64,000 bases of DNA, from the NCBI RefSeq assembly GCF_014202275.1, contig NZ_JACHGF010000001.1, forward strand, positions 124,001 through 188,000. Reading direction: 5' to 3'. The notes under the pieces are model-generated. The model saw only the letters and a list, made by a program, of their open reading frames with translations. It did not search any database and was not told where the DNA came from. Made by a program: the position numbers and the translations under genes. Below, piece after piece: positions 1 to 64,000 of the stretch. The stretch comes from Rhabdobacter roseus. GTDB taxonomy: Bacteria > Bacteroidota > Bacteroidia > Cytophagales > Spirosomataceae. Within the stretch, counting starts at the first letter, position 1. Each line of letters starts with the position of its first letter.

Positions 1-130
1 TAGCGCGGGGTGTCAGCACCGGGTTGGCTCGGTCGTGCTTGCTGAAGGTACCTAATAGCCACGACTGGGCCTGTAAAGTACCTCCGGCGCAGAGCAGCAA
101 TAGTAGCGGAAAACGGAAGCGTATTTTCAT
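1..130 (-). CDS. N-terminus of a secreted protein, possibly a glycoside hydrolase (truncated by the window edge)
   Basis: An open frame reads leftwards from an ATG at 130 to the window edge, giving 43 residues. It starts MKIRFRF, has a hydrophobic Leu-rich core and a likely signal peptidase I site after QAQ at about residue 22, so the product is exported. The mature part begins SWLLGTFSKHDRANPVLTPR. A short W-x-F-x-K-x-D-x-x-NPVL-P pattern of this kind is seen at the start of five-bladed propeller glycosidases (GH43/GH130-like), but 20 residues are too few to be sure. The exported status is well supported; the enzymatic class is a guess. The rest of the gene lies outside the window. Confidence 0.6.
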   Translation of the reverse strand, partial: MKIRFRFPLLLLLCAGGTLQAQSWLLGTFSKHDRANPVLTPRA

Positions 131-482
131 TTTTTGAAAAGATGGTTTAGGTTGAAAAAGTACCTGTAGCTGGATTACCCAGGCTGAGTCAGGTTTTGAA
201 AAAAAACGTTTAGTCTGTTTTCAAAGATACGAGATAAGTCGAGCTAATGTTTAGTACTTCTTGTTTTCGCCGTATGACCGGCACAAGCTACCTTTTATTC
301 TGTTAGCCCCAAAAGCAGCCAAGATCAGCTGAAGTATAAGTAGTATTAGGGAAGAGGGGACTTTACCTGGGAGATAGCAAAATAATGAACCCAGAACTCA
401 TTGGGTAGCGGCTGTGAAGTTGGGGGTACTTTGGCAACTAGCCGTGCCTTCCCTTACAAACGTGTACCCTGCTCCTGAAGCC
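131..482. other. Divergent intergenic region between the left-edge gene and the DUF4249 lipoprotein
   Basis: These 352 bases separate two divergently read genes and should carry both promoters. They hold one good minus-strand -7 box (222-229) and two copies of the GTAC-centred word discussed in the findings (near 166-172 and 254-259). An open frame extends upstream of the DUF4249 start to 414 but has no signal-peptide character. I see no RNA gene. Confidence 0.5.
222..229 (-). promoter_or_regulatory. Bacteroidota-type -7 box for the left-edge gene
   Basis: Read on the minus strand this is TATCTTTG, a match to the Bacteroidota housekeeping -7 consensus TAnnTTTG. It lies 92 bases upstream of the ATG at 130. 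A clear -33 TTTG is not visible, so support is moderate. Confidence 0.4.
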
Positions 483-1613
483 ATGAAATATCCACTCAAA
501 CGCCTGAGCCTACTTAGCCTGCTGTGGGTACTTTACTCGCTGCACAGCTGCATCGAGCCCTTCTCGCCGCCCGAAATCACGTCGGCCAGCAGTTACCTGG
601 TTGTGGATGGGTTTCTGAATACCAGCGCGGGCACCACGAGCCAGATCAAGCTGAGCCGGACCCAGAATTTATACGAAAACCGACAGCCTTGGGTGGAGCA
701 ACAGGCCAACCTACGCGTAGAAGGTGACCAGGGAAGCGCTTATGCCCTGGCCGAGGTAAAGCCCGGTACCTATGAGCTGGGGGGCGTTTCGTTGGCCGAG
801 AATGAAAAGTACCGGCTTCGGATCCGGACCCGGGATGGCAAAGAGTACCTTTCGGACTACGTGCCGGTGGTAAAAACTCCGCCCGTCGACAGCGTGACCT
901 ACCGGGTAAGCCCCGACAGATCCGGTGTGCAGATCAACGTCCATACGCATGACCCGACGAAGCGTACCCGCTTTTACCGCTGGGGCTATGAGGAAACCTG
1001 GGAGTACCACTCGCCGCTCTACTCGGCCTTTGAGGTAGTCAACAAAGAAATCCGGCTACGAACCCAAGACATCAGTACCTGCTGGACGTTCCTGAAGTCG
1101 TCACGGATCGTGCTGGGTACCTCCGTGAAGCTCAGCCAGGATATCATGGAGAATGTGCCCATTACCTACGTACACGCCAGCTCAGGTAAGCTGCGGGTCA
1201 AGTACAGTATTCTGGTGAAGCAGTACGGCCTGTCGCAGGAGGAGTTTGAGTACTGGACGGCCATTGCCAAAACCAACGAGCTCACCGGCAGCCTCTTCGA
1301 TCCGCAGCCCTCGCAGGTAACGGGCAACATCCGCTGTATCAACGACCCAAAGGAGCTAGCCTTTGGGTTTTTCAGCGTTTCCACGCCGCAGGAGAAACGA
1401 ATTTTTATTACGGAGTGGCTGGGGCGGTTTACGAGCCCCTGCGAACCTGAGGATACCCTTAACGAAGCACAGGCCCTGGAGACCTACGACTTGATCCTCG
1501 TTGAGTTTCCCGTTCCGGGTTCTAACAAGCCGTTCTACATCACCGGCAGTGGTAGCTGCACCGACTGCCGCCTGCACGGCGGGATCAACGAAAAGCCCGC
1601 CTACTGGCAGTAG
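483..1613 (+). CDS. DUF4249 domain-containing outer-membrane lipoprotein
   Basis: A 376-residue lipoprotein. The start at 483 (MKYPLKRL) is chosen over 414 because it opens a proper signal sequence ending in the lipobox LHSC, with Cys23 as the lipidated residue. The mature N-terminus (IEPFSPPEI, then a segment like SYLVVDGFLN) and the Cys-rich C-terminus (CTDCRLHGG followed by KPAYW) are characteristic of DUF4249. In Bacteroidota these proteins usually sit beside TonB-dependent receptors, but no receptor lies next to this one. Function is not established; an accessory role at the outer membrane is inferred. It ends convergently with the RND transporter gene, with an inverted AAGTACC pair in the gap. 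Confidence 0.85.
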   Translation: MKYPLKRLSLLSLLWVLYSLHSCIEPFSPPEITSASSYLVVDGFLNTSAGTTSQIKLSRTQNLYENRQPWVEQQANLRVEGDQGSAYALAEVKPGTYELGGVSLAENEKYRLRIRTRDGKEYLSDYVPVVKTPPVDSVTYRVSPDRSGVQINVHTHDPTKRTRFYRWGYEETWEYHSPLYSAFEVVNKEIRLRTQDISTCWTFLKSSRIVLGTSVKLSQDIMENVPITYVHASSGKLRVKYSILVKQYGLSQEEFEYWTAIAKTNELTGSLFDPQPSQVTGNIRCINDPKELAFGFFSVSTPQEKRIFITEWLGRFTSPCEPEDTLNEAQALETYDLILVEFPVPGSNKPFYITGSGSCTDCRLHGGINEKPAYWQ

Positions 1614-1682
1614 ATAGGGGCCAGGGTTGCTAAGATGGATGAGCCGGGAGCTTGCTTTTAAGAGAGGAAGTACCTTCCAAAT

Positions 1683-1724
1683 ACCAAAGTACCCTCCTTC
1701 CGTGCGGGGAAAAGGTACTTTGGT
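1683..1724. terminator. Hairpin made of an inverted AAAGTACC pair between convergent genes
   Basis: ACCAAAGTACC at 1683-1693 and GGTACTTTGGT at 1714-1724 are perfect 11-base inverted arms around a 20-base centre. It lies in the 155-base gap between a plus-strand stop (1613) and a minus-strand stop (1769), where a bidirectional terminator is expected. There is no long T-run, so the terminator role is inferred from position and shape. Another AAGTACCTT copy sits at about 1668. Confidence 0.5.
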
Positions 1725-1768
1725 GATGGGCTGATGAAGCAGATGATTTTGGCTTTTTTTGGCCAGCG

Positions 1769-4700
1769 CTACGCTTTCTTTTTCCGATAGGCCCAGTAAA
1801 ATACCTGCGGCAGTACCGTAAGGCTCAGGAACATGCATACCAGCAGGCCACCGACGATCATGATGGCGAGGGGTTTTTGGATTTCGGAGCCCATGCCGGT
1901 GGAAAGCGCGGCGGGTAGCAGCCCCAGCGAGCCCATGAGGGCGATCATCAGAATGGGCCGGATGCGGCTGTACACGGCATTCGAGATGGCTTCTTTCAAG
2001 GGGGCTCGTTTTTCCAGATTTTGGCGAATATTGCCAATGAGTACAATGCCGTCGATAGTAGCTACGCCAAAAAGGATGATAAACCCGATACCGGCCGAGA
2101 TACCGAAGGTAGTCCCGGTTATCCAGAGCGAAAGGTACCCGCCGATAAACGCGAACGGTACCACCAGGAAGGACACCAGCGTATCTTTTAGGTTGCCGTT
2201 GAAGTTGATCCACAGCAGGAACATGATCAGCAGCAAAGACACGGGAACGATCATAGTCAGCTGCTTGGTAGCCCGCTCTTTGGATTCAAATTCTCCGGCC
2301 CACTCCATTTTGCGGCCGGGGGGGAGCGTTACCTTTTCGGCTACTTTTGCCTTGGCCTCCGCGATGGTACTGCCCAGGTCGCGGCCTTCTATGCTAAATC
2401 CTACGGCGATGTAGCGGCTGCTGCCCTCGCGGTAGATGAACGTAGGGCCCGTTATGTAGTCAATGGAGGCAATTTCCTTCAGGGGTACTTTTAGATTGTC
2501 TTTGGTAGGAATCAGAATGTCTCCGATTTTTTGCTCATCGTCGCGGTATTCTTTGGCAAAGCGCAGCCGCACATCAAATACCCTTTCGCTTTCGTAAAAA
2601 TGCGTGGCGGCGCGGCCACCGATGGCCATTTCGATAACCGCCTGCGCATCCGAAATGTCCACCCCGTACCGGGCCATTTTATGATCATGCAGCTCAATCC
2701 GGAGTTCGGGCAGGCCGATATTTCGGTACACGTTCAGGTCCTCGATGCCCGGCACGTCTTTTATGCTGCTGGCCACCTGGTCGGCATACTGCTCCAGCTC
2801 AAATAAATCCTCCCCGAATATCTTGATAACCAGCGAGCTTTTTACGCCCGCCACGTATTCTTCTACGTTGTCCTGGATGGGTTGGCTAAACCCAAACACA
2901 ATACCGGGGTACGTTTGTAAAACCTGACGCATTTCTTCTACGAGCGCCTCTTTTTTTACGCTTCGCGTCCACTCTTTCTCCGGATGCAGCTGGATGTGGA
3001 ATTCAATATTAAAAAAGCCGGTAGGGTCGGTGCCGTCGTTGGGGCGCCCTACCTGGTTCAGGACAAACTGTACTTCTTCAAACGTTCGCAGGTCGGCTTT
3101 CATTTCTTTGGCCAGCCGTTGAGACTCTTCGATATTGACACTGTTGGGAAGCGTAGCCCGGATGTAGATGGCACCCTCGTTGAGCTTGGGTAAAAACTCT
3201 GACCCGTGGTGCATGAAACCAACCACGCATACCAACAGCAGGCCCAAGAAACTAACAAGGGTTGCCCGTTTGTGACGCGTAGTCAGCAGGTACAGCTTAA
3301 ACAGTCCGTTTCGAAAACTCCTCGTAATCAGGTTATCTTTCTCCACAATATTCTTTTGCAAAAGTACCTTGCACATGGCCGGGACGTACGTCAGGCTGAG
3401 GAGCAAAGAGCCCAGCAGCGCAAACCCCAGGGTATAAGCCAGCGGAGAGAACATTTTTCCTTCTACTTTCTGAAAAGAGAAAATGGGTATGAGCGCGACG
3501 ATCAGGATGATCAGAGCAAAGAAAATGTAGGAAGCCACGCTTGAGGCGCTTCTCTTAATGATACCCGACTTGGAAATCTTGTTAAAACGCTCCATGCCCA
3601 GCTGGTGCGCTCTTTTTTCGAGCCCCACAAAAACGACCTCCGAGACCACCACTGCTCCTTCCAGCAACAGGCCGAAGTCCAGGGAACCCATCGAGATGAG
3701 GTTGGCGGGCATGCCCATGATCCGGAGCATGACAATCGAAAACAGGAAAGCCAGCGGAATAACCGACGCCACAATGAGCGTGAGCCGCCAGTTGTACAAG
3801 AAAATAAACACAATGACCGACACCAGTACAATCCCTTCTACGAGGTTTTTGGTTACGGTATTCACGGTGGTATTTACCAGCTCCGTGCGGTCTATGAAAG
3901 GCTCTATTTTGACGTCTTGGGGCAGTACACGTTCATTGAGGTCGGTGATGCGTTCTTTGAGGCGTTCGATGACCTCACTCGGGTTTTCACCCCGGAGCAT
4001 CACAACGATGCCCTGCATGAGGTCGTCATCGTCCTGTAAGCCCACAATACCCAAACGTGGCTTGGCCGCCGCTTGTACTTCAGCTACGTGTTTGACCAGA
4101 ATAGGCGTAGAGCCACGTACTTCGATCAGGATATTTTCGATATCTTCCACGCTTTCCAGCAAGCCTACCCCACGTACTACGTACGCCTGGTTTCCCCGTT
4201 CAATCACATCTCCACCTACGTTGATGTTACTTTTAGAGACGGCTTCAAATACCTCCAGGGGCGAAAGGTCGTAGTTGGCCAGCTCGGTAGGGTTGACTTT
4301 GATCTCGTAGATTTTTTCTTCCCCACCAAAACTGACCACATCTGCCACGCCAGGAACCGCCACCAGCTCCCGCTCAATGACCCAGTCCTGAATGGCCGTG
4401 ATTTCCTTAATGGGCCGCTCACTCCTGACCACGTACCGAAACACCTCCCCCGTAGCGCCGTAAGGTGGCTCAATGGCTGCCTCGGCTCCTTCGGGTAGTT
4501 CTACGCCCTGAAGGCGGTTGGCGGCGTACTGCTGGGCGTAAAAATCGTCGACGTCATCCTCAAATAGCACCGTCACGACTGACAACCCAAAGAGCGAAAT
4601 GGAACGTACTTGTCCCTTCCGCGGGATGGTATTGACGGCCTTGGTAATGGGAAGGGTCACAAATTTTTCTACCTCCTCGGCACTCCGGCCGGGCCACTGC

Positions 4701-4861
4701 GTAATGATGCGCGCCCGGGTACTCGTGACGTCGGGGAAGGCTTCAATGGGGGTATGGATGTAGCTGATAATACCGGCCACCAGCAAAACGCCCGTCATAA
4801 AAAAGACCAGAAGGGTATTTTTTAAAGAAAAGGCGACGATGTTTCCTACTAATTTCTGCAT
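1769..4861 (-). CDS. Heavy-metal efflux RND transporter, CusA/CzcA type inner-membrane pump
   Basis: A 1030-residue RND permease, the usual length. It uses proton influx to move metal ions from periplasm or cytoplasm into a tripartite channel. The N-terminus has the first membrane helix followed by EAFPDV and QWPGRSAEEVE, typical of the HME-RND branch; two large periplasmic loops and twelve helices follow. The helix-4 proton-relay motif reads LDFGLLLEGAVVVSEV. The family form is DFGxxxDGAxxxxEN, so the second Asp is Glu and the Asn after the last Glu is Val, both conservative in charge. It lies directly downstream of the adaptor gene (9-base gap). Metal specificity cannot be read from the sequence; Cu/Ag or Co/Zn/Cd/Ni are the family options. 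Confidence 0.92.
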   Translation of the reverse strand: MQKLVGNIVAFSLKNTLLVFFMTGVLLVAGIISYIHTPIEAFPDVTSTRARIITQWPGRSAEEVEKFVTLPITKAVNTIPRKGQVRSISLFGLSVVTVLFEDDVDDFYAQQYAANRLQGVELPEGAEAAIEPPYGATGEVFRYVVRSERPIKEITAIQDWVIERELVAVPGVADVVSFGGEEKIYEIKVNPTELANYDLSPLEVFEAVSKSNINVGGDVIERGNQAYVVRGVGLLESVEDIENILIEVRGSTPILVKHVAEVQAAAKPRLGIVGLQDDDDLMQGIVVMLRGENPSEVIERLKERITDLNERVLPQDVKIEPFIDRTELVNTTVNTVTKNLVEGIVLVSVIVFIFLYNWRLTLIVASVIPLAFLFSIVMLRIMGMPANLISMGSLDFGLLLEGAVVVSEVVFVGLEKRAHQLGMERFNKISKSGIIKRSASSVASYIFFALIILIVALIPIFSFQKVEGKMFSPLAYTLGFALLGSLLLSLTYVPAMCKVLLQKNIVEKDNLITRSFRNGLFKLYLLTTRHKRATLVSFLGLLLVCVVGFMHHGSEFLPKLNEGAIYIRATLPNSVNIEESQRLAKEMKADLRTFEEVQFVLNQVGRPNDGTDPTGFFNIEFHIQLHPEKEWTRSVKKEALVEEMRQVLQTYPGIVFGFSQPIQDNVEEYVAGVKSSLVIKIFGEDLFELEQYADQVASSIKDVPGIEDLNVYRNIGLPELRIELHDHKMARYGVDISDAQAVIEMAIGGRAATHFYESERVFDVRLRFAKEYRDDEQKIGDILIPTKDNLKVPLKEIASIDYITGPTFIYREGSSRYIAVGFSIEGRDLGSTIAEAKAKVAEKVTLPPGRKMEWAGEFESKERATKQLTMIVPVSLLLIMFLLWINFNGNLKDTLVSFLVVPFAFIGGYLSLWITGTTFGISAGIGFIILFGVATIDGIVLIGNIRQNLEKRAPLKEAISNAVYSRIRPILMIALMGSLGLLPAALSTGMGSEIQKPLAIMIVGGLLVCMFLSLTVLPQVFYWAYRKKKA

Positions 4862-4870
4862 GTTGCCTTT

Positions 4871-5971
4871 TTACTTGATTGCGTTCTGTAATTCTTCAAA
4901 AATCAAGAGCTGATTTTTAGTAATGATTTTTTCGCCGTGCCGGATACCGCCAGTCAGGAAAATATCCTGATGGCTCCGCGACAGCGTTTCTACCTCGCGC
5001 GCTTCCAGCGCGCAGTCGGAGTGGTAGACCAGCAGGTAGTTTTTGTTGTTGCTGAAAATAAGGGCTTTCTGAGGTACCCGCAGCGCCTGGGTGCCGGTCT
5101 GTTTTTGGGCTACGACCTCGATGAACATGCCGGGCTTGAGCTTCAGGGCGCTATTGTCCATGACAATACGCGCCTTAAGTACCTTTTCTTCGGTATCAAA
5201 AACCTGCGAAAGTGCCTGGATGGTACCTTGGAATACCTCACCGGGATACGCCGTGGCCTGCAGCGATACACTCATTTTTTCTTTGACAAACTCCAGGTCA
5301 CTGGCGTAGACATTGGCCGACACCCATACTTGCGACAGGTCTGAAATCGTAAAAAGTGGCTCACTCTCGGCGGCGATTTGCATGCCGTCGGTGATGTTTT
5401 TGTTCACGATAAAACCACTCGCGGGGGCTTTGATCAGAAAGACATCGCGCTGCTCGCTGGCGCTGAACAGGGCCAGGTTGGCCGTTGTTTTTTCGAGCTC
5501 GGCGCGCAGTACGCTCTCTTCGCTTTTGGCTTCGAGCAGCGACTTCTCCGACGCAATGCCATCTTCAAACATCGACTGTGCGGCCTGTACGCTCCGGAGG
5601 GCTACGGTAAGCCGCGATTCCAGGCTTTTGCGCTCCGACTCCAGCGCGCTTAGCTCCACGCTGCGGATTTCGGCCAGTACCTGGCCTTTTTTCACCTGGT
5701 CGCCCAGCGTAAAGTGCGTTTTGGTAATGACGCCACCCACCAGGCTCACGTAGTGAAGTACCCGGTCGGGGTGGTAGTCTACCTTGCCCGACAACCGCCG
5801 CGACTCCGTCACCGGGGCCAGCGCTACGGTGTCCATTTTGATTTTTTCTTTCAGGCTGGCCGGTAGGCAGTAGGCTTTTTTCTCCTTAGGTACTTCTTGT
5901 GTCTCTTCCGGTTTACACGCCGCGCCGATGATCAGCAGGCTTAGTACGAGACTGGCATTTTTTATTTTCAT
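4871..5971 (-). CDS. RND efflux periplasmic adaptor (membrane fusion protein), CusB/CzcB type lipoprotein
   Basis: About 366 residues from the start MKIKNASL at 5971, preferred over the ATG at 5989 because it gives a short lipoprotein signal with lipobox IGAAC (Cys19). The protein has the adaptor layout: a barrel-sandwich half (DYHPDRVLHYVSLVGGVI, then GDQVKKGQVLAEI), an alpha-helical hairpin rich in Leu, Glu and Ser, the second lipoyl half (IKAPASGFIVNKNITDGMQI), and a beta-barrel domain (VWVSANVYASDLEFV). It links the inner-membrane pump to the TolC-like channel. Neighbours on both sides confirm a complete tripartite system. Confidence 0.9.
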   Translation of the reverse strand: MKIKNASLVLSLLIIGAACKPEETQEVPKEKKAYCLPASLKEKIKMDTVALAPVTESRRLSGKVDYHPDRVLHYVSLVGGVITKTHFTLGDQVKKGQVLAEIRSVELSALESERKSLESRLTVALRSVQAAQSMFEDGIASEKSLLEAKSEESVLRAELEKTTANLALFSASEQRDVFLIKAPASGFIVNKNITDGMQIAAESEPLFTISDLSQVWVSANVYASDLEFVKEKMSVSLQATAYPGEVFQGTIQALSQVFDTEEKVLKARIVMDNSALKLKPGMFIEVVAQKQTGTQALRVPQKALIFSNNKNYLLVYHSDCALEAREVETLSRSHQDIFLTGGIRHGEKIITKNQLLIFEELQNAIK

Positions 5972-6010
5972 AAGGGGGTGAATTAGCATGAATGAAATTT
6001 TAAGCGCGTA

Positions 6011-7321
6011 CTAGAGCTCCGCACCTACGACGTACTGTAGTTCTTCGTAGGTCTGGCTGAGCTCTTTGCGGGCGTTGATGATGGTCTTTTTGTTATCGAG
6101 GTAGGCTTCAAAGAAGTCTAGGTACTCCAGCATGCTTACGTTGCGGTTGCGGAAGTTGGCGGTGTAGCTTTGCAGAAGCCGGTCCAGTTCGTCTTCGTAA
6201 GTAGGCTCAATGGCCGTATAGAAGCGTACGTTGGTCTGTAGGTTTTTGAAGGAAGCCAGTACCTCGGCCTCAATCTGGCGTTTTTTTTCACTACGCAGGA
6301 GCTCCGATTTCTGCACGCCCAGCTGGGCGTACTTGATATTGCCCTGGTTTCGGTTAAATACCGGCAGGTCCATTCCTACGCCGAAGCCAATGAAATTCTT
6401 CAGGAAATTCCCGCCGCGGTCGTAGTTGATTCCTACGGTCAGGTCGGGCTTGCGAAGGGCCCGTTCGTAGTCAACAAGCCGGGTTTGGTAGGTAATGTCT
6501 TGCTGGGCCCCGGTGAGGTCGGGGCGGGCGGCCAGCGCCCGCTCTACCAACGCCTGGGCGCTGGTACCTTCCAGGCGGGTCAGGTCCGGGATGAAGTCTG
6601 CCGTATCGAGCACGAGGTAGGTAGGGGCGGGGAGGTTGAGCAGTACCACCAGCTCCCGCTGAATCCCGTGGATTTGTTTTTGGACATCGACACTTTCGTT
6701 GGTGAGCTCCAGCACCAAGGCTTTGAGCCGAACTACCTCCGCCCGGTTGATATTGCCGATGGCGGTTTGGCGCTCGTACGAGGTCAGTAGCTGCTGGGTT
6801 TGGGTGATCTGGTCGGCAAAAACGGCCTGGTACAGCTGCAGGTACTGCAATTCTACCAGCGACTGCCGCAGTTCTACTTTGAGGTTTCGCAGTAAATCTT
6901 CGAAGTAGGTGATGGCCCGGTCGCGCGAGACTTCCTCAAGCGCCACCTGTTTGCGGCGCTTACCCGCCGTGAGCAGTACCTGCTCCAGCTGCACAGCTAC
7001 CTGGCGGTTGCGGCCCACGTTGTTGAAGTAGGGAGGTAGTTCTTCGCCCAGTGACAGCTGATTTCGCGTAGCCCAGAGGTTTACCTCCTCCACGCTGACC
7101 GACGGGTTGGGCCAGAGCCGGGCCTGCCTAATCAGCGCTTCGGACTGCTCGATATTGAGCTTTTCGGCTACTAGAAGCACGTTTTTTTCCAGGAAGCGCG
7201 CCTCGGCCTGCGGCCTGGTCAGACGCAGCGTATCGGCGGGAGGCGTTTGTGCGGATAAAAGTGAGGTACTTAGTAGAACGCAAAGAAGTACCAAACGGGT
7301 TGAGCATACGAGGGATTTCAT
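6011..7321 (-). CDS. TolC-family outer-membrane efflux protein, CusC/CzcC type
   Basis: A 436-residue outer-membrane factor with a Sec signal peptide (hydrophobic core, then SAQTPP). Two OEP repeats are visible: long amphipathic helices rich in Ala, Leu, Gln and Glu, with LRQSLVELQYLQLYQ in the first half and SELLRSEKKRQIEAEVLASFKNLQ in the second. The segment LTVGINYDRGGNFLKNFIGFGVGMDLPVFNRNQGNI is the usual beta-barrel portion before the second helical repeat. The trimer would form the exit duct. The gene is first of three (channel, adaptor, pump) and has its own promoter candidate just upstream. Confidence 0.92.
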   Translation of the reverse strand: MKSLVCSTRLVLLCVLLSTSLLSAQTPPADTLRLTRPQAEARFLEKNVLLVAEKLNIEQSEALIRQARLWPNPSVSVEEVNLWATRNQLSLGEELPPYFNNVGRNRQVAVQLEQVLLTAGKRRKQVALEEVSRDRAITYFEDLLRNLKVELRQSLVELQYLQLYQAVFADQITQTQQLLTSYERQTAIGNINRAEVVRLKALVLELTNESVDVQKQIHGIQRELVVLLNLPAPTYLVLDTADFIPDLTRLEGTSAQALVERALAARPDLTGAQQDITYQTRLVDYERALRKPDLTVGINYDRGGNFLKNFIGFGVGMDLPVFNRNQGNIKYAQLGVQKSELLRSEKKRQIEAEVLASFKNLQTNVRFYTAIEPTYEDELDRLLQSYTANFRNRNVSMLEYLDFFEAYLDNKKTIINARKELSQTYEELQYVVGAEL

Positions 7322-7343
7322 TCGCTACTTTTAATGATAGCGA

Positions 7344-7377
7344 CAAAACTACCCCCCCCACCTTAGAGCCAGCCCAA
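7344..7377 (-). promoter_or_regulatory. Candidate promoter of the efflux genes, with a G8 tract in the spacer
   Basis: On the minus strand TAGTTTTG (7344-7351) matches TAnnTTTG, and TTG at 7375-7377 lies 23 bases upstream. The spacer holds eight consecutive G residues (C8 on the plus strand, 7352-7359) directly against the -7 box. The box sits 23 bases before the ATG at 7321. This would let the efflux genes be expressed apart from the kinase gene upstream. The spacing is long for the class, so confidence is moderate. Confidence 0.45.
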
Positions 7378-7427
7378 CGCTACATTAGAAGTAGATTAGA
7401 GCCCTTCGAGCATCAGGGCCATAGCTT

Positions 7428-8786
7428 TTAGAATTGAATAAGTACCTGCGTTCCCTGCCGCAGGGTACTTTGGATGGAAATATGGGCCTGGCAAAAATCC
7501 AGGATCTGGCGGGTGAGGGCCAGGCCAATGCCGTGGCCGGGAATATGCCGAGTATTGGAACCCCGAAAGAAAAGTTCGTAGAGCTGGTCCAGCTCGGCTT
7601 CGGGAATGACCGGCCCGTCGTTTTCGACGAGCAGGGCGGGGCGTTGGTCCCGGATGCAGAGCGTAAGGCTGGGGTTGCCGTTCTGGGAGAACTTCACAGC
7701 GTTGTCAAGAATATTGAGCAGGGCCGTAGCCAGCAGCTCGCGGTGCGAATGGATTTCCAGCCGGGCTTCCTGCGCGGAAGGTACCTCCAGCGAGGTATGA
7801 ATCACGGAGCCGGGGTACTTGAACTTCAGCTTTTCGAGTACGTCCCACACCAGTTCGTCGAGCCGGAAGGAGGTACTTGGCGGCCGTTGGGTGCCGGTAT
7901 TGAGGCCGCTGATCAGCAGCAGGCCTTCGATGATTGACCGGATTTGGTGGGTATCGCGCACGATTTTCTGAAGTACCTGCCGGTACTGTGCCTCGGTGTA
8001 GGGGCTTTCCAGGCTAAGCTCGGCCTGGCCCATGAGGGCCGTCAGCGGCGTTTTAAGCTCGTGCGAGATATTTTTAAGAAACATACGCTGATTGTTTACC
8101 TCCTTTTCCAGGCGCGCCAAAAACATATTTAAGGTACCTGTGAGCTCGCTGAGCTCGTCGTGGGAGTCGGCTACGACGGGTAGCCGGGCATTGAGGTTGT
8201 CGGTAGAAATGGTATTGACCTTCTGTAAAATGGCCGAAAAGGGTTTGAAGGTACGTTGGGCTACGAGGATGTTCAGCAGGTAGTTGAGGGCAATTCCTAC
8301 CAGAAAAAAAAGCAGCAGAACGTTTCTGAGGTTCTGAACCTGCTCGATACCCCGATTATTGATCCCCGACACCAGAATCACGAAATCGCCCTGGTTGTCC
8401 TGGTAGTATACGCCCGTAAACTGCCGCTCACCTACCCGGAAGTTCTCTTTTCCTGTTGTTCTTATTTTTTGCAGAAGTACCTGGCTGACGGGGTAGTTGG
8501 GGTGGACTTCCACGAAGGTGACGGAATCGCGGGCGTCGTAGATCTGCACTACCTCTTCGTCCAGCGACTGCGCGTATTTCTGTTCGTAGTCGCGGTAGGT
8601 GTGCGTGCTCATTTCGTCCTTTTCCAGGAAAAAGAAAGCCGTCGTGAGCGCGCGGCCGTCCAGGCGGGTGAAGTACTGCTGGCTGATGTAGTTATTGAAA
8701 AAATAGTAGGTACCCGCAAAAACGAAAAGCAGCGTGAGGGCGCACACCAGCGTGGAGCGCAGGGCTAGTTTCTGTTTAAGATTCAT
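7428..8786 (-). CDS. Sensor histidine kinase (CusS-like)
   Basis: A 452-residue membrane kinase. An N-terminal helix (about 10-30), a periplasmic sensor segment (about 31-155), and a second helix (about 156-172) lead into a HAMP linker. The dimerisation box NISHELKTPLTAL places the phosphorylated His at 242. The ATPase domain shows the N box (LLNILDNAVKFS), a short G1-like stretch (ENDGPVIPE) and the G2 box GHGIGLALTR. Its start overlaps the end of the response regulator gene by 11 bases, so the two are translationally coupled. Its position beside metal efflux genes suggests that it senses periplasmic metal. The last codons contain a hairpin built of AAGTACC words. Confidence 0.9.
   Translation of the reverse strand: MNLKQKLALRSTLVCALTLLFVFAGTYYFFNNYISQQYFTRLDGRALTTAFFFLEKDEMSTHTYRDYEQKYAQSLDEEVVQIYDARDSVTFVEVHPNYPVSQVLLQKIRTTGKENFRVGERQFTGVYYQDNQGDFVILVSGINNRGIEQVQNLRNVLLLFFLVGIALNYLLNILVAQRTFKPFSAILQKVNTISTDNLNARLPVVADSHDELSELTGTLNMFLARLEKEVNNQRMFLKNISHELKTPLTALMGQAELSLESPYTEAQYRQVLQKIVRDTHQIRSIIEGLLLISGLNTGTQRPPSTSFRLDELVWDVLEKLKFKYPGSVIHTSLEVPSAQEARLEIHSHRELLATALLNILDNAVKFSQNGNPSLTLCIRDQRPALLVENDGPVIPEAELDQLYELFFRGSNTRHIPGHGIGLALTRQILDFCQAHISIQSTLRQGTQVLIQF
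7440..7470. repeat. Inverted AAGTACC pair inside the 3' end of the kinase gene
   Basis: AAGTACCTGCG and CGCAGGGTACTT face each other across 8 bases; the arms pair over 11 positions with one bulged base. The element encodes the last few residues of the kinase (around QGTQVLIQF) and so shows that the inverted word pair is tolerated within coding sequence. Confidence 0.55.
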
Positions 8787-9471
8787 GCGCGGCTTTCTGT
8801 TTTAGCAAGTACCCCCGGCCTTTGATGGTATGGATGAGCTTGTCGTCAAAGTCCTTGTCGATCTTGTTGCGTAGGTAGTTGATGTACACCTCCACCACGT
8901 TGGTGTTGCTGCTGAAGTGAATGTCCCAGACGGCCTCCGCAATTTCGACCCGCGAAAGTACCCGCTCGCGGTTGCGGAGCAGGTATAGCAGTAAGTTAAA
9001 TTCGCGCGGGCTGAGGTTGATCTCCCGGCCGCTGCGGGTGACGCGGTTTTGCTCTACGTCTACCTCGATGTCGGCGTACTTATTGTTTTCAAAAATACCC
9101 TTTTCGAGCTGCTTGCGGCGCAGCTGGGCGTTGATGCGGGCCAGCAGCTCCCGAAAGTGAAACGGCTTGGCCAGGTAGTCGTCGGCCCCGGCTTCCAGCC
9201 CTTTGATTTTCTCCTCGTAGTCGCCCAGAGCGCTCAGGATGATGATGATGGACTTGATATTGCGCTTGCGGGTAATCTTACATACCTCGTAGCCGTCCAA
9301 GTCCGGTAGCATGATGTCCAGAATGATGACGTCGTAGTCGTTGACGGTGATCTGATTCAGGGCCTCGAAGCCCGACGTAACGGCCTCGACGAGAAAGCCC
9401 TGGTCGGCGAGGCCTTCCTTGATAAAAGAGGCCACGCGGTCGTCGTCTTCCACTAAAAGAAACTTCACCAT
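8776..9471 (-). CDS. OmpR/PhoB-family response regulator (CusR-like)
   Basis: A 231-residue two-domain regulator. The receiver domain has the acidic pair EDD near residue 8, the phosphoacceptor Asp52 in ILDIMLPD, and the conserved Lys in YLAKPFHFREL. The C-terminal winged helix follows from about residue 130 (LSPREFNLLLYLLRNRERVLSR, then VEVYINYLRNKID and TIKGRGYLL), which defines the OmpR class. It is expected to bind direct repeats upstream of the efflux genes. It starts 12 bases after the MutS-like gene ends and overlaps the kinase gene, so it probably shares a transcript with both. Confidence 0.93.
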   Translation of the reverse strand: MVKFLLVEDDDRVASFIKEGLADQGFLVEAVTSGFEALNQITVNDYDVIILDIMLPDLDGYEVCKITRKRNIKSIIIILSALGDYEEKIKGLEAGADDYLAKPFHFRELLARINAQLRRKQLEKGIFENNKYADIEVDVEQNRVTRSGREINLSPREFNLLLYLLRNRERVLSRVEIAEAVWDIHFSSNTNVVEVYINYLRNKIDKDFDDKLIHTIKGRGYLLKQKAAHES

Positions 9472-9483
9472 AGCGGGGTACTT

Positions 9484-11280
9484 TTAAGGATCTAACTCAA
9501 TACCCATCATGCGCATGAGTTCGCTGGCGTTGAAGCTCTGGCAAATACCTTCCTGGAGCTGGTAGTTGAAGGTCAGTGCGCCGTCCTGCACGTCGGAGCG
9601 GAAGTGGTAGTTGTGGACGTACGGCTGGGTCGCGCCCCATTCGCCCAGCTCCAGGTCGTGGGTCGATACGAGCCCGGCGGCCTGTTTGGGATGAAGCTGC
9701 CGGATCAGCGCTTCGGCCCCGCGGTGGCGGTCGGCGGAGTTAGTACCTTTCAGGATTTCGTCCAAGAGGTAAAAGATGGGGCTACCGGAGGTACTTTGGG
9801 AAAGCTCGATGAGCTGCCGGAGGCGTTTTAGTTCGGCGTAGAACGAGGAGGTACTTTCTTCCAGCGAGTCCTGCGTACGCATACTGCTGAATACCTGCAC
9901 CGGGGAGCAGGCCAAGCGCCGGGCGCAGACCACGGCCCCCATCTGGGCCAGCACCAGGTTGATACCCAGTGTGCGCAGAAAGGTACTTTTGCCCGACATG
10001 TTGGAGCCCGTAATGAGCACGGTCGTGCCGGTACCATGTAGGTTAAAATCATTGCTGACGCGCTTGCTGGCCGGTATGAGCGGGTGTGCCAGGGCTTCGG
10101 CCTCCACGCGTACGTCCTGCTCCCAGGTTACCTGCGGCAGGGGGTAGTTGGGCTGGGCGAAGGCAAAACCCGCCAGGCTATTCATGGCTTCGGTATCGGC
10201 GAGTACCTCCAGCCACTGGTCAAGTTGCGCTTGATGGCGCTCTTTCCAGGCTTCGAGTGCGGCCAGGCAGTGCAGGTCCCAGAGGAAAGGAATCCCGACG
10301 AAGATCAGGAAGAAGGGATGCAGGCGGTAGTCGAGGCGGGCAAACCAGTGCCCCAGCGTACGCAGGGTGGGGGCGGCCTGCTGGATAAGGCTGCGGCGTA
10401 GCTGCCACCAGCGCGTTTGGAAGGGCGCGTCGTGGGCCAGCTGCAGCAGGTCGGCGTAGGCCAGCAACGTGAGGCCTAAGTCGGTGGTGCGACTGGTGAG
10501 CGACTGGACCCCAGCGTTGTAGCGATTCAAGATCACCGCCTGCCAAACCAGGCTTAGCCAGAAGGGCCAGGCGGGCAAGGTACTTGTGAGCGCCAAAGTA
10601 CCCAACAACAGCGTAACAACGGGCCACCAGCGCCACCGCAACGATTGCCGCAGAGGTACTTCCATGGTTTCTTTGGCCCAGGCCCGCAAAGTACCTACCT
10701 GCTGGGCGGCGTGCTCGTGCAGGAGCGCGGTGGCCTCCCAGGCTTGTCGCCATTCGGCTTGCTTCTGAAATTCAGTAACGGACTCCTGGCGCATCATGAT
10801 TTCGTCCAGCTCGGCGTGGCGGGTGAGCCAGCGGGCCAGTCGGCGGCTGCCTTCGTCGGTACGGGTACGGTTAAGAAGGCGGTAGAGCGAATGCTTCCCA
10901 AAGAGATCGAGGTCGGCGGCGTAGGGATGGCCCAGGTCCAGGAAATGCTCGCCGGTATCTTTACGGCGAAACTGAAAATTCAGCCGCTCCAGCTCGTCAG
11001 TATTGATGGTTTGGAGGTTCCGGGCGAATTCACGCCGCCGCCGGGCGGCCTGTTGGCGGCGCATCAGTACCAGGTACAGTACCGTAGCCAATAGCGTAAG
11101 TACCCCCCAGGCCGCGTCATCGCTCCGGTCCCAGAGCGAGATTGATATCGGCACGGCGGCAAAGGTACCCAACCTACCCAGCGATAGCGAATTGAATTGC
11201 CGCTGGGCTGCGCGCTCAGCCTGGCGTGCAGCCTGCATCTGTTGATCAAAAAAAGAAGTAGGTGTGGGTAGGGATTGCAT
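9484..11280 (-). CDS. Membrane-attached MutS-family ATPase (not mismatch-repair MutS)
   Basis: About 598 residues from the ATG at 11280 (MQSLPTPTS), preferred over 11310 because it leaves a clean 4-base gap after the ABC gene. Two hydrophobic segments near residues 45-80 and another pair near 230-270 suggest membrane attachment. The C-terminal third is a MutS-type ATPase: Walker A TGSNMSGKSTFLRT, a MutS-like QDSLEESTSSFYAEL, Walker B IFYLLDEILKGTN and the STHDLELGE switch. The N-terminal mismatch-recognition domain with its Phe-x-Glu motif is absent, as is a Smr domain. The family is widespread in Bacteroidota and its role is not established. It is sandwiched between an ABC exporter and a two-component system. 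Confidence 0.82.
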   Translation of the reverse strand: MQSLPTPTSFFDQQMQAARQAERAAQRQFNSLSLGRLGTFAAVPISISLWDRSDDAAWGVLTLLATVLYLVLMRRQQAARRRREFARNLQTINTDELERLNFQFRRKDTGEHFLDLGHPYAADLDLFGKHSLYRLLNRTRTDEGSRRLARWLTRHAELDEIMMRQESVTEFQKQAEWRQAWEATALLHEHAAQQVGTLRAWAKETMEVPLRQSLRWRWWPVVTLLLGTLALTSTLPAWPFWLSLVWQAVILNRYNAGVQSLTSRTTDLGLTLLAYADLLQLAHDAPFQTRWWQLRRSLIQQAAPTLRTLGHWFARLDYRLHPFFLIFVGIPFLWDLHCLAALEAWKERHQAQLDQWLEVLADTEAMNSLAGFAFAQPNYPLPQVTWEQDVRVEAEALAHPLIPASKRVSNDFNLHGTGTTVLITGSNMSGKSTFLRTLGINLVLAQMGAVVCARRLACSPVQVFSSMRTQDSLEESTSSFYAELKRLRQLIELSQSTSGSPIFYLLDEILKGTNSADRHRGAEALIRQLHPKQAAGLVSTHDLELGEWGATQPYVHNYHFRSDVQDGALTFNYQLQEGICQSFNASELMRMMGIELDP

Positions 11281-11284
11281 ACGA

Positions 11285-13111
11285 TTACGACGGTACCTCG
11301 GCCGCTTCAAATTGTAACTTGATGAGGCTGGCGTAGAGCCCTCCGCTGAGTAAAGATAGTTCGTTATGTGAACCTGACTCGACGATTTGCCCCTCGCGGA
11401 TCACGTAGATGGTGTCTACCTTCCGAATGGTCGCCAGGCGGTGGGCGATCACGATCGTCGTGCGGTTTTTCATGAGCTCGTCGAGGGCGGCCTGTACTTG
11501 TTTCTCCGATTCTGCATCCAGCGAGCTGGTGGCTTCGTCCAGGATCAGGATCTTGGGGTCTTTCAGAATGGCCCGGGCAATGGCAATACGCTGCCGCTGC
11601 CCGCCCGAAAGCTTCACGCCGCGCTCGCCGACTACCGTCTGAAAATCTTCGGGAAAGGATTCAATAAAGGAAAGCGCGTTGGCTTTGCGGGCAGCCTCCC
11701 GCACTTCGGCCTCGGTGGCGTTGGGCTTACCATAGGCGATGTTCTCGTAGATCGTACCCCCAAACAGCATAACCTCTTGCGGTACCACGGCGATGTTGTT
11801 GCGTAGCTGGGTGAGCTGAAAGTCGGTAAGTACCTTGCCGTCGATCCGGATCTGGCCCGCCTGTGGCTCGTAAAAACGCATGAGCAGCTGAATGAGCGTA
11901 GACTTACCCGCGCCACTATACCCTACCAGGGCAATTTTTTCTCCCGCGCTTACGTCAAACGAGATTCCTTTCAGCACGGGTACATCCGGCCGCGACGGGT
12001 ACGAAAACTGCACGTCGTCGTAGCTGATATGGCCTACAACGGGCGTGATTTCAAGTACCTCTTCTTTGAGGTCTACTTCCGTCGTTTCGCCCATGATTTC
12101 CAGCAGTCGCTCCGATGCCCCGACGGTCTTGTTGATTTGGGCGTACATGTCACCCAGGCCGCCCATGGCCCCGCCAATGAAGGTCGTATAAAGTACAAAG
12201 GTGAAGAGGTCGGCAATGGTCATCTCGCCGGTTTGCACCAGATTGGCCCCGTACCAGATCACCCCCACAATACCCCCAAAGAGCGCAAAGATGATGAAGG
12301 AAACAAAGCCCCCGCGGAAGGTAGCCGCTTTGAGGGCGTTTTGGACTACCCGGTCCAGGGCGCTTTGGTACCGCCTTACTTCCAGGCGCTCGTTGGTAAA
12401 GGCTTTTACCACATTCACCGACTGCAGCGTTTCTTCGGCAATGACGTTGGCGGCGGCCAGTTCGTCCTGCGCTTTCTTGGAAAGGCGACGAATGTAGCGG
12501 CCAAAAAACATAGCAGCCACCACCATGACCGGAAAAGTAGCCAGCATGAAAGCCGTGAGTTTCCAAGACGTGAGGGAAATAAGCACAATACCTACCACCA
12601 AAGTGGCGATCTGCCGAAAGAACTCGGCGATGGTGAACGATAGCACATCCTGGAGCTGCGTAACGTCGGAGGTGATCCGGCTGGTGAGCTCACCCACGCG
12701 GCGTTGTTCCAGAAACGTAATGGGCAACGTGATGATCTTACCGTACACTTCGCGCCGGACGTCGGCCATGGCCCATTCGCTCACCCGCGAGAAGAGGTAG
12801 ATACGGAAGAAGGAGAAGATCGACTGAAAAACCAGCACCACGATCAGGAAGCCCGTGATCTGATTGATGGTGTAGGGCGATTTTCCCTCAATGACTTCAA
12901 TGATACTACCGACCAGCTTGGGAAATGCCAGCGAAGTACCCGTAGAAAGTACCAGGAATACAAACCCCGCGATGAAATACCACTTATAGGGAAGCGTATA
13001 CCGAAAAAGCTGTAATGTCTTTTTCAGGCCTTCCCAGCTTATTTTTTTTACCGCCAGGGGCGATTCTTCGTTATCGTCACTAGCTCCTCTGCCAAAGCGT
13101 CTTTTTGCCAT
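11285..13111 (-). CDS. ABC exporter half-transporter (fused permease and ATPase, MsbA-like)
   Basis: A 608-residue type IV ABC exporter. The permease (about 25-330) has six helices, with the coupling region near EWAMADVRREVYGKIITLP. The ATPase carries Walker A GYSGAGKSTLIQLL, the Q-loop region VPQEVMLFGGTIYENI, the signature LSGGQRQRIAIARA, Walker B ILILDEATSSLD and the H-loop IVIAHRL. It would act as a homodimer and export a lipid or drug-like substrate; the substrate cannot be told. It lies 58 bases downstream of gldB and 4 bases upstream of the MutS-like gene, in what looks like one transcription unit. Confidence 0.92.
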   Translation of the reverse strand: MAKRRFGRGASDDNEESPLAVKKISWEGLKKTLQLFRYTLPYKWYFIAGFVFLVLSTGTSLAFPKLVGSIIEVIEGKSPYTINQITGFLIVVLVFQSIFSFFRIYLFSRVSEWAMADVRREVYGKIITLPITFLEQRRVGELTSRITSDVTQLQDVLSFTIAEFFRQIATLVVGIVLISLTSWKLTAFMLATFPVMVVAAMFFGRYIRRLSKKAQDELAAANVIAEETLQSVNVVKAFTNERLEVRRYQSALDRVVQNALKAATFRGGFVSFIIFALFGGIVGVIWYGANLVQTGEMTIADLFTFVLYTTFIGGAMGGLGDMYAQINKTVGASERLLEIMGETTEVDLKEEVLEITPVVGHISYDDVQFSYPSRPDVPVLKGISFDVSAGEKIALVGYSGAGKSTLIQLLMRFYEPQAGQIRIDGKVLTDFQLTQLRNNIAVVPQEVMLFGGTIYENIAYGKPNATEAEVREAARKANALSFIESFPEDFQTVVGERGVKLSGGQRQRIAIARAILKDPKILILDEATSSLDAESEKQVQAALDELMKNRTTIVIAHRLATIRKVDTIYVIREGQIVESGSHNELSLLSGGLYASLIKLQFEAAEVPS

Positions 13112-13169
13112 AATAATGATTCGGTACGTAGCTCGTATTTGGGTTTATTCTAAAATATCCTGTCTTTGT

Positions 13170-14171
13170 TTACTCTTCGTCCAGCTGCCCTTTGTAGCCC
13201 GACTCCTGCAAAAGCTGCCGGGCGTTGGCCATCTTCATCAGCTCCGGAAGGCTTACTTCCGGGTGCTCGGCCAGGTACTTACTCACGATGCGCCAGCCGA
13301 TCCAGCGGCCAATGCCGCCGGGTACTTCGGGGCCCATCTCGGACGTAAAGGGGCGTTCACCCACGTACTTTTGTTTTTTTAATTCACTGCTTTCATAGAG
13401 CAGTTTATTTTCTACTAAAAAGGCCCACAGCTGCGTCTGACTGTTGTAAGCACGGCTCAAGTCTCTTTCCGAAAAGCCCAGCAGCAGGCTGTCGGGCGTT
13501 TGCGGGGCCATGTGTTTCACAAATTCGAAGGCTTTGCCGTACCCGATCATATCGGCCAGCAGCGTACGATCAGCGGGATCGATCCGATTGTATTTATCCG
13601 ATAAAAAAAACAAAATGGCGGGTACCAGCGCCGCAGGCTGGTAGCGGTGCAGCTGGTAGTCATATACCTGAGGACGGTACCTTGCCTGCGGCCCGCCGAA
13701 GTAGTCGAGGCCAATGACGATCAAACTATCGGATATATAGAGATCATTGCCCAAAAAACCCGTGACAATCGTGGCTACGCGCGGAGGCGTAAAATCGGGA
13801 TAGTAGTAGGTCAGGTACCTAAAAGCCTCCCGTAGCTCCTGCGCCGGATCGTTGGAATTGGTACTAAACAAGGAATCGAGTTTCTGCTTGAAACCCCGCA
13901 GCTCATTATTACGTAAATTAGTGTATAGTTGAGTGGCGAGAAGCGTATCGGCTGCCGGAAAATCGGTAAAGTAGTGGTGGGAGAGGTACGGATATTTCAT
14001 AAGAAACTCCCGAACCGCTTCTACAGACTCACAGGCGAAGAGTTCATTTTCGAGGCGTTCGACGGTTAAAACTACTTGAACGTGGCTTACATCAGGGTGG
14101 CGATCGGAAGTTCCACAGGCCAGTATTCCGCTGAGCAAGCTCCCCAGAAGCAGTAATCGAGTAAAGTACAT
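13170..14171 (-). CDS. gldB: Gliding motility lipoprotein GldB
   Basis: A 333-residue lipoprotein. The start MYFTRLLLL at 14171 is chosen because it gives a signal with lipobox GILAC (Cys19); an upstream frame to 14294 has no signal character. The body matches GldB: VERLENELFACES near the mature N-terminus, LRNNELRGFKQKLDSLF, FRYLTYYYPDFTPPRVATIVTGF, SLIVIGLDYFGG, and GGIGRWIGWRIVSKYLAEHPE near the end. GldB is required for gliding and is linked to T9SS in Flavobacterium johnsoniae. Here it leads a run of minus-strand genes and sits 16-19 kb from porV and porU. Confidence 0.9.
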   Translation of the reverse strand: MYFTRLLLLGSLLSGILACGTSDRHPDVSHVQVVLTVERLENELFACESVEAVREFLMKYPYLSHHYFTDFPAADTLLATQLYTNLRNNELRGFKQKLDSLFSTNSNDPAQELREAFRYLTYYYPDFTPPRVATIVTGFLGNDLYISDSLIVIGLDYFGGPQARYRPQVYDYQLHRYQPAALVPAILFFLSDKYNRIDPADRTLLADMIGYGKAFEFVKHMAPQTPDSLLLGFSERDLSRAYNSQTQLWAFLVENKLLYESSELKKQKYVGERPFTSEMGPEVPGGIGRWIGWRIVSKYLAEHPEVSLPELMKMANARQLLQESGYKGQLDEE

Positions 14172-14207
14172 TCTCGCAGAAGTCAGAAAACACGGTAATA
14201 AAACACG

Positions 14208-14215
14208 CAAAAGTA
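14208..14215 (-). promoter_or_regulatory. -7 box of the gldB promoter
   Basis: On the minus strand this is TACTTTTG, a full match to TAnnTTTG, 37 bases upstream of the gldB ATG. No exact -33 TTTG precedes it, only a T-rich stretch. Confidence 0.5.
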
Positions 14216-14292
14216 AATAAAAAGTTGCAGTAAAAGGCCTTTCATTCCGAGGGAAAAGGGCCAACCCTAAAACTACCCAGTAGGGGTAACGC

Positions 14293-14307
14293 ATTCTAAA
14301 CTAGAAT
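14293..14307. promoter_or_regulatory. Palindrome between gldB and the SDR gene
   Basis: ATTCTA-AAC-TAGAAT is a perfect inverted repeat with 6-base arms and a 3-base centre, ending 8 bases before the SDR start codon. Its size and position suit a dimeric repressor site, but nothing identifies a cognate protein. It could be chance in an AT-rich gap. Confidence 0.3.
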
Positions 14308-14315
14308 AAATACCT

Positions 14316-15194
14316 ATGAAGGATATTTCAGGCAAGACAGTAAGTATACTTGGTTGCGGGTGGTTAGGCCTTCCGCTGGCGGAGCATCTTCTGGCTCATC
14401 CGGCTGGGTTCTCCGTAAAAGGTAGTACGACGACTCCTGAAAAATTAGCTTTGTTGGCTAGCCGCGGCATTGATCCCCACCACCTTTCTTTTACTCCTTC
14501 CCCGCAAGGAGAGCACGTAGAGGCCTTTTTTGAGAGCGAAAGCTTAGTTGTAGATATTCCGCCCCGCCTTTCGAAACAAGGTGAGGAGTTTCATCCTCAG
14601 CAGCTTGAGCATATCGTTAGGCTCGTAGAAAAATCTCCGATCAAGAACATAATTTACCTTAGCTCTACCTCGGTGTACCCCGCGCTCAACCGCCTGGTTA
14701 CGGAGGAGGACGTCCGTCAGCCTGATGAGTCGGCTTCACCAGCTTTAGTAAAGGCCGAGCAGCAGATGGCTTCGCTTCGGGCTGATCGCCACGTGACCAT
14801 ACTGCGCTGCGGGGGGCTGATGGGGTACGATCGCATTCCGGGGAAGTACGTTAAAGGGCAAAAAAACCTGACAACGGGTTCAGTGCCCGTCAACTATGTA
14901 CACCGGGATGACGTTATTGCGCTCATAGCCAGGATTCTGGAAGATAATGAAGTGACAGACAGTACCTTTAACGTAGTAGCCCCTTTCCATCCAACGCGTC
15001 GGGAAGTCTACGAAGCATCCTGTGCACAATTTGGCTGGGAAAGCCCCACTTTTCTGCCAACAGCCCCTAATGAAAGCTTCAAGATTGTGGTGGGGGATAA
15101 AGTTTGCTCCAGCTATGATTTTTCATTCCGGTTTCCGAACCCCCTGCACTTCTATTATACTCAGGCGCAATCTGTAACCGAACCCAAGGCATGA
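14316..15194 (+). CDS. NAD(P)-binding SDR-family oxidoreductase/epimerase (YeeZ-like)
   Basis: A 292-residue Rossmann-fold protein. The nucleotide site SILGCGWLGLPLAEHL has the form GxGxxG with Cys in the second position. The catalytic region IIYLSSTSVYPAL carries the Ser and Tyr of extended SDRs, but the YxxxK lysine is not obvious: the Tyr is followed by PAL. The GG-rich LRCGGLMGYDR and VNYVHRDDVIALI fit atypical extended SDRs of the YeeZ type. Substrate unknown. It is divergent from gldB, with an operator-like palindrome just upstream, and has no clear functional link to its neighbours. Confidence 0.75.
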   Translation: MKDISGKTVSILGCGWLGLPLAEHLLAHPAGFSVKGSTTTPEKLALLASRGIDPHHLSFTPSPQGEHVEAFFESESLVVDIPPRLSKQGEEFHPQQLEHIVRLVEKSPIKNIIYLSSTSVYPALNRLVTEEDVRQPDESASPALVKAEQQMASLRADRHVTILRCGGLMGYDRIPGKYVKGQKNLTTGSVPVNYVHRDDVIALIARILEDNEVTDSTFNVVAPFHPTRREVYEASCAQFGWESPTFLPTAPNESFKIVVGDKVCSSYDFSFRFPNPLHFYYTQAQSVTEPKA

Positions 15195-15421
15195 TTTTAA
15201 TAATTAACTGTGGAATTAAAGTTAAATAAAGTTTAGACAGTTTTGAAGAGAGAGATTTTACGAGGGCGGGGCAGCATAGCGGGAAGAGGAGAAGAGAGTG
15301 GGGGTAAAAATAGGAGTTTAGAGGTAATTAGTGCGCAGAAACTCAGAAGGGGCCGACGGAAGCAGGAAGTAATACCTAGAACTTTGTTTATCTTTTGCCA
15401 TTAAAAATTACACAAATAATA

Positions 15422-15454
15422 TTTGCACTTTTGTTTAAGATTTACGTATCTTTG
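15422..15454 (+). promoter_or_regulatory. Promoter of the ECF sigma gene
   Basis: TTTG at 15422-15425 and TATCTTTG at 15447-15454 are separated by 21 bases and match both elements of the Bacteroidota housekeeping promoter. The start codon follows 26 bases after the -7 box. The rest of the 286-base gap (15195-15480) shows no gene. Confidence 0.65.
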
Positions 15455-15480
15455 GTTCAACAAAAATAAATTCATACTTT

Positions 15481-15993
15481 ATGACAGCGATTGAGTTCAC
15501 ATATAACATCCATCAGGTATCGAAGTCCCTGAAGCCGTTTGCTATGCGCTTAACCCGCGACTCAGAAGATGCCAACGATTTGTTGCAAGACACCCTTCTG
15601 AAAGCTTTCACCAACCGCGAGAAGTACACCGACGGTACTAACCTCAAAGCTTGGTTGTATACGATCATGAAGAATACCTTCATTACGAACTACCAGCGGA
15701 TGGTGCGCAAGAACACCTTCATTGATACTACCGATAACCTGCACTACATCAATTCGATGGAAAGTACCACCGACAACGGGGCCTATTCCAGCTTTGCGAT
15801 GGAAGATATCAACGGAGCTATTAAAGCTTTAGATAAGGCTTACCAGGTACCTTTCATGATGCATTTCCGGGGCTTTAAGTACCACGAGATAGCCGCCAAG
15901 CTGGATATTCCGATCGGTACGGTAAAGAATCGCATTCACATAGCCCGTAAGGAACTGAAAAGTAAACTAAGGATGTACTCGCACCTGGATTAA
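15481..15993 (+). CDS. ECF-family RNA polymerase sigma factor, next to carotenoid genes
   Basis: A 170-residue sigma factor with only regions 2 and 4. Region 2 reads MRLTRDSEDANDLLQDTLLKAFTNREKY and continues LKAWLYTIMKNTFITNYQR. Region 4 shows the helix-turn-helix VPFMMHFRGFKYHEIAAKL followed by IPIGTVKNRIHIARKEL. It is transcribed towards crtI and crtB, from which it is separated by an intrinsic terminator. No anti-sigma gene is adjacent, so how it is controlled is unclear. A role in stress- or light-linked pigment expression is an inference from position, by analogy with CarQ in Myxococcus. Confidence 0.9.
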   Translation: MTAIEFTYNIHQVSKSLKPFAMRLTRDSEDANDLLQDTLLKAFTNREKYTDGTNLKAWLYTIMKNTFITNYQRMVRKNTFIDTTDNLHYINSMESTTDNGAYSSFAMEDINGAIKALDKAYQVPFMMHFRGFKYHEIAAKLDIPIGTVKNRIHIARKELKSKLRMYSHLD

Positions 15994-16120
15994 CCAGATA
16001 CGAGAGAACGGCTACCTGGCGTTCCACGGAATCTACTATACAATTCAAAGAAGAAACTAATCAGCCCTGAGGTTGAAAGTACCATTAATATGATTTTTGG
16101 TTAAAAGAGGAAGGTTTGGA

Positions 16121-16156
16121 AAAAGTTAGATAGAACTCTGTCTAACTTTTTTTTTG
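16121..16156 (+). terminator. Intrinsic terminator after the sigma gene
   Basis: AAAAGTTAGA (16121-16130) pairs perfectly with TCTAACTTTT (16141-16150) around a 10-base loop, followed by more T residues to about 16155. It lies 128 bases after the sigma stop and 36 bases before crtI, separating the two units. Confidence 0.8.
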
Positions 16157-16191
16157 CTTTTAAATTACAAAAAATACGAGTTTATTGCCGA

Positions 16192-17685
16192 ATGGATACC
16201 GCCCCCCCCCCTAACAGAGTTATCGTAATTGGTGCCGGATTTGCCGGCCTTTCTGCTGCTACTCAGCTGGCCCATTGGGGTTATGATGTAACGCTACTGG
16301 AAAAAAACAGCCAGGCCGGTGGCCGAGCGCGCGTGTTTGAAGCTGAGGGCTTTACCTTTGACATGGGCCCTAGCTGGTACTGGATGCCCGATGTCTTCGA
16401 AAAGTACTTTGCGCAGTTCGGGAAGCAACCCGCTGACTACTACGACCTGGTCCGACTGGACCCTTCTTACAAAGTCATTTTCAACGCCGCCGAGAGCGTG
16501 GATTTGCCCGCCGATTTGCCGGGGCTAAAAAGCCTATTTGAGTCGATGGAGGCCGGTAGCGGCGCCCGGTTGGATGAATTCCTGCGGCAAGCGGCCTATA
16601 AGTACCAGGTAGGTATCCACGACTTTGTATGGAAGCCGAGCCGCAAACTTTCTGAATTCATAAGTTTAAAGTTACTGTACGACGTAGCTCGGCTGGATGT
16701 ATTTAAACCTTTTTCCTCCCACGTACGTAAGTTTTTTAAGGATTCGCGGCTGCTGCAGCTGGTCGAGTTTCCCATTCTTTTTTTAGGGGCCACGCCCGCC
16801 AATACGCCCGCTATGTATAGCCTCATGAACTACGCCGAAATGACCAAAGGGACCTGGTACCCCCTGGGAGGGATGCACGAGATTGTGCGGGGGATGGTGG
16901 CGCTGGCGGAAGAAAAGGGCGTGAAGGTACTTTTGAACCAGAATGTACTGAATATAGAGGTAGAAAATGGCTTGGCGCGCCGGGTGGTGACGGAGGCCGG
17001 AATTTTTGAAGCCCAGGTAGTGGTGGCCGGTGCCGACTACCACCACGTCGATAGCCAGCTCCTGGATCCCGCGTACCAAAATTACGACCAGGCGTACTGG
17101 GATAAGCGTACCATGGCACCTTCGTCGCTGCTCTACTACCTGGGCGTAAACAAACGCCTACCCCGGCTGCTGCACCATAATTTATTTTTCGACGAAGATT
17201 TTGCCATCCACGCCCAGGAAATCTACGAAACGCCCCGCTGGCCTTCCAAGCCGCTGTTCTATGTGTCGGCACCTTCCAAAACCGATCCTTCCGTAGCGCC
17301 CGAAGGTAGTGAAAACCTGTTTTTGCTCATTCCGGTGGCACCCGGCCTGACGGACGACACCGAAACGGTGCGAGAAAAATACTATAACCTCATTATGGAG
17401 CGGCTCGAGGCCTACGTAGGCGAACCCATCCGTCCCCACGTCGTTTTTAAACGCACCTACGCCCACCGGGATTTCATCCAGGACTATAACGCGTTTCGGG
17501 GCAATGCCTACGGCCTGGCCAATACCCTCCGGCAAACGGCTATTTTGAAACCCAGCCTTAAAAGCAAAAAAGTGAAAAATCTGTACTACACCGGCCAGCT
17601 TACGGTACCTGGGCCCGGTGTGCCACCGTCCCTTATTTCGGGGCTAGTGGTAGCGCGTGAGCTGGCCAAGGAATATCCTAAATAA
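16192..17685 (+). CDS. crtI: Phytoene desaturase (carotenoid biosynthesis)
   Basis: A 497-residue FAD-dependent desaturase that introduces double bonds into phytoene to give coloured carotenes such as lycopene. The FAD site [21 protein letters not shown] is at residues 10-30, followed by [17 protein letters not shown] CrtI-type C-terminus is clear: [22 protein letters not shown]. The start ATG is followed by codons 4-7 formed from a run of ten C residues (MDTAPPPN), and no alternative Met occurs before the FAD motif. It is followed by crtB about 96 bases downstream; the two give the core of a C40 pathway, with GGPP synthase and cyclase elsewhere. Confidence 0.95.
16202..16211 (+). repeat. Ten-base poly-C tract inside the crtI start region
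   Basis: Ten consecutive C residues occupy codons 4 to 7 of crtI, encoding Ala-Pro-Pro-Pro. A gain or loss of one base would shift the frame within the first eight codons. Tracts of this length are prone to slipped-strand errors, so this is a candidate phase-variation site for pigment. Confidence 0.8.
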
Positions 17686-17781
17686 AATATTGTTTAGCGA
17701 AATGTGGAAATTGCTTCAACAATACTAGGAGTTCCTGGTTATATTCATGTAATTTACAAAAAAGGCCCAAAATCGAATCTC

Positions 17782-18636
17782 ATGCTGGGATTGTATAAGC
17801 AAACCGCACTCGAATGCAGTAAGATTGTTACGGAAAAGTACAGTACATCCTTTACGCTCGGAATCCGTACGCTAAATCGGAAATTTCATTTTCCGATCTA
17901 CGCGATCTATGGCTTTGTGCGTTTTGCCGACGAAATTGTCGATACCTTTCATGACTTTGACAAAAAAAGTTTGTTGGACCGTTTCCGATCGGATGCCTAC
18001 CAGGCCATCGACGAAGGCATCAGCCTCAACCCGGTGTTGCATTCCTTTCAGTGGGTCGTTAATGAGTACGGCATCGAGCATGAGCTCATCGAAGCCTTTC
18101 TGCGCAGCATGGAGATGGACCTATACCAGCAGACCTACGAAAGCACGGATGAATACGAGGAGTACATTTACGGCTCAGCGGAGGTAGTGGGGCTTATGTG
18201 TCTTCGGGTTTTTTGCGAAGGCGACACGGCCATGTACGATCGCCTCTGCGACGGCGCCCGCCGATTGGGTGCGGCTTTTCAAAAGGTTAATTTCCTGCGC
18301 GACCTCAAGAGTGATTTCCAAGAGCGGGGGCGGGTGTATTTTCCCGGGGTAGACTTTACGGCTTTTGACCCCGACTCTAAAATAAAAATAGAAAAAGATA
18401 TTCAGGCCGATTTCGACGCCGCTCACCAAGCCATTCTTCAACTACCTGCCAGCGCCCGTCAGGGGGTGTATCTGGCCTACGTGTACTACTACACACTTTT
18501 TAGCAAAATAAAACGCCTCCCGGCGGCTCGCGTTCAGGAAGAGCGCATTCGGGTACCTGACAGAAAAAAACTGGCACTTTTGGCACAGACTTACGTAAAA
18601 TTCCGATTTAATGGCCTCCTGGCCGGGTTCTTCTGA
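17782..18636 (+). CDS. crtB: Phytoene/squalene synthase family protein, phytoene synthase
   Basis: A 284-residue prenyl synthase joining two GGPP molecules into phytoene. The start at 17782 (MLGLYKQTALECSK) is preferred to the GTG at 17704 because the upstream extension is not conserved-looking and the family begins close to this Met. The first Asp-rich motif is RFADEIVDTFHDFD; the second is NFLRDLKSDFQERGRVYFP, and the YCYYVAG-equivalent reads YIYGSAEVVGLMCLRVF. These are the substrate and magnesium-binding segments of trans-isoprenyl head-to-head synthases. Its place directly after crtI settles phytoene over squalene. Confidence 0.92.
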   Translation: MLGLYKQTALECSKIVTEKYSTSFTLGIRTLNRKFHFPIYAIYGFVRFADEIVDTFHDFDKKSLLDRFRSDAYQAIDEGISLNPVLHSFQWVVNEYGIEHELIEAFLRSMEMDLYQQTYESTDEYEEYIYGSAEVVGLMCLRVFCEGDTAMYDRLCDGARRLGAAFQKVNFLRDLKSDFQERGRVYFPGVDFTAFDPDSKIKIEKDIQADFDAAHQAILQLPASARQGVYLAYVYYYTLFSKIKRLPAARVQEERIRVPDRKKLALLAQTYVKFRFNGLLAGFF

Positions 18637-18790
18637 AGCATATGTATCATTAGATACGTACTTTCGCAGTCTTTAAAGAGTAAAGTTTACGGAATGGAAT
18701 GAATCCTAACTGTTTACCGCCAAGGTAGATAAGGAAAGTCCCCTCCCGTAGCTGCTGTCTTTTTTCACCCAAATCCTACTCGAAAAGACC

Positions 18791-19930
18791 TTGAAAATCG
18801 TAGTACCCAAAGAGACCAAAGCGCTGGAAAGGCGTGTGGCCATTACGCCCGATGTGGTCAAATCGCTGCACAAAGCCGGTTTTAGCTGCCTGATCGAAAC
18901 AGGGGCTGGCGAAGCCTCCTATTTTTCCGATGAATCCTACCTGCGCGCCGGGGCGTCGATTGCACCCAGCGCAGCCGAAGCCTACCAGGAAGCAGACGTG
19001 GTGTTGCGGGTCAATGCCCCCGAACCCGCCGAAGTAGCCCTGATGAAAGAAGGTACTGTGCTGCTATCGTACCTCTACGCGTATACCATCCCGGCGGTAG
19101 TAGAAGCGCTGAACCAGAAAAAGATCGCTTCCTTCGCGATGGATGCCGTACCGCGCATTTCCCGAGCCCAGAAAATGGATGCACTTAGCTCGCAGGCTAA
19201 CCTGGCGGGCTACAAGGCGGTACTGCTGGGTGCCAACGAGCTCGGTAAAATATTCCCGCTCATGATGACCGCCGCCGGTACCATTACGCCCGCGCGAGTG
19301 CTGGTGTTTGGAGCCGGGGTGGCAGGCTTGCAGGCTATTGCTACGGCCAAGCGGCTGGGTGCAGTCGTGGAGGCCACGGATGTCCGGCCCGAAACGAAGG
19401 AGCAGGTGGAGTCATTGGGTGGGCGCTTTGTACAGGTAGAAGGCGCCGAGGGCGTAAAGACCGAAGGCGGCTACGCACGGGAAGTATCGGCAGAGTACTT
19501 GCAAAAACAGCAGGAGCTTATCAAGGAGCGGATCAAAGAGGCAGACCTGGCCATTACAACGGCCCTGGTCATTGGTAAAAAAGCCCCCGTGCTCATTACG
19601 GAAGAAATGGTAAAAAGCATGAAGACCGGCTCCGTGATCGTGGATATGGCCGTGGAGTCGGGCGGAAACTGCGAGCTGAGTGAGTTCAATAAAACCGTGG
19701 TGAAGCACGGCGTCACGATCGTGGGTGAATCAAACCTGCCTTCGCTCCTGCCGGTAAATGCCAGCGAGCTGTACGCCCGTAACATTTCTACCTTGCTTCT
19801 GCACCTGGCCGGTAAAGATGGCTTCCGCTGGGAAATGGAGGAAGAGGTGACCAAAGGGAGCCTGATCACCTACCAGGGAGAGCTGGTTCATGCCTTTACC
19901 AAAGAAATCTTGTCTAAAAATAAAGCCTAA
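18791..19930 (+). CDS. pntA: NAD(P) transhydrogenase subunit alpha, NAD(H)-binding part
   Basis: A 379-residue soluble domain I of proton-translocating transhydrogenase, which passes hydride from NADH to NADP+ using the proton gradient. It starts with TTG (KIVVPKETKALERRVAITP follows directly), the expected first residues of the family, and no ATG is placed suitably upstream. The Rossmann motif VLVFGAGVAGLQAIATAKRLGA lies near residue 170, followed by the acidic end of strand beta2 in VEATDVRPETKEQ. The mobile loop and RQD-like contact region (SSQANLAGYKAV) precede it. The subunit ends before the membrane helices, which are in the next gene, as in the three-subunit Rhodospirillum type. Confidence 0.93.
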   Translation: MKIVVPKETKALERRVAITPDVVKSLHKAGFSCLIETGAGEASYFSDESYLRAGASIAPSAAEAYQEADVVLRVNAPEPAEVALMKEGTVLLSYLYAYTIPAVVEALNQKKIASFAMDAVPRISRAQKMDALSSQANLAGYKAVLLGANELGKIFPLMMTAAGTITPARVLVFGAGVAGLQAIATAKRLGAVVEATDVRPETKEQVESLGGRFVQVEGAEGVKTEGGYAREVSAEYLQKQQELIKERIKEADLAITTALVIGKKAPVLITEEMVKSMKTGSVIVDMAVESGGNCELSEFNKTVVKHGVTIVGESNLPSLLPVNASELYARNISTLLLHLAGKDGFRWEMEEEVTKGSLITYQGELVHAFTKEILSKNKA

Positions 19931-19957
19931 CGCGCCTAGCCGTAAACGATAGAAATC

Positions 19958-20242
19958 ATGACGATCGAAAACTTTATCTTTCTGCTCTACATTCTGGTGC
20001 TGGCCAGCTACGTGGGCTTTGAGCTGATCTCCAAAGTACCCCCCACGCTGCACACGCCCCTGATGTCGGCGTCCAATGCCATTTCGGGAATCACCATTGT
20101 GGGGGCCATCCTCTGCGTGCGCGAAGGCGAAGCCAGCAAGTACCTGGGCATGATCGCGCTGGTTCTGGCTACCATCAACGTAGTAGGTGGCTACGCCGTG
20201 ACGGACCGGATGCTGCAAATGTTCAAAAAAAAGAAGGCCTGA
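19958..20242 (+). CDS. pntAB: NAD(P) transhydrogenase subunit alpha 2, membrane part
   Basis: A 94-residue protein of three to four helices (about 6-24, 38-53 and 62-82), ending in a basic tail of lysines. The segment KVPPTLHTPLMSASNAISGI is diagnostic of the membrane portion of the transhydrogenase alpha chain, which helps form the proton channel with PntB. The gene sits 27 bases after the NAD-binding subunit and 53 bases before pntB. Confidence 0.93.
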   Translation: MTIENFIFLLYILVLASYVGFELISKVPPTLHTPLMSASNAISGITIVGAILCVREGEASKYLGMIALVLATINVVGGYAVTDRMLQMFKKKKA

Positions 20243-20295
20243 GTACGGGCTGATCGACTTTCTCTTTTACCTGACTCCTCTGTTTTTCAAAAAAC

Positions 20296-21690
20296 ATGAA
20301 TATACTGATACAACTTACCTACCTGGCTTCCGCGATTCTATTCATTGTCGGGATCAAGAAACTCAACCGTACCCAGGAAGCCCGGCAAGGCAACACGTTT
20401 TCGGCCGTGGCCATGTTACTGGCGGTACTGGCCACGCTGGTGCAGGTCCAGCTGCTCACGCTCCCCGAGATCCTGATCTGCGTAGTACTTGGCGGTGCCA
20501 TTGGCATCTACTGGTCGCGCAAAGTAGAGATGACCCAAATGCCCGAAATGGTGGCTATTTTTAACGGCTTCGGAGGAGCGGCTTCCCTCTTTGTGGCTCT
20601 CTCTGACTATTGGACCCGCGCCGTTGAGCAACCCGAACAAACCACGGAGATCGTGACCATCGTGAGCATTCTGCTCAGTGTACTGATTGGGGGCGTGACG
20701 TTCACGGGCTCCCTGACCGCCTACGGAAAGCTCAGCGGTAAAGTAAGCGGACAAGCCATTGTTTTCAAAGGACAACACCTTTTTAACCTCATTCTTTTGC
20801 TGGCGATCATTGCCTGCGGAGCGGTGGTAGTACTGGAAACCGGTTCGGTGACCGCCATGCTCGTGCTGGCCGCCATTGCGCTGGTGCTGGGTATCCTGGT
20901 CGTGATCCCGATCGGCGGGGCCGATATGCCTGTGGTAATTTCCCTGCTCAACTCCTACTCCGGCATGGCCGCCTGTACCACAGGCTTTGTACTCAATAAC
21001 AGCGTACTCATCGTAACCGGAGCGCTGGTAGGGGCGTCGGGGATCATCCTGACCCAGATCATGTGCAAGGCCATGAACCGCTCACTGGTGAGCGTACTAC
21101 TGGGAGGCTTTGGCGCTACCTCCGGCGGCGGTCCGGCGGGCCCGGCGGGAAGCGAAATGGTGATCAAAGAAGTAGGCGTGGAAGAAGCGGCCATGATCTT
21201 CGACTCGGCTTCGTCGGTGATCGTAGTGCCCGGCTACGGCATGGCCGTGGCGCAGGCACAGCACGTCGTGCGCGAAATGATGGATATCCTGGAGAAAAAG
21301 GGCGTCAACGTTCGCTTTGCCATTCACCCCGTAGCGGGGCGGATGCCCGGCCACATGAACGTGCTCCTGGCGGAGTCCAATGTGCCCTATGACAAACTCA
21401 TCGAGATGGAGCTAATCAACGACGACTTTGCCAATACGGATGTGGTACTGGTGGTGGGGGCCAATGACGTTGTGAATCCGGCGGCCCGCACCAACCCGGC
21501 CAGCCCAATTTACGGCATGCCCATCCTGAACGCCGATAAGGCCCGCACGGTGATTGTGAGCAAGCGCTCCATGGCCGCGGGCTACGCCGGGATCGAAAAC
21601 GAACTCTTTGGCTACGAAAACTGCCTGATGCTCTTCGGCGACGCTAAATCAACGCTCACAAAAATGGTGAGTGAGTTGAAGGAAATGTAA
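20296..21690 (+). CDS. pntB: NAD(P) transhydrogenase subunit beta
   Basis: A 464-residue subunit with an N-terminal membrane domain of eight or more helices (about 1-270) and a C-terminal NADP(H)-binding domain. The latter shows VIVVPGYGMAVAQAQHVV (the NADP fingerprint GYGMA), RFAIHPVAGRMPGHMNVLLAE and VGANDVVNPAA, ending with MPILNADKARTVIVSKRSM. With the two preceding genes it makes a complete enzyme that supplies NADPH. The AAGTACC word is noticeably sparser over the three pnt genes than over most neighbours. Confidence 0.95.
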   Translation: MNILIQLTYLASAILFIVGIKKLNRTQEARQGNTFSAVAMLLAVLATLVQVQLLTLPEILICVVLGGAIGIYWSRKVEMTQMPEMVAIFNGFGGAASLFVALSDYWTRAVEQPEQTTEIVTIVSILLSVLIGGVTFTGSLTAYGKLSGKVSGQAIVFKGQHLFNLILLLAIIACGAVVVLETGSVTAMLVLAAIALVLGILVVIPIGGADMPVVISLLNSYSGMAACTTGFVLNNSVLIVTGALVGASGIILTQIMCKAMNRSLVSVLLGGFGATSGGGPAGPAGSEMVIKEVGVEEAAMIFDSASSVIVVPGYGMAVAQAQHVVREMMDILEKKGVNVRFAIHPVAGRMPGHMNVLLAESNVPYDKLIEMELINDDFANTDVVLVVGANDVVNPAARTNPASPIYGMPILNADKARTVIVSKRSMAAGYAGIENELFGYENCLMLFGDAKSTLTKMVSELKEM

Positions 21691-21727
21691 AGTATAAAAT
21701 CATTCGGTAGCCTCAGCCATAAATCCT

Positions 21728-21735
21728 TACCTTTG
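21728..21735 (+). promoter_or_regulatory. -7 box upstream of the large membrane protein gene
   Basis: TACCTTTG matches TAnnTTTG and lies 38 bases before the start codon at 21774. No strong -33 element is evident. Confidence 0.45.
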
Positions 21736-21773
21736 CCGGGTCAACGCGTATTAAGATTGGCTTTTTTGGCTCT

Positions 21774-23567
21774 ATGAAGGTAAAATATGATCAGGTAGCG
21801 GCCTGGTTGCTGCTGATAGCATCCGTCGGGTATTTTCTACTGTATGTAGCAAAATACGTGGCGGATGTTCCTTTTTTTGATGATTTCCGGAACATCACCA
21901 TCCTGCACGAAATCCAGAAGAACCCCTCGGAGCTTCTCCCTCAGCTGTTTCAGAATTTTAACGGCCACCGGTTAGCGGTACCCTTCGGGATCACTTGGCT
22001 AGGGTACCTCGTGCAGGGTACCTACCACCCCCAAACCATGATGCTGATCGGCGCGCTGTCGTACGTGGGGCTGCTCCTGGTGATGGTACGGACGCTTCGG
22101 GTAGCGGGGGTGTCGCTGCTCGCCACGGTACCACTGGCGTTTTTCCTGCTTCAACCCAGCGTGCACCAGAATATCTTTTTTGCGCTAAGTACCCTCCAGT
22201 ACGTATTTTCTTCGTTTCTGACGGCGCTTATGTTTCTTTGCCTGTGCGTGGGCGGCAAGCCCAACTTCGCCCTGGCCCTGCTGGCGGGGCTGCTGCTCCC
22301 CTACACCAACGGCAACGGCATGTACGTCTTCCTCATTGGGCTTCCCATTTTGCTTTTTATGCGCCGCCGCCGCGAAGCCACCGCCTGGGCTGTTGCGTTG
22401 GTCGCCAATGCTTTGGTACTTTATAAACTACTACCCCAGGTGGCGGCGGGTTCTACGAGTACCGTTCCGCATACCAATTTTTATACCGATTATGGCCTGG
22501 CCGTTTACCGGTTCTTTAGCTTTTTGGGAAGCTACGCGTACCCGTTCCGGCTTAATTCCAACGACACCATCGGGGCGGGCGTCCTACTGTTTGTACTGAT
22601 TGGGGGCGGTTCGCTTTGGCTCCTGGGCAAAATGCTCCTTGAGTACCAGCGAGCCTGGGTCAAAAAAGGGTTTTCGACCGAGTGGCGCGGACAAATTGCC
22701 CTCATCGCCACCGGAGGGGCTATTTTGATTACTTCCGTGGGCGTGGCCTTATCCCGCGGACAAGGTACCCGCTACAACATTGTAGACCGCTACATGCTTT
22801 ACTCCATCTGGGGCCTGGCCGTTGCCTACGGCATAGCATGGGTACTTTTGAACAAAAAAGCCCAGCTGCGCGGCCTGTTCGTGGCTTTGCCGCTCTCCGT
22901 TTTTTTTAGCGTATTTATGTACTGGTACTTTACGCCCCACGTGTCCTGGTGGAAAAACTCCCTGGAAGCAGACGCTTATAACCTGCAAAATAACTACACC
23001 GTTCAAGGCAAGATCCACCCCTTCAATCAGCAAGGCTGGGAGGAGTACAAAGCGGCGTACGATGACGGTATCTACAAGTACCCCCCCACGCTCTTTGGAG
23101 CCGTAGAAAATCAGCTGAATAATCCTGCTTCGGCCCCGACAAACTACCGGTTTGCGATTGGCGCAGAAAAGCTGGAGGTCTACGGTGGCATCGACATCCT
23201 GACGATCAGCCTCGACGCCCAGGGCCAGCCGCTGGCCAAGTACCCCAACGAGTTGTTTGTTTTGCTCAGCGATACCACCAACCACCGCACCTACCTGGTG
23301 GCACCCGAGTGGGAGCGCAACTTCGGCTACCGGGCTTTTTTGCGCGGCGAAAATGCTTATTCGGAGGTATTCACGGCCCGGATCTACCAGGGCAATCTGC
23401 CCAGCAGTACCTACCGGATCGGGCTGCTACGGATGGATAAAAATACTCCCGTCCTGGAGTATAGCGACCAGCTCGTCAGCATTTCCGCTTCCAACAAACA
23501 TCATTTGTCAGGTACTTTCCTGGCGCGCGACGCCGCCCGGAAACGAGCAGACAACGCGTTGCAGTAG
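21774..23567 (+). CDS. Polytopic membrane protein, possibly a GT-C-fold glycosyltransferase
   Basis: A 597-residue protein I do not recognise by name. The first two thirds hold about ten hydrophobic segments (for example near 10-29, 75-120, 125-165, 170-200, 270-290, 310-330, 365-390). The last 200 residues are soluble. Right after the first helix is VPFFDDFRNI: an acidic pair in the first external loop is typical of GT-C enzymes that use polyprenyl-phosphate sugars. That loop is the only hint of function. It stands alone between the transhydrogenase genes and gatB with its own promoter candidates. A role in decorating a cell-surface polymer is possible but untested. Confidence 0.6.
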   Translation: MKVKYDQVAAWLLLIASVGYFLLYVAKYVADVPFFDDFRNITILHEIQKNPSELLPQLFQNFNGHRLAVPFGITWLGYLVQGTYHPQTMMLIGALSYVGLLLVMVRTLRVAGVSLLATVPLAFFLLQPSVHQNIFFALSTLQYVFSSFLTALMFLCLCVGGKPNFALALLAGLLLPYTNGNGMYVFLIGLPILLFMRRRREATAWAVALVANALVLYKLLPQVAAGSTSTVPHTNFYTDYGLAVYRFFSFLGSYAYPFRLNSNDTIGAGVLLFVLIGGGSLWLLGKMLLEYQRAWVKKGFSTEWRGQIALIATGGAILITSVGVALSRGQGTRYNIVDRYMLYSIWGLAVAYGIAWVLLNKKAQLRGLFVALPLSVFFSVFMYWYFTPHVSWWKNSLEADAYNLQNNYTVQGKIHPFNQQGWEEYKAAYDDGIYKYPPTLFGAVENQLNNPASAPTNYRFAIGAEKLEVYGGIDILTISLDAQGQPLAKYPNELFVLLSDTTNHRTYLVAPEWERNFGYRAFLRGENAYSEVFTARIYQGNLPSSTYRIGLLRMDKNTPVLEYSDQLVSISASNKHHLSGTFLARDAARKRADNALQ

Positions 23568-23588
23568 TGCATTTTTTTCTGATAACCG

Positions 23589-23596
23589 TATCTTTG
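23589..23596 (+). promoter_or_regulatory. -7 box of the gatB promoter
   Basis: TATCTTTG matches TAnnTTTG, 27 bases before the gatB ATG at 23623, at a distance typical for the class. Confidence 0.55.
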
Positions 23597-23622
23597 CCAA
23601 GGTATTTTCTACTTGATCCAGC

Positions 23623-25116
23623 ATGACCACATCAACCCTTTCGGCCCAAACCATCGGTAAAGAGCTCCTTGATCGCTACGAGACGGTCATTGGGCTGGAA
23701 GTACACTGCCAGCTCCTGACGGAGTCCAAGCTTTTTGCGGCCGACGTCAACCGCTTTGGAACCGAGCCCAATACCAACGTCAGTCCATTGACGCTGGCGC
23801 TACCGGGTACCTTGCCCAAGCTCAACAAAAAAGCGCTCGAGTACGCCGTCCGGATGGGCCTGGCCTGTGGAAGTACCATTAGCCGCCATACCATCTTCGA
23901 CCGCAAGAACTACTTCTACCCTGACCTCCCCAAGGGCTACCAGATTTCGCAGGATAAAGCGCCCATCTGCGTGGGCGGTGGCATTGCGGTAGCCACCAAA
24001 GGAAACGAAGGTACCTCCACCGAGCGGCTGATTCGCTTTCACCACATTCACCTGGAAGAAGACGCCGGCAAGTCCGTGCACGACGGTAGCGACACCGAAA
24101 CCCTGCTAGACTACAACCGGGCCGGTACGCCGCTGATCGAGATGGTGTCGGAGCCGGACCTGCGCTCGGCCGAGGAAACAGGTACCTACGTGACCGAAAT
24201 CCGGCGGCTGGTCAGGTACCTCGACATCTGCGACGGGAACATGGAGGAAGGCTCGCTGCGCTGCGACGTGAACGTGTCGGTACGGCCGGTGGGTACTTTG
24301 GCCTACGGCACCAAGGTGGAGGTGAAGAATATGAACTCCATCCGGAACATCATGCGGGCCGTGGAGTACGAGTGGCGACGCCAGGTGGCCTTGCTGGAAA
24401 ACGGCGGGACCATAACGCAGGAAACCCGCATGTTCGACGCCGAAACGGGCCAGACTTACGGCATGAGGGTGAAAGAAACCATGAACGACTACCGCTATTT
24501 TCCCGACCCGGACCTATGCCCGGTGGTACTTTCAGACGCCTGGCTGGACGAAATAAAAAGCCGGATGCCCGCCCTGCCGCACGAGCTGCGCGAGAAATTT
24601 ACTACCAGCTACGGCATACCCGCCTACGACGCCGTGGTGCTGACGGAGACGAAAGAGGTAGCCATCTACTTTGAGGAGGTATGCGCGCATACCCAGCATT
24701 ATAAGTCGGCCTCGAACTGGCTGATGGGTACCATTAAATCGTACCTGAACGAAACGGGGCATGACATAGGTACGCTGCCCGTCACGCCCCCGGTGCTGGC
24801 GCAGCTCATTGAGCTCGTGGAAGACGGTACCCTCAGTATATCCACGGCTACCCAAAAGGCCTTTCCGGCCCTGCTGGCGGAGCCGGGGCGTTCGCCGCGC
24901 GAGCTCGCCGAGGCGAATAACTGGCTCCAGAATCGCAATACCAGCGAGCTGGAAACGTTGGTAGAAGAGGTACTTAGCGCCATGCCCGACAAAGTAGCGG
25001 CTTTCCAAAAAGGAAAAAAAGGACTGATGGGTCTTTTTGTGGGGGAGGTGATGAAGAAATCGGGCGGCACGGCCGACCCCCAGCTGGTGAACCAATTGCT
25101 CCAAAAAAAGCTTTGA
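23623..25116 (+). CDS. gatB: Aspartyl/glutamyl-tRNA amidotransferase subunit B
   Basis: A 497-residue subunit of GatCAB, which converts Glu-tRNA(Gln) or Asp-tRNA(Asn) to the amidated form. The kinase-like N-terminal domain shows VIGLEVHCQLLTESKLF, RKNYFYPDLPKGYQISQ (tRNA/ATP pocket), DYNRAGTPLIEMVSEPD, EGSLRCDVNVSVRP and KVEVKNMNSIRNI. The C-terminal YqeY-like tail binds the tRNA elbow (KGKKGLMGLFVGEVMKKSGGTADP). gatA and gatC are not adjacent, as is common in this phylum. Confidence 0.95.
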   Translation: MTTSTLSAQTIGKELLDRYETVIGLEVHCQLLTESKLFAADVNRFGTEPNTNVSPLTLALPGTLPKLNKKALEYAVRMGLACGSTISRHTIFDRKNYFYPDLPKGYQISQDKAPICVGGGIAVATKGNEGTSTERLIRFHHIHLEEDAGKSVHDGSDTETLLDYNRAGTPLIEMVSEPDLRSAEETGTYVTEIRRLVRYLDICDGNMEEGSLRCDVNVSVRPVGTLAYGTKVEVKNMNSIRNIMRAVEYEWRRQVALLENGGTITQETRMFDAETGQTYGMRVKETMNDYRYFPDPDLCPVVLSDAWLDEIKSRMPALPHELREKFTTSYGIPAYDAVVLTETKEVAIYFEEVCAHTQHYKSASNWLMGTIKSYLNETGHDIGTLPVTPPVLAQLIELVEDGTLSISTATQKAFPALLAEPGRSPRELAEANNWLQNRNTSELETLVEEVLSAMPDKVAAFQKGKKGLMGLFVGEVMKKSGGTADPQLVNQLLQKKL

Positions 25117-25142
25117 ACAAAAAATAGTATTGATAATCAACT

Positions 25143-26276
25143 ATGAAGAAGGTACTTTTTCTATTAACGATGGGCTTGTGGGCCGCTCAGGCCGGAGCCC
25201 AAACCACCGCGCCCCGTGAATTTACGGTGCAGGGTAAAATAAAAAATGGCAGCGCGGGTGAAAAAGTTTACCTGCAGCTCTCCACCAATCCGCCCGTTAC
25301 CGTCGACTCCACCACGCTGGCCGCCGATGGTACTTTTAGCATAAAGTCTACCGAGAAAGACGGCGGGAATTTTTACTTGCTCAACGTAGCCGAACGGCAA
25401 AAAATAGTGCTGCTGGTGGAAGGGGGTGAGCAATTGAACGTAGTAGCCGATGGCTTCGACAAAGACTCCAAGGGTGCCGCGGGGAAAACCACCGTGACGG
25501 GCTCCAAAAACGTGGAGTACTACGGCAAGCTGCTGGATCTGAACCAGGCGATGGTTGAGAAGGTGAACCAGTGGACCGAAAGCTACGCGCAGGCTAACGA
25601 GAAAAAAGACACCAAAAAAATGCAGGCGATTCAGGAGGCCTTTCGGCAGGCCGAGCTGGAACACGTGACGAAAATCAAAGCCATGATCCCGGAAATGGGT
25701 ACTTCCATGGTCGCCCTTTTTGCGGCCAACAACCTCTTGAATCCCGAGCGCGATTTTGCCGAGATGGAGGCCGTGGCCAAGCGTTTCGAGCAGGAAAAAA
25801 TTAACACCAAAATGGCTCAGGCTTACCTGGGGTACATCAAGCGGGTGCGGGGCGTGGCCGTGGGCGACGAAGCCCCGGACTTTACCCTGGATACCCCCGA
25901 GGGAAGTACCGTTTCGCTGTCTTCACTCCGCGGAAAGTATGTCCTCATCGACTTCTGGGCGTCCTGGTGCGGGCCCTGCCGCTTGGAAAACCCCAACGTG
26001 GTGAAAATGTATAACAAGTACAAAGACAAAGGTTTCTCGATCTTTGGCGTGTCGCTGGACAACAGCAAGGACGCCTGGGTCGCGGCGATCAAAAAAGATG
26101 GCCTCACCTGGGTACACGGCTCGGAGCTCAAAAAATGGAACTCGGAAGTGGCGCAGAACTACGGCGTTAACGCCATTCCGGCTACTTACCTGATCGACAA
26201 AGACGGCAAAGTGATTGCTAAAAACCTCCGGGGGCCTTCGCTGGAAAGCAAGTTGGAAGAGCTCATTGGTAAATAA
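25143..26276 (+). CDS. TlpA-family thiol-disulfide oxidoreductase with DUF4369 domain
   Basis: A 377-residue exported protein with a Sec signal (MKKVLFLLTMGLWAAQAGAQ). Residues about 25-125 form a DUF4369-type beta domain (FTVQGKIKNGSAGEKVYLQL), followed by a helical linker (about 130-235). The C-terminal thioredoxin domain has DFWASWCGPCRLENP with the CGPC active site and the cis-Pro at NAIPATYLIDKDG. Such proteins reduce disulfides in envelope proteins or cytochrome c apoproteins. Its single-gene context gives no partner, and a strong terminator follows. Confidence 0.88.
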   Translation: MKKVLFLLTMGLWAAQAGAQTTAPREFTVQGKIKNGSAGEKVYLQLSTNPPVTVDSTTLAADGTFSIKSTEKDGGNFYLLNVAERQKIVLLVEGGEQLNVVADGFDKDSKGAAGKTTVTGSKNVEYYGKLLDLNQAMVEKVNQWTESYAQANEKKDTKKMQAIQEAFRQAELEHVTKIKAMIPEMGTSMVALFAANNLLNPERDFAEMEAVAKRFEQEKINTKMAQAYLGYIKRVRGVAVGDEAPDFTLDTPEGSTVSLSSLRGKYVLIDFWASWCGPCRLENPNVVKMYNKYKDKGFSIFGVSLDNSKDAWVAAIKKDGLTWVHGSELKKWNSEVAQNYGVNAIPATYLIDKDGKVIAKNLRGPSLESKLEELIGK

Positions 26277-26302
26277 AAGTACCCCTCGTAGCACGAATAG
26301 CG

Positions 26303-26340
26303 AAAAAAGTACGGCTCATAAGCGGGGCCGTACTTTTTTT
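26303..26340 (+). terminator. Intrinsic terminator after the TlpA-like gene
   Basis: A perfect 13-base stem (left arm 26303-26315, right arm 26327-26339) with a 12-base loop, A-rich before and T8 after. The stem itself contains AAGTAC/GTACTT, another use of the iterated word in a terminator. Confidence 0.9.
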
Positions 26341-26378
26341 TGTGCGTACGGAAAGCGACGCTTTTGTATCTTGCGCCG

Positions 26379-26417
26379 GGTACTTTGCTACACCCATCGC
26401 TGGTGTGGCAAAGTACC
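26379..26417 (+). repeat. Inverted GGTACTTTGC pair in the proC 5' region
   Basis: Left arm 26379-26394 and right arm 26402-26417 pair over 16 positions with one mismatch and a 7-base loop. Each arm carries the word (GGTACTTTGC, GCAAAGTACC). It lies 38 bases before the proC start and just after a partial -7 match (TATCTTGC, about 26367-26374), so it would form at the 5' end of the mRNA. It could affect expression, or simply be an inverted pair of the iterated word. Confidence 0.6.
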
Positions 26418-26455
26418 TGTCCCGTATTTTTTTCGTATTCATTCCTCCTTACTTC

Positions 26456-27259
26456 ATGAAGATTGCCATTGTAGGTTGCGGAAACATGGGAATGGCTTTT
26501 GCCCGTGCCTTCCTGAAATTTGATCTGGTAAAAAAAGAAGATTTCCTGCTGGTAGAAAAAAGTACCGAGCGTCAGGAAAGTTTACAGAGCTTCCAGCCGG
26601 GGGTACTTACGGGCCTCATCGGCCCCCAGATCGGGGAGTACGACCTCGTGATTCTGTCCGTTAAGCCCCAGGATTTTGCGGCCGTGGGTACGGCCCTGGC
26701 CCGGGTAGTACAGCCCACGCAGGTGATCTTGTCCATCATGGCGGGTATTCCGATGAAAACCATCCAAAGTACCTTACAGCACCAGCGGGTGATCCGGGCC
26801 ATGCCCAACACGCCTGCCATGCTGGGGATGGGTATTACGGCCTACGCCGCCTCGCCGGAGGTGGACATCCAGCAGCTGCGCAAAATTGAGAATTTGATCA
26901 ACGCCACCGGACGCTCCGTGTTCCTGGAAGACGAAGCCCAGCTCGACGCCGTAACGGCCCTGAGCGGCAGCGGACCGGCCTACTTTTTCTATCTGGTGAA
27001 AGCCATGGTGGAAGCCGGCAAGCAGATGGGCTTCGAAGAGTCAGTGGCTACGCTGCTCGTGAAGCAAACCATGCTAGGCAGCTACCACCTGATCAACAAC
27101 GCCGACAAGTCTTTGGACGAGCTCATCAAGGCGGTGGCTTCCAAGGGAGGTACCACCGAGGCGGCCCTCCAGCACTTTGAGGAAGGTACCTTGGGGCTGA
27201 CGCTGGCGCAGGGTATCCACGCGGCCCGGAAGCGGGCCACGGAACTATCCAAGTCATAA
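26456..27259 (+). CDS. proC: Pyrroline-5-carboxylate reductase
   Basis: A 267-residue enzyme for the last step of proline synthesis, reducing pyrroline-5-carboxylate with NAD(P)H. The start at 26456 gives MKIAIVGCGNMGMAFA at once, the expected N-terminal dinucleotide-binding motif; the frame extends upstream to 26342 without family resemblance. Further family marks are LSVKPQ, the VIRAMPNTPAMLGMG segment and the C-terminal signature around ALSGSGPAYFFYLVKAMVEAG with KGGTTEAAL. It ends 24 bases from purB, which is convergent. Confidence 0.95.
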   Translation: MKIAIVGCGNMGMAFARAFLKFDLVKKEDFLLVEKSTERQESLQSFQPGVLTGLIGPQIGEYDLVILSVKPQDFAAVGTALARVVQPTQVILSIMAGIPMKTIQSTLQHQRVIRAMPNTPAMLGMGITAYAASPEVDIQQLRKIENLINATGRSVFLEDEAQLDAVTALSGSGPAYFFYLVKAMVEAGKQMGFEESVATLLVKQTMLGSYHLINNADKSLDELIKAVASKGGTTEAALQHFEEGTLGLTLAQGIHAARKRATELSKS

Positions 27260-27283
27260 GCCTGCGTGGGTACTTGGGGTACT

Positions 27284-28639
27284 TTAGCGGTTTTCTTCTA
27301 CTAGTCCGAGGTAGTTGAAGGGCGTAATCTGCCGGAGCTCCTCCCGGATGGCCTCCGACACGTCCAGGGTTTCGATGAAGCGCGTGATGGACTCGTGCGT
27401 AATTCGCTCGTTGGTGCGGGTCAGTGCCTTGAGGGCTTCGTAGGGTTTGGGGTACCCCTCGCGCCGCAGAATAGTCTGGATGGCTTCGGATACCACCGCC
27501 CAGTTTTCTTCCAGATCCGCTTTAAGTACCTGCTCGTTCAGTTCGAGCTTGCCCATTCCTTTCAGGAGCGAGTTCAGCGCAATCACCTGGTGGGCAATGG
27601 GCACGCCCATGTTGCGTAGTACGGTGGAGTCCGTCAAGTCCCGTTGGAGGCGCGAAATGGGTAGTTTGGCCGAAAAGTGGTCAAACAACGCGTTGGCAAT
27701 ACCTAGGTTGCCTTCTGAATTTTCGAAGTCAATGGGATTTACCTTATGCGGCATGGCCGACGAGCCTACTTCTCCGGCTTTGATCTTTTGCTTGAAGTAG
27801 TTCATCGAAATGTACGTCCACATGTCGCGATTCAGGTCCACCAGGATGGTGTTGAGCCGCTTGAGGCTGTCAAAGGTAGCCGCCAGGTTGTCGTAGTGCT
27901 CGATCTGGGTCGTATGGCGGCTGCGTTTCAGCCCCAGACTCTCCACAAAGCGGTGGCCGAAGGCCATCCAGTCTATGTCGGGGTAGGCTACGTGGTGGGC
28001 GTTGAAGTTGCCCGTAGCGCCGCCAAACTTCGCCGAGTAGGGGACGCAGTCCAGCAGCTCAAACTGCCGCTCCATCCGCTCCACAAACACCAGAAACTCC
28101 TTGCCCACGCGGGTAGGCGAGGCGGGCTGTCCGTGTGTGAAAGCCAGCATGGGTACATTACGCCACTCGATCGACATCCGCTTCAAAACGAAAAGTACCT
28201 GCCGGAACAACGGCTTGATCTCGCGCTCCAGGGCATCTTTCAGCGAGAGTGGAATGGCGGTGTTGTTAATATCCTGCGAGGTAAGTCCAAAGTGAATAAA
28301 CTCCTGAAAAGAAGCAATACCCAGGGTTTCGAATTTCTCTTTGAGAAAGTACTCCACGGCCTTTACGTCGTGGTTGGTCTCTTTCTCAATTTCTTTTATG
28401 TGGTTGGCATCCTTCTCACTGAAGGTCTCGTAGAGCTCGCGAAGTTGGGGATAATATGATTTATCGAAGTCGGTAAGCTGAGGAAGGGGCAATTCGCAAA
28501 GCGCAATAAAGTACTCAATCTCCACCCATACGCGGTAACGAATCAGCGCGTATTCTGAAAAGTAGGAAGAGAGCTGGGCGACTTGCTTGTGGTAGCGTCC
28601 GTCTACCGGAGAGATAGCCGTTAGTTGATTTAAAAGCAT
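27284..28639 (-). CDS. purB: Adenylosuccinate lyase
   Basis: A 451-residue member of the fumarase/aspartase superfamily, acting twice in purine synthesis (SAICAR to AICAR, and adenylosuccinate to AMP). The N-terminus AISPVDGRYHKQVAQLSSYFSE and the signature loop GSSAMPHKVNPIDFENSEGN are typical of the E. coli-type enzyme. The substrate-binding TSQDINNTA and FTHGQPASPT are present. It stands alone with its own promoter candidate. Confidence 0.95.
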   Translation of the reverse strand: MLLNQLTAISPVDGRYHKQVAQLSSYFSEYALIRYRVWVEIEYFIALCELPLPQLTDFDKSYYPQLRELYETFSEKDANHIKEIEKETNHDVKAVEYFLKEKFETLGIASFQEFIHFGLTSQDINNTAIPLSLKDALEREIKPLFRQVLFVLKRMSIEWRNVPMLAFTHGQPASPTRVGKEFLVFVERMERQFELLDCVPYSAKFGGATGNFNAHHVAYPDIDWMAFGHRFVESLGLKRSRHTTQIEHYDNLAATFDSLKRLNTILVDLNRDMWTYISMNYFKQKIKAGEVGSSAMPHKVNPIDFENSEGNLGIANALFDHFSAKLPISRLQRDLTDSTVLRNMGVPIAHQVIALNSLLKGMGKLELNEQVLKADLEENWAVVSEAIQTILRREGYPKPYEALKALTRTNERITHESITRFIETLDVSEAIREELRQITPFNYLGLVEENR

Positions 28640-28666
28640 CAGTTACAAATACTAAGGTTTGAGCCG

Positions 28667-28674
28667 CAAAGGTA
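28667..28674 (-). promoter_or_regulatory. -7 box of the purB promoter
   Basis: Minus-strand TACCTTTG matches TAnnTTTG, 28 bases before the purB start. It overlaps the sequence GGTACG, showing that the GTAC-centred word and the -7 box share letters. Confidence 0.5.
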
Positions 28675-28795
28675 CGGGATTTCGGGGGTTGAATCCCCGC
28701 GATAAAATGAAAATCTTATTTTTGGTATTTCTTATGGAAATTATAATACAATTTACCTATTTGCTTTTTAATTCTACCAACCCTTCTTTATTCGT

Positions 28796-29533
28796 ATGCA
28801 AACCTCCCCTTTTATCGGCGAGCTGATCGGTACGCTGGTGCTTATTTTATTGGGAAATGGCGTGGTCGCCAACGTAGTACTCAAACAAACCAAGGGTGAA
28901 AATGCCGGGCTTATGGCCATTACTACGGGTTGGGCGTTTGCGGTAGTGATGGGTGTGTTCACGGCCAACGCCTTCGGTAGCCCCGATGCGCACATCAATC
29001 CGGCCGTTACGATAGCCTTTGCCGTTTTGAACCAGGATTTTAGCCAGGTAGGTACCTACTTCCTGGCCCAGCTCATGGGCGCTTTTTTAGGCGCGGCGCT
29101 GGTGTGGCTCCACTACCTGCCGCACTGGAAAGTAACCCCCGAGCCGGGCGATAAGCTGGCCTGTTTTTCTACCGGCCCGGCCATTCGAGCGGCGGGCCCT
29201 AACTTCATCAGTGAGCTATTAGGTACCCTCCTGCTCATCATTGGCATTGTTGCCATCAGCAAAGCGGGCGCTATTCCCGAAAACGGGGCCATTCCGTCCG
29301 GCCTGGGCCCCTACCTGGTGGGCTTGCTAGTGTGGAGCATTGGGCTTTCGCTGGGAGGTACTACGGGCTACGCCATCAATCCCGCCCGTGACCTGGGCCC
29401 GCGCCTGGCGCACGCCGTGTTGCCCATCCCGAACAAAGGGACCTCCGACTGGCGCTACGCCTGGATACCCGTGGCCGCGCCGCTGGCCGGGGCGGTGCTC
29501 GCTGCGCTATTTTTACAGTTTTTCTCGCTCTGA
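28796..29533 (+). CDS. MIP-family channel, aquaglyceroporin
   Basis: A 245-residue channel with six helices and two half-helices. The two selectivity motifs are HINPAVT (first NPA) and AINPARDLGPRLAH (second NPA followed by Asp). The Asp after the second NPA and the long loops place it with glycerol facilitators (GlpF) rather than strict water channels. It conducts glycerol or water passively through the inner membrane. No glycerol kinase is adjacent, so the physiological substrate remains open. It is divergent from purB and convergent with the M16 gene. Confidence 0.9.
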   Translation: MQTSPFIGELIGTLVLILLGNGVVANVVLKQTKGENAGLMAITTGWAFAVVMGVFTANAFGSPDAHINPAVTIAFAVLNQDFSQVGTYFLAQLMGAFLGAALVWLHYLPHWKVTPEPGDKLACFSTGPAIRAAGPNFISELLGTLLLIIGIVAISKAGAIPENGAIPSGLGPYLVGLLVWSIGLSLGGTTGYAINPARDLGPRLAHAVLPIPNKGTSDWRYAWIPVAAPLAGAVLAALFLQFFSL

Positions 29534-29559
29534 GGAAGCGCCCCTGGCCAGGTACCTCG

Positions 29560-30840
29560 TCACTTGCCTCCTACCACCACCTCGGTCATATCGTCGGGCT
29601 GGAGGTAGGTATTAAACATGCGGAGTATATCTTCCGGGCTGGTGGCGTGGATCTGCCGCACGTACTGCTCGAAGAAGTCGGCGGGCAAGCCCTCCAGCAG
29701 CAGGATCTTCTGGCGGTCGGCGATGTCGAAAGCGGTATTGAGCGAGCCAGCAAATTCGCCCGCCATGAAGTTCTTGACGTTCTGGAGCTCTTCGGCCCCA
29801 ACGGGCTCGGTCTGCAGGATCTGAATTTCCTTCCGAATCTCGTCCAGGGTTTGTTGGGTAAATTCTTTCTTGACGTCCGTGCCAATGGTAAAGTACCCCT
29901 CGTGCCGGTAGGTTACTACGCTGGACGAAATGCCGTAGGTCAGCCCTTTTTCTTCGCGGATGTTTTTCATGAGCCTTGACCCAAAGTACCCCCCCAGCAG
30001 CTCGTTTGCAACCAGCAGTTGGTAGTAGTCGGGGTGCTTGCGCGTAAAGAGCCGCTTTCCGTACCGGATCGACGACTGCAAGCTCTCGGGCTTCTCCACC
30101 AACGCGGGTTCAATAGCCGCCGGAAAAGCCGGAGGTACCGCTTCGCTCTGGTCCAGCGTCAGGTCCACGGCCTGGCCCAGGTACTTGTTCACGACCTGGA
30201 TCTCGGCCTCGCCAACCTGCCCCGACAGCACGATCCGGTAGCCGTTTCGCTGCATGTACTGCGCGTAGTGCGCCTGGGCCTCTTCCTTTTTGAGGTTCGT
30301 AATCCGCTCCTCGCTTTGGCTGCGGCCGTAGGGATGCTCCTTTCCGAAGAGGCTGGCCCGTAGCTGCACCGTGGCCAGAAAGGAGTTTTTCTGTTGGTTG
30401 ACCCGCAGGTTTTGCAAGGTAATATTGCGGAGATCTTCCCATTCTTTGTCCGGAAAAGAGGCCGTGGCGATCAGTTCCTGTACCAGCGGAAGTACCTCCG
30501 GCAGAAAACGAGCCAGGCAGTACACCACAATCCCGACGCGGTCGGGTGAATGCGACAGATCGGTAAAGGCCCCCACGCGATCAAAGGCGGCGCTGATGCC
30601 GACAGAGGTAGTGGCAGAGGTACCTTCGGTGAGCATCTTGATGGCAAAGTAGGAGGCACCGGGCTGCTTCTCGAACCAGGTACCGGCTTCAAAGATGCAC
30701 TCCAGCCGCACCACGGGCTGCTCGCCAATGTTGATTACGTGCAGCGGCAGGCCGTTATCGAGGTAGATGGTGTTGAAATCAGGAAAATGGATCGTTTGAA
30801 TAATCCGGTAGGGTGGGGCTATGGTTCGGTCTAGCTGCAT
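29560..30840 (-). CDS. M16-family peptidase-like protein lacking the zinc site
   Basis: A 426-residue protein with the two-domain M16 fold. The first half runs from about 20 to 210 (VVRLECIFEAGTWFEKQPG) and the second has RLMKNIREEKGLTYGISSSV, the conserved R/Y region. Where active enzymes carry HxxEH, this one reads ASYFAIKML, so both His and the Glu are missing. It is therefore probably a non-catalytic subunit, like the alpha partner in two-chain M16 enzymes. No active partner is adjacent. A terminator separates it from porV upstream. Confidence 0.85.
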   Translation of the reverse strand: MQLDRTIAPPYRIIQTIHFPDFNTIYLDNGLPLHVINIGEQPVVRLECIFEAGTWFEKQPGASYFAIKMLTEGTSATTSVGISAAFDRVGAFTDLSHSPDRVGIVVYCLARFLPEVLPLVQELIATASFPDKEWEDLRNITLQNLRVNQQKNSFLATVQLRASLFGKEHPYGRSQSEERITNLKKEEAQAHYAQYMQRNGYRIVLSGQVGEAEIQVVNKYLGQAVDLTLDQSEAVPPAFPAAIEPALVEKPESLQSSIRYGKRLFTRKHPDYYQLLVANELLGGYFGSRLMKNIREEKGLTYGISSSVVTYRHEGYFTIGTDVKKEFTQQTLDEIRKEIQILQTEPVGAEELQNVKNFMAGEFAGSLNTAFDIADRQKILLLEGLPADFFEQYVRQIHATSPEDILRMFNTYLQPDDMTEVVVGGK

Positions 30841-30854
30841 CGTGGTAAAGGGGC

Positions 30855-30891
30855 TAAAAAAAGGAATGACATCCCCAGGGAGACGTCATTC
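30855..30891 (-). terminator. Intrinsic terminator after porV
   Basis: Read on the minus strand, GAATGACGTC pairs with GATGTCATTC (one G-U pair) around an 8-base loop, followed by seven U residues. It lies 25 bases past the porV stop. Confidence 0.8.
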
Positions 30892-30915
30892 GCTAAAAAC
30901 ATTTTTATAAGGTAC

Positions 30916-32115
30916 TTAGTTTTCGAGCGCATCCAGGGTGTCGGAGGCATTTCTGTCTTTTTTGTTCAACGAAAGCGCCAGGGTGAGCCGCAGTGTTTGG
31001 GACAGTGGGTTGCCTTGCGCCTGGCCCTGGGGCATCAGGTAAGCAAAGTCGATGTTGTACTTATCCATAAACCGGGCACCTACCCCCGCCGTAAAGTACT
31101 TCTGGCCGCCCTTCATGTTGGACTGGTTGAAGTACCCGATCCGAACCGCAAAAACGTCGTTGTACCAGTACTCCACGCCCGTTGAAATCATGATTTCCTT
31201 TACCTCTTCGTTGAAGCCATTGGGGGCGTCGGCGAAGGAGCCAAAAATACCACTCAGCACCGAGAGGTTACGCGGATCTCTACCCTGCACCGCTACCTGC
31301 TGGCCGTTTTGGGTACTCCATACGGGAGGGGTGGGCACCATTAGCTTATTGGCATCCAGCACGAAGTTGAAACGGTTGCGGCCGTCGGCGGTATACGAAA
31401 TACCGGTACCTAGCTTCAGGTTAGTCGGAATGAAATACGAATCCGGACCGCCGTAGGAGACCTTACCGCCCAGATTGGAAATCATGGCTCCCCAGGACCA
31501 AACCAGGTTGCTGCCGGTTTCTGCGTTGGTGTATTCTTTCTTGTAGTAAGCACTAATATCGGCGGCACCCGTCGAAGCCGGACGAAGTGAGACTCCGCCC
31601 ACAGTGCCTTGGCCGGCTAAATTGGAGTGCAGAAATTTAAGCGTAACCCCCATGGAAAAATTTTGGGCCAGCTGTCGGCTGTAGGTACCTCCGGCGGCAA
31701 ACTCGCGGGAGTTAAAAAAACCGGCCGATTGCCCGGTTGGGGTCCGGAAGTCGATCATCCCCATGTCGAAGTAATTGATCGAAAGAGCCACGACTTCCCG
31801 CTGCGACACTTTCTTGTAGCCCGACAGATAGGTCAGAAACATGTCGTCGATAAGGTTCCGCAGCCAGGGCGTGTAAGAAAGTGATACTCCGAAGTCTTTG
31901 TCCACATAAGGCAGCTTGGCAGGATTCCAGAAGGTAGCGTTGGCGTCAGGGCTGAGCGCTACGCCGGCATCTCCCAGGGCCGCACTGCGGGCATCAGGGG
32001 CAATGGTAAGCAAGGGAAATGGTGTGGTGATGACCCTTTCTGTGGGAACTTGGGCCGTAGCAGCACTCCCACAAGCAAGTAGTAAAGAAGAAAAGCTAAC
32101 GAAAAAACGTTTCAT
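30916..32115 (-). CDS. porV: Type IX secretion system outer-membrane protein PorV (LptO)
   Basis: A 399-residue beta-barrel of the FadL/PorV group. The start MKRFFVSF at 32115 gives a signal peptide ending TAQ. The mature start reads TTPFPLLTIAPDARSAALGDAGVAL and NATFWNPAKL, hallmark segments of PorV. PorV shuttles secreted cargo to PorU on the cell surface. It is directly downstream of porU, the usual order, with its own -7 box in the gap. Confidence 0.93.
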   Translation of the reverse strand: MKRFFVSFSSLLLACGSAATAQVPTERVITTPFPLLTIAPDARSAALGDAGVALSPDANATFWNPAKLPYVDKDFGVSLSYTPWLRNLIDDMFLTYLSGYKKVSQREVVALSINYFDMGMIDFRTPTGQSAGFFNSREFAAGGTYSRQLAQNFSMGVTLKFLHSNLAGQGTVGGVSLRPASTGAADISAYYKKEYTNAETGSNLVWSWGAMISNLGGKVSYGGPDSYFIPTNLKLGTGISYTADGRNRFNFVLDANKLMVPTPPVWSTQNGQQVAVQGRDPRNLSVLSGIFGSFADAPNGFNEEVKEIMISTGVEYWYNDVFAVRIGYFNQSNMKGGQKYFTAGVGARFMDKYNIDFAYLMPQGQAQGNPLSQTLRLTLALSLNKKDRNASDTLDALEN

Positions 32116-32170
32116 ATTTTTTTGGTTTGGCTGCACAGCGCACTAAGACGTTCGCTAAGACAGAGGGAGT

Positions 32171-32178
32171 CAAAAATA
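32171..32178 (-). promoter_or_regulatory. -7 box upstream of porV
   Basis: Minus-strand TATTTTTG matches TAnnTTTG, 56 bases upstream of the porV start and inside the 112-base porU-porV gap. It suggests that porV can be transcribed independently of porU. Confidence 0.4.
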
Positions 32179-32227
32179 CGACGAAAGTAACGGAATAAAT
32201 AAAATATATACAAACAATTCGTGTAAG

Positions 32228-35200
32228 TCAATCCATACGCAGGAGTTTGCCGGTATGCCGGTCGGTACTATTGTCTTTGGAGGAACGAATCAACAACTCA
32301 TACAGGTATAACGCGCGGCCGGGAGTTAGCAACTGGCTGGGAACGAGGTTCGGGATGGCGTCCTCAATAATGGCTTCGCTGTTATAATACATTCGATGAA
32401 AGGTCTTGAGCGTTTGACCTGCTACGTTAAACAACCGGAAAGTAATTTCGACATCTTCACTTTCGCGCGTGTGTTCTATTTTAAAAGACAAGTGTTGTTC
32501 GAATGGATTAGGGAAAACAAGGGCCTGGGCGAGCTTAATGGCGGGCTCGGAGCCAACTATAAAACGCAACGTTTTTTCGGCTGAGTTAGTATGCGTGTCC
32601 CACACTTTTATCCGAAGCTGGTGGGGCCCGGGTGGTAAAGTACCCAACGGGAAGCGGATGGTTCCGCTTCGGAAGTCGTTGGGGTGGGCCGTATAATATG
32701 CATTAAGTACCCAGCTGAGTGTATCGTTGAGCGTAGCCGTGAGGTCGTGGCCTAGGCCCGCCTGCGAGAGATTGATGCCACTTTCGTCAAAGAGCTCGGC
32801 ATAAAGTACCGGCGTGGGCGTCACGGTTTGTCCGTCCTGAAACGCAGCGTCGTTCAGGTAGGCGGTCAGGGTCGGAGGGGTGCGGTCGGGAGGTACGTTG
32901 GCGCTACCGCCTACCCACACGGCTAGCTGCGCGGAGGCGTCGGTGAGGCTATCCTGGCTAAGGGCGTATACGCTTACCCGGCCCTCGCCCAGGCGGTAGT
33001 CGATGTCGCGCGGCACCACAAACTCCACCCGGAACCTCCCCTGCTGTACCTGCACGTTGCCGGCAAAGAGCCGGTTGCGGTATTCCTGGTACTCGGCGGC
33101 GGTGGCTTCGTTGCCCAGCGTCCGAAACGCCACGGGCTTGTCGTACACCACGACCTGGGCGCTGCCGTTAAAATCGAGCAGGGGTACTTCGGCGCCCGGT
33201 GCCACAATCTCACCCTCCAGAAGTACCTTTTGCAAAGCCCGAAGGGTATCGGGGACTTGCCGCCAGCGGATGGCGTGTTCGGCCTGGGCGAGCCGCAGGG
33301 AGGGGTCGCCCAGCAGGGCAAAGTTGCGGTTGAGGCTACCGCTGAGGCTGTTATTTTTGGTAAGCCGTACGATGTCCCCCAGCCGGAGCTGCTGCGGCCT
33401 GGCTACGGCCAGGGCTTCGTAGAACGCTTTATTGAGGGTAAAATTGGTACTGGCAAATACAGGACGCGTGGTCGTGACGGCCCCGATGGCCGCTCCGCGG
33501 GGGCTAAGTACCATCAGCTCTGCGCCCGAGACCAGCGCCGGGTCGTCGTAGCGGCCAAACTCACAGGTGGCCGTAACGAGCAGCGGCAGGTTGTTATAGC
33601 CCCGCATGGCCTGCATATCGGCCAGCGTAAGTACCTGCTCCTCGGCCCAACCCACCGCACCGCCGTGGCCGGTGTAGTTCAGGATGAGGGTACCTTCTTC
33701 CACGGTTCGGCGGATGGCCGTGTTCAACTCCGGTGCTTTGGTCCCGCCGGGGGTAGTTTGTTGGGGAAAAGCGTCGATGAACAGCCGCTGAGACAGCAGG
33801 TGTGGCTGGATAAAAGTAGCCAGCTGGTCGGCGTGTTGCTGGTGAATGTTGGCGTCGCCGTCGTCGGCCACGAAGCTGATGCGGTTGCGCCAGGCCCCCC
33901 GGCTGCGGGGCGAAGTAGCGTAGTGGATGAGCTTATCTACCACGACGCGGGCTTCTTCCGGCGTTTTGACGGGTAGCCGCCCCACGCCAATATCCAGGGT
34001 GTGGTCGCCACTGGTACTTTCTTCCCAGGTACCTTCGCGGGTTTTAAAGAATCCAAAGTAGTCGTCGGAGGAGTACGAAAACACCGGATGCAAAGATTCC
34101 CGGCTTTGGTACACCGGTACGCCAACGCCGCCTCCGGCCGCCGTGCGATTTTTGTAGTCGTAGGAGGCGTCCCCAAACAGCAGCAAGTACCTGAGCTTGT
34201 CCGGTGCTCGTAGGTAAAGGTACCTGGCCAGGTCCCGCAGGGCTGAGATGTCCGGCTGCCCCGAGCCAAATTCGTGGTACACCTGCTCGGAGGTGACGAC
34301 CAGTACGTCCAGGCCGTCGTGCTGCTCACGGAAGTCGGCCAGGCGGCGGGCCTGTGTTTCCCAGGCGGGGGGTGTGACAATGAGTAAATCAGGTACTTTG
34401 CTTTGGCGGATATTCTGATTAGCGATGGCCCGGCCACTCACCGGCTCCAGCGCCTGCGAGGGCCGAAAACCGATGAATCTCCTGAATCGTCGTCCCTGAA
34501 TTGCCGTAAAAGTACCCGTACCGTCCGGTCCTCGGTCCACCTGGGCGCGGGCCGGACGCGCCGGATCGCTAACGTCCCACCAGTACCAGTCGGGCAAGGT
34601 ACCGGTGATGCGGTAGGTAACGGTATCGACGCTGGCAGGCAGGAAATAGTAGCTCTGCTGGCCGTCGTAGGGCCGCAGGTACCTCTTGGTCTGTAGGCTC
34701 GCCCAATCCAGGTAAGCCTGGGCGCTACTCTGGCCGTTGGGGTCAAACGCCACGCTAAGCGTGGTAGTAACGGGCGGCGAAGTACCTACTGGAAAAACGT
34801 ACGCCTGATCACTGAGCTGGGCCCGTAGGTCATACCGATAAGTAGACACCGTCCCTACCGACGGCCTCCCTACTTCCTGGCCGTTGACCTGCCACCGAAA
34901 CTGCGTAGGTACCTGCGCCGAGGCAATGGCCCGCACCCGGAGCCGGGTCATACTGCCGGGTACCAGGCCGGGGGTAGGTACCTGTAGGTTCAGGGCACCG
35001 GTATTGGCCAGGTACTCACCCCACCACTCCCGCCCGGACTGCAGCAGGTTTACGGATTCTTTTTCGTGAAACCAGTAATCGTCGAACTGGTCAAGGGGGG
35101 TACTTTGGCTGGCCATAAGGCTGGGGAGATCTGTAAGGCGTAAGCCGGGGGAGGTACCTACCGTCAGGAAGTAGTAGCTGGTATCGGAGTAGTAGTTGGT

Positions 35201-35614
35201 TTGGTGGTATAAATGATGGTTTAGTGAGTCGTAGCGGGTCACGTGTGGGCCCTCAGCATAAAAGTACAGGGCGTCCTGCTCGTCAAAACGGCCGTCTTCC
35301 TCACCAGGTACCCAGATGGCATTCTGGCGGAGGTCCTGCGGGCGGAGCGCGTCGTTGGCCTGGGGCAGCATACCGCCGCCGTTACCGTACAGCTGCAGGT
35401 GGCGCGCGTTAAGGGTGGAGGTAGTGAGGCCCAGGCGTCGTAGCGCCGGGGCGTCGAGGCGGTAGATACCCGACTGCACCACGCCTATTTTATACCAAGA
35501 GCCCTGCGCCAGCACCGAGGCATCCTGCGCCTGCGCGTTGGAGAAGAGCACAAGGCCGCCAAGCAAATAAAGCGTGATCCAGTAGAGAAAATTAGCGGGT
35601 TTCCACCAGGGCAT
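32228..35614 (-). CDS. porU: Type IX secretion system sortase PorU
   Basis: About 1128 residues from the ATG at 35614. That start is chosen because it gives a signal peptide (MPWWKPANFLYWITLYLLGG, then NAQAQ); the frame extends to 35935 with no signal and overlaps the upstream gene. A gingipain-type C25 peptidase domain occupies the middle: NYTGHGGAVGWAEEQVLT supplies the catalytic His and LPLLVTATCEFGRYD the Cys. PorU cuts the C-terminal signal from T9SS cargo and attaches it to A-LPS or similar. The C-terminus (VFPNPFEQHLSFKI) resembles a type A sorting domain. It overlaps the SprT-like gene by 23 bases. Confidence 0.93.
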   Translation of the reverse strand: MPWWKPANFLYWITLYLLGGLVLFSNAQAQDASVLAQGSWYKIGVVQSGIYRLDAPALRRLGLTTSTLNARHLQLYGNGGGMLPQANDALRPQDLRQNAIWVPGEEDGRFDEQDALYFYAEGPHVTRYDSLNHHLYHQTNYYSDTSYYFLTVGTSPGLRLTDLPSLMASQSTPLDQFDDYWFHEKESVNLLQSGREWWGEYLANTGALNLQVPTPGLVPGSMTRLRVRAIASAQVPTQFRWQVNGQEVGRPSVGTVSTYRYDLRAQLSDQAYVFPVGTSPPVTTTLSVAFDPNGQSSAQAYLDWASLQTKRYLRPYDGQQSYYFLPASVDTVTYRITGTLPDWYWWDVSDPARPARAQVDRGPDGTGTFTAIQGRRFRRFIGFRPSQALEPVSGRAIANQNIRQSKVPDLLIVTPPAWETQARRLADFREQHDGLDVLVVTSEQVYHEFGSGQPDISALRDLARYLYLRAPDKLRYLLLFGDASYDYKNRTAAGGGVGVPVYQSRESLHPVFSYSSDDYFGFFKTREGTWEESTSGDHTLDIGVGRLPVKTPEEARVVVDKLIHYATSPRSRGAWRNRISFVADDGDANIHQQHADQLATFIQPHLLSQRLFIDAFPQQTTPGGTKAPELNTAIRRTVEEGTLILNYTGHGGAVGWAEEQVLTLADMQAMRGYNNLPLLVTATCEFGRYDDPALVSGAELMVLSPRGAAIGAVTTTRPVFASTNFTLNKAFYEALAVARPQQLRLGDIVRLTKNNSLSGSLNRNFALLGDPSLRLAQAEHAIRWRQVPDTLRALQKVLLEGEIVAPGAEVPLLDFNGSAQVVVYDKPVAFRTLGNEATAAEYQEYRNRLFAGNVQVQQGRFRVEFVVPRDIDYRLGEGRVSVYALSQDSLTDASAQLAVWVGGSANVPPDRTPPTLTAYLNDAAFQDGQTVTPTPVLYAELFDESGINLSQAGLGHDLTATLNDTLSWVLNAYYTAHPNDFRSGTIRFPLGTLPPGPHQLRIKVWDTHTNSAEKTLRFIVGSEPAIKLAQALVFPNPFEQHLSFKIEHTRESEDVEITFRLFNVAGQTLKTFHRMYYNSEAIIEDAIPNLVPSQLLTPGRALYLYELLIRSSKDNSTDRHTGKLLRMD

Positions 35615-36197
35615 GGGCAGGAATCGTATAGCGACGCTGGGAGGTTTTTTCGGTACAGAGCACGCGGGTACGGCGGAGCACGCCTCGTGTAAACTCCCTT
35701 TGCTGAAAAACGAAATCGCAGCCCTCATTGAGATGCAGCAGCGGTACTTTATTATGGTCGGGCAGGGGCGCATCGTATTGCCGCAGGGCGTGCAGCAGGG
35801 GCAGATCGCTCCCGGTGGAGGCTTTGGGAGCCAGCGCATACCGCCGGAGCGGAAGCAAAACAGAAGGGGGAAAAATAGCCTCCGTAAGGACGGGTTGCAG
35901 GAGTTCGCGAAAGGATTTTTGCCATTCGGGCCCATGGGGCGCTACCCGGCACTTATGCGTTGCGAACACGGCGCAGTGCGCTACTTCGTGCAGGTAGGTA
36001 ATCAAAAAGCTGTACGGATTCAGGTTGACGTTGACGGTAATGCGCGGGCGGGCTTTTGGTTTTACCGAAAAATCGCCCAGCCGGGTACGCCGCGGCCGCG
36101 TGATCCGTAGATCAAAGTTGTATTGCTGCCAGAGCTGCTCACAATAGCTCAGCGCCAGAGGTGGAATATAGGGAGCTAAGAGGGCTTGTCTTTCCAT
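35592..36197 (-). CDS. SprT-like zinc-binding protein
   Basis: A 201-residue protein with a SprT-type core. The zinc-site helix reads FLITYLHEVAHCAVF, matching HExxH, and a third ligand is likely in the HGPEWQKSFRELL segment. A C-terminal zinc-ribbon-like part exists but has few Cys (DFVFQQREFTRGVLRRTRVLC). SprT proteins are metallopeptidase-like, and in eukaryotes (SPRTN) act on DNA-protein cross-links; bacterial roles are unclear. It is translated just ahead of porU, with which it overlaps, so co-expression is likely, though a functional link to secretion is not established. Confidence 0.85.
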   Translation of the reverse strand: MERQALLAPYIPPLALSYCEQLWQQYNFDLRITRPRRTRLGDFSVKPKARPRITVNVNLNPYSFLITYLHEVAHCAVFATHKCRVAPHGPEWQKSFRELLQPVLTEAIFPPSVLLPLRRYALAPKASTGSDLPLLHALRQYDAPLPDHNKVPLLHLNEGCDFVFQQREFTRGVLRRTRVLCTEKTSQRRYTIPAHALVETR

Positions 36198-36207
36198 ACC
36201 TCTAAGT

Positions 36208-36250
36208 AAAAAAGAAAAGCCTTACTAGGGTAGCAAGGCTTTTCTTTTTT
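36208..36250. terminator. Bidirectional intrinsic terminator
   Basis: A perfect 16-base stem (36208-36223 with 36235-36250) around an 11-base loop. Six A and six T residues border it on the two sides, so it can work in both directions. It ends the small lipoprotein gene on the minus strand. Confidence 0.92.
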
Positions 36251-36276
36251 CTGAACGTATCTAATCCAAATTAGGC

Positions 36277-36447
36277 TTAGAGGCTGTCAGACATCATAGT
36301 CGTGTCAGCGAAAGAAGTATCAACGGTCATCGTATCAATGTCCATGTTGATAGACGTCGTGTCAGCACCTTCTTCAGCAGGTTTGCTAGTACAAGCGGCA
36401 AATGCCATCATGCCAGCTACGAAAGCGAAAGCAAGTAATTTTTTCAT
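36277..36447 (-). CDS. Small acidic lipoprotein of unknown function
   Basis: Starting at 36447 (MKKLLAFAF) the protein has 56 residues: a lipoprotein signal ending AFAAC (Cys19), and a mature part of about 38 residues made mostly of Thr, Asp, Ser and Met (for example DTTSINMDIDTM). The frame extends upstream to 36489, but that part has no signal character. It has its own promoter and a strong terminator, so it is a real monocistronic gene. The low-complexity acidic tail suggests a surface or periplasmic peptide; nothing indicates what it binds. Confidence 0.75.
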   Translation of the reverse strand: MKKLLAFAFVAGMMAFAACTSKPAEEGADTTSINMDIDTMTVDTSFADTTMMSDSL

Positions 36448-36477
36448 TTTTTTGCGGTGTTTATAAGGTTTCGGGTA

Positions 36478-36506
36478 CAAAAGTAGCACTAATTTTTAGA
36501 TGGCAA
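36478..36506 (-). promoter_or_regulatory. Promoter of the small lipoprotein gene
   Basis: Minus-strand TTG (36504-36506), 18 bases, then TACTTTTG (36478-36485): both elements of the Bacteroidota promoter. The ATG follows 30 bases downstream. Confidence 0.65.
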
Positions 36507-36602
36507 TGGTTTTATGTTTGTATTTTTCCAAGAACTTAAAATTTCCTTAGAAAGTAATGCCAGTACTTACTTTTATACAATAAAGAAGTGGTACCCTTAC
36601 AG

Positions 36603-37379
36603 TTAAGTAAGAGCCTCTGATTGAGCATTGAAGGATTTAACGGCGTAAGCGACCTCCGGTAGTAGCGCTGAATTGTGTTCGATGCCATTGCCTACCACAA
36701 TCACGTCCGCGCCCGCTTCCAGGGCAGCGTAGGCTTTGTCCGTTGAATTGATACCCCCACCCACGATAAGAGGTACCTCCGTTACTTCGCGTACGGCGGC
36801 AATCATGGCGGCGGGCACGGGCTGCTGGGCTCCGCTACCGGCGTCGAGGTACATATACCCCAGGCCCAGCATTTCACCAGCCATGGCGGTGCAGGCGGCC
36901 ACGCCGGGCTTGTCGTGCGGGATCGGGAGCGTATTACTAATGTAAGAGACGGTCGTTAGCTTGCCACTTTCAACAAGCATATAGCCGGTAGGAAGTACCT
37001 CGATGCCGCTCTTGCGTAGTACGGGGGCGGCTATGACGTGCTGACCGATGAGCAGATCCGGGTTGCGGCCCGAAATCAGCGAAAGCAGCAGGATGGCATC
37101 CGCCGAGGAGGCAATGTGCAGGCTGCTGCCGGGGAAAAGAATAGCGGGAATGGTAGTATGGACGTGAATGGCTTCGATAAGCTGATCGATCGCGTAGTTC
37201 ATGATCAGGCTTCCTCCCACAAAAAAAAAGTCAACGCCCTGAGTGGCCGCTTGCCGCAAAAAAGCGGGAAAAGTAGCCAGGTCAACCTTATCGGGATCCA
37301 GTAAAACGGCAAACGATTTTTTTTGCCGCCTGCGTTTGTCGGATAGAAGTGACGCTATTTTTTTAGATGTATTCTGCAT
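36603..37379 (-). CDS. Geranylgeranylglyceryl phosphate synthase family protein (GGGPS/PcrB)
   Basis: A 258-residue TIM barrel. The N-terminal phosphate/Mg segment FAVLLDPDKVDL, then VDFFFVGGSLIM, AILFPGSSLHI, the Tyr-rich YMYLDAGSGAQQP and the C-terminal phosphate grip VPLIVGGGINSTDKA with ADVIVVGNGIEHN are family signatures. Archaeal members make the first ether bond of membrane lipids from glycerol-1-phosphate. Bacteroidota members are known to have GGGP synthase activity in vitro, but the cellular product is not established. No G1P dehydrogenase or DGGGP synthase is adjacent. Confidence 0.9.
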   Translation of the reverse strand: MQNTSKKIASLLSDKRRRQKKSFAVLLDPDKVDLATFPAFLRQAATQGVDFFFVGGSLIMNYAIDQLIEAIHVHTTIPAILFPGSSLHIASSADAILLLSLISGRNPDLLIGQHVIAAPVLRKSGIEVLPTGYMLVESGKLTTVSYISNTLPIPHDKPGVAACTAMAGEMLGLGYMYLDAGSGAQQPVPAAMIAAVREVTEVPLIVGGGINSTDKAYAALEAGADVIVVGNGIEHNSALLPEVAYAVKSFNAQSEALT

Positions 37380-37547
37380 TCGATTCTTGCTCTACCGTAC
37401 GTCTAGAAAGGCTGTGTTAGTCCCAATGAGCCGCTAATTTTACCCAAAAGTACTAAAATAGGTCAAAAAGGGATGCCCGGAACGAAAGCAATTTAAAAAT
37501 CATCCTGGCGGCCTTATCTCAGGAAGACATTGCTCAGCCCGGACGCT

Positions 37548-37883
37548 CTAGTCCAGAAACATACCCAAAACCCCGGAAACGATGGCGACGATCAGACCGA
37601 ATAGCAAGGCCGTAATGAAGCCATCGATCGCGAAACCATCCACCAGCGCGGCCGTCAGGTAGATCATCAGCACGTTGATGACAAAGTAAAAGAGGCCCAG
37701 CGTGAGAATGGTGATCGGGAGGGCCAGGATCTGTAATACGGGCCGCACGAAGGTATTCAAAATACCCAGCACAATGGCCGCTACTACGGCCGTAGTAATG
37801 TTGGAGACGTGCACGCCATCCAGGAGGTTCGCCGCCACAATGATGGCCACGGTACTGATGACTAATCGTATCAATAAATTCAT
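37548..37883 (-). CDS. Small membrane protein of the YvlD / 'phage holin family 4_2' group
   Basis: A 111-residue protein with four hydrophobic helices (about 5-22, 30-50, 55-78, 86-108). The central ILGILNTFVRPVLQILALPITILTLGLFYFVINVLMI is characteristic of the PF04020 family. The database label 'phage holin' is historical; there are no phage genes nearby. The family is linked in some bacteria to envelope stress. It sits 14 bases from the stop of hisIE in the same orientation. Confidence 0.85.
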   Translation of the reverse strand: MNLLIRLVISTVAIIVAANLLDGVHVSNITTAVVAAIVLGILNTFVRPVLQILALPITILTLGLFYFVINVLMIYLTAALVDGFAIDGFITALLFGLIVAIVSGVLGMFLD

Positions 37884-37897
37884 TTGCTAGCAGAAGT

Positions 37898-38512
37898 TTA
37901 GCGGTGACGGCTACTAAGTACGTCAATAACCTCATCCAAATCAACATTTTTGTATTCCAATAGCACCAGCAGGTGAAAAAGCAGGTCGGCTACTTCGTCC
38001 TTGAAGAGGTCGTCGTTGGTATCTTTGGCTTCAATCACCACCTCCACAGCTTCTTCACCTACCTTCTGGGCTACCTTATTAATGCCACGACTGAAGAGCT
38101 GGCTCGTGTAGGAAGCGTCGGTGGGGTTGTTCTTCCGCTCGCGGATAATTTGTTTCTGTAGGTAGTTTAAGAACAACGCTTTGCCCTCGTTTTTTTCGTC
38201 GAAGCAGGTGTCGGCCCCGGTGTGGCAGGTAGGTCCGGCGGGCGTAGCCTTGATCAGGATCGTGTCGCCGTCGCAGTCTACGGCCATGGATTGTACGTAC
38301 AGAAAATTATCGGAGGTTTCGCCCTTGGTCCAGAGGCGCTGCTTGCTGCGGCTGAAAAAGGTTACCTTACCCTCCGCCTGGGTTTTTTCGAAGGCTTCCT
38401 GGTTGAGGTACCCCAGCATAAGTACTTTGTGGGTGGTGGCGTCCTGCACCACGGCGGGCACGAGTCCGTCGGGAGCTTTGGAGAAAGCGATGGTAGAAAA
38501 GTCCGTATTCAT
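37898..38512 (-). CDS. hisIE: Bifunctional phosphoribosyl-AMP cyclohydrolase / phosphoribosyl-ATP diphosphatase
   Basis: A 204-residue fusion catalysing the second and third steps of histidine synthesis. The HisI half (1-110) shows LWTKGETSDNFL, DCDGDTILIKATPAGPTCHTG with the zinc-binding Cys residues, and the HisE half (about 115-204) shows KVGEEAVEVVIEAKDTNDDLFKDEVADLLFHLLVLL, the MazG-like helices with the EExxE/ExxD metal ligands. It is the last gene of the hisH-A-F-IE run. Confidence 0.95.
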   Translation of the reverse strand: MNTDFSTIAFSKAPDGLVPAVVQDATTHKVLMLGYLNQEAFEKTQAEGKVTFFSRSKQRLWTKGETSDNFLYVQSMAVDCDGDTILIKATPAGPTCHTGADTCFDEKNEGKALFLNYLQKQIIRERKNNPTDASYTSQLFSRGINKVAQKVGEEAVEVVIEAKDTNDDLFKDEVADLLFHLLVLLEYKNVDLDEVIDVLSSRHR

Positions 38513-38565
38513 GTATAATCGTACATCAAGGGTAAAAAAATCGGGAGTTGTTGGGGTAGTTGGCG

Positions 38566-39345
38566 CTACTTGGTCATGCGCATGGGAATACCCTGGCCGT
38601 GCAGGTACTGCTTGAGGTCGGGGATGTCGATTTCGCGAAAATGAAAAATACTGGCCGCCAGGCCCGCGTCGGCTTTACCGGCCGTGAATACTTCCTGGAA
38701 GTGCTCCATGGTACCCGCCCCGCCCGAAGCAATGATGGGGATGTTGGCGTTGCCAGAAATGGTGGCGGTGAGCTCCAGGGCAAAGCCCGCTTTGGTGCCG
38801 TCGGTATCCATGGACGTGAGCAGGATTTCGCCCGCGCCGCGTTCTTCTACCTCCTTGGCCCAGGGTAGGGTACGTAGCTCGGTGGGTTTGCGCCCGCCGT
38901 GGGTGTGCACGATGTGCTCCCAGGGCATGTCGGGGCCGGCAGGTACGTAGCGGGTGTCGATGGCCACCACGATGCACTGGCTCCCAAACTCCAGCGCCAG
39001 CTCATTGATGAGATCCGGATTGCGCACAGCGGCGGAGTTAATGGATACCTTGTCGGCCCCGGCGTGCAGCATGGCCGACACGTCCGCTACGGACGAAATA
39101 CCGCCGCCCACCGTAAAGGGTATATTAATAGTATGCGCTACCCGCCGCACCAGCTCGGCGAAGGTTTTGCGGTCTTCGACCGTCGCCGTGATGTCCAGAA
39201 ACACGAGCTCATCGGCGCCCTGCTCAGCGTAGAGCGCGCCCAGTTCTACGGCGTCGCCGGCGTCGCGGAGGTTTACAAAATTTACTCCTTTAACCGTTCG
39301 TCCGTCTTTAACGTCCAGGCAGGGGATGATGCGTTTGGTGAGCAT
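38566..39345 (-). CDS. hisF: Imidazole glycerol phosphate synthase cyclase subunit
   Basis: A 259-residue TIM barrel. The start [19 protein letters not shown] holds the catalytic Asp of the first strand (CLDV), and the second Asp is in [13 protein letters not shown]. The two half-barrel phosphate sites are visible as [10 protein letters not shown] and [12 protein letters not shown]. With HisH it turns PRFAR plus ammonia into imidazole glycerol phosphate and AICAR. It starts 17 bases after hisA. Confidence 0.96.
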
Positions 39346-39362
39346 AGTCAGGAACGGTCTAT

Positions 39363-40094
39363 TTAAGAACTAAAGGCTTTGAGTTGGGACAGCGTAATGC
39401 GGTTTTCGTAAATCGCTTTTCCGATAATAACCCCAAATAGCTTCATCTGGGCTAGTTTTTCTACGTCGGCCAGGGTACTTACGCCCCCGCTGGCAATGAT
39501 GTGCAGGTCGGGGCATTTGTCCTGTAAGTTTTTATAGAGGTCAAACGAAGGCCCCTGCAGCAGTCCGTCTTTGGCTACGTCGGTACTGATGGCGTAGCGA
39601 ACGCCTTTCTCCAGGTACCTTTCCACGAAGTCATACACCCAGAGCTCGGTACCTTCTTCCCAGCCGCTTACGGCTACTTTCTCATTGCGGGCGTCGGCCC
39701 CCAGGATGATGCGGTCGCCGCCGTACTGGCTCAGCCAGGCCTCAAAGAGCTCGGGCTGCTTCACGGCCACGCTACCGCCCGTAACCTGCTTGGCCCCGCT
39801 TTCAAACACCACGCGCAGGTCGTCGTCAGACTGTACCCCGCCGCCGAAGTCGATGTGCAGACGGGTGCGGGAGGCCAGCGTTTCAAGTACCTTCCAGTTT
39901 ACTACTCGCTTGGCTTTGGCACCGTCGAGGTCCACCAGGTGCAGGCGGGTGAGGCCGGCGTCTTCAAATTGCTTGGCTACCTCGAGCGGGTTTTCGTTGT
40001 AGATTTTCTTCTGGGCGTAGTCGCCCTGCGTCAGGCGCACGCACTTGCCCTCGATGAGGTCAATGGCCGGTATGATATGAAAGGTACTTTTCAT
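39363..40094 (-). CDS. hisA: Phosphoribosylformimino-AICAR ribotide isomerase
   Basis: A 243-residue TIM barrel related to HisF. The catalytic Asp pair is in [14 protein letters not shown] (residue about 11) and [13 protein letters not shown]. The phosphate grips are [12 protein letters not shown] and [12 protein letters not shown]. It opens the ring of ProFAR to give PRFAR, the substrate of HisF-HisH. Located between hisH and hisF in the operon. Confidence 0.96.
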
Positions 40095-40122
40095 GAATGC
40101 GGGAAAAGGTACTTTGGTAAAT

Positions 40123-40710
40123 TTAGAGCGTCAAAAAATTGGACAAAATCCGCTGCCCTACTTCTCCGCTGATTTCGCAGTGAAACTGGGCGGCGTAAAA
40201 GTTGTCCTTGTGCAGCATGGCGCTGAAAGGGTGTACGTACTCGCAGCTGGCTACGGTGAAGGGGCAAACCGGGGCGGCGTAGCTGTGCACGAAGTACACG
40301 TAGGCATCCTCCGGTAGCCCCGCCGTGAGCGGACTGCCGTAGGCGTGGATGCTGTTCCAGCCCATGTGGGGTACTTTGAAGCCCGGCGTAGCCGGAAAAC
40401 GCAGCACGTCAACGTCGAAGATACCCATGCAGGTGGTGTTGTTTTCCTCGGAGTAGCGACACATGAGCTGCATGCCTACGCAGGTACCCAGTACGGGCTG
40501 CGTGAGGGACGGGATGAGCCGGTCGAGGCCTTTGCGGCGGAGGTAGTTCATGGCCGTGCTGGCCTCACCCACACCGGGGAAAATCACCTTATCCGCCGAG
40601 CGAATCTCGGCTTCGTCGTCGGTGTAGAGGTAGCTGGCACCCAGGCGGTCGAGGGCGTACATCACCGACTGCACATTGCCCGCGTTGTATTTGATAATAA
40701 CTGTTTTCAT
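40123..40710 (-). CDS. hisH: Imidazole glycerol phosphate synthase glutaminase subunit
   Basis: A 195-residue class I glutamine amidotransferase. The start MKTVIIKYNAGNVQSV at 40710 matches the family; the frame runs on to 40836 only through the leader. The nucleophile is in PVLGTCVGMQLM, the oxyanion segment in GVGEAS, and the His-Glu pair in QFHCEISGE. It supplies ammonia to HisF. As the first gene of the run it is preceded by a leader with a likely attenuator. Confidence 0.94.
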   Translation of the reverse strand: MKTVIIKYNAGNVQSVMYALDRLGASYLYTDDEAEIRSADKVIFPGVGEASTAMNYLRRKGLDRLIPSLTQPVLGTCVGMQLMCRYSEENNTTCMGIFDVDVLRFPATPGFKVPHMGWNSIHAYGSPLTAGLPEDAYVYFVHSYAAPVCPFTVASCEYVHPFSAMLHKDNFYAAQFHCEISGEVGQRILSNFLTL

Positions 40711-40738
40711 GTATTTCCTACGTAAGAAATTGACCCAA

Positions 40739-40786
40739 AGGGTACTTTCTATTTCTATTTTCAAATAAATATTTCCCAAGTACCCT
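40739..40786. repeat. Inverted AGGGTACTT/AAGTACCCT pair before hisH
   Basis: AGGGTACTT (40739-40747) and AAGTACCCT (40778-40786) are perfect inverted 9-base arms with a 30-base AT-rich centre, 29 bases upstream of hisH and after the leader terminator. Confidence 0.5.
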
Positions 40787-40813
40787 GTGCCGTGCGACGG
40801 ACCGCCATCCGCC

Positions 40814-40849
40814 AAAAAGGAAGCCCGACTCGTCAAGAATCGGGCTTCC
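40814..40849 (-). terminator. Intrinsic terminator in the his leader (attenuator candidate)
   Basis: On the minus strand GGAAGCCCGA and TCGGGCTTCC form a perfect 10-base stem with an 11-base loop, followed by TTTTT. It lies between the leader peptide and hisH, 104 bases before the hisH start, so it would stop transcription before the operon unless relieved. Confidence 0.8.
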
Positions 40850-40911
40850 GGGTACTATGTATTGAACCTTATTACACCTTTTATTCGCAAAAATACATCG
40901 CCCATCATGCC

Positions 40912-40962
40912 CTAAGCACAATGACTATGGTGAATGGGAAGATATATTCCGGCGTTTAGCAT
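40912..40962 (-). CDS. Probable histidine-rich leader peptide of the his operon
   Basis: A 16-codon frame, MLNAGIYLPIHHSHCA, then TAG. Three of its last six residues are His (HHSH), which is what a his leader needs to sense charged His-tRNA by ribosome stalling. Downstream, in order, are a strong terminator and hisH-hisA-hisF-hisIE. The -7 box ends only 4 bases before the ATG, so the transcript may be leaderless, or translation may be weak; this is the main caveat. A 5-base complementarity (CUUCC in the peptide-coding part with GGAAG of the terminator arm) could form an antiterminator. Confidence 0.5.
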   Translation of the reverse strand: MLNAGIYLPIHHSHCA

Positions 40963-40966
40963 GGCA

Positions 40967-40974
40967 CAAAGGTA
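40967..40974 (-). promoter_or_regulatory. -7 box of the his leader promoter
   Basis: Minus-strand TACCTTTG matches TAnnTTTG. Transcription from here would give a leader RNA of about 150 bases up to the terminator. No exact -33 TTTG is seen; the region is A/T-rich. Confidence 0.5.
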
Positions 40975-41006
40975 CGTAAAGATTTTGAGGCTGTAAAAAG
41001 CTTTTT

Positions 41007-41912
41007 TTAAAAAAGAGTACCTTGTACGGCCTGCGGCCGGAGCACGGGCGGCTCTACCGCTAGCCCAAGCTGTTCATTGAGGGTATCAACCCAGTACTTG
41101 GTAAGCTCCGGCGAGAGAATGTTCTCGTGCAAATGAATGAAAATATACGCTTCCTGTAGGCCCTGAGCCAGCCATTGCCCCAGGCGGTCTATCCAGGCGT
41201 GGGTGCGGGCGTAGTCGGTGGGGTGCAGCTCGTTGCCCACAAAGCGCAGCGTGAAGGTAGGGCTGGTGAGGGCCATGTGCAGGACGTCGCGCCGCCCGGC
41301 CACGTCGGTCATGACGGTGCCCGCTCCCTGCGCACGAAGTACCTCCAGGGTGCGTTGCCACTGGTACTCGTCCGAGAACCAGGCTGGATGCCGAAACTCC
41401 ACCGCTATAGGGAAGCCATCGGGCAGGCTTTTCAGAAAGTGTTCCAGCGCCGGAAGCTTGGTCGGATCAAAGGCGGGCGAAAGCTGTAGAAAGGTGGTGC
41501 CGAGGTTGTGCTCCAGACTCAGCATGGCCTCCACAAACTGGTTGGTGAGCTGGGTGGCTCCTACGAGCTCTGCCTCGTGGCTGATGGCCTGCGGCCACTT
41601 GGGACAAAACCGGAACTCCCGCGTGACGGCCTCCTGCCACTTCCGCAGCGTCGTGTCGGTGGGGATCTGGTAGTGGGTGACGTTGAGCTCAATGGTATTG
41701 AACTGGCGGGCGTAGTGGTACAAAAACTCCTTTTCCTTGGCGTTGGAAGGGTACAGCTTCCCGAGCCACTCCCGGTTGGACCAGATCGGCGGGCCCACGT
41801 AGATCCGCGGACTGGCGGCGGGGGTACCTGTAAGTACCTTTTGCGTGAAGGGATGGGTAGGTGGAAGCGTGAAGTTTACCTGCGAAATATCGTCAAGTTT
41901 ACCAAAGTCCAT
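41007..41912 (-). CDS. DUF72 domain-containing protein
   Basis: A 301-residue TIM-barrel-like protein. DUF72 segments are clear: IYVGPPIWSNREWLGKLYPSNAKEKEFLYHYARQFNTIELNVTHY near residue 37-80, FCPKWPQAISHE, GTTFLQLSPAFDP, IAVEFRHPAWFS and TLRFVGNELHPTDY. The usual 'FPG/YP' and 'VE-N-SFY' positions are replaced by variants (VTHYQIPT), so it belongs to a divergent branch. Function is unknown for the whole family. The gene precedes the his leader on the same strand but is probably a separate unit. Confidence 0.88.
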   Translation of the reverse strand: MDFGKLDDISQVNFTLPPTHPFTQKVLTGTPAASPRIYVGPPIWSNREWLGKLYPSNAKEKEFLYHYARQFNTIELNVTHYQIPTDTTLRKWQEAVTREFRFCPKWPQAISHEAELVGATQLTNQFVEAMLSLEHNLGTTFLQLSPAFDPTKLPALEHFLKSLPDGFPIAVEFRHPAWFSDEYQWQRTLEVLRAQGAGTVMTDVAGRRDVLHMALTSPTFTLRFVGNELHPTDYARTHAWIDRLGQWLAQGLQEAYIFIHLHENILSPELTKYWVDTLNEQLGLAVEPPVLRPQAVQGTLF

Positions 41913-42092
41913 CGTCGGTTTCCGTTTTAGGGTAGTTGTCTAATCTGGTTATCGCCTACAAGAATCAATCGGGGTACCTACGCTCCCTGATACCGTACTC
42001 CGGCTGGGTACCTTTGATGTGGGGAGCGGCGGCTCCTTTCTGACTCCTTTAAGTAGTGTCATGAAATCAACGCGTAATCTACTAATTTGTCC

Positions 42093-42100
42093 TATTTTTG
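42093..42100 (+). promoter_or_regulatory. -7 box upstream of the M14 peptidase gene
   Basis: TATTTTTG matches TAnnTTTG, 24 bases before the ATG at 42124. A second match, TACCTTTG at 42009-42016, lies further upstream and could be an alternative. Confidence 0.45.
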
Positions 42101-42123
42101 TCGAATCATTTTACAAAAATAAA

Positions 42124-43614
42124 ATGAAAACAGCCCTTCTTTTCATGTCATTACTAACTGCCTCTGCCGCGCTGGCGCAGCCTGCTCAGCTGGCACAACA
42201 CCAGTTGGCCCAGCGCCTGCACGACGCCCACACCGCCTACCAGGAGCCGTCGCTGGCTTTCCGGCGCTTCAAACACGCCGACGTGCTGGCGCTGGTCAAT
42301 CAGCGGCGCACGAACCCGATGTACGAGGTCACGCAGGTAGGGGAGTCGTTTGAGGGGCGAAGTATCCACATGATCAAAGTAGGTACCGGGCCGCACAAGG
42401 TACTTTTCTGGTCGCAGATGCACGGCGACGAGCCTACGGCCACCATGGCTACCTTCGACATCCTGAATTTCCTGGAAGCGAAAAACGACGGCTTCGACGC
42501 GCTACGGAAGCAGGTACTTGACAGCACGACGCTGTACTTTGTGCCCATGCTCAATCCCGACGGGGCCGAGCGCTACCAACGCCGCAACGCCCAGGGCATT
42601 GACCTCAACCGCGACGCCAAGTACCTTCAGGCACCCGAATCCCGCATTTTGAAGGAACTTCAGCAAACGCTCAAACCCGAAGTAGGTTTTAACCTCCACG
42701 ACCAAAGCCCGCGCTACTCGGCCGGGCGCAGCCCCAAGGTAGCTACGTTGTCATTTCTGGCTACGGCCTATGACCACGAGCGGTCGATCAACCCCGTTCG
42801 GGAAAAATCCATGCAGCTCATTGTGCGCATGAACCGCGTGCTGCAGCGTTTTATCCCCGACCAGGTAGGGCGCTACAACGACAACCACGAGCCCCGGGCC
42901 TTTGGCGATAATATCCAGAAGTGGGGTACCACGCTGATCCTGATCGAGTCGGGAGGGTACCTGGGCGACCCCGAGAAGCAGTACATCCGGAAGCTAAACT
43001 TCGTGGCCATGCTGTCGGCCCTGGAGGCGATTGCCGACGGCTCGCTGCGGCAGGAAAACCGCGAGGACTACTACCAGATCCCCGAAAACGCCAACTACGT
43101 GTACGACCTGCTGGTGCGCAACGCCACCATCAGGAAAGGCGCTCACCTCTACCAGACCGACCTGGGCATCAACCGCAGCGAGGTCAACTACGCCAACGCC
43201 ACCAAGTTCTTTTATTACAGCCGCATCGACGAGCTCGGAGATTTGTCGACGCACTACGGCAGCGAGGAAGTCGATGCCCGGGACTATGTGCTGGAGCGGG
43301 GCAAGGTATATCCAACGGTTTTTAAAAACCTAACCGAGCTGGGTAAAGTGAACACCCGGCAGCTGCTACAGCAGGGCTACACCTACGTGCGCCTGGCCGG
43401 CGACACCAATAGCCGGGCGCTGGGGCTGTACTTTACGGTGCACCCGCTGCACGTGCTGCGCAAAGGGCAGGTACTTTCGGGTACCCCGCAGCTGGGCGAA
43501 ACCGCTACTTTCGTGCTCAAAAAAGAAGGGAAGGTCGTGTACGCCGTGGTAAATGGCTTTGTGTATAACCTGCAAGAGGAACATACGCGCGTAGGCAACG
43601 GAATTGTGGAATGA
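42124..43614 (+). CDS. Secreted M14-family zinc carboxypeptidase
   Basis: About 496 residues. The start at 42124 gives a Sec signal (MKTALLFMSLLTASAALAQ); the frame upstream to 42019 has none. The M14 core begins near residue 45 (ADVLALVNQRRTNPMYE). Zinc ligands are in WSQMHGDEPT (HxxE) and FNLHDQSPRYS (third His). The specificity/substrate segment LNPDGAERYQRRNAQGIDLNRDA carries the NxDG and NR motifs, and the catalytic Glu is in LILIESGGYLG. The last 170 residues form an extra domain of unknown role. It should remove C-terminal amino acids from peptides in the periplasm or outside. Confidence 0.9.
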   Translation: MKTALLFMSLLTASAALAQPAQLAQHQLAQRLHDAHTAYQEPSLAFRRFKHADVLALVNQRRTNPMYEVTQVGESFEGRSIHMIKVGTGPHKVLFWSQMHGDEPTATMATFDILNFLEAKNDGFDALRKQVLDSTTLYFVPMLNPDGAERYQRRNAQGIDLNRDAKYLQAPESRILKELQQTLKPEVGFNLHDQSPRYSAGRSPKVATLSFLATAYDHERSINPVREKSMQLIVRMNRVLQRFIPDQVGRYNDNHEPRAFGDNIQKWGTTLILIESGGYLGDPEKQYIRKLNFVAMLSALEAIADGSLRQENREDYYQIPENANYVYDLLVRNATIRKGAHLYQTDLGINRSEVNYANATKFFYYSRIDELGDLSTHYGSEEVDARDYVLERGKVYPTVFKNLTELGKVNTRQLLQQGYTYVRLAGDTNSRALGLYFTVHPLHVLRKGQVLSGTPQLGETATFVLKKEGKVVYAVVNGFVYNLQEEHTRVGNGIVE

Positions 43615-43775
43615 ACCTACTAAAACAGGGGTAAAACCCCCAGATACCCGAAGACTATTTGCCATTAGGTACTTTGGGCTACCCTTCCTGTTTTGTTAGG
43701 TAGGTTAAACTTAAAATATTGAAAAACAGGAACTTGCTTTATTTAAAATAACTGACCCGTAATATTGGCATAACA

Positions 43776-43803
43776 TTGAGGTAATACGAGCAATCTACTT
43801 TTG
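43776..43803 (+). promoter_or_regulatory. Promoter of the TonB receptor gene
   Basis: TTG (43776-43778), 17 bases, then TACTTTTG (43796-43803), a match to both Bacteroidota elements. The start codon follows 39 bases after the -7 box. No sensor-type sigma/anti-sigma pair is adjacent. Confidence 0.6.
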
Positions 43804-43842
43804 TGGCGGAAACATAAACTGTATTCTGACACCTGAAAAAGT

Positions 43843-46641
43843 ATGAAAGCTAAAGCATTACTCCTCATTCTCTTTTGTTGTACGGGTAGCCTGGCCTGGG
43901 CTCAGACCGGTACCATCCGGGGTACCGTCAAAGACGCGAAAAACAACGAACCGCTCATCGGCGCTACCGTTCGGGTAGCCGGAACTACCGTCGGCGTTTC
44001 TACCGACATCGAAGGTTTTTTTACCCTTCCCAAGCTTGCCGCAGGTACCTACACCATTGAAGTTTCCTTTATTTCGTACAAGACCAAGGCCATTCCCGGC
44101 GTAGAGGTACAGGCCGAAAAAATTACCGAAATCAACACCGGTATTGAAGAGGAGTCGACGACGCTCGAGGAAGTACGGGTAGTTGCCACGCGCGAAACCA
44201 ACACCGAAATCTCGATGATTTCCGAGATTAAAGCCGCGCAGCAGATCGTGAGCGGGATCTCGGCCCAGCAGATTGGCCGCACGCTGGACCGCGACGCGGC
44301 GCAGGTGGTACGGCGGGTACCGGGCATCACCATCGTGGGCGACCGCTTCATCAACATTCGTGGGCTCAACCAGCGCTACAATAACGTAATGCTGCACAAT
44401 GCCTTTACGCCTAGCATGGAAACGGACGTGAAGGCGTTTTCGTTTGACATCATCCCCAGCTCCCAGATCGACCGCCTGCTGGTCTTCAAGAGCCCGGCGG
44501 CCGAACTACCCGGTGAGTTTGCGGGGGGGATCGTGAAGATTTTTACCAAGAATATCCCCAACGAAAACTCCATCGAGCTGGACTACAACACCACCTTCCG
44601 GCAGGGAACTACCTTTGGGACCATCAGCCAACCCGAGCAGGGAGCCAACTACTGGACCGGCTTCAACAATGGGTACCAGAACTTGCCCAAGTTTTTTCCG
44701 GCCAGTCTCAAAAACGTGAACGGTGCGCAGCTGGAGCAGGCCGGGCGCATGCTCCGCAACAACTGGGAAGCTACCCCCCAGACGGCCCTGCCCGACCAGC
44801 GCCTCTCGCTCACCGGTAACTTCCGGATCAACGCCGGGAAGGTGAAGATTGGGAATATTACGTCGCTGACCTACAGCGATGCCCGCCTGGTGGCGAACGT
44901 GCAGCGTAAGGAGTTCAATACCAACGTGGGAGGCGTAGAGCAGGTAGTATATGACTACAACGACCAGCGTAACGCCCGCAGCATCCGGGTAGGGCTGATC
45001 CATAACTGGGCCGTGAAATTTAACGACAATCATTCTATAGAGTGGAAAAACCTCTATAACCAGAATAGCATCGGTACCTACGTGGACCGGACGGGCCAAA
45101 ACTTCGAAGGAAATTTTGCACCTAATATCCATAGCTTCGACCAGATCTACCGCGGTATCTACACTGGCCAGGTTACGGGCAAGCACCAGTTTGGAAAGAA
45201 CACAACGATTGACTGGGTGGGAGGCTACAACAACTCCTACCGCGAGCAGCCCGACTACCGCCGCTACCGCGCCGACATCGTAGACCCGGCTACGGGCCGC
45301 CAGGAGCTGTACGTACCCGTGGGCTCGGCGGTGGCTTTCTTCCTGGGGCGTTTCTCCTCCCGCATGGACGAGCACGCCTACACGGGTGGTCTGAACCTCT
45401 CGCAGAAGATTGCGTTCCGCCAGGATGATTTCCTGGAAGTAAAAGCCGGGGCTTTCTACGAAGACAAACAGCGGGAATTCCGGGCGCGGAACCTGGGCTT
45501 TGTCCGGACGCTGTCTACCAATCCGGACCTGCTTACGGGCTCCATTACCGATTTGTTTCAACCCCAGAACATCAACAACCAGTCGGGGATTCGGGTGGAT
45601 GAACAAACCAACCCCAACGACTCCTACGACGCCTCCAACCGCCTGGCGGCGGGGTACCTGTCGGTGAATGTGCCGCTGACCAAGAAGCTGAACATCATTG
45701 CCGGTGCCCGCTACGAAAATAACGTACAGGCGCTCCAAAGCTCGCTGCTAAACGGGCAGCCCGTTAACGTGGAGTACCCCGTGGGTAAGCTGCTGCCTTC
45801 GGCCAACCTGACGTACAACTTTACCGAGAAAAGCCTGGTGCGCCTGGCCTACGGTACCACCGTCAACCGTCCGGAGTTCCGGGAGCTGGCGCCTTTTGCT
45901 TTCTTTGATTTTGACTACAACATTGTGTATGCCGGTAATCCGAGCCTGAAAACGGCAACGGTCAATAACCTGGACCTGCGCTACGAATTTTATCCTACCC
46001 CGGCGGAGGTCATAAGCATAGCGGGTTTCTACAAAAAATTCACCAACCCGATCGAAGCATTGTTTGATCCGGGCGCGGGCTCGCAGGGGATCAAGAACAT
46101 CAACTTCGGCAACGCCCAGGGAGCGGTTTCGTCGGGTGTAGAAATTGAGATCCGGAAATCACTGAATGGCTTGACGGCCTCGCCGATACTAGAAAGAATG
46201 AGCGTACTCTTCAACACGGCGTTGATATACAGCAAAGTAGAGCTTGGTGGTAACCTGGGCGTGGGGCAGTCGGACAACCGGCCGCTGCAAGGGCAGTCTC
46301 CGTACATTGTGAACACGGGCCTCAACTACCACGATCATAACCGCAACTTCCAGCTCAACCTGCTCTACAACGTCATCGGGAAGCGCATCTTCGCCGTGGG
46401 CTTCGAAGGCTACCCGGATATTTACGAAATGCCTCGTAACATCCTGGATCTTACGTTTTCCAAAGGCATAGGTACCCGCTGGACCCTCAAGGGAGGCGTG
46501 ACGGATCTCCTGAATCAGTCTTTTATTTTCTTACAGGATGGCAATCAGGACGGAAAATTTGATCGCCGCAACGATCAGATCATACAGGACTTCCGTCCCG
46601 GAAGTACCGTGCAGCTGGGTATTTCGTACCGTATTCTCTAA
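43843..46641 (+). CDS. TonB-dependent receptor with carboxypeptidase-like regulatory domain
   Basis: A 932-residue outer-membrane receptor. After the signal peptide (ends AWAQ), residues about 22-105 form the CarboxypepD_reg-like domain (TIRGTVKDAKNNEPLIGATV), typical of Bacteroidota. The plug follows (RRVPGITIVGDRFINIRGL, ELPGEFAGGIVKIFT), then a 22-strand barrel ending in the aromatic-containing TVQLGISYRIL. It imports a substrate with TonB energy. The next two genes encode lipoproteins, so the three probably form one surface-uptake unit. It lacks the SusC-type TonB box/plug variant with a SusD partner. Substrate unknown. Confidence 0.92.
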   Translation: MKAKALLLILFCCTGSLAWAQTGTIRGTVKDAKNNEPLIGATVRVAGTTVGVSTDIEGFFTLPKLAAGTYTIEVSFISYKTKAIPGVEVQAEKITEINTGIEEESTTLEEVRVVATRETNTEISMISEIKAAQQIVSGISAQQIGRTLDRDAAQVVRRVPGITIVGDRFINIRGLNQRYNNVMLHNAFTPSMETDVKAFSFDIIPSSQIDRLLVFKSPAAELPGEFAGGIVKIFTKNIPNENSIELDYNTTFRQGTTFGTISQPEQGANYWTGFNNGYQNLPKFFPASLKNVNGAQLEQAGRMLRNNWEATPQTALPDQRLSLTGNFRINAGKVKIGNITSLTYSDARLVANVQRKEFNTNVGGVEQVVYDYNDQRNARSIRVGLIHNWAVKFNDNHSIEWKNLYNQNSIGTYVDRTGQNFEGNFAPNIHSFDQIYRGIYTGQVTGKHQFGKNTTIDWVGGYNNSYREQPDYRRYRADIVDPATGRQELYVPVGSAVAFFLGRFSSRMDEHAYTGGLNLSQKIAFRQDDFLEVKAGAFYEDKQREFRARNLGFVRTLSTNPDLLTGSITDLFQPQNINNQSGIRVDEQTNPNDSYDASNRLAAGYLSVNVPLTKKLNIIAGARYENNVQALQSSLLNGQPVNVEYPVGKLLPSANLTYNFTEKSLVRLAYGTTVNRPEFRELAPFAFFDFDYNIVYAGNPSLKTATVNNLDLRYEFYPTPAEVISIAGFYKKFTNPIEALFDPGAGSQGIKNINFGNAQGAVSSGVEIEIRKSLNGLTASPILERMSVLFNTALIYSKVELGGNLGVGQSDNRPLQGQSPYIVNTGLNYHDHNRNFQLNLLYNVIGKRIFAVGFEGYPDIYEMPRNILDLTFSKGIGTRWTLKGGVTDLLNQSFIFLQDGNQDGKFDRRNDQIIQDFRPGSTVQLGISYRIL

Positions 46642-46695
46642 CAACCTCCATAGTCCTACTACTAATCAGATCAATTAAACCAAACCAAAACACCC

Positions 46696-48438
46696 ATGAA
46701 ACGACAAAGTACGTTGAGAAGTCTTTTCACGTTCTTGCTAGCGTCCTCGTTACTGTTTACATTCAATGCCTGTAAAGAAGACGAAGAAATAGGTCCGGCA
46801 CCTACGGTTTCAGCCGGAAGCGGTACCCAGGGCATTCCTGGCGCTACGGTGCAGATTTCGGCCTCCATCAATGCGCCCGAAGGTATTCAGAGCCTGACAG
46901 TTCTGAAGAATGGTCAGCAGTGGGATACCAAAACCTACCCCGCTGGCACCACCAGCGACAACTATGCTAAAGACTACGTGGTAGAGCAACTACCTGTAAA
47001 CAGCGTGGTGACCTTTACGTTTCAGGCTACCGACAGCCGCAACCAAACCTCCACCCTGGCTACCCAAACCCTGACGGTATCGGCTTTGCCAGCCAAGCAG
47101 GTCGTAGACGTACAAGGGGTACTGGAAGGGAACATCACCTGGACCAAAGATAAAATCTACAAGCTGATTGGCTTTGTGCGGGTAGGAGAAGACCCCACCG
47201 TAGACGGGCAGCCTACCAAAACGGGTACCCTCACCATCCAGCCGGGTACTTTGATCATCGGCGATCGGGCCTCTAAAGCCACGCTGGTGGTGCAGCGCGG
47301 CAGCAAAATCATCGCCGAAGGTACCGCCGCCGAGCCGATCGTGTTTACGTCCGAGCGCCCCGTGGGTGAGCGTGAACCCGGCGACTGGGGTGGCCTGGTG
47401 ATTTGTGGCAAGGCTACGAATAACCAACCCAACGGCGTGTTCCAGCTGGAAGGTGGCTACGGCGCTTTCAGCGGTGGTAATGACGACAACGACAACTCTG
47501 GCTCGCTGAAGTACGTGCGCGTTGAGTACGCCGGGGTACCTATCAACCCCAACCAGGAGGTAAATTCCTTTACGTTTGGTTCGGTAGGAAAAGCTACCAA
47601 GATGGAGTACCTGCAGGCTTCCTTTGGTCTGGACGATTCCTTCGAGTGGTTTGGCGGTACATCAGATGCCAAGTACCTGATTTCCTGGAAAGGCTACGAT
47701 GATGATTTCGACGTCGACTTCGGCTACCGTGGTAACGTACAGTATGCCATTGCCGTGCGCGGAAATACCCTGGCCGACCAGTCGGGTTCCAACGGCTTCG
47801 AGGTGGATAACAACGGCCAAGGTACCTTGGTAGAGCCATTCACGTCGGGTACTTTCTCCAATGTTTCCATCATTGGCCCTAAGGTAGATGCCTCAACGGC
47901 CATCAGCGCTCAATTCCAGAACGGAATGCACCTGCGCCGCAGCAACAAGCTCAAGATCTACAATACCGTAGTGGTAGGTTTCCCCAATGGTATTTTCATT
48001 GATGGTAGCTCTACGCAGCAGTTTGCCGCCAGCGGCGACCTAGTGCTCAACCGCGTGGTGATCGCCGGGGTAGAAGGTTGGGGTTCCAACAACTTTGGTC
48101 TGGGTAGCACGCCGGGTGGCTATGCCGTTCGGGATGTCAACACGGCCGCTACGCCCGCACCCATCACGATTGGTACCCAAACGCCTTCTGCCTGGTTCCT
48201 GGCGCAGCCCGGCAACAAAATCCACAATTCGTACGCCAACCTGGGCCTCAATCCCGCGATCTTTACCAATAATCCCAACTTCCTGATCAGCACCAGTGCG
48301 TCTCAGACCCTGGCCACGGGTGGACAGGCTCCGGCCGGTTCTTTCTTCACGGCTACGGACTTCATCGGGGCGTTCAAAGATCAGGATTGGACCGCTGGTT
48401 GGGCCGAATTTAACCCTCAGGCCGAGGTATACCGGTAG
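46696..48438 (+). CDS. Beta-helix surface lipoprotein paired with a TonB receptor
   Basis: A 580-residue lipoprotein (lipobox TFNAC, Cys26). Residues about 35-130 look like an Ig-like/PKD-type beta domain (VSAGSGTQGIPGATVQISA). The rest is a right-handed parallel beta-helix: repeated turns such as TLTIQPGTLIIGD, TLVVQRGSKIIAEGT, EPIVFTSERPVGEREPGDWGGLVICG and NKLKIYNTVVVGFPNGIFIDG. The acidic run GGNDDNDNSG and YDDDFDVDFGY could bind calcium. It starts 54 bases after the receptor gene. I do not recognise a named function; substrate capture for the receptor is inferred. Confidence 0.75.
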   Translation: MKRQSTLRSLFTFLLASSLLFTFNACKEDEEIGPAPTVSAGSGTQGIPGATVQISASINAPEGIQSLTVLKNGQQWDTKTYPAGTTSDNYAKDYVVEQLPVNSVVTFTFQATDSRNQTSTLATQTLTVSALPAKQVVDVQGVLEGNITWTKDKIYKLIGFVRVGEDPTVDGQPTKTGTLTIQPGTLIIGDRASKATLVVQRGSKIIAEGTAAEPIVFTSERPVGEREPGDWGGLVICGKATNNQPNGVFQLEGGYGAFSGGNDDNDNSGSLKYVRVEYAGVPINPNQEVNSFTFGSVGKATKMEYLQASFGLDDSFEWFGGTSDAKYLISWKGYDDDFDVDFGYRGNVQYAIAVRGNTLADQSGSNGFEVDNNGQGTLVEPFTSGTFSNVSIIGPKVDASTAISAQFQNGMHLRRSNKLKIYNTVVVGFPNGIFIDGSSTQQFAASGDLVLNRVVIAGVEGWGSNNFGLGSTPGGYAVRDVNTAATPAPITIGTQTPSAWFLAQPGNKIHNSYANLGLNPAIFTNNPNFLISTSASQTLATGGQAPAGSFFTATDFIGAFKDQDWTAGWAEFNPQAEVYR

Positions 48439-48449
48439 TTTAAAAGTAC

Positions 48450-48481
48450 TTTCCGGGGTACTTGGCCAAGTACCCCGGAAA
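48450..48481. terminator. Perfect 32-base palindrome made of an inverted GGTACTT word
   Basis: Positions 48450-48465 are the exact reverse complement of 48466-48481. The core is GGGGTACTTGGCCAAGTACC, so the hairpin has at least 14 paired bases with a 4-base tip. It lies 12 bases past the beta-helix gene stop and 15 before the next start, with no T-run. It fits a processing or attenuation hairpin between two genes, or an uptake-signal inverted pair. Confidence 0.7.
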
Positions 48482-48495
48482 ACTTAAGAAGGCAT

Positions 48496-49053
48496 ATGAA
48501 GTACAAAAAGTTAGGTAGTTGGGTAGTGGGATACCTGCTTCTGGTAGGTTGTCAGCAAAAACAAAGTACCCTTTCGATGCTTTCCGCCGCCGAACGGGAC
48601 ACGCTGCTGGTGAATATGATCACCTACATGGACGCGCCCGCGCCGGGTGCTACCAGCCAGACCCGGTTTGAGCCGCGGTTTCGGCCCTACTACCAAAAAC
48701 GATTGTCCCTGTATACCCTGGAAGAGCACCAGGTGGTAGACGATTCGCTCCACTATTTTTTTGTGGTTCGTCCCGTGGCGGGGAGTCGGCTCTACCAGCG
48801 TGGCGTCGGCGGGCGTTTTAGCCTGAAGGAAGGTACCCTGCAGCCAGCCCATTTCGAAGAAATGTGGTGTACGCCGCATTTCAAGGACTCGACCCTGGTG
48901 CGGGAGCGAGGCGGGTACTTATTCAAGGAAATGGTCCAAAAAGGAACCGTAGCGCATTTGCTCGGCATGAAGCACTACCTTGAGTGGCCCGATTCAACGC
49001 TCGTCTACGACCAGCAGGCCCACGAGTGGGTAGCTACCAAAAAAGCAAAGTAA
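48496..49053 (+). CDS. Small lipoprotein, third gene of the TonB receptor unit
   Basis: A 185-residue lipoprotein (MKYKKLGSWVVGYLLLVGC, lipobox LLVGC, Cys19). The mature part is mixed alpha/beta with many aromatic residues and includes SAAERDTLLVNMITYMD, LHYFFVVRPVAG and GTVAHLLGMKHYLEWPDSTLVYD. I do not recognise a family. Same strand and 57 bases after the beta-helix lipoprotein, and it is followed by a terminator, so it closes a three-gene unit. An outer-membrane or periplasmic accessory role is inferred. Confidence 0.7.
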   Translation: MKYKKLGSWVVGYLLLVGCQQKQSTLSMLSAAERDTLLVNMITYMDAPAPGATSQTRFEPRFRPYYQKRLSLYTLEEHQVVDDSLHYFFVVRPVAGSRLYQRGVGGRFSLKEGTLQPAHFEEMWCTPHFKDSTLVRERGGYLFKEMVQKGTVAHLLGMKHYLEWPDSTLVYDQQAHEWVATKKAK

Positions 49054-49385
49054 AGCTATTTTATATTGGTGTCAGATTGTCTAAAGGCCGGTAGCGTTTG
49101 CTGCCGGTCTTTTTTAGTTTCCGGGGGTACTTATCCGGTAAAATACAACGTTTAAGAACAGAATATTGCCAACCTTTACCAACGAAATCCCGGCTTTTGC
49201 GTAACTTTACCGATTCGATTTACGTTGTTAGGGCGAAAGCGGAAGCGCTACTTTCCAGTGGCGATTTTCGCTTCCATAAGTTCAAAATATTTTTAACCCA
49301 GGGTAGTGGTTTTTGAAAAACAAAGCAGCAAGGATGATCCTTTTCTTTAATCACTAATCCTCTTCTACCCACATATTCTATCTGA
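49054..49385. other. Intergenic region before rseP
   Basis: 332 bases. The first part carries a terminator (49086-49115). The rest has no gene: short frames lack signals or family resemblance. An imperfect -7-like TAACTTTA at about 49202-49209 is the best promoter candidate for rseP, and one GGTACTT copy lies near 49127. Confidence 0.4.
49086..49115 (+). terminator. Intrinsic terminator after the small lipoprotein gene
   Basis: GGCCGGTAGC (49086-49095) pairs with GCTGCCGGTC (49100-49109), including two G-U pairs, with a 4-base loop and then TTTTTT. Confidence 0.85.
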
Positions 49386-50702
49386 ATGGAAATATTGATC
49401 ATGGCCGGGCAGCTTATCTTAGGGCTGTCCATCATAGTAGGATTACACGAACTAGGACACCTGTTCGCCGCAAAAATGTTCGGAATGCGGGTCGAAAAGT
49501 ATTTCATTGGCTTCCCCCCCAAGATTTGGAGTATACAACGTGGCGAAACCGAATATGGCATTGGAGCCATACCGCTGGGCGGTTTCGTGAAAATATCGGG
49601 CATGATCGACGAATCGCTCGATACCGAGCAGATCAACGCTGAACCCCAGCCCTGGGAGTTCCGGGCCAAGCCCGCCTGGCAGCGTTTGGTCGTGATGCTG
49701 GGCGGTATTATTGTCAACGTCATTACGGGTATCATCGTTTTCATAGCCATAGCCTACAACAATGGCGATAAATTTCTGGCGCGCGAGGAGGTCAATAAGC
49801 ACGGAATAGTAGCCGGTGAGCTAGCCCAGGAAATCGGCATCCGGACGGGCGACAAAATCCTGAAGGTAAACGGGAAAGATTTTAAAGATTTCAGCGAAGC
49901 CGTTGGGCCGGACGTTTTCTTGCAAAGCAACAGCTACTACACGCTGGGCCGTAACGGCCAGACCGTGGACGTGAATGTACCCAACAACTTCATTGAAAAG
50001 CTTTCTGAGCCCGATCAGCGCAATAATTTCATTCTTCCGGCTATGCCTTTTAAGGTAGGTGAGCTCGTAGTAGGGCTTCCGGCCGATAAAGCGGGCCTTA
50101 AAACGGGCGACCGCATCGCGTCCATCAACGGCAAGCCCATTACCTATTTTCACGAGTTGCAGCAGAGCCTGGACTCGCTCAAAGGCAAGCCTGTAGCGCT
50201 GGGCGTTGAGCGGGGCAATGAGCAACGGACCATCAACCTGACCGTATCAGAAGAAGGTACCATTGGTTTCTACCCGCAAAGCCTGCTGAACTACACCCTG
50301 GTGGATTACACGCTGCCCGAAGCCGTACAAGTAGGAGCTACCGATGCTTTTGGGGTAGTATTTAATAATATCAAAGGCTTCGGTAAGATCTTCCGGGGAG
50401 AAGTTTCGGCTTCCAAAGCCATCAGTGGACCGATCGGCATTGCCCGTATGTTTGGGGGAATTTGGGATTGGGGGCGCTTCCTGTTTCTGGTAGGCTTGCT
50501 TTCGATGATTCTGGCCTTTACCAACGCCCTGCCCATTCCGGCGCTGGATGGAGGCCATTCGGTCATTCTGCTGTACGAAATCGTGTCGGGTCGGAAACCC
50601 TCGGATCGGTTCCTGGAAAACGCCCAGAAGGTAGGAATGGTACTTTTGCTAGGCATCATGGCCTTTGCTATTTTCAATGATGTATGGAAGGCTATGTTCT
50701 GA
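49386..50702 (+). CDS. rseP: RIP-type zinc metalloprotease RseP (site-2 protease)
   Basis: A 438-residue membrane protease that cuts transmembrane anti-sigma factors or signal-peptide remnants. The first helix holds the zinc motif HELGH at residues 21-25; the third ligand is in a late helix, TNALPIPALDGGHSVILLYE, matching the NPxPxLDG-type site. Two PDZ-like regions occur in the periplasmic part (about 120-190 and 210-300; GLPADKAGLKTGDRIASING is clear). About four helices overall. It starts at MEILIMAGQL. A DUF6702 gene follows on the same strand. Confidence 0.95.
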   Translation: MEILIMAGQLILGLSIIVGLHELGHLFAAKMFGMRVEKYFIGFPPKIWSIQRGETEYGIGAIPLGGFVKISGMIDESLDTEQINAEPQPWEFRAKPAWQRLVVMLGGIIVNVITGIIVFIAIAYNNGDKFLAREEVNKHGIVAGELAQEIGIRTGDKILKVNGKDFKDFSEAVGPDVFLQSNSYYTLGRNGQTVDVNVPNNFIEKLSEPDQRNNFILPAMPFKVGELVVGLPADKAGLKTGDRIASINGKPITYFHELQQSLDSLKGKPVALGVERGNEQRTINLTVSEEGTIGFYPQSLLNYTLVDYTLPEAVQVGATDAFGVVFNNIKGFGKIFRGEVSASKAISGPIGIARMFGGIWDWGRFLFLVGLLSMILAFTNALPIPALDGGHSVILLYEIVSGRKPSDRFLENAQKVGMVLLLGIMAFAIFNDVWKAMF

Positions 50703-50790
50703 GCCTTGTGCAAAGCACCCTACTATACTTTATCGTCCGGCGGCTACTCCAGCAAGTACCTACGGCTACTATTTCCACCAATACCGTCTG

Positions 50791-51285
50791 ATGAGCAGAT
50801 TGGCAGTAAGCCTAACCAGCGTTTTTTTTGTAGCACTGCTTGGAGCGGGGCGAGCGCACGACTACCACGTCAGCGTGACCCAGATGCAGTACAACCCCGC
50901 TCAGAAGTTATGGGAGATCAGCATCCGGGTCTTTACCGATGACCTGGAAAAAGCCCTTTCGTTGGCTAATAATAACCGTCGGTTTGAGGTACTTACCAAC
51001 GATCAAAACGATACCTACGTAGAGACGTACCTGCGTCGGCACTTTCAGGTACAGGGGCCCGACCAGCAAGTGAAGGCCTTCAGGTACCTAGGCAAAGAAC
51101 AGGAGGCCGACGCCACCTGGATATACGTGGAAGTACCTTTTCCGGGCAATCCGTCGGGCTGGTCGCTACAAAACAATATCTTCTCGGAAGTGTTTGATGA
51201 TCAGGTGAATATGGTAAACCTGAAAATGGCAGCCCAGAAGAAAACGCTGATGTTCCGGAAAGGGCAGTTTCATCAGCCTTTATAG
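50791..51285 (+). CDS. DUF6702 family periplasmic protein
   Basis: A 164-residue exported protein. The start MSRLAVSLTSVFFVALLG at 50791 gives a signal peptide cut near GRAHDYH; the frame opens upstream at 50665 inside rseP but lacks sense. The mature start HDYHVSVTQMQYNPAQKLWEISIRVFTDDLEKAL is the family pattern, and the central ATWIYVEVPFPG also fits. It lies 88 bases after rseP. Family function is unknown. It is often found next to M1 peptidase or rseP-like genes. Confidence 0.8.
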   Translation: MSRLAVSLTSVFFVALLGAGRAHDYHVSVTQMQYNPAQKLWEISIRVFTDDLEKALSLANNNRRFEVLTNDQNDTYVETYLRRHFQVQGPDQQVKAFRYLGKEQEADATWIYVEVPFPGNPSGWSLQNNIFSEVFDDQVNMVNLKMAAQKKTLMFRKGQFHQPL

Positions 51286-51429
51286 GTACTTTTAAAAGCA
51301 GGTACTTTGTCGCTTTCGGCAGGAAGTCTGACATTTTACAGAATGGCACATCTATTTTACACCAACATATCCCATTACGAGTAGTATTTTTTTGTAAATT
51401 GGGAAAAGAATACCTGTCAGCATGGCAGA

Positions 51430-53949
51430 ATGCCTATGAACTTTGAACTCTCTGATTTATACAGTCGCTTATTGATGTCTGACTCCGATTTCGATAGCCT
51501 TGAAATAGTACCCATCGGTGGGCCTGAGGGGGTCGATGAACCCTTTGACGTTCCTGATGAACTCGCTATATTACCCATCCGGCACACGGTACTTTTTCCG
51601 GGTATGGTCATACCCGTTACAGTGGTGCGCCAAAAAGCCATCCGGCTCGTAAAGAAGATTTACCGCAACTCGGATATTAATCAGCGTATCCTGGGGGCAG
51701 TGACGCAGTCCAAACCGCAAAAGGAAGACCCCGTTGCCGACGACCTGCACAGCGTAGGTACCGTAGCGCACATCCTGAAAATGATTACCCTGCCCGACGG
51801 CAACGTCACGATTATCGTACAGGGAAGGCAGCGTTTCGAGATCAAAGAGATCATCCGGGAAGACCCCTACATCACCGCGCGGGTAGAGGCCATCGATGAT
51901 TCGTTTGCCTACGCAAACCGCAAAGAATCCAAAGCGCTGCTACAATCGCTCCGCGACGGCGCGCACCGCATCATGCGGCTAAATCCGGAAATACCGCAAG
52001 AGGCCCGCATTGCGCTAGATAATATCGAAAGCCCGGTGTTTCTGATCCATTTTCTGTCTTCGAACATCAACGTTGAAGTAGCCGACAAGCAGCGGCTCCT
52101 GGAAGAGAAAAACGGCCAAAAGCAAGCAAACTTGCTGCTACAGTACATGATGCGGGAGATCGAAATGCTGGAGCTGAAGCGCGAGATTCAGTCCAAGGCG
52201 AGCTCGGATATTGATCAGCAGCAGCGCGACTACTTCCTGCGCCAGCAAATCAAGGTACTTCACGACGAACTAGGCATTGATAGCCCCGAGCGGGAAATGG
52301 ACGAAATGCGCATCAAAGGCGGCCTGAAAAAATGGCCCGACGCGGTGCGCCTGCACTTTGAGAAAGAACTAGCCAAGCTCCAGCGGATTAACCCGATGGC
52401 TCCCGAGTACCCCGTTACGCTCAACTACCTCGAAATGATGGTAGACTTGCCCTGGAGCGAATTCACCAAGGACAACTTTGATCTGGTACGTGCGCAGAAA
52501 GTTTTGGACGCGGATCATTTTGGCCTTGAAAAAGTAAAGGAGCGCATCATTGAGTACCTGGCCGTACTGAAGCTAAAAAATAACCTGAAAGCACCCATTC
52601 TGTGCCTTTATGGCCCTCCGGGTGTGGGTAAAACCTCCCTGGGCAAATCCATCGCCAAGGCCCTGAACCGCGAGTACATCCGGATGGCCCTGGGCGGGGT
52701 GCATGACGAAGCCGAGATCCGGGGGCACCGGAAGACGTACATCGGTGCCATGCCGGGCAAGGTAATTCAGAATATTAAAAAAGCGGGCTCGTCCAACCCG
52801 GTGTTCATCCTGGACGAAATTGATAAAGTGAGTTCGGACTTTCGGGGAGACCCCGCCTCGGCGCTGCTCGAAGTACTGGACCCCGAGCAGAACTCCTCCT
52901 TCACGGACAACTACCTGGAAGTAGAGTACGACCTGTCGAGGGTACTTTTTGTGGCCACGGCCAACTCGCTGGAAACCATTCACCCCGCCCTGCGCGACCG
53001 GATGGAGATCATCGAGATGACGGGCTACACCATTGAAGAGAAATTGCAAATTGCCAAAAAGTACCTGGTACCTAAGCAGCGCAAAGACCACGGCCTGAAA
53101 GCCACGGACGTGAAGATCGAGGACAAAGCACTGCTTCGGATCATCGAAGGCTATACGCGCGAGTCGGGCGTACGTAACCTGGAGCAGAAGGTAGGTACGC
53201 TGATTCGCAAACTGGCGAAATCCATCGCGATGGAGCAGGAATACACCAAGACCATCAAAGAAGAGCACATCGAAAAGCTCCTGGGGCCGGAGGTATTTGA
53301 TAAAGACCTGTACCAGGACAACGACTTTGCGGGGGTAGTGACTGGCCTGGCCTGGACCTCGGTAGGTGGCGAGATCCTCTTCATCGAAACGAGCCTGAGC
53401 CGTGGCAAAGGCAATCTGACGCTATCGGGGCAGCTCGGGGAAGTGATGAAAGAGTCGGCGATTACGGCCTTATCCTACCTGAAAGCCCACGCCGAGCGCC
53501 TGGGTATTGACTACCGCATTTTTAACCACTACGACCTGCACGTACACGTACCCGCCGGTGCGGTGCCCAAAGATGGTCCTTCGGCCGGGGTGACGATGCT
53601 TACTTCCATGGCGTCCATTTTTACGCAGCGGCGCGTAAAATCCTTCGTAGCCATGACGGGTGAAATCACCCTGCGCGGCAAGGTACTTCCCGTGGGCGGG
53701 ATCAAGGAGAAAATTTTGGCGGCGCGCCGGGCCGGAGTAAAAGAAATTATACTTTGCGTAAAAAACCGCAAGGACGTAGAAGAAGTACACGCCAACTACA
53801 TCAAGGATCTTACCTTTCACTACGTCGATCGGGTGGATGAGGTACTGGCCATTGCCCTGCTGCCCGAAAAAGTAGCGCAGCCGCTGCGCTTTGTGCTACC
53901 CGAAGAAAAAGAGGAAAAGAAGGAAACCTTCATTACCATAGAACCGTAG
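51430..53949 (+). CDS. lon: ATP-dependent Lon protease
   Basis: An 839-residue Lon-A protease that degrades misfolded and some regulatory proteins in the cytoplasm. The substrate-binding LAN domain starts near 45 ([21 protein letters not shown]). The AAA+ module has Walker [10 protein letters not shown] at about 395-403 and Walker [11 protein letters not shown]. The serine-lysine dyad is Ser718 in [10 protein letters not shown] and Lys761 in [10 protein letters not shown]. The start at 51430 is the first ATG in frame, but the ATG at 51475 (MSDSDFDS) is a plausible alternative. Upstream spacing (144 bases) carries two direct GGTACTTT copies. Confidence 0.95.
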
Positions 53950-53978
53950 CGCGGTACTCAGGGAGGTATTTAATTTTT

Positions 53979-54015
53979 GAGGAGACGCACCCGCGGGTAC
54001 GTCTCCTCCTTTTTT
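53979..54015 (+). terminator. Intrinsic terminator after lon
   Basis: GAGGAGACG (53979-53987) pairs with CGTCTCCTC (54000-54008); the inner bases extend the stem as CCC/GGG, with one mismatch. CTTTTTT follows. Confidence 0.88.
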
Positions 54016-54074
54016 AGGGGTTACTACCAACAATTGCCGTCTTTAATCAAAACAAGCCCCCAGCTAACGACCCT

Positions 54075-55592
54075 ATGAATACACCGCGCTTAACCCCCCA
54101 GCTACTGGCCCAGCGCCCCGAGCTTTGTCCGGATCACGAACGATTACTGGCCCTTCCCGAGAAGGTAATCCAGTTTGGAACGGGGGTACTTTTACGAGGT
54201 TTACCCGATTACTTTATCAATAAAGCCAATCAGCAACAACTCTTCAATGGACGCGTCGTCGTGGTGAAATCGACGGACCGGGGCGGGGTAGATGCTTTTG
54301 CGGAGCAGGACAATGTGTTCACACAGTGCATCCGGGGTATCGACAAGGGTAGTTCGGTGGATCAGACGGTCATCAACACCGCCGTGAGCCGTACCCTGTC
54401 TGCCCGCACCGAATGGTCGGAGATCCTGCGTTGTGCGCACAATCCTCATATGCAGGTGGTGATTTCCAATACCACCGAAGTAGGTATTCAGCTCACCGAC
54501 GACGACCTGTCGGCCTTTCCGCCCGCGTCTTTTCCCGGCAAGCTCACGGCTTTTTTGTACGAGCGTTTTCGGTCGTTCTACGGGTCGGCTGAGAGCGGCC
54601 TCGTGATTGTACCCACGGAGCTTGTTCCCAATAACGGTACCAAGCTGCGCGAGATCGTGCTTGAGCAGGCGCGGCGACACGAGCTCGGCGATTCCTTTAT
54701 CCAGTGGCTGCAAGTCCACAACCATTTTTGCAGCTCCCTCGTAGACCGCATTGTACCCGGGCAGCCCAATGAACAAACGCTAGCGGAGCTGACGGCCGCC
54801 CTCGGGTACCAGGACGACCTGCTCATCGTCTCGGAAGTGTACCGCCTCTGGGCCATCGAAGGCAACGAGCACGTGCGCTCGGTACTTAGCTTCGCCGCCG
54901 CCGACGAAGGGGTTATCATTGAGCCCAACATTGATCTGTACCGCGAGCTTAAGCTACGGCTCCTGAACGGTACCCACACCCTGGCCGTGGGGCTCTGCTA
55001 TCTGGCGGGCTTCGATACCGTGCGCGAAAGTATGGAGAATCCGGCCACGGAGCGCTTCATCGCGGAGCTGATGCTGGAAGAGCTGGCTCCCGCCATTCCT
55101 TACCCAGTTGATAGCCAGCGGGCGCAGGCTTTTGGCAACGAGGTACTTGACCGCTTTCGGAATCCCTACATCCGCCATCAGCTCATCGACATTACGGTCC
55201 AGTACACGGCTAAGATGCAAATGCGTAACGTACCTACCTTGCTGCAACACTACCAGAGGCAGTCTACCGTGCCGCTACGTTTTGCGCAGGGTTTTGCGGC
55301 CTACCTTCTTTTCATGAAAGCCACGCATCAGGAAGGGGACAAGTACTTCGGCACGCGCAAGGAGGTACCTTATCCGATCCGATGCGATGCCGCCCCTTTC
55401 TTCTATAGCCTTTGGCAACAGTATGCTAGTGACACAGCCGGGCTGGTACAAACCGTACTGCGCAACGTGGAGCTCTGGGGAACAGATCTTACCCAACTAC
55501 CTGGCTTTTCAGAAGCCATTGTAAGTACCATCACCCTGATTCAAGAAAGGGGAGTCAACGAAATTATTAATCCCGTAAATACCTACCTGTAA
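54075..55592 (+). CDS. uxaB: Tagaturonate reductase (altronate oxidoreductase)
   Basis: A 505-residue NAD-dependent polyol/mannitol-type dehydrogenase. The start has VIQFGTGVLLRGLPDYFINKA, the Rossmann nucleotide loop of the UxaB/MtlD family, then VVVVKSTDRGG, VISNTTEVGI, WLQVHNHFCSSLVDRIVPG and LLNGTHTLAVGLCYLAG, which carry the catalytic Lys/Asn/His region. It reduces tagaturonate to altronate in galacturonate breakdown. It lies convergent with the other uronate genes, separated by a DUF748 protein gene. Specificity for fructuronate (UxuB activity) cannot be excluded. Confidence 0.88.
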   Translation: MNTPRLTPQLLAQRPELCPDHERLLALPEKVIQFGTGVLLRGLPDYFINKANQQQLFNGRVVVVKSTDRGGVDAFAEQDNVFTQCIRGIDKGSSVDQTVINTAVSRTLSARTEWSEILRCAHNPHMQVVISNTTEVGIQLTDDDLSAFPPASFPGKLTAFLYERFRSFYGSAESGLVIVPTELVPNNGTKLREIVLEQARRHELGDSFIQWLQVHNHFCSSLVDRIVPGQPNEQTLAELTAALGYQDDLLIVSEVYRLWAIEGNEHVRSVLSFAAADEGVIIEPNIDLYRELKLRLLNGTHTLAVGLCYLAGFDTVRESMENPATERFIAELMLEELAPAIPYPVDSQRAQAFGNEVLDRFRNPYIRHQLIDITVQYTAKMQMRNVPTLLQHYQRQSTVPLRFAQGFAAYLLFMKATHQEGDKYFGTRKEVPYPIRCDAAPFFYSLWQQYASDTAGLVQTVLRNVELWGTDLTQLPGFSEAIVSTITLIQERGVNEIINPVNTYL

Positions 55593-55666
55593 GTACCTTA
55601 TGGGTGCTTACATCTTACTAAAGGTACCTTTGTTTCTTCAACTGGCATAGTTCTTTAGGCCTTCGG

Positions 55667-55714
55667 ATAGCTTACTTGTCGATCACTCAAAAATCGGCAG
55701 TAAGCTATTGTTTT
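55667..55714 (+). terminator. Intrinsic terminator after uxaB
   Basis: ATAGCTTACT at 55667-55676 pairs with AGTAAGCTAT at 55699-55708, and the stem continues with GTCGAT/ATCGGC (one bulge, one G-U). T-rich sequence follows (TTGTTTTATTT). It is 74 bases after the uxaB stop. A TTG-started gene begins 18 bases later. Confidence 0.75.
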
Positions 55715-55731
55715 ATTTAGATTCATGAGCC

Positions 55732-56898
55732 TTGAGAAAATCCGTTAAAATCATTTTGGGGATCGTCGTCCTACTCGTCATCATACGGCTGATCCTTCCT
55801 TATGTCGTGCTGCGCTACGTCAACAAGGTACTTGCCGACATGGGCGAGTACACCGGCCACGTAGAGGACATCGACCTGGCCTTGTACCGCGGGGCGTACC
55901 AAATTAAGGAAATGAACATCCGTAAGGTGAAAGGTAAAATCAAAGAGCCTTTTATTCTGATTCCCCGCATGGATTTGTCGGTGCAGTGGAAATCCCTCTT
56001 CAAAGGAAAACTGGTCGCAGAAGTAGAAGCGTACAGCCCGGAAATAAACTTTGCGTTCAGCAGCGACGAAAACGCCAGCCAAACGGGGGCCGACAACGAC
56101 TGGACGCAGGTAATCAAAGACCTGTTACCCATCCAGATCAACCGGTTTGCCATCTACGACGGAAAGATTGACCTGACCAGCGTGGTAAGTCAGCCCAAAA
56201 CCGATCTTTCTATGACGAATTTCAATTTACAAATTGAAAATATTCGCAACGTAGAGGAAGAAGGAAAAAAGCTGCCGTCGCCAGTTAGGGCCAGGGGTAC
56301 TTTGCCCGGCTACGGCGGCAATCTGGTATTTGACGCCGACATGATGCTCTTGAAGCAAATTCCGGATTTCCGCTACAAAATGAGTTTGAATGACCTGCAA
56401 CTCGTGCAGCTCAATGATGTGGCCCGGCAATACGGGAACGTGGATTTTGAGCAAGGTACCTTGACGCTGTTAAGTGAAATGACGCTCTTTGACGGGAAGA
56501 TAAATGGCTACCTCAAGCCACTTACCAAAGACATGAAGATCTTTAAATGGAAAGAGGAAGACAACCGAAGTGTGGGGAAATTCTTTACGGAGCTCTTGGC
56601 CGAGGCCGGAAACCTGCTTTTACAAAACCATCCCAAAGACCAGGTCGCGACGCGTATTCCCTTACAGGGGACTATAGATAACATCGAAACGAGTTTCTGG
56701 CCTATTCTCATCAACGTACTTCGCAATGCCTACGTCGAAGCCTTCCGCGTGGAGTTTGACAACACGACCAGTATTGGCAATACCATCAAGGCTGTGCGAG
56801 AAGAACGCAAAGAAAAACGGCAGGAACGGCGTGAGCAACGGAAAGAGGAGCGTCAACAAAAAAGGGAAGAGCGAAAGAAAGAAAAAGAGAAGAACTAA
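55732..56898 (+). CDS. DUF748-type membrane-anchored protein (AsmA-like)
   Basis: A 388-residue protein with a single N-terminal helix (VKIILGIVVLLVIIRLIL). It appears to use TTG at 55732, since the ATG seven bases upstream is in another frame and ends after seven codons. The rest is a beta-rich DUF748/AsmA-like domain: YTGHVEDIDLALYRGAYQIKEMNI and VEAYSPEINFAFS. The last 35 residues are a highly charged tail of Lys, Arg, Glu and Gln (KEKRQERREQRKEERQQKRE). AsmA-like proteins span the envelope and help move lipids; this one probably stays in the inner membrane with its body in the periplasm. A strong terminator follows. Confidence 0.8.
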   Translation: MRKSVKIILGIVVLLVIIRLILPYVVLRYVNKVLADMGEYTGHVEDIDLALYRGAYQIKEMNIRKVKGKIKEPFILIPRMDLSVQWKSLFKGKLVAEVEAYSPEINFAFSSDENASQTGADNDWTQVIKDLLPIQINRFAIYDGKIDLTSVVSQPKTDLSMTNFNLQIENIRNVEEEGKKLPSPVRARGTLPGYGGNLVFDADMMLLKQIPDFRYKMSLNDLQLVQLNDVARQYGNVDFEQGTLTLLSEMTLFDGKINGYLKPLTKDMKIFKWKEEDNRSVGKFFTELLAEAGNLLLQNHPKDQVATRIPLQGTIDNIETSFWPILINVLRNAYVEAFRVEFDNTTSIGNTIKAVREERKEKRQERREQRKEERQQKREERKKEKEKN

Positions 56899-56908
56899 TA
56901 CCCTATAC

Positions 56909-56947
56909 CACAAAAAAATCCGCCCCGAGAAGGCGGATTTTTTTGTG
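56909..56947. terminator. Bidirectional intrinsic terminator between DUF748 and eda genes
   Basis: A perfect 16-base stem (56909-56924 with 56932-56947) with a 7-base loop. A7 and T7 runs lie within the stem's outer part, so it serves both convergent genes. Confidence 0.92.
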
Positions 56948-56966
56948 AAACGGAGCTTGAAAGTAC

Positions 56967-57641
56967 CTACTCCTGAGCACGAAGTTCCTTGATTAAAGCC
57001 ACGCTGGCGGCCACTTTCTGTTCAATCCAGCTGTAGTCGCGGGCGGCAAGTACCTCTTTGGGAAATAAGTGCGAGCCCATGCCTACGCAATAAGCACCCG
57101 CTCCCAGCCACTCTTGCAGGCTTTCGCGGGTGGGCTGTACGCCCCCCGTAACCATGATCTTGACTTTGGGCATCGGACCGCGAATGGCCCTCACAAATGC
57201 TGATCCTACTACCTCGCCGGGGAAGAGCTTCACTACTTCTGCGCCAGCCTGCTGCGCCTGGTAAATCTCCGTAAGCGTCGAAATGCCCGGTAGCCAAGGT
57301 ACTTGGGCGCGGGCACAAACGGCCCCAACGACGGGATTCATGATGGGGGCAATCACAAAATCAGCGCCCGCATCGATGAAGCGCTGGGCGGTTTCGCCGT
57401 CGTAAATGGTACCTATCCCTATAGCCGTGCCGGGTAGGTGTTCGGCCGCGTAGCGTACCAGCTCCACGAAGGTATCGTAGGCATTTTCGCCGCGGTTGGT
57501 AAATTCAAAAGCCCGTACACCGCCCCGGTAGCAGGCTTTAAGTACCTCAATGGCCACTTGGGTATCGGTATGGTAAAAAAGCGGGACGAGGCCTACCTCG
57601 TGCATGAGTGCCAGAGCTTTATCTTTATCAATGGTTGCCAT
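56967..57641 (-). CDS. eda: Bifunctional KDPG / 4-hydroxy-2-oxoglutarate aldolase
   Basis: A 224-residue class I aldolase that splits KDPG to pyruvate and glyceraldehyde-3-phosphate. The Schiff-base Lys is in EVVKLFPGEVVG, the general base Glu in AFEFTNRGENA, and the phosphate region in MVTGGVQPTRESLQEWLGAGAYCVGMGS. It is the last gene of the uronate run, 30 bases after kdgK, and completes that pathway. Confidence 0.94.
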   Translation of the reverse strand: MATIDKDKALALMHEVGLVPLFYHTDTQVAIEVLKACYRGGVRAFEFTNRGENAYDTFVELVRYAAEHLPGTAIGIGTIYDGETAQRFIDAGADFVIAPIMNPVVGAVCARAQVPWLPGISTLTEIYQAQQAGAEVVKLFPGEVVGSAFVRAIRGPMPKVKIMVTGGVQPTRESLQEWLGAGAYCVGMGSHLFPKEVLAARDYSWIEQKVAASVALIKELRAQE

Positions 57642-57671
57642 TTCTTTTCAAAGATTTTTAAACTAAAAGAA

Positions 57672-58667
57672 TTATCGCTTGATGCGCCCCGAGGTTTCGC
57701 CCTGCCGAATGGCCTCTACTTCGGCTTCGGTCGAGATGAGGGCGTCGCCTTCGATGGTATGTTTGAGGGCCGAAGCGGCTACGCCAAACTCAAGGGCACG
57801 TTGTTCGTCGTCAAACCTAAGCAGCCCGTGGATGAGCCCGGCAATGAACGCATCACCGCCGCCCACGCGGTCAATGATGGGGTTTATTTCCAGATTTTCC
57901 GTTTCAAGTACCTGTTGGCCGTTCCAGAGAGAAGCGCGCAATAAATTGTGCGAAGCGCTCAGGGAAGTTCGGTGCGTATCTACCACGCGGCTTACCTGGG
58001 GAAATACCTTCTTTAGATTGACGCACGATTCTTCAAAACTGTTCCCTTCCACGCCAAATATATCGCGCAGAATCACCGGACTGGCTACCACCAGATCGGT
58101 ACCCGCCGTGAGCTCACCAAGTACCTCGGAAGGTTGCTTGCCGTACTTCCACAAGTTAGAGCGGTAGAAAATATCGCCCGAGACGGTAATACCCAGCTCG
58201 CGGGCCGTACGAATGGCATCCAGACAGGCATCAGCAGCGGCCTGCGAAAGGGCCGGGGTAATACCCGCCCAATGAAACCACGTGGCGTCTTTCAGGATGG
58301 TGTGCCAGTCCAGTGCCTTAGGGTCCAGCTCCGCAAAGGAGGAATGGAAGCGGTCGTAGACGATCTGGCTAGGGCGCAGGGCTGCGCCGGTTTCCAGGTA
58401 GTACACGCCGATACGCTCCCCGCCGTACTGGATATGCGAAATATCTACCCCGTGATAGCGGAGGTAATGCGCCGCAGCCCGGCCAATGGGCGAATCGGGA
58501 AAGCGCGTGACGTGAGCGGTATGATGCCCCCAGTACGCCAGCGCGGAAGACACGTTGGCTTCTCCACCGGCGTAGGTGACGTTGAATTGTTTAGCTTGTT
58601 CAAAGCGAGCGAAGCCGGGCGGACACAGCCTCATCAGTACCTCCCCGAATGTAACAATTTGAGCCAT
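57672..58667 (-). CDS. kdgK: 2-Keto-3-deoxygluconate kinase (PfkB family)
   Basis: A 331-residue ribokinase-fold enzyme that phosphorylates KDG to KDPG. The N-terminal signature FNVTYAGGEANVSSALAYWG holds the GG substrate motif; the C-terminal PfkB signature DRVGGGDAFIAGLIHGLL carries the catalytic Asp in GGGDAF and the anion hole. The surrounding uronate genes favour KDG over other substrates. It lies 124 bases downstream of the transporter gene. Confidence 0.92.
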   Translation of the reverse strand: MAQIVTFGEVLMRLCPPGFARFEQAKQFNVTYAGGEANVSSALAYWGHHTAHVTRFPDSPIGRAAAHYLRYHGVDISHIQYGGERIGVYYLETGAALRPSQIVYDRFHSSFAELDPKALDWHTILKDATWFHWAGITPALSQAAADACLDAIRTARELGITVSGDIFYRSNLWKYGKQPSEVLGELTAGTDLVVASPVILRDIFGVEGNSFEESCVNLKKVFPQVSRVVDTHRTSLSASHNLLRASLWNGQQVLETENLEINPIIDRVGGGDAFIAGLIHGLLRFDDEQRALEFGVAASALKHTIEGDALISTEAEVEAIRQGETSGRIKR

Positions 58668-58791
58668 AAATACGGATTACAAAAAATATAAGATGCTACT
58701 GACCAGTGGCCCGTAAAAGTACTAAGAATACCCGATGCCCCTGCCACAAAAGGCAGAAACTACGTTTGGGAGGGGTCCCTGAGGCAGGCCG

Positions 58792-60105
58792 TTAGCGCTT
58801 GACGGGTTCCAGGCGGGGCAGAATCAGCTGAATGATACCCAAGGCCAACAGGTACGCGACCGAAGCAATGGTGAACAAAGGTACGTAGCCAAACCGGGCG
58901 ATGATCAAGCCGGAGGCCGCCGCAAAGAGCGTGCCGCCGATGGCACCCGCCATACCGCCAATACCCGTAGCCGATGCGACCATGCTTTTGGGAAACAAGT
59001 CTGAGCCAAAGGTATACAGATTAGCCGACCAGCCCTGGTGTGCCGACGCCGCCAGGGAAATGATGGCTACGGCCACGTAGACGCTATTGGTAAGCGAGGC
59101 AAAGAAGATGGGTACTACGCAGACGGCGCAGATGAGCATCGTCACTTTACGGGCCTTATTCAGCGACCAGCCCATTTGCATGAACTTTGACGATACCCAA
59201 CCAAAGAACACGCTCCCTACGTCAGAAACGAGGTAGATAATCAGAAAAGGTACCCCGATGGTCTTGAGGTCGAGCTTTTGATCGAGGGCGTCGTTGGAGT
59301 TGAAAAAATCAGGCAGCCAGGTAAGGTAAAACCACCAAATGGGATCGGCCATAAATTTGCCGACCATGAGCGCCCAGGTCTGGCGGTAGGAGAGCATCTT
59401 GATCCAGGGAATGCGGTCGGGCATGATCTCGGCCGGGTCGCTGTGAATGTAGGCCAGCTCTTCGGGGCTCAGCTTTTTGTTTTCCTCGGGGCGGCTGTAA
59501 AGAAACCACCAAAATACGAGTAAAATAAAACCCAGCGCACCGGTGATGAGGAAGGACGCCCGCCAGCCAAAGGCCAGCGTGAGGGCCGGGATGGTAAGGG
59601 CCGTCAGAATAACGCCCACGTTGGTACCGGCGTTAAATATCCCGTTGGCCAGGGAGCGCTCCTTTTTGGGGAACCATTCGGAGACGGTCTTGATGGCCGC
59701 CGGAAAGTTAGATGCTTCCCCCAGCCCCAGCAAGCCGCGGGCAAAACGCAACTGCCCGATGGAACCGATAAAGGCCGTAAGTACCCCCGCCACGCTCCAC
59801 ACGAAGATCCCGAGCGAATAGCCCTTTTTGGTCCCTATTTTATCAATCAGCCAGCCAATGAGGAGAAAGCCCAGCGCGTACATGAGCTTAAAGGCCGAAT
59901 CCACGTAGCCCATTTGCTCTTTGAAGGTGGCGTTGGCGGCGGCCGTCAGGGGCTGGTCGACGGGCAAGCCGAGCATTTCTTTTTTAAAATTCTCATCAAT
60001 CATCGTAAACGAGAGGACGTTCCGATCGATGTAGTTGATAACGGTAGCAAAAAATAAAAGCGCCACAATGCGCCAACGATAGCTTCCGATAGGTTTGGCA
60101 GTCAT
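58792..60105 (-). CDS. Major facilitator transporter, hexuronate type (ExuT-like)
   Basis: A 437-residue MFS permease with about twelve helices. The N-terminal RWRIVALLFFATVINYIDRNVLSFT (helix 1 with INYIDR) and RFARGLLGLGEASNFPAAIKTVSEWFPKKERSLANGIFNAG are hallmarks of the anion:cation symporter group, which takes up hexuronates and glucarate with protons. Its position between uxaC and kdgK supports uronate uptake across the inner membrane. The exact sugar acid cannot be read from sequence. Confidence 0.9.
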   Translation of the reverse strand: MTAKPIGSYRWRIVALLFFATVINYIDRNVLSFTMIDENFKKEMLGLPVDQPLTAAANATFKEQMGYVDSAFKLMYALGFLLIGWLIDKIGTKKGYSLGIFVWSVAGVLTAFIGSIGQLRFARGLLGLGEASNFPAAIKTVSEWFPKKERSLANGIFNAGTNVGVILTALTIPALTLAFGWRASFLITGALGFILLVFWWFLYSRPEENKKLSPEELAYIHSDPAEIMPDRIPWIKMLSYRQTWALMVGKFMADPIWWFYLTWLPDFFNSNDALDQKLDLKTIGVPFLIIYLVSDVGSVFFGWVSSKFMQMGWSLNKARKVTMLICAVCVVPIFFASLTNSVYVAVAIISLAASAHQGWSANLYTFGSDLFPKSMVASATGIGGMAGAIGGTLFAAASGLIIARFGYVPLFTIASVAYLLALGIIQLILPRLEPVKR

Positions 60106-60202
60106 GAGGAAGGGTTGGGGGAAATCAAGATTGAGTACTGGTAAAAGTGGTAGAGGGCGGGCTTACCTACTCTTTGAAGGCCAGGCAAGCCCTGATCTAC
60201 CA

Positions 60203-61633
60203 TTAAAAGCCAAAATAATTCTTAGCGTTGAAATAGGATACATCTTCCACCAGCTTTCCAAGCCAGGGGAGATCGTTGGGAAGCTCGCCGTTTTCAACGT
60301 CCGTGCCGATGAGGTTGCACAGGATGCGCCGGAAGTACTCGTGGCGGGGATACGACATAAAGCTACGGGAATCGGTGAGCATACCCACAAACCGGCTCAG
60401 CAAACCCATGTTGGAAAGCGCGTTGATTTGGCGCTCCATGCCGTCCTTCTGGTCCAGGAACCACCAGCCGGAGCCAAACTGAATTTTGCCGGGAAAACTA
60501 CCGTCGTTGAAGTTGCCGGCCATGGTAGCCATGATTTCGTTGTCGCCCGGATTGAGGTTGTAGAGGATGGTCTTCGCCAGCTGATCCGTGGAGTCGAGCT
60601 TGTCCATAAAAGCAGCCAGCGCCCGAGCCTGACTAAAATCTCCGATGGAATCCCAGCCGGTATCGGGGCCCAGCTCGCGCAGCATGCGGGAATTATTGTT
60701 ACGAAGCGCCCCCAGGTGGAACTGCTGCGTCCAGTCTTTGGCGTGGTCCATCTTCGCCAGTTCGTACAGCAGCGTCGACAGGTAAGTACTGCGTTCTTCT
60801 TGATTCAGGCTCGCTCCGCCTAAAGCGCGGGTACCGTAGGTACTTGCCTCGGAGGCGTCAAAGCGAGTGGCGTAGACCTGCTCCAGGCCGTGGTCAGACA
60901 GCCGCCCACCCATCTCGGCAAAGAAGTCGTGCCGCTTCTGGAGGGCTTCCAGCAGGTTGTCGTAGGTACCTTGGTAGTCCACACCCGCCACCGCACAGAG
61001 CTTTTGTACGTAAGCGCTTAGCTCGGCGGGTTGGTCGATCAGCAGCATGGATTTATCGGCCCGGAAGGTAGGAAGTACCTTGATCTCGAAGCCGCTGTCC
61101 TGAATCCGCTGGTGGTGTTCCAGGGAGTCGGAGGGGTCGTCGGTGGTACATACTACTTTTACGTTCATCTTACGCAGCAGGTTGCGCACGCTGTATTCGG
61201 GCGTTTGGAGCTTCGCGGAGCATTCTTCGTAAATCTCGCGCGCCGTATCTTTATTCAGCACCACGTCAATATCAAAGTACCTCAGGAGCTCCAGGTGGGT
61301 CCAGTGGTAGAGTGGGTTCCGCATCGTATAAGGTACCGTCTCGGCCCATTTCTCAAACTTCTCCCAGTCGGAGGCATCGCCGGTACAGTACTTTTCGGCC
61401 ACGCCGTTGGTGCGCATGGCCCGCCATTTGTAGTGGTCGCCGTAGAGCCAGATCTGCGTCAGATTCTCAAACTGCTTGTCGTCGGCAATCTGATCGGGCG
61501 GCAGGTGGCAGTGAAAATCAATAATAGGTACTTGCTTGGCGTAGTCGTGGTAGAGCCGCCGGGCCGTTTCGGTGCGAAGCAGAAAATCGTCGTTAACAAA
61601 CGTTTTCTGGGCTTTATGCTGAATAACAAACAT
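60203..61633 (-). CDS. uxaC: Glucuronate/galacturonate isomerase
   Basis: A 476-residue enzyme of the amidohydrolase-type fold converting glucuronate to fructuronate, or galacturonate to tagaturonate. The DFHCHLPPDQIADDKQFENLTQIWLYGDHYKWRAMRTNGV segment supplies the HxH metal-binding pair and the substrate region. DDPSDSLEHH and the C-terminal SRSFMSYPRHEYFRRILCNLIG are typical of UxaC. It starts 21 bases after uxuA ends. The ATG at 61633 (MFVIQHKAQKTFVNDDFLL) was taken, since the family start KxFVNDDFLL follows in a few residues. Confidence 0.94.
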   Translation of the reverse strand: MFVIQHKAQKTFVNDDFLLRTETARRLYHDYAKQVPIIDFHCHLPPDQIADDKQFENLTQIWLYGDHYKWRAMRTNGVAEKYCTGDASDWEKFEKWAETVPYTMRNPLYHWTHLELLRYFDIDVVLNKDTAREIYEECSAKLQTPEYSVRNLLRKMNVKVVCTTDDPSDSLEHHQRIQDSGFEIKVLPTFRADKSMLLIDQPAELSAYVQKLCAVAGVDYQGTYDNLLEALQKRHDFFAEMGGRLSDHGLEQVYATRFDASEASTYGTRALGGASLNQEERSTYLSTLLYELAKMDHAKDWTQQFHLGALRNNNSRMLRELGPDTGWDSIGDFSQARALAAFMDKLDSTDQLAKTILYNLNPGDNEIMATMAGNFNDGSFPGKIQFGSGWWFLDQKDGMERQINALSNMGLLSRFVGMLTDSRSFMSYPRHEYFRRILCNLIGTDVENGELPNDLPWLGKLVEDVSYFNAKNYFGF

Positions 61634-61654
61634 AGGAATAGGGACTATTCGGGG

Positions 61655-62845
61655 TTAAAAAAGTGATCGTTCGATGCCCATTTCGAGGCCGCGTAGCTCG
61701 GCCAGTCCCCGCAAACGGCCGATGGCCGTATAGCCGGGGTTTATTTTTTTGGTACCTTTCAAATCGTCCAGCATCCGGTGGCCGTGGTCGGGGCGGAAGG
61801 GCATCCGTAGGTCTTTCCGGCCGTCCTCTTTCCTTCTTTTTTGTTCCAAAAGCAGGTTTTTCATAACGCCGTACATGTCTACGTCGCCCGCCAGGTGGTC
61901 GGCTTCGTAGAAACTCCCGTCGGCCTCGCGGCGGGTAGCCCGCAAGTGTATGAAGTGAATGCGATCTCCCAGCCGCTCCACCATCCCCGCCAGATCGTTG
62001 TCGGACCGAACGCCATAGGAGCCCGTGCAAAAGCACAGGCCGTTGGCTTCGAGGCTACTGGCGTTCAGGAGCTGGCAGGCGTCGTCTTCGGTACTTACCA
62101 CGCGCGGCAGCCCCAGGATCGGGTACGGAGGATCATCGGGATGGATGGACAGCCGTACGCCGGCTTCGGTGGCCGTGGGCGCAATGGCCCGGATGAATTC
62201 GTACAAGTGCTGGCGGAGCTCGGCTTCGCCTACCTGCTTATAGGTACCTAGTACCTCCCGGAACTCCTCGATGGTAAAGCTCTCCTCCGAGCCCGGAAGC
62301 CCGGCAATGATGGTGCGCGTGAGGCGATGAATGGCGGCGTCATCGGCCTGATCGAGCCAGGTACGGGCTTTTTGTTTTTGCTCGTCCGAATAAGTACCCT
62401 CGGCGCCCGTCCGGTTGAGTATATAAAGCTCAAAAGCGGCAAAGTGCGTGGCGTCAAACCGGAGCCCCGTGGAGCCATCGTGCATGGGGGCGTCCAGGTC
62501 GGTGCGGGTCCAGTCCAGCACGGGCATGAAGTTGTAGCATACGGTATCGATGCCGCACTGTCCCAGGTTGTGCAGGCTTTCCTGGTAGTTGGCAATGTAC
62601 TCCTGGTAGCGTCCGGTGTGGGTTTTGATGGCCTCGTGCACGGGGACACTTTCCACTACCGACCACGACAAACCCGCGGCCTCTATTTCCGTTTTTCGTT
62701 TTAGTATTTCTTCCACGCTCCACACGGTACCGTTGGGGATGTGATGCAGCGCCGTGACGACACCGGTGGCTCCGGCTTGTCGAATATCGGGAAGGGAGAC
62801 GGGATCATTAGGGCCAAACCACCGCCACGTTTGTTCAAGAGCCAT
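61655..62845 (-). CDS. uxuA: Mannonate dehydratase
   Basis: A 396-residue TIM-barrel enzyme that dehydrates mannonate to KDG. The N-terminus [33 protein letters not shown] is the family mark. Metal and substrate ligands are in [26 protein letters not shown] and [12 protein letters not shown], and the C-terminal HRMLDDL fits. It is the first gene of the uronate run and lies 111 bases after the sigma gene with a terminator in between. Confidence 0.95.
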
Positions 62846-62875
62846 GCTGTAAATATAAAATCAAATAAAACCAAA

Positions 62876-62895
62876 GGCCATCGTTTACGATGGCC
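62876..62895 (-). terminator. Intrinsic terminator after the ECF sigma gene
   Basis: GGCCATCG and CGATGGCC form an 8-base stem with a 4-base loop. Read on the minus strand, a U-rich stretch (TTTGGTTTTA) follows. It separates the sigma gene from uxuA. Confidence 0.65.
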
Positions 62896-62956
62896 GGGAA
62901 AGTACCTTTCGTTCTCTACCAGATAAAGACGACCCAAAGCCGAAACTACCCTCAGC

Positions 62957-63568
62957 CTAGGCTACCAATCGGTGCTCCGGAACGCGCTCACGCAGTACTT
63001 TCAGGGCGCGGCCCATTTGGGTTTCAACGGTTTTGACGGAAATATTGAGGCGTTCGGCGATTTCCCGGTACCGAAGGCCCTCTTCCCGGCTGAGCCGAAA
63101 AATAACCTGGCACTGGCGGGGTAGGTCGCTGATGCAACCCTCCACCCGGTCGTAAAACTCATTGAAGGAGCACTCTTCCAGGGGCGTGAAGTGATCGGCG
63201 TGGGTGGTGCTCCATTGCACGGTATCTAGCGAGTCGCGCTCCCGCAGCCGGTGGCTGCGTAGCTTCAGGTAGTCCAGAGCCTGGTTCCGAACGGCCCGGT
63301 ACATGTAGGCCTTAAAAGAAGTATGTACCTCGATCTGTTCCCGGTTTTTCCAAAGCTTTACAAATACGTCAGCCACTACTTCCTCCGCGATTTCCCGGAT
63401 GGCTACCACGCGCATGGCGTAGGTACATAGCGGGCGGTAATGCCTCGTAAAGAGCTCCCTAAAAGCCAAATAATCTCCTTCCTGAATGACTTTCCCAAAC
63501 AGTACTTCGATCCCGACGGCGCTGGCGTGGCGTGCAGGGATTACATTCATTAATGCGGCTGATTCCAT
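62957..63568 (-). CDS. ECF-type RNA polymerase sigma factor (Bacteroidota expansion family)
   Basis: A 203-residue sigma factor. Region 2: YLAFRELFTRHYRPLCTYAMRVV, EIAEEVVADVFVKLWKNRE, and FKAYMYRAVRNQALDYLKLR. Region 4: LPRQCQVIFRLSREEGLRYREIAERLNISVKTVETQMGRAL with its helix-turn-helix. Such factors usually sit next to a FecR-type anti-sigma and a SusC/D pair; here there is none, and uronate genes follow. It may still regulate a distant locus. The start at 63568 was kept; an internal Met at residue 7 is possible. Confidence 0.92.
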   Translation of the reverse strand: MESAALMNVIPARHASAVGIEVLFGKVIQEGDYLAFRELFTRHYRPLCTYAMRVVAIREIAEEVVADVFVKLWKNREQIEVHTSFKAYMYRAVRNQALDYLKLRSHRLRERDSLDTVQWSTTHADHFTPLEECSFNEFYDRVEGCISDLPRQCQVIFRLSREEGLRYREIAERLNISVKTVETQMGRALKVLRERVPEHRLVA

Positions 63569-63859
63569 TATATCACGTGTGAGGTTTGGGAATAGAAATT
63601 TTTCGTGAAGAGCAATGTTTTATGCGATCGTAAATTGTGCCTTATTTTTACGGAGATTACCACACAATTCGTTGTAATACAAAAAAACATCTTGAAAAAA
63701 AGCAATAAATTTGCGCAACCGTTCCCGGAACCGTTCCCGAAAAAAAGATTATTTCCGGGAATACCCGAAAATTTTACCATTCCTCGGAAAAAGAGACGAA
63801 TTTAAAATCAGGGTTGATTCCTTTTTATATTGTACTATTTTTATAAATGTAGCTGCCTT
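63569..63859. other. Divergent intergenic region between the ECF sigma and LacI-family genes
   Basis: 291 bases, mostly AT-rich, with a contrasting C/G-rich patch at 63718-63767 that looks like operator sites. Short frames on both strands lack family resemblance. No convincing TAnnTTTG box was found for either gene. Confidence 0.45.
63718..63767. promoter_or_regulatory. Repeated CCGTTCCCG elements, possible LacI-type operators
   Basis: ACCGTTCCCGGA is followed directly by ACCGTTCCCGA (63718-63740), and the first copy contains the odd palindrome GTTCC-C-GGAAC. Downstream CCGGGAATACCCG (63755-63767) holds CGGG-AATA-CCCG. The cluster lies 93-142 bases before the LacI-family start. LacI proteins bind palindromes with a central CG; the fit here is suggestive only. 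Confidence 0.35.
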
Positions 63860-64000
63860 ATGCCCGCATCCGTGACTATTAAAGAAATCGCTCGCCAGCT
63901 CGGTGTGTCAAAATCGACGGTATCCAGGGCCCTGCGGGATAGCTCCGAAATCAGCCAGGAGACCAAAGACCGGGTGCTGGAGCTGGCCCGACAGCTCAAT
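63860..64000 (+). CDS. LacI-family transcriptional regulator (N-terminal part, cut by window edge)
   Basis: The ATG at 63860 opens a frame that runs for 47 codons to the window end. It encodes VTIKEIARQLGVSKSTVSRAL, the classic LacI helix-turn-helix, followed by the hinge-like QETKDRVLELARQLN. The sugar-binding domain lies beyond the window. It is a good candidate for regulator of the adjacent uronate genes, responding to a pathway intermediate. Confidence 0.9.
   Translation, partial: MPASVTIKEIARQLGVSKSTVSRALRDSSEISQETKDRVLELARQLN

Follow-up and report, generated by a model that had tools for sequence, protein, structure and literature searches.

On the minus strand of the window, the 64,000-nucleotide stretch of Rhabdobacter roseus DNA analysed here, hisH-A-F-IE is preceded by a -7 promoter box, a short histidine-rich open reading frame and an intrinsic terminator. 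It is very probable that a classical ribosome-mediated attenuator of the his/trp type controls these genes and that RNA polymerase begins on, or directly beside, the A of the ATG opening the leader, which would make the 16-codon frame leaderless. The leader and the RNA stop signal would most likely switch the his genes on under histidine shortage. The mechanism is a known one; the lineage, the operon and the predicted leaderless start set this case apart.

The minus strand was read letter by letter and every part was found, in the order box, ORF, terminator, hisH-A-F-IE. The -7 box, the 16-residue His frame, the terminator and the his genes all lay where an earlier note on this DNA had placed them in attenuation order. 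The box TACCTTTG (40967..40974, on the minus strand like all features below) has the Bacteroidota sequence TAnnTTTG, and is separated by the four nucleotides TGCC from the leader ATG at 40962-40960. The leader ORF, MLNAGIYLPIHHSHCA (40912..40962), consists of 16 codons and the stop codon TAG (40914-40912), and its His codons lie in the run CAC CAT AGT CAT (HHSH). The his genes were assigned with NCBIfam equivalog models: hisH (40123..40710, ATG at 40710) by TIGR01855 with 188 bits over a cut-off of 105, hisA (39363..40094) by TIGR00007 with 253.5 bits over 229, hisF (38566..39345) by TIGR00735 with 367 bits over 295, and hisIE (37898..38512) by NF002747 with 271 bits over 187. The window HisH was 88% identical to a Telluribacter HisH. 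Using Rfam covariance models, no family, His_leader included, reached its gathering cut-off in the window, and none matched a leader in 16 related loci, where the single match was one tRNA.

The arrangement was compared with 80 hisH loci from relatives, in which a leader was defined as a His-rich ORF located 3-5 nt past a TAnnTTTG box and at most 420 nt upstream of hisH. Such an ORF was present in 58 of the 80 loci, giving 59 sequences with the window, and the relatives' peptides were 13-26 aa long. Leader-bearing genera included Dyadobacter, Telluribacter, Spirosoma, Fibrisoma, Larkinella, Rudanella, Arsenicibacter, Flectobacillus, Siphonobacter, and Pseudarcicella. Among 48 distinct ORFs, the leader frame contained 173 CAY codons and the two alternative frames 30 and 29; peptide sequence and length varied among genera (MLTAETYHLHHSLLAFGRLG, MILQLITYRHHHSER, MNSTITHHHHHLIS), and the His codons were retained. 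The earlier note had proposed to look for conserved His codons in relatives and had named a terminator kept after loss of these codons as evidence against attenuation; the codons were conserved in frame, and that opposite pattern was not found among the relatives. Its description of the peptide as unusually short did not hold, since 16 aa compares with 18 aa in the E. coli his leader (PMC3896937) and lies within the range of the relatives. By sequence comparison, the His-leader arrangement before hisHAFIE is more than chance.

About one fifth of the 80 loci (Runella, Arcicella, and others) had no leader. In two further hisH loci the leader lay farther upstream (L040 at -910, L050 at -418), one locus (L041) has the same layout but only one His codon, and three additional genera with in-frame His codons were located through an invariant block described below. 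In the hisH tree every leader-bearing row fell into one clade with support of 100/100. Several apparent losses were seen within this clade, part of which were explained otherwise, by a contig end (L078) or by the displaced leaders (L040, L050). The L040 leader, MNAAKTVRNHHHSVC, is about 910 nt from hisH, and a transposase-like ORF and inverted repeats were seen by eye between the two.

The intrinsic terminator (the 3:4 pairing, 40814..40849) has a 13-bp stem, the loop TTGAC and a run of five T, reading GGAAGCCCGATTC-TTGAC-GAGTCGGGCTTCC at 40849-40819 and then TTTTT at 40818-40814. Its assignment draws on the sequence, on shuffles and on covariation in relatives. A terminator was found in 59 of 59 leaders, starting 92-116 nt after the ATG, and none of 177 dinucleotide shuffles matched the native score. 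When 18 Spirosoma-type sequences were aligned, 97.2% pairing was seen in the stem, three of its pairs had changed on both sides, and slid versions of the same alignment collapsed. The recurrence of leader and terminator in 59 sequences, with the His codons in frame, bears out the earlier proposal of a His leader and attenuator ahead of hisHAFIE. As a separate observation, the hairpin ends 6 nt from the hisH ATG in many Spirosoma loci (L012, L022, L023, L028, L033, and others), and the hairpin may therefore also shield hisH translation there.

The spacing between box and ATG was 4 nt in 55 of the 59 loci, 3 nt in three and 5 nt in one. ORFs of 100+ codons in the same loci most often started 23-32 nt past the box, and none of them was found at a spacing of 4. 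The TAnnTTTG box occupies -12 to -5 in Flavobacterium johnsoniae (PMC6847099) and likewise in F. psychrophilum (PMC9723704), so that the A of an ATG 4 nt past the box is predicted as +1. From the position of the box, the transcription start is thus predicted at 40962, and the his leader peptide is predicted to be leaderless, with +1 at or adjoining the ATG. The earlier note had read the 4-base distance either as a leaderless start or as evidence against translation; the conserved spacing and the in-frame His codons favour the former and speak against the latter. The pattern TAnnTTTG-N4-ATG is by itself of little informative value, as the genome of the window held 80 such sites versus 72 for the reversed pattern. 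When 70 of the genome's sites were read, about 32 opened an ORF of 100+ codons, so that some other genes may share the 4-nt layout, and the his leader was the sole His-rich short frame.

The RNA from leader to terminator could be dissected into regions with alternative partners. Region 1 (40932..40954), identified by a duplex test against shuffles and by full-length folding, covers leader codons and pairs with region 2. Region 2, GATGGGCGATGTATTTTTGCG (40886..40906), lies directly past the stop codon and, in the folds and the duplex test, has region 1 or region 3 as its partner. The antiterminator (2:3, 40842..40912), derived from ribosome-position folding, is made up of GGGC/GCCC, TGGG/CCCG, and ATGTATT/AATACAT. 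Since the two partners of region 2 are mutually exclusive, the regions follow the classical 1:2, 2:3, 3:4 plan. A simple duplex test, in which the post-stop region was paired with the 5' arm of the terminator, gave a mean z of -1.0 over 59 leaders and was unconvincing for Dyadobacter and for the window, and ribosome-position folds and the 1:2 test were therefore tried next; the three are looks at one question. The 1:2 duplex of the window had an energy of -24.3 kcal/mol (z -2.9, p 0.02 versus shuffles), and across 12 lineages the combined z was -6.1, with no 1:2 signal versus shuffles in Siphonobacter. Native 1:2 partners scored -18.1 versus -15.5 for partners swapped in from other genera. In full-length folds, 98% of the terminator stem positions were kept and the leader codons paired with the post-stop region.

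For the antiterminator, the RNA left free was folded with the ribosome set on the His codons or at the stop codon. With the ribosome on the His codons, on average 67% of the terminator 5' arm paired upstream, with a mean z of -2.2 over 59 leaders that are related sequences and hence not independent. Shifting the ribosome to the stop codon strongly weakened the structure, for example from -23.5 to -2.8 kcal/mol in one relative (L004). The fold of the window alone gave a z of -0.1 versus shuffles, with 5 of 13 arm positions paired, so support for the antiterminator comes from the relatives. In the Spirosoma group a post-stop GCAGAAC and a GTTCTGC atop the terminator were paired in 97.5% of cells. 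As this pairing hardly varied, it testifies to conservation rather than covariation, which was weak there; a terminator loop by itself need not be conserved, unlike this GTTCTGC. Modelled across the relatives, the folds yield an antiterminator that would depend on the position of the ribosome and exclude the terminator.

In the mechanism that we propose, ample His-tRNA would let the ribosome reach the stop codon and mask the start of region 2, whereupon the terminator at 40849-40814 would form and transcription would end before hisH. When His-tRNA is scarce, the ribosome would stall on CAC CAT AGT CAT and mask region 1, leaving region 2 free to pair with region 3 (AATACAT and the terminator 5' arm), and transcription would enter hisH. 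If no ribosome is present, 1:2 would form and the terminator would form too. The start site, the translation of the leader, the stalling and the response to histidine are thus predictions from the sequence. To our knowledge, Bacteroidota are a phylum without Shine-Dalgarno sequences. The system offers a natural test of how a ribosome could load on a 5'-terminal AUG without such a sequence, fast enough to couple with a polymerase at a distance of about 100 nt.

Between regions 2 and 3 lies a nearly invariant block, GTGTAATAAGGTTcAATACAT (40857..40877), recognised by its conservation and by a search of family genomes. The block, GTGTAATAAGGTTnAATACAT, was almost unchanged in 18 sequences (own, Telluribacter, and Dyadobacter). 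Of 61 genomes of the family, 8 had it, once each (including loci L233, L235, L236, and L238), and hisH was found at most 420 nt downstream in 7 of the 8 (all but L240). The leaders beyond the Dyadobacter/Telluribacter group were without it. In the folding model the block would sit at the apex of the antiterminator, but its loop AATAAGGTTG is conserved beyond pairing needs and is a concrete lead toward an additional regulatory element. Another short reading frame within the block, MYFCE, was discarded for lack of frame conservation. A further-reaching version, that a strictly leaderless his leader is fixed in Spirosomataceae and neighbours and that the Dyadobacter/Telluribacter GTGTAATAAGGTT block is a second sensing or pausing element of a two-input switch, is speculative and on balance rather doubtful.

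The near invariance of the block in 18 sequences, its single copy per genome and the loop that pairings leave unaccounted for would also suit an untranslated ORF within a ligand- or protein-sensing switch, in which GTGTAATAAGGTT acts as the sensor and the His codons have no significance. However, CAY codons concentrate in one frame, His codons persist in peptides that differ in length and sequence, and the block is missing from leaders of other groups, which makes this reading very improbable. Less credible still, to the point of being hardly conceivable, is that the hairpin merely terminates the upstream gene and that the ORF arose by chance; the end of that gene is indeed close by, but the promoter box and the leader intervene before the terminator, and the co-conservation of all three in 59 loci contradicts it.

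Of more weight, though unlikely, is a real attenuator whose leader is not leaderless, transcription starting upstream or reading through from the upstream gene and the 4-nt spacing having another cause. The upstream ORF, whose best family was a hypothetical-protein family matched below cut-off, has its stop at 41007, about 32 nt ahead of the -7 box, so that read-through could also yield hisH transcripts with a non-leaderless ORF. Moreover, few transcripts of the Bacteroidota studied are leaderless or have a very short 5' UTR: 5' UTRs under 10 nt make up about 3.7% in Bacteroides thetaiotaomicron (PMC7366714), and 5.5% are leaderless in F. psychrophilum (PMC9723704). Against this stand the 4-nt spacing itself, shared by 55 of 59 hisH loci and by four hisG leaders, and the other genes of the same loci, for which 23-32 nt is the commonest spacing and 4 nt does not occur. 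The leaderless attenuator is the reading that we retain.

Compared with known systems, the window attenuator shares a His-codon leader, alternative pairings and a terminator before the his genes with that of E. coli and Salmonella (hisL; Rfam His_leader). It differs in its predicted leaderless start, in a His cluster (HHSH) shorter than the seven consecutive His of hisL, and in preceding hisHAFIE, whereas the E. coli/Salmonella operon starts at hisG. The predicted leaderless leader peptide resembles Sinorhizobium meliloti trpL/rnTrpL, whose transcript begins at the ATG of a 14-codon leader ORF (PMC7298713); that system concerns tryptophan and Alphaproteobacteria, and the likeness is one of layout, without a claim of homology. 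His-leader attenuators of Firmicutes (PMC2965389, PMC9413887) share the histidine leader peptide, terminator and antiterminator, in another phylum and likened by description. In F. psychrophilum, leader-peptide attenuators were inferred upstream of amino-acid operons (PMC9723704); the phylum and inferred mechanism are common with the window, the available part of that source does not mention leaderless status, and the principle, on its account, is not new to the phylum. No description of his leaders in Bacteroidota was found in the literature searched.

Classical his attenuation had been described in the earlier note as established in Proteobacteria; His leaders are not limited to that group and precede hisG in much of Bacteroidota. 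Of 70 hisG loci sampled from 26 Bacteroidota families (L241-L310), 39 had a His-rich short ORF upstream, and these came from 11 of the families; in the controls, such ORFs appeared in 7 of 200 shuffles and in none of 40 reverse strands. This suggests that histidine attenuation is a widespread form of control in Bacteroidota, outside present Rfam coverage. The box-to-ATG distance of these phylum-wide hisG leaders varied, and most were not leaderless. The hisG of the window genome itself had no His leader and was preceded by a gene with a hisS-like end, as read by eye in translation. Four hisG leaders from the window's family (L155, L159, L173, L228) lay 4 nt past a TAnnTTTG box, with no obvious terminator by eye in L155, L159, and L173. 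A phylum-wide search for TTTG-N4-ATG-CAYCAYCAY returned mostly chance hits and was set aside; it yielded one lead just upstream of hisG, in another family of the class (L261), where the leader shows the 4-nt spacing, TACTTTTG-CGAC-ATG.
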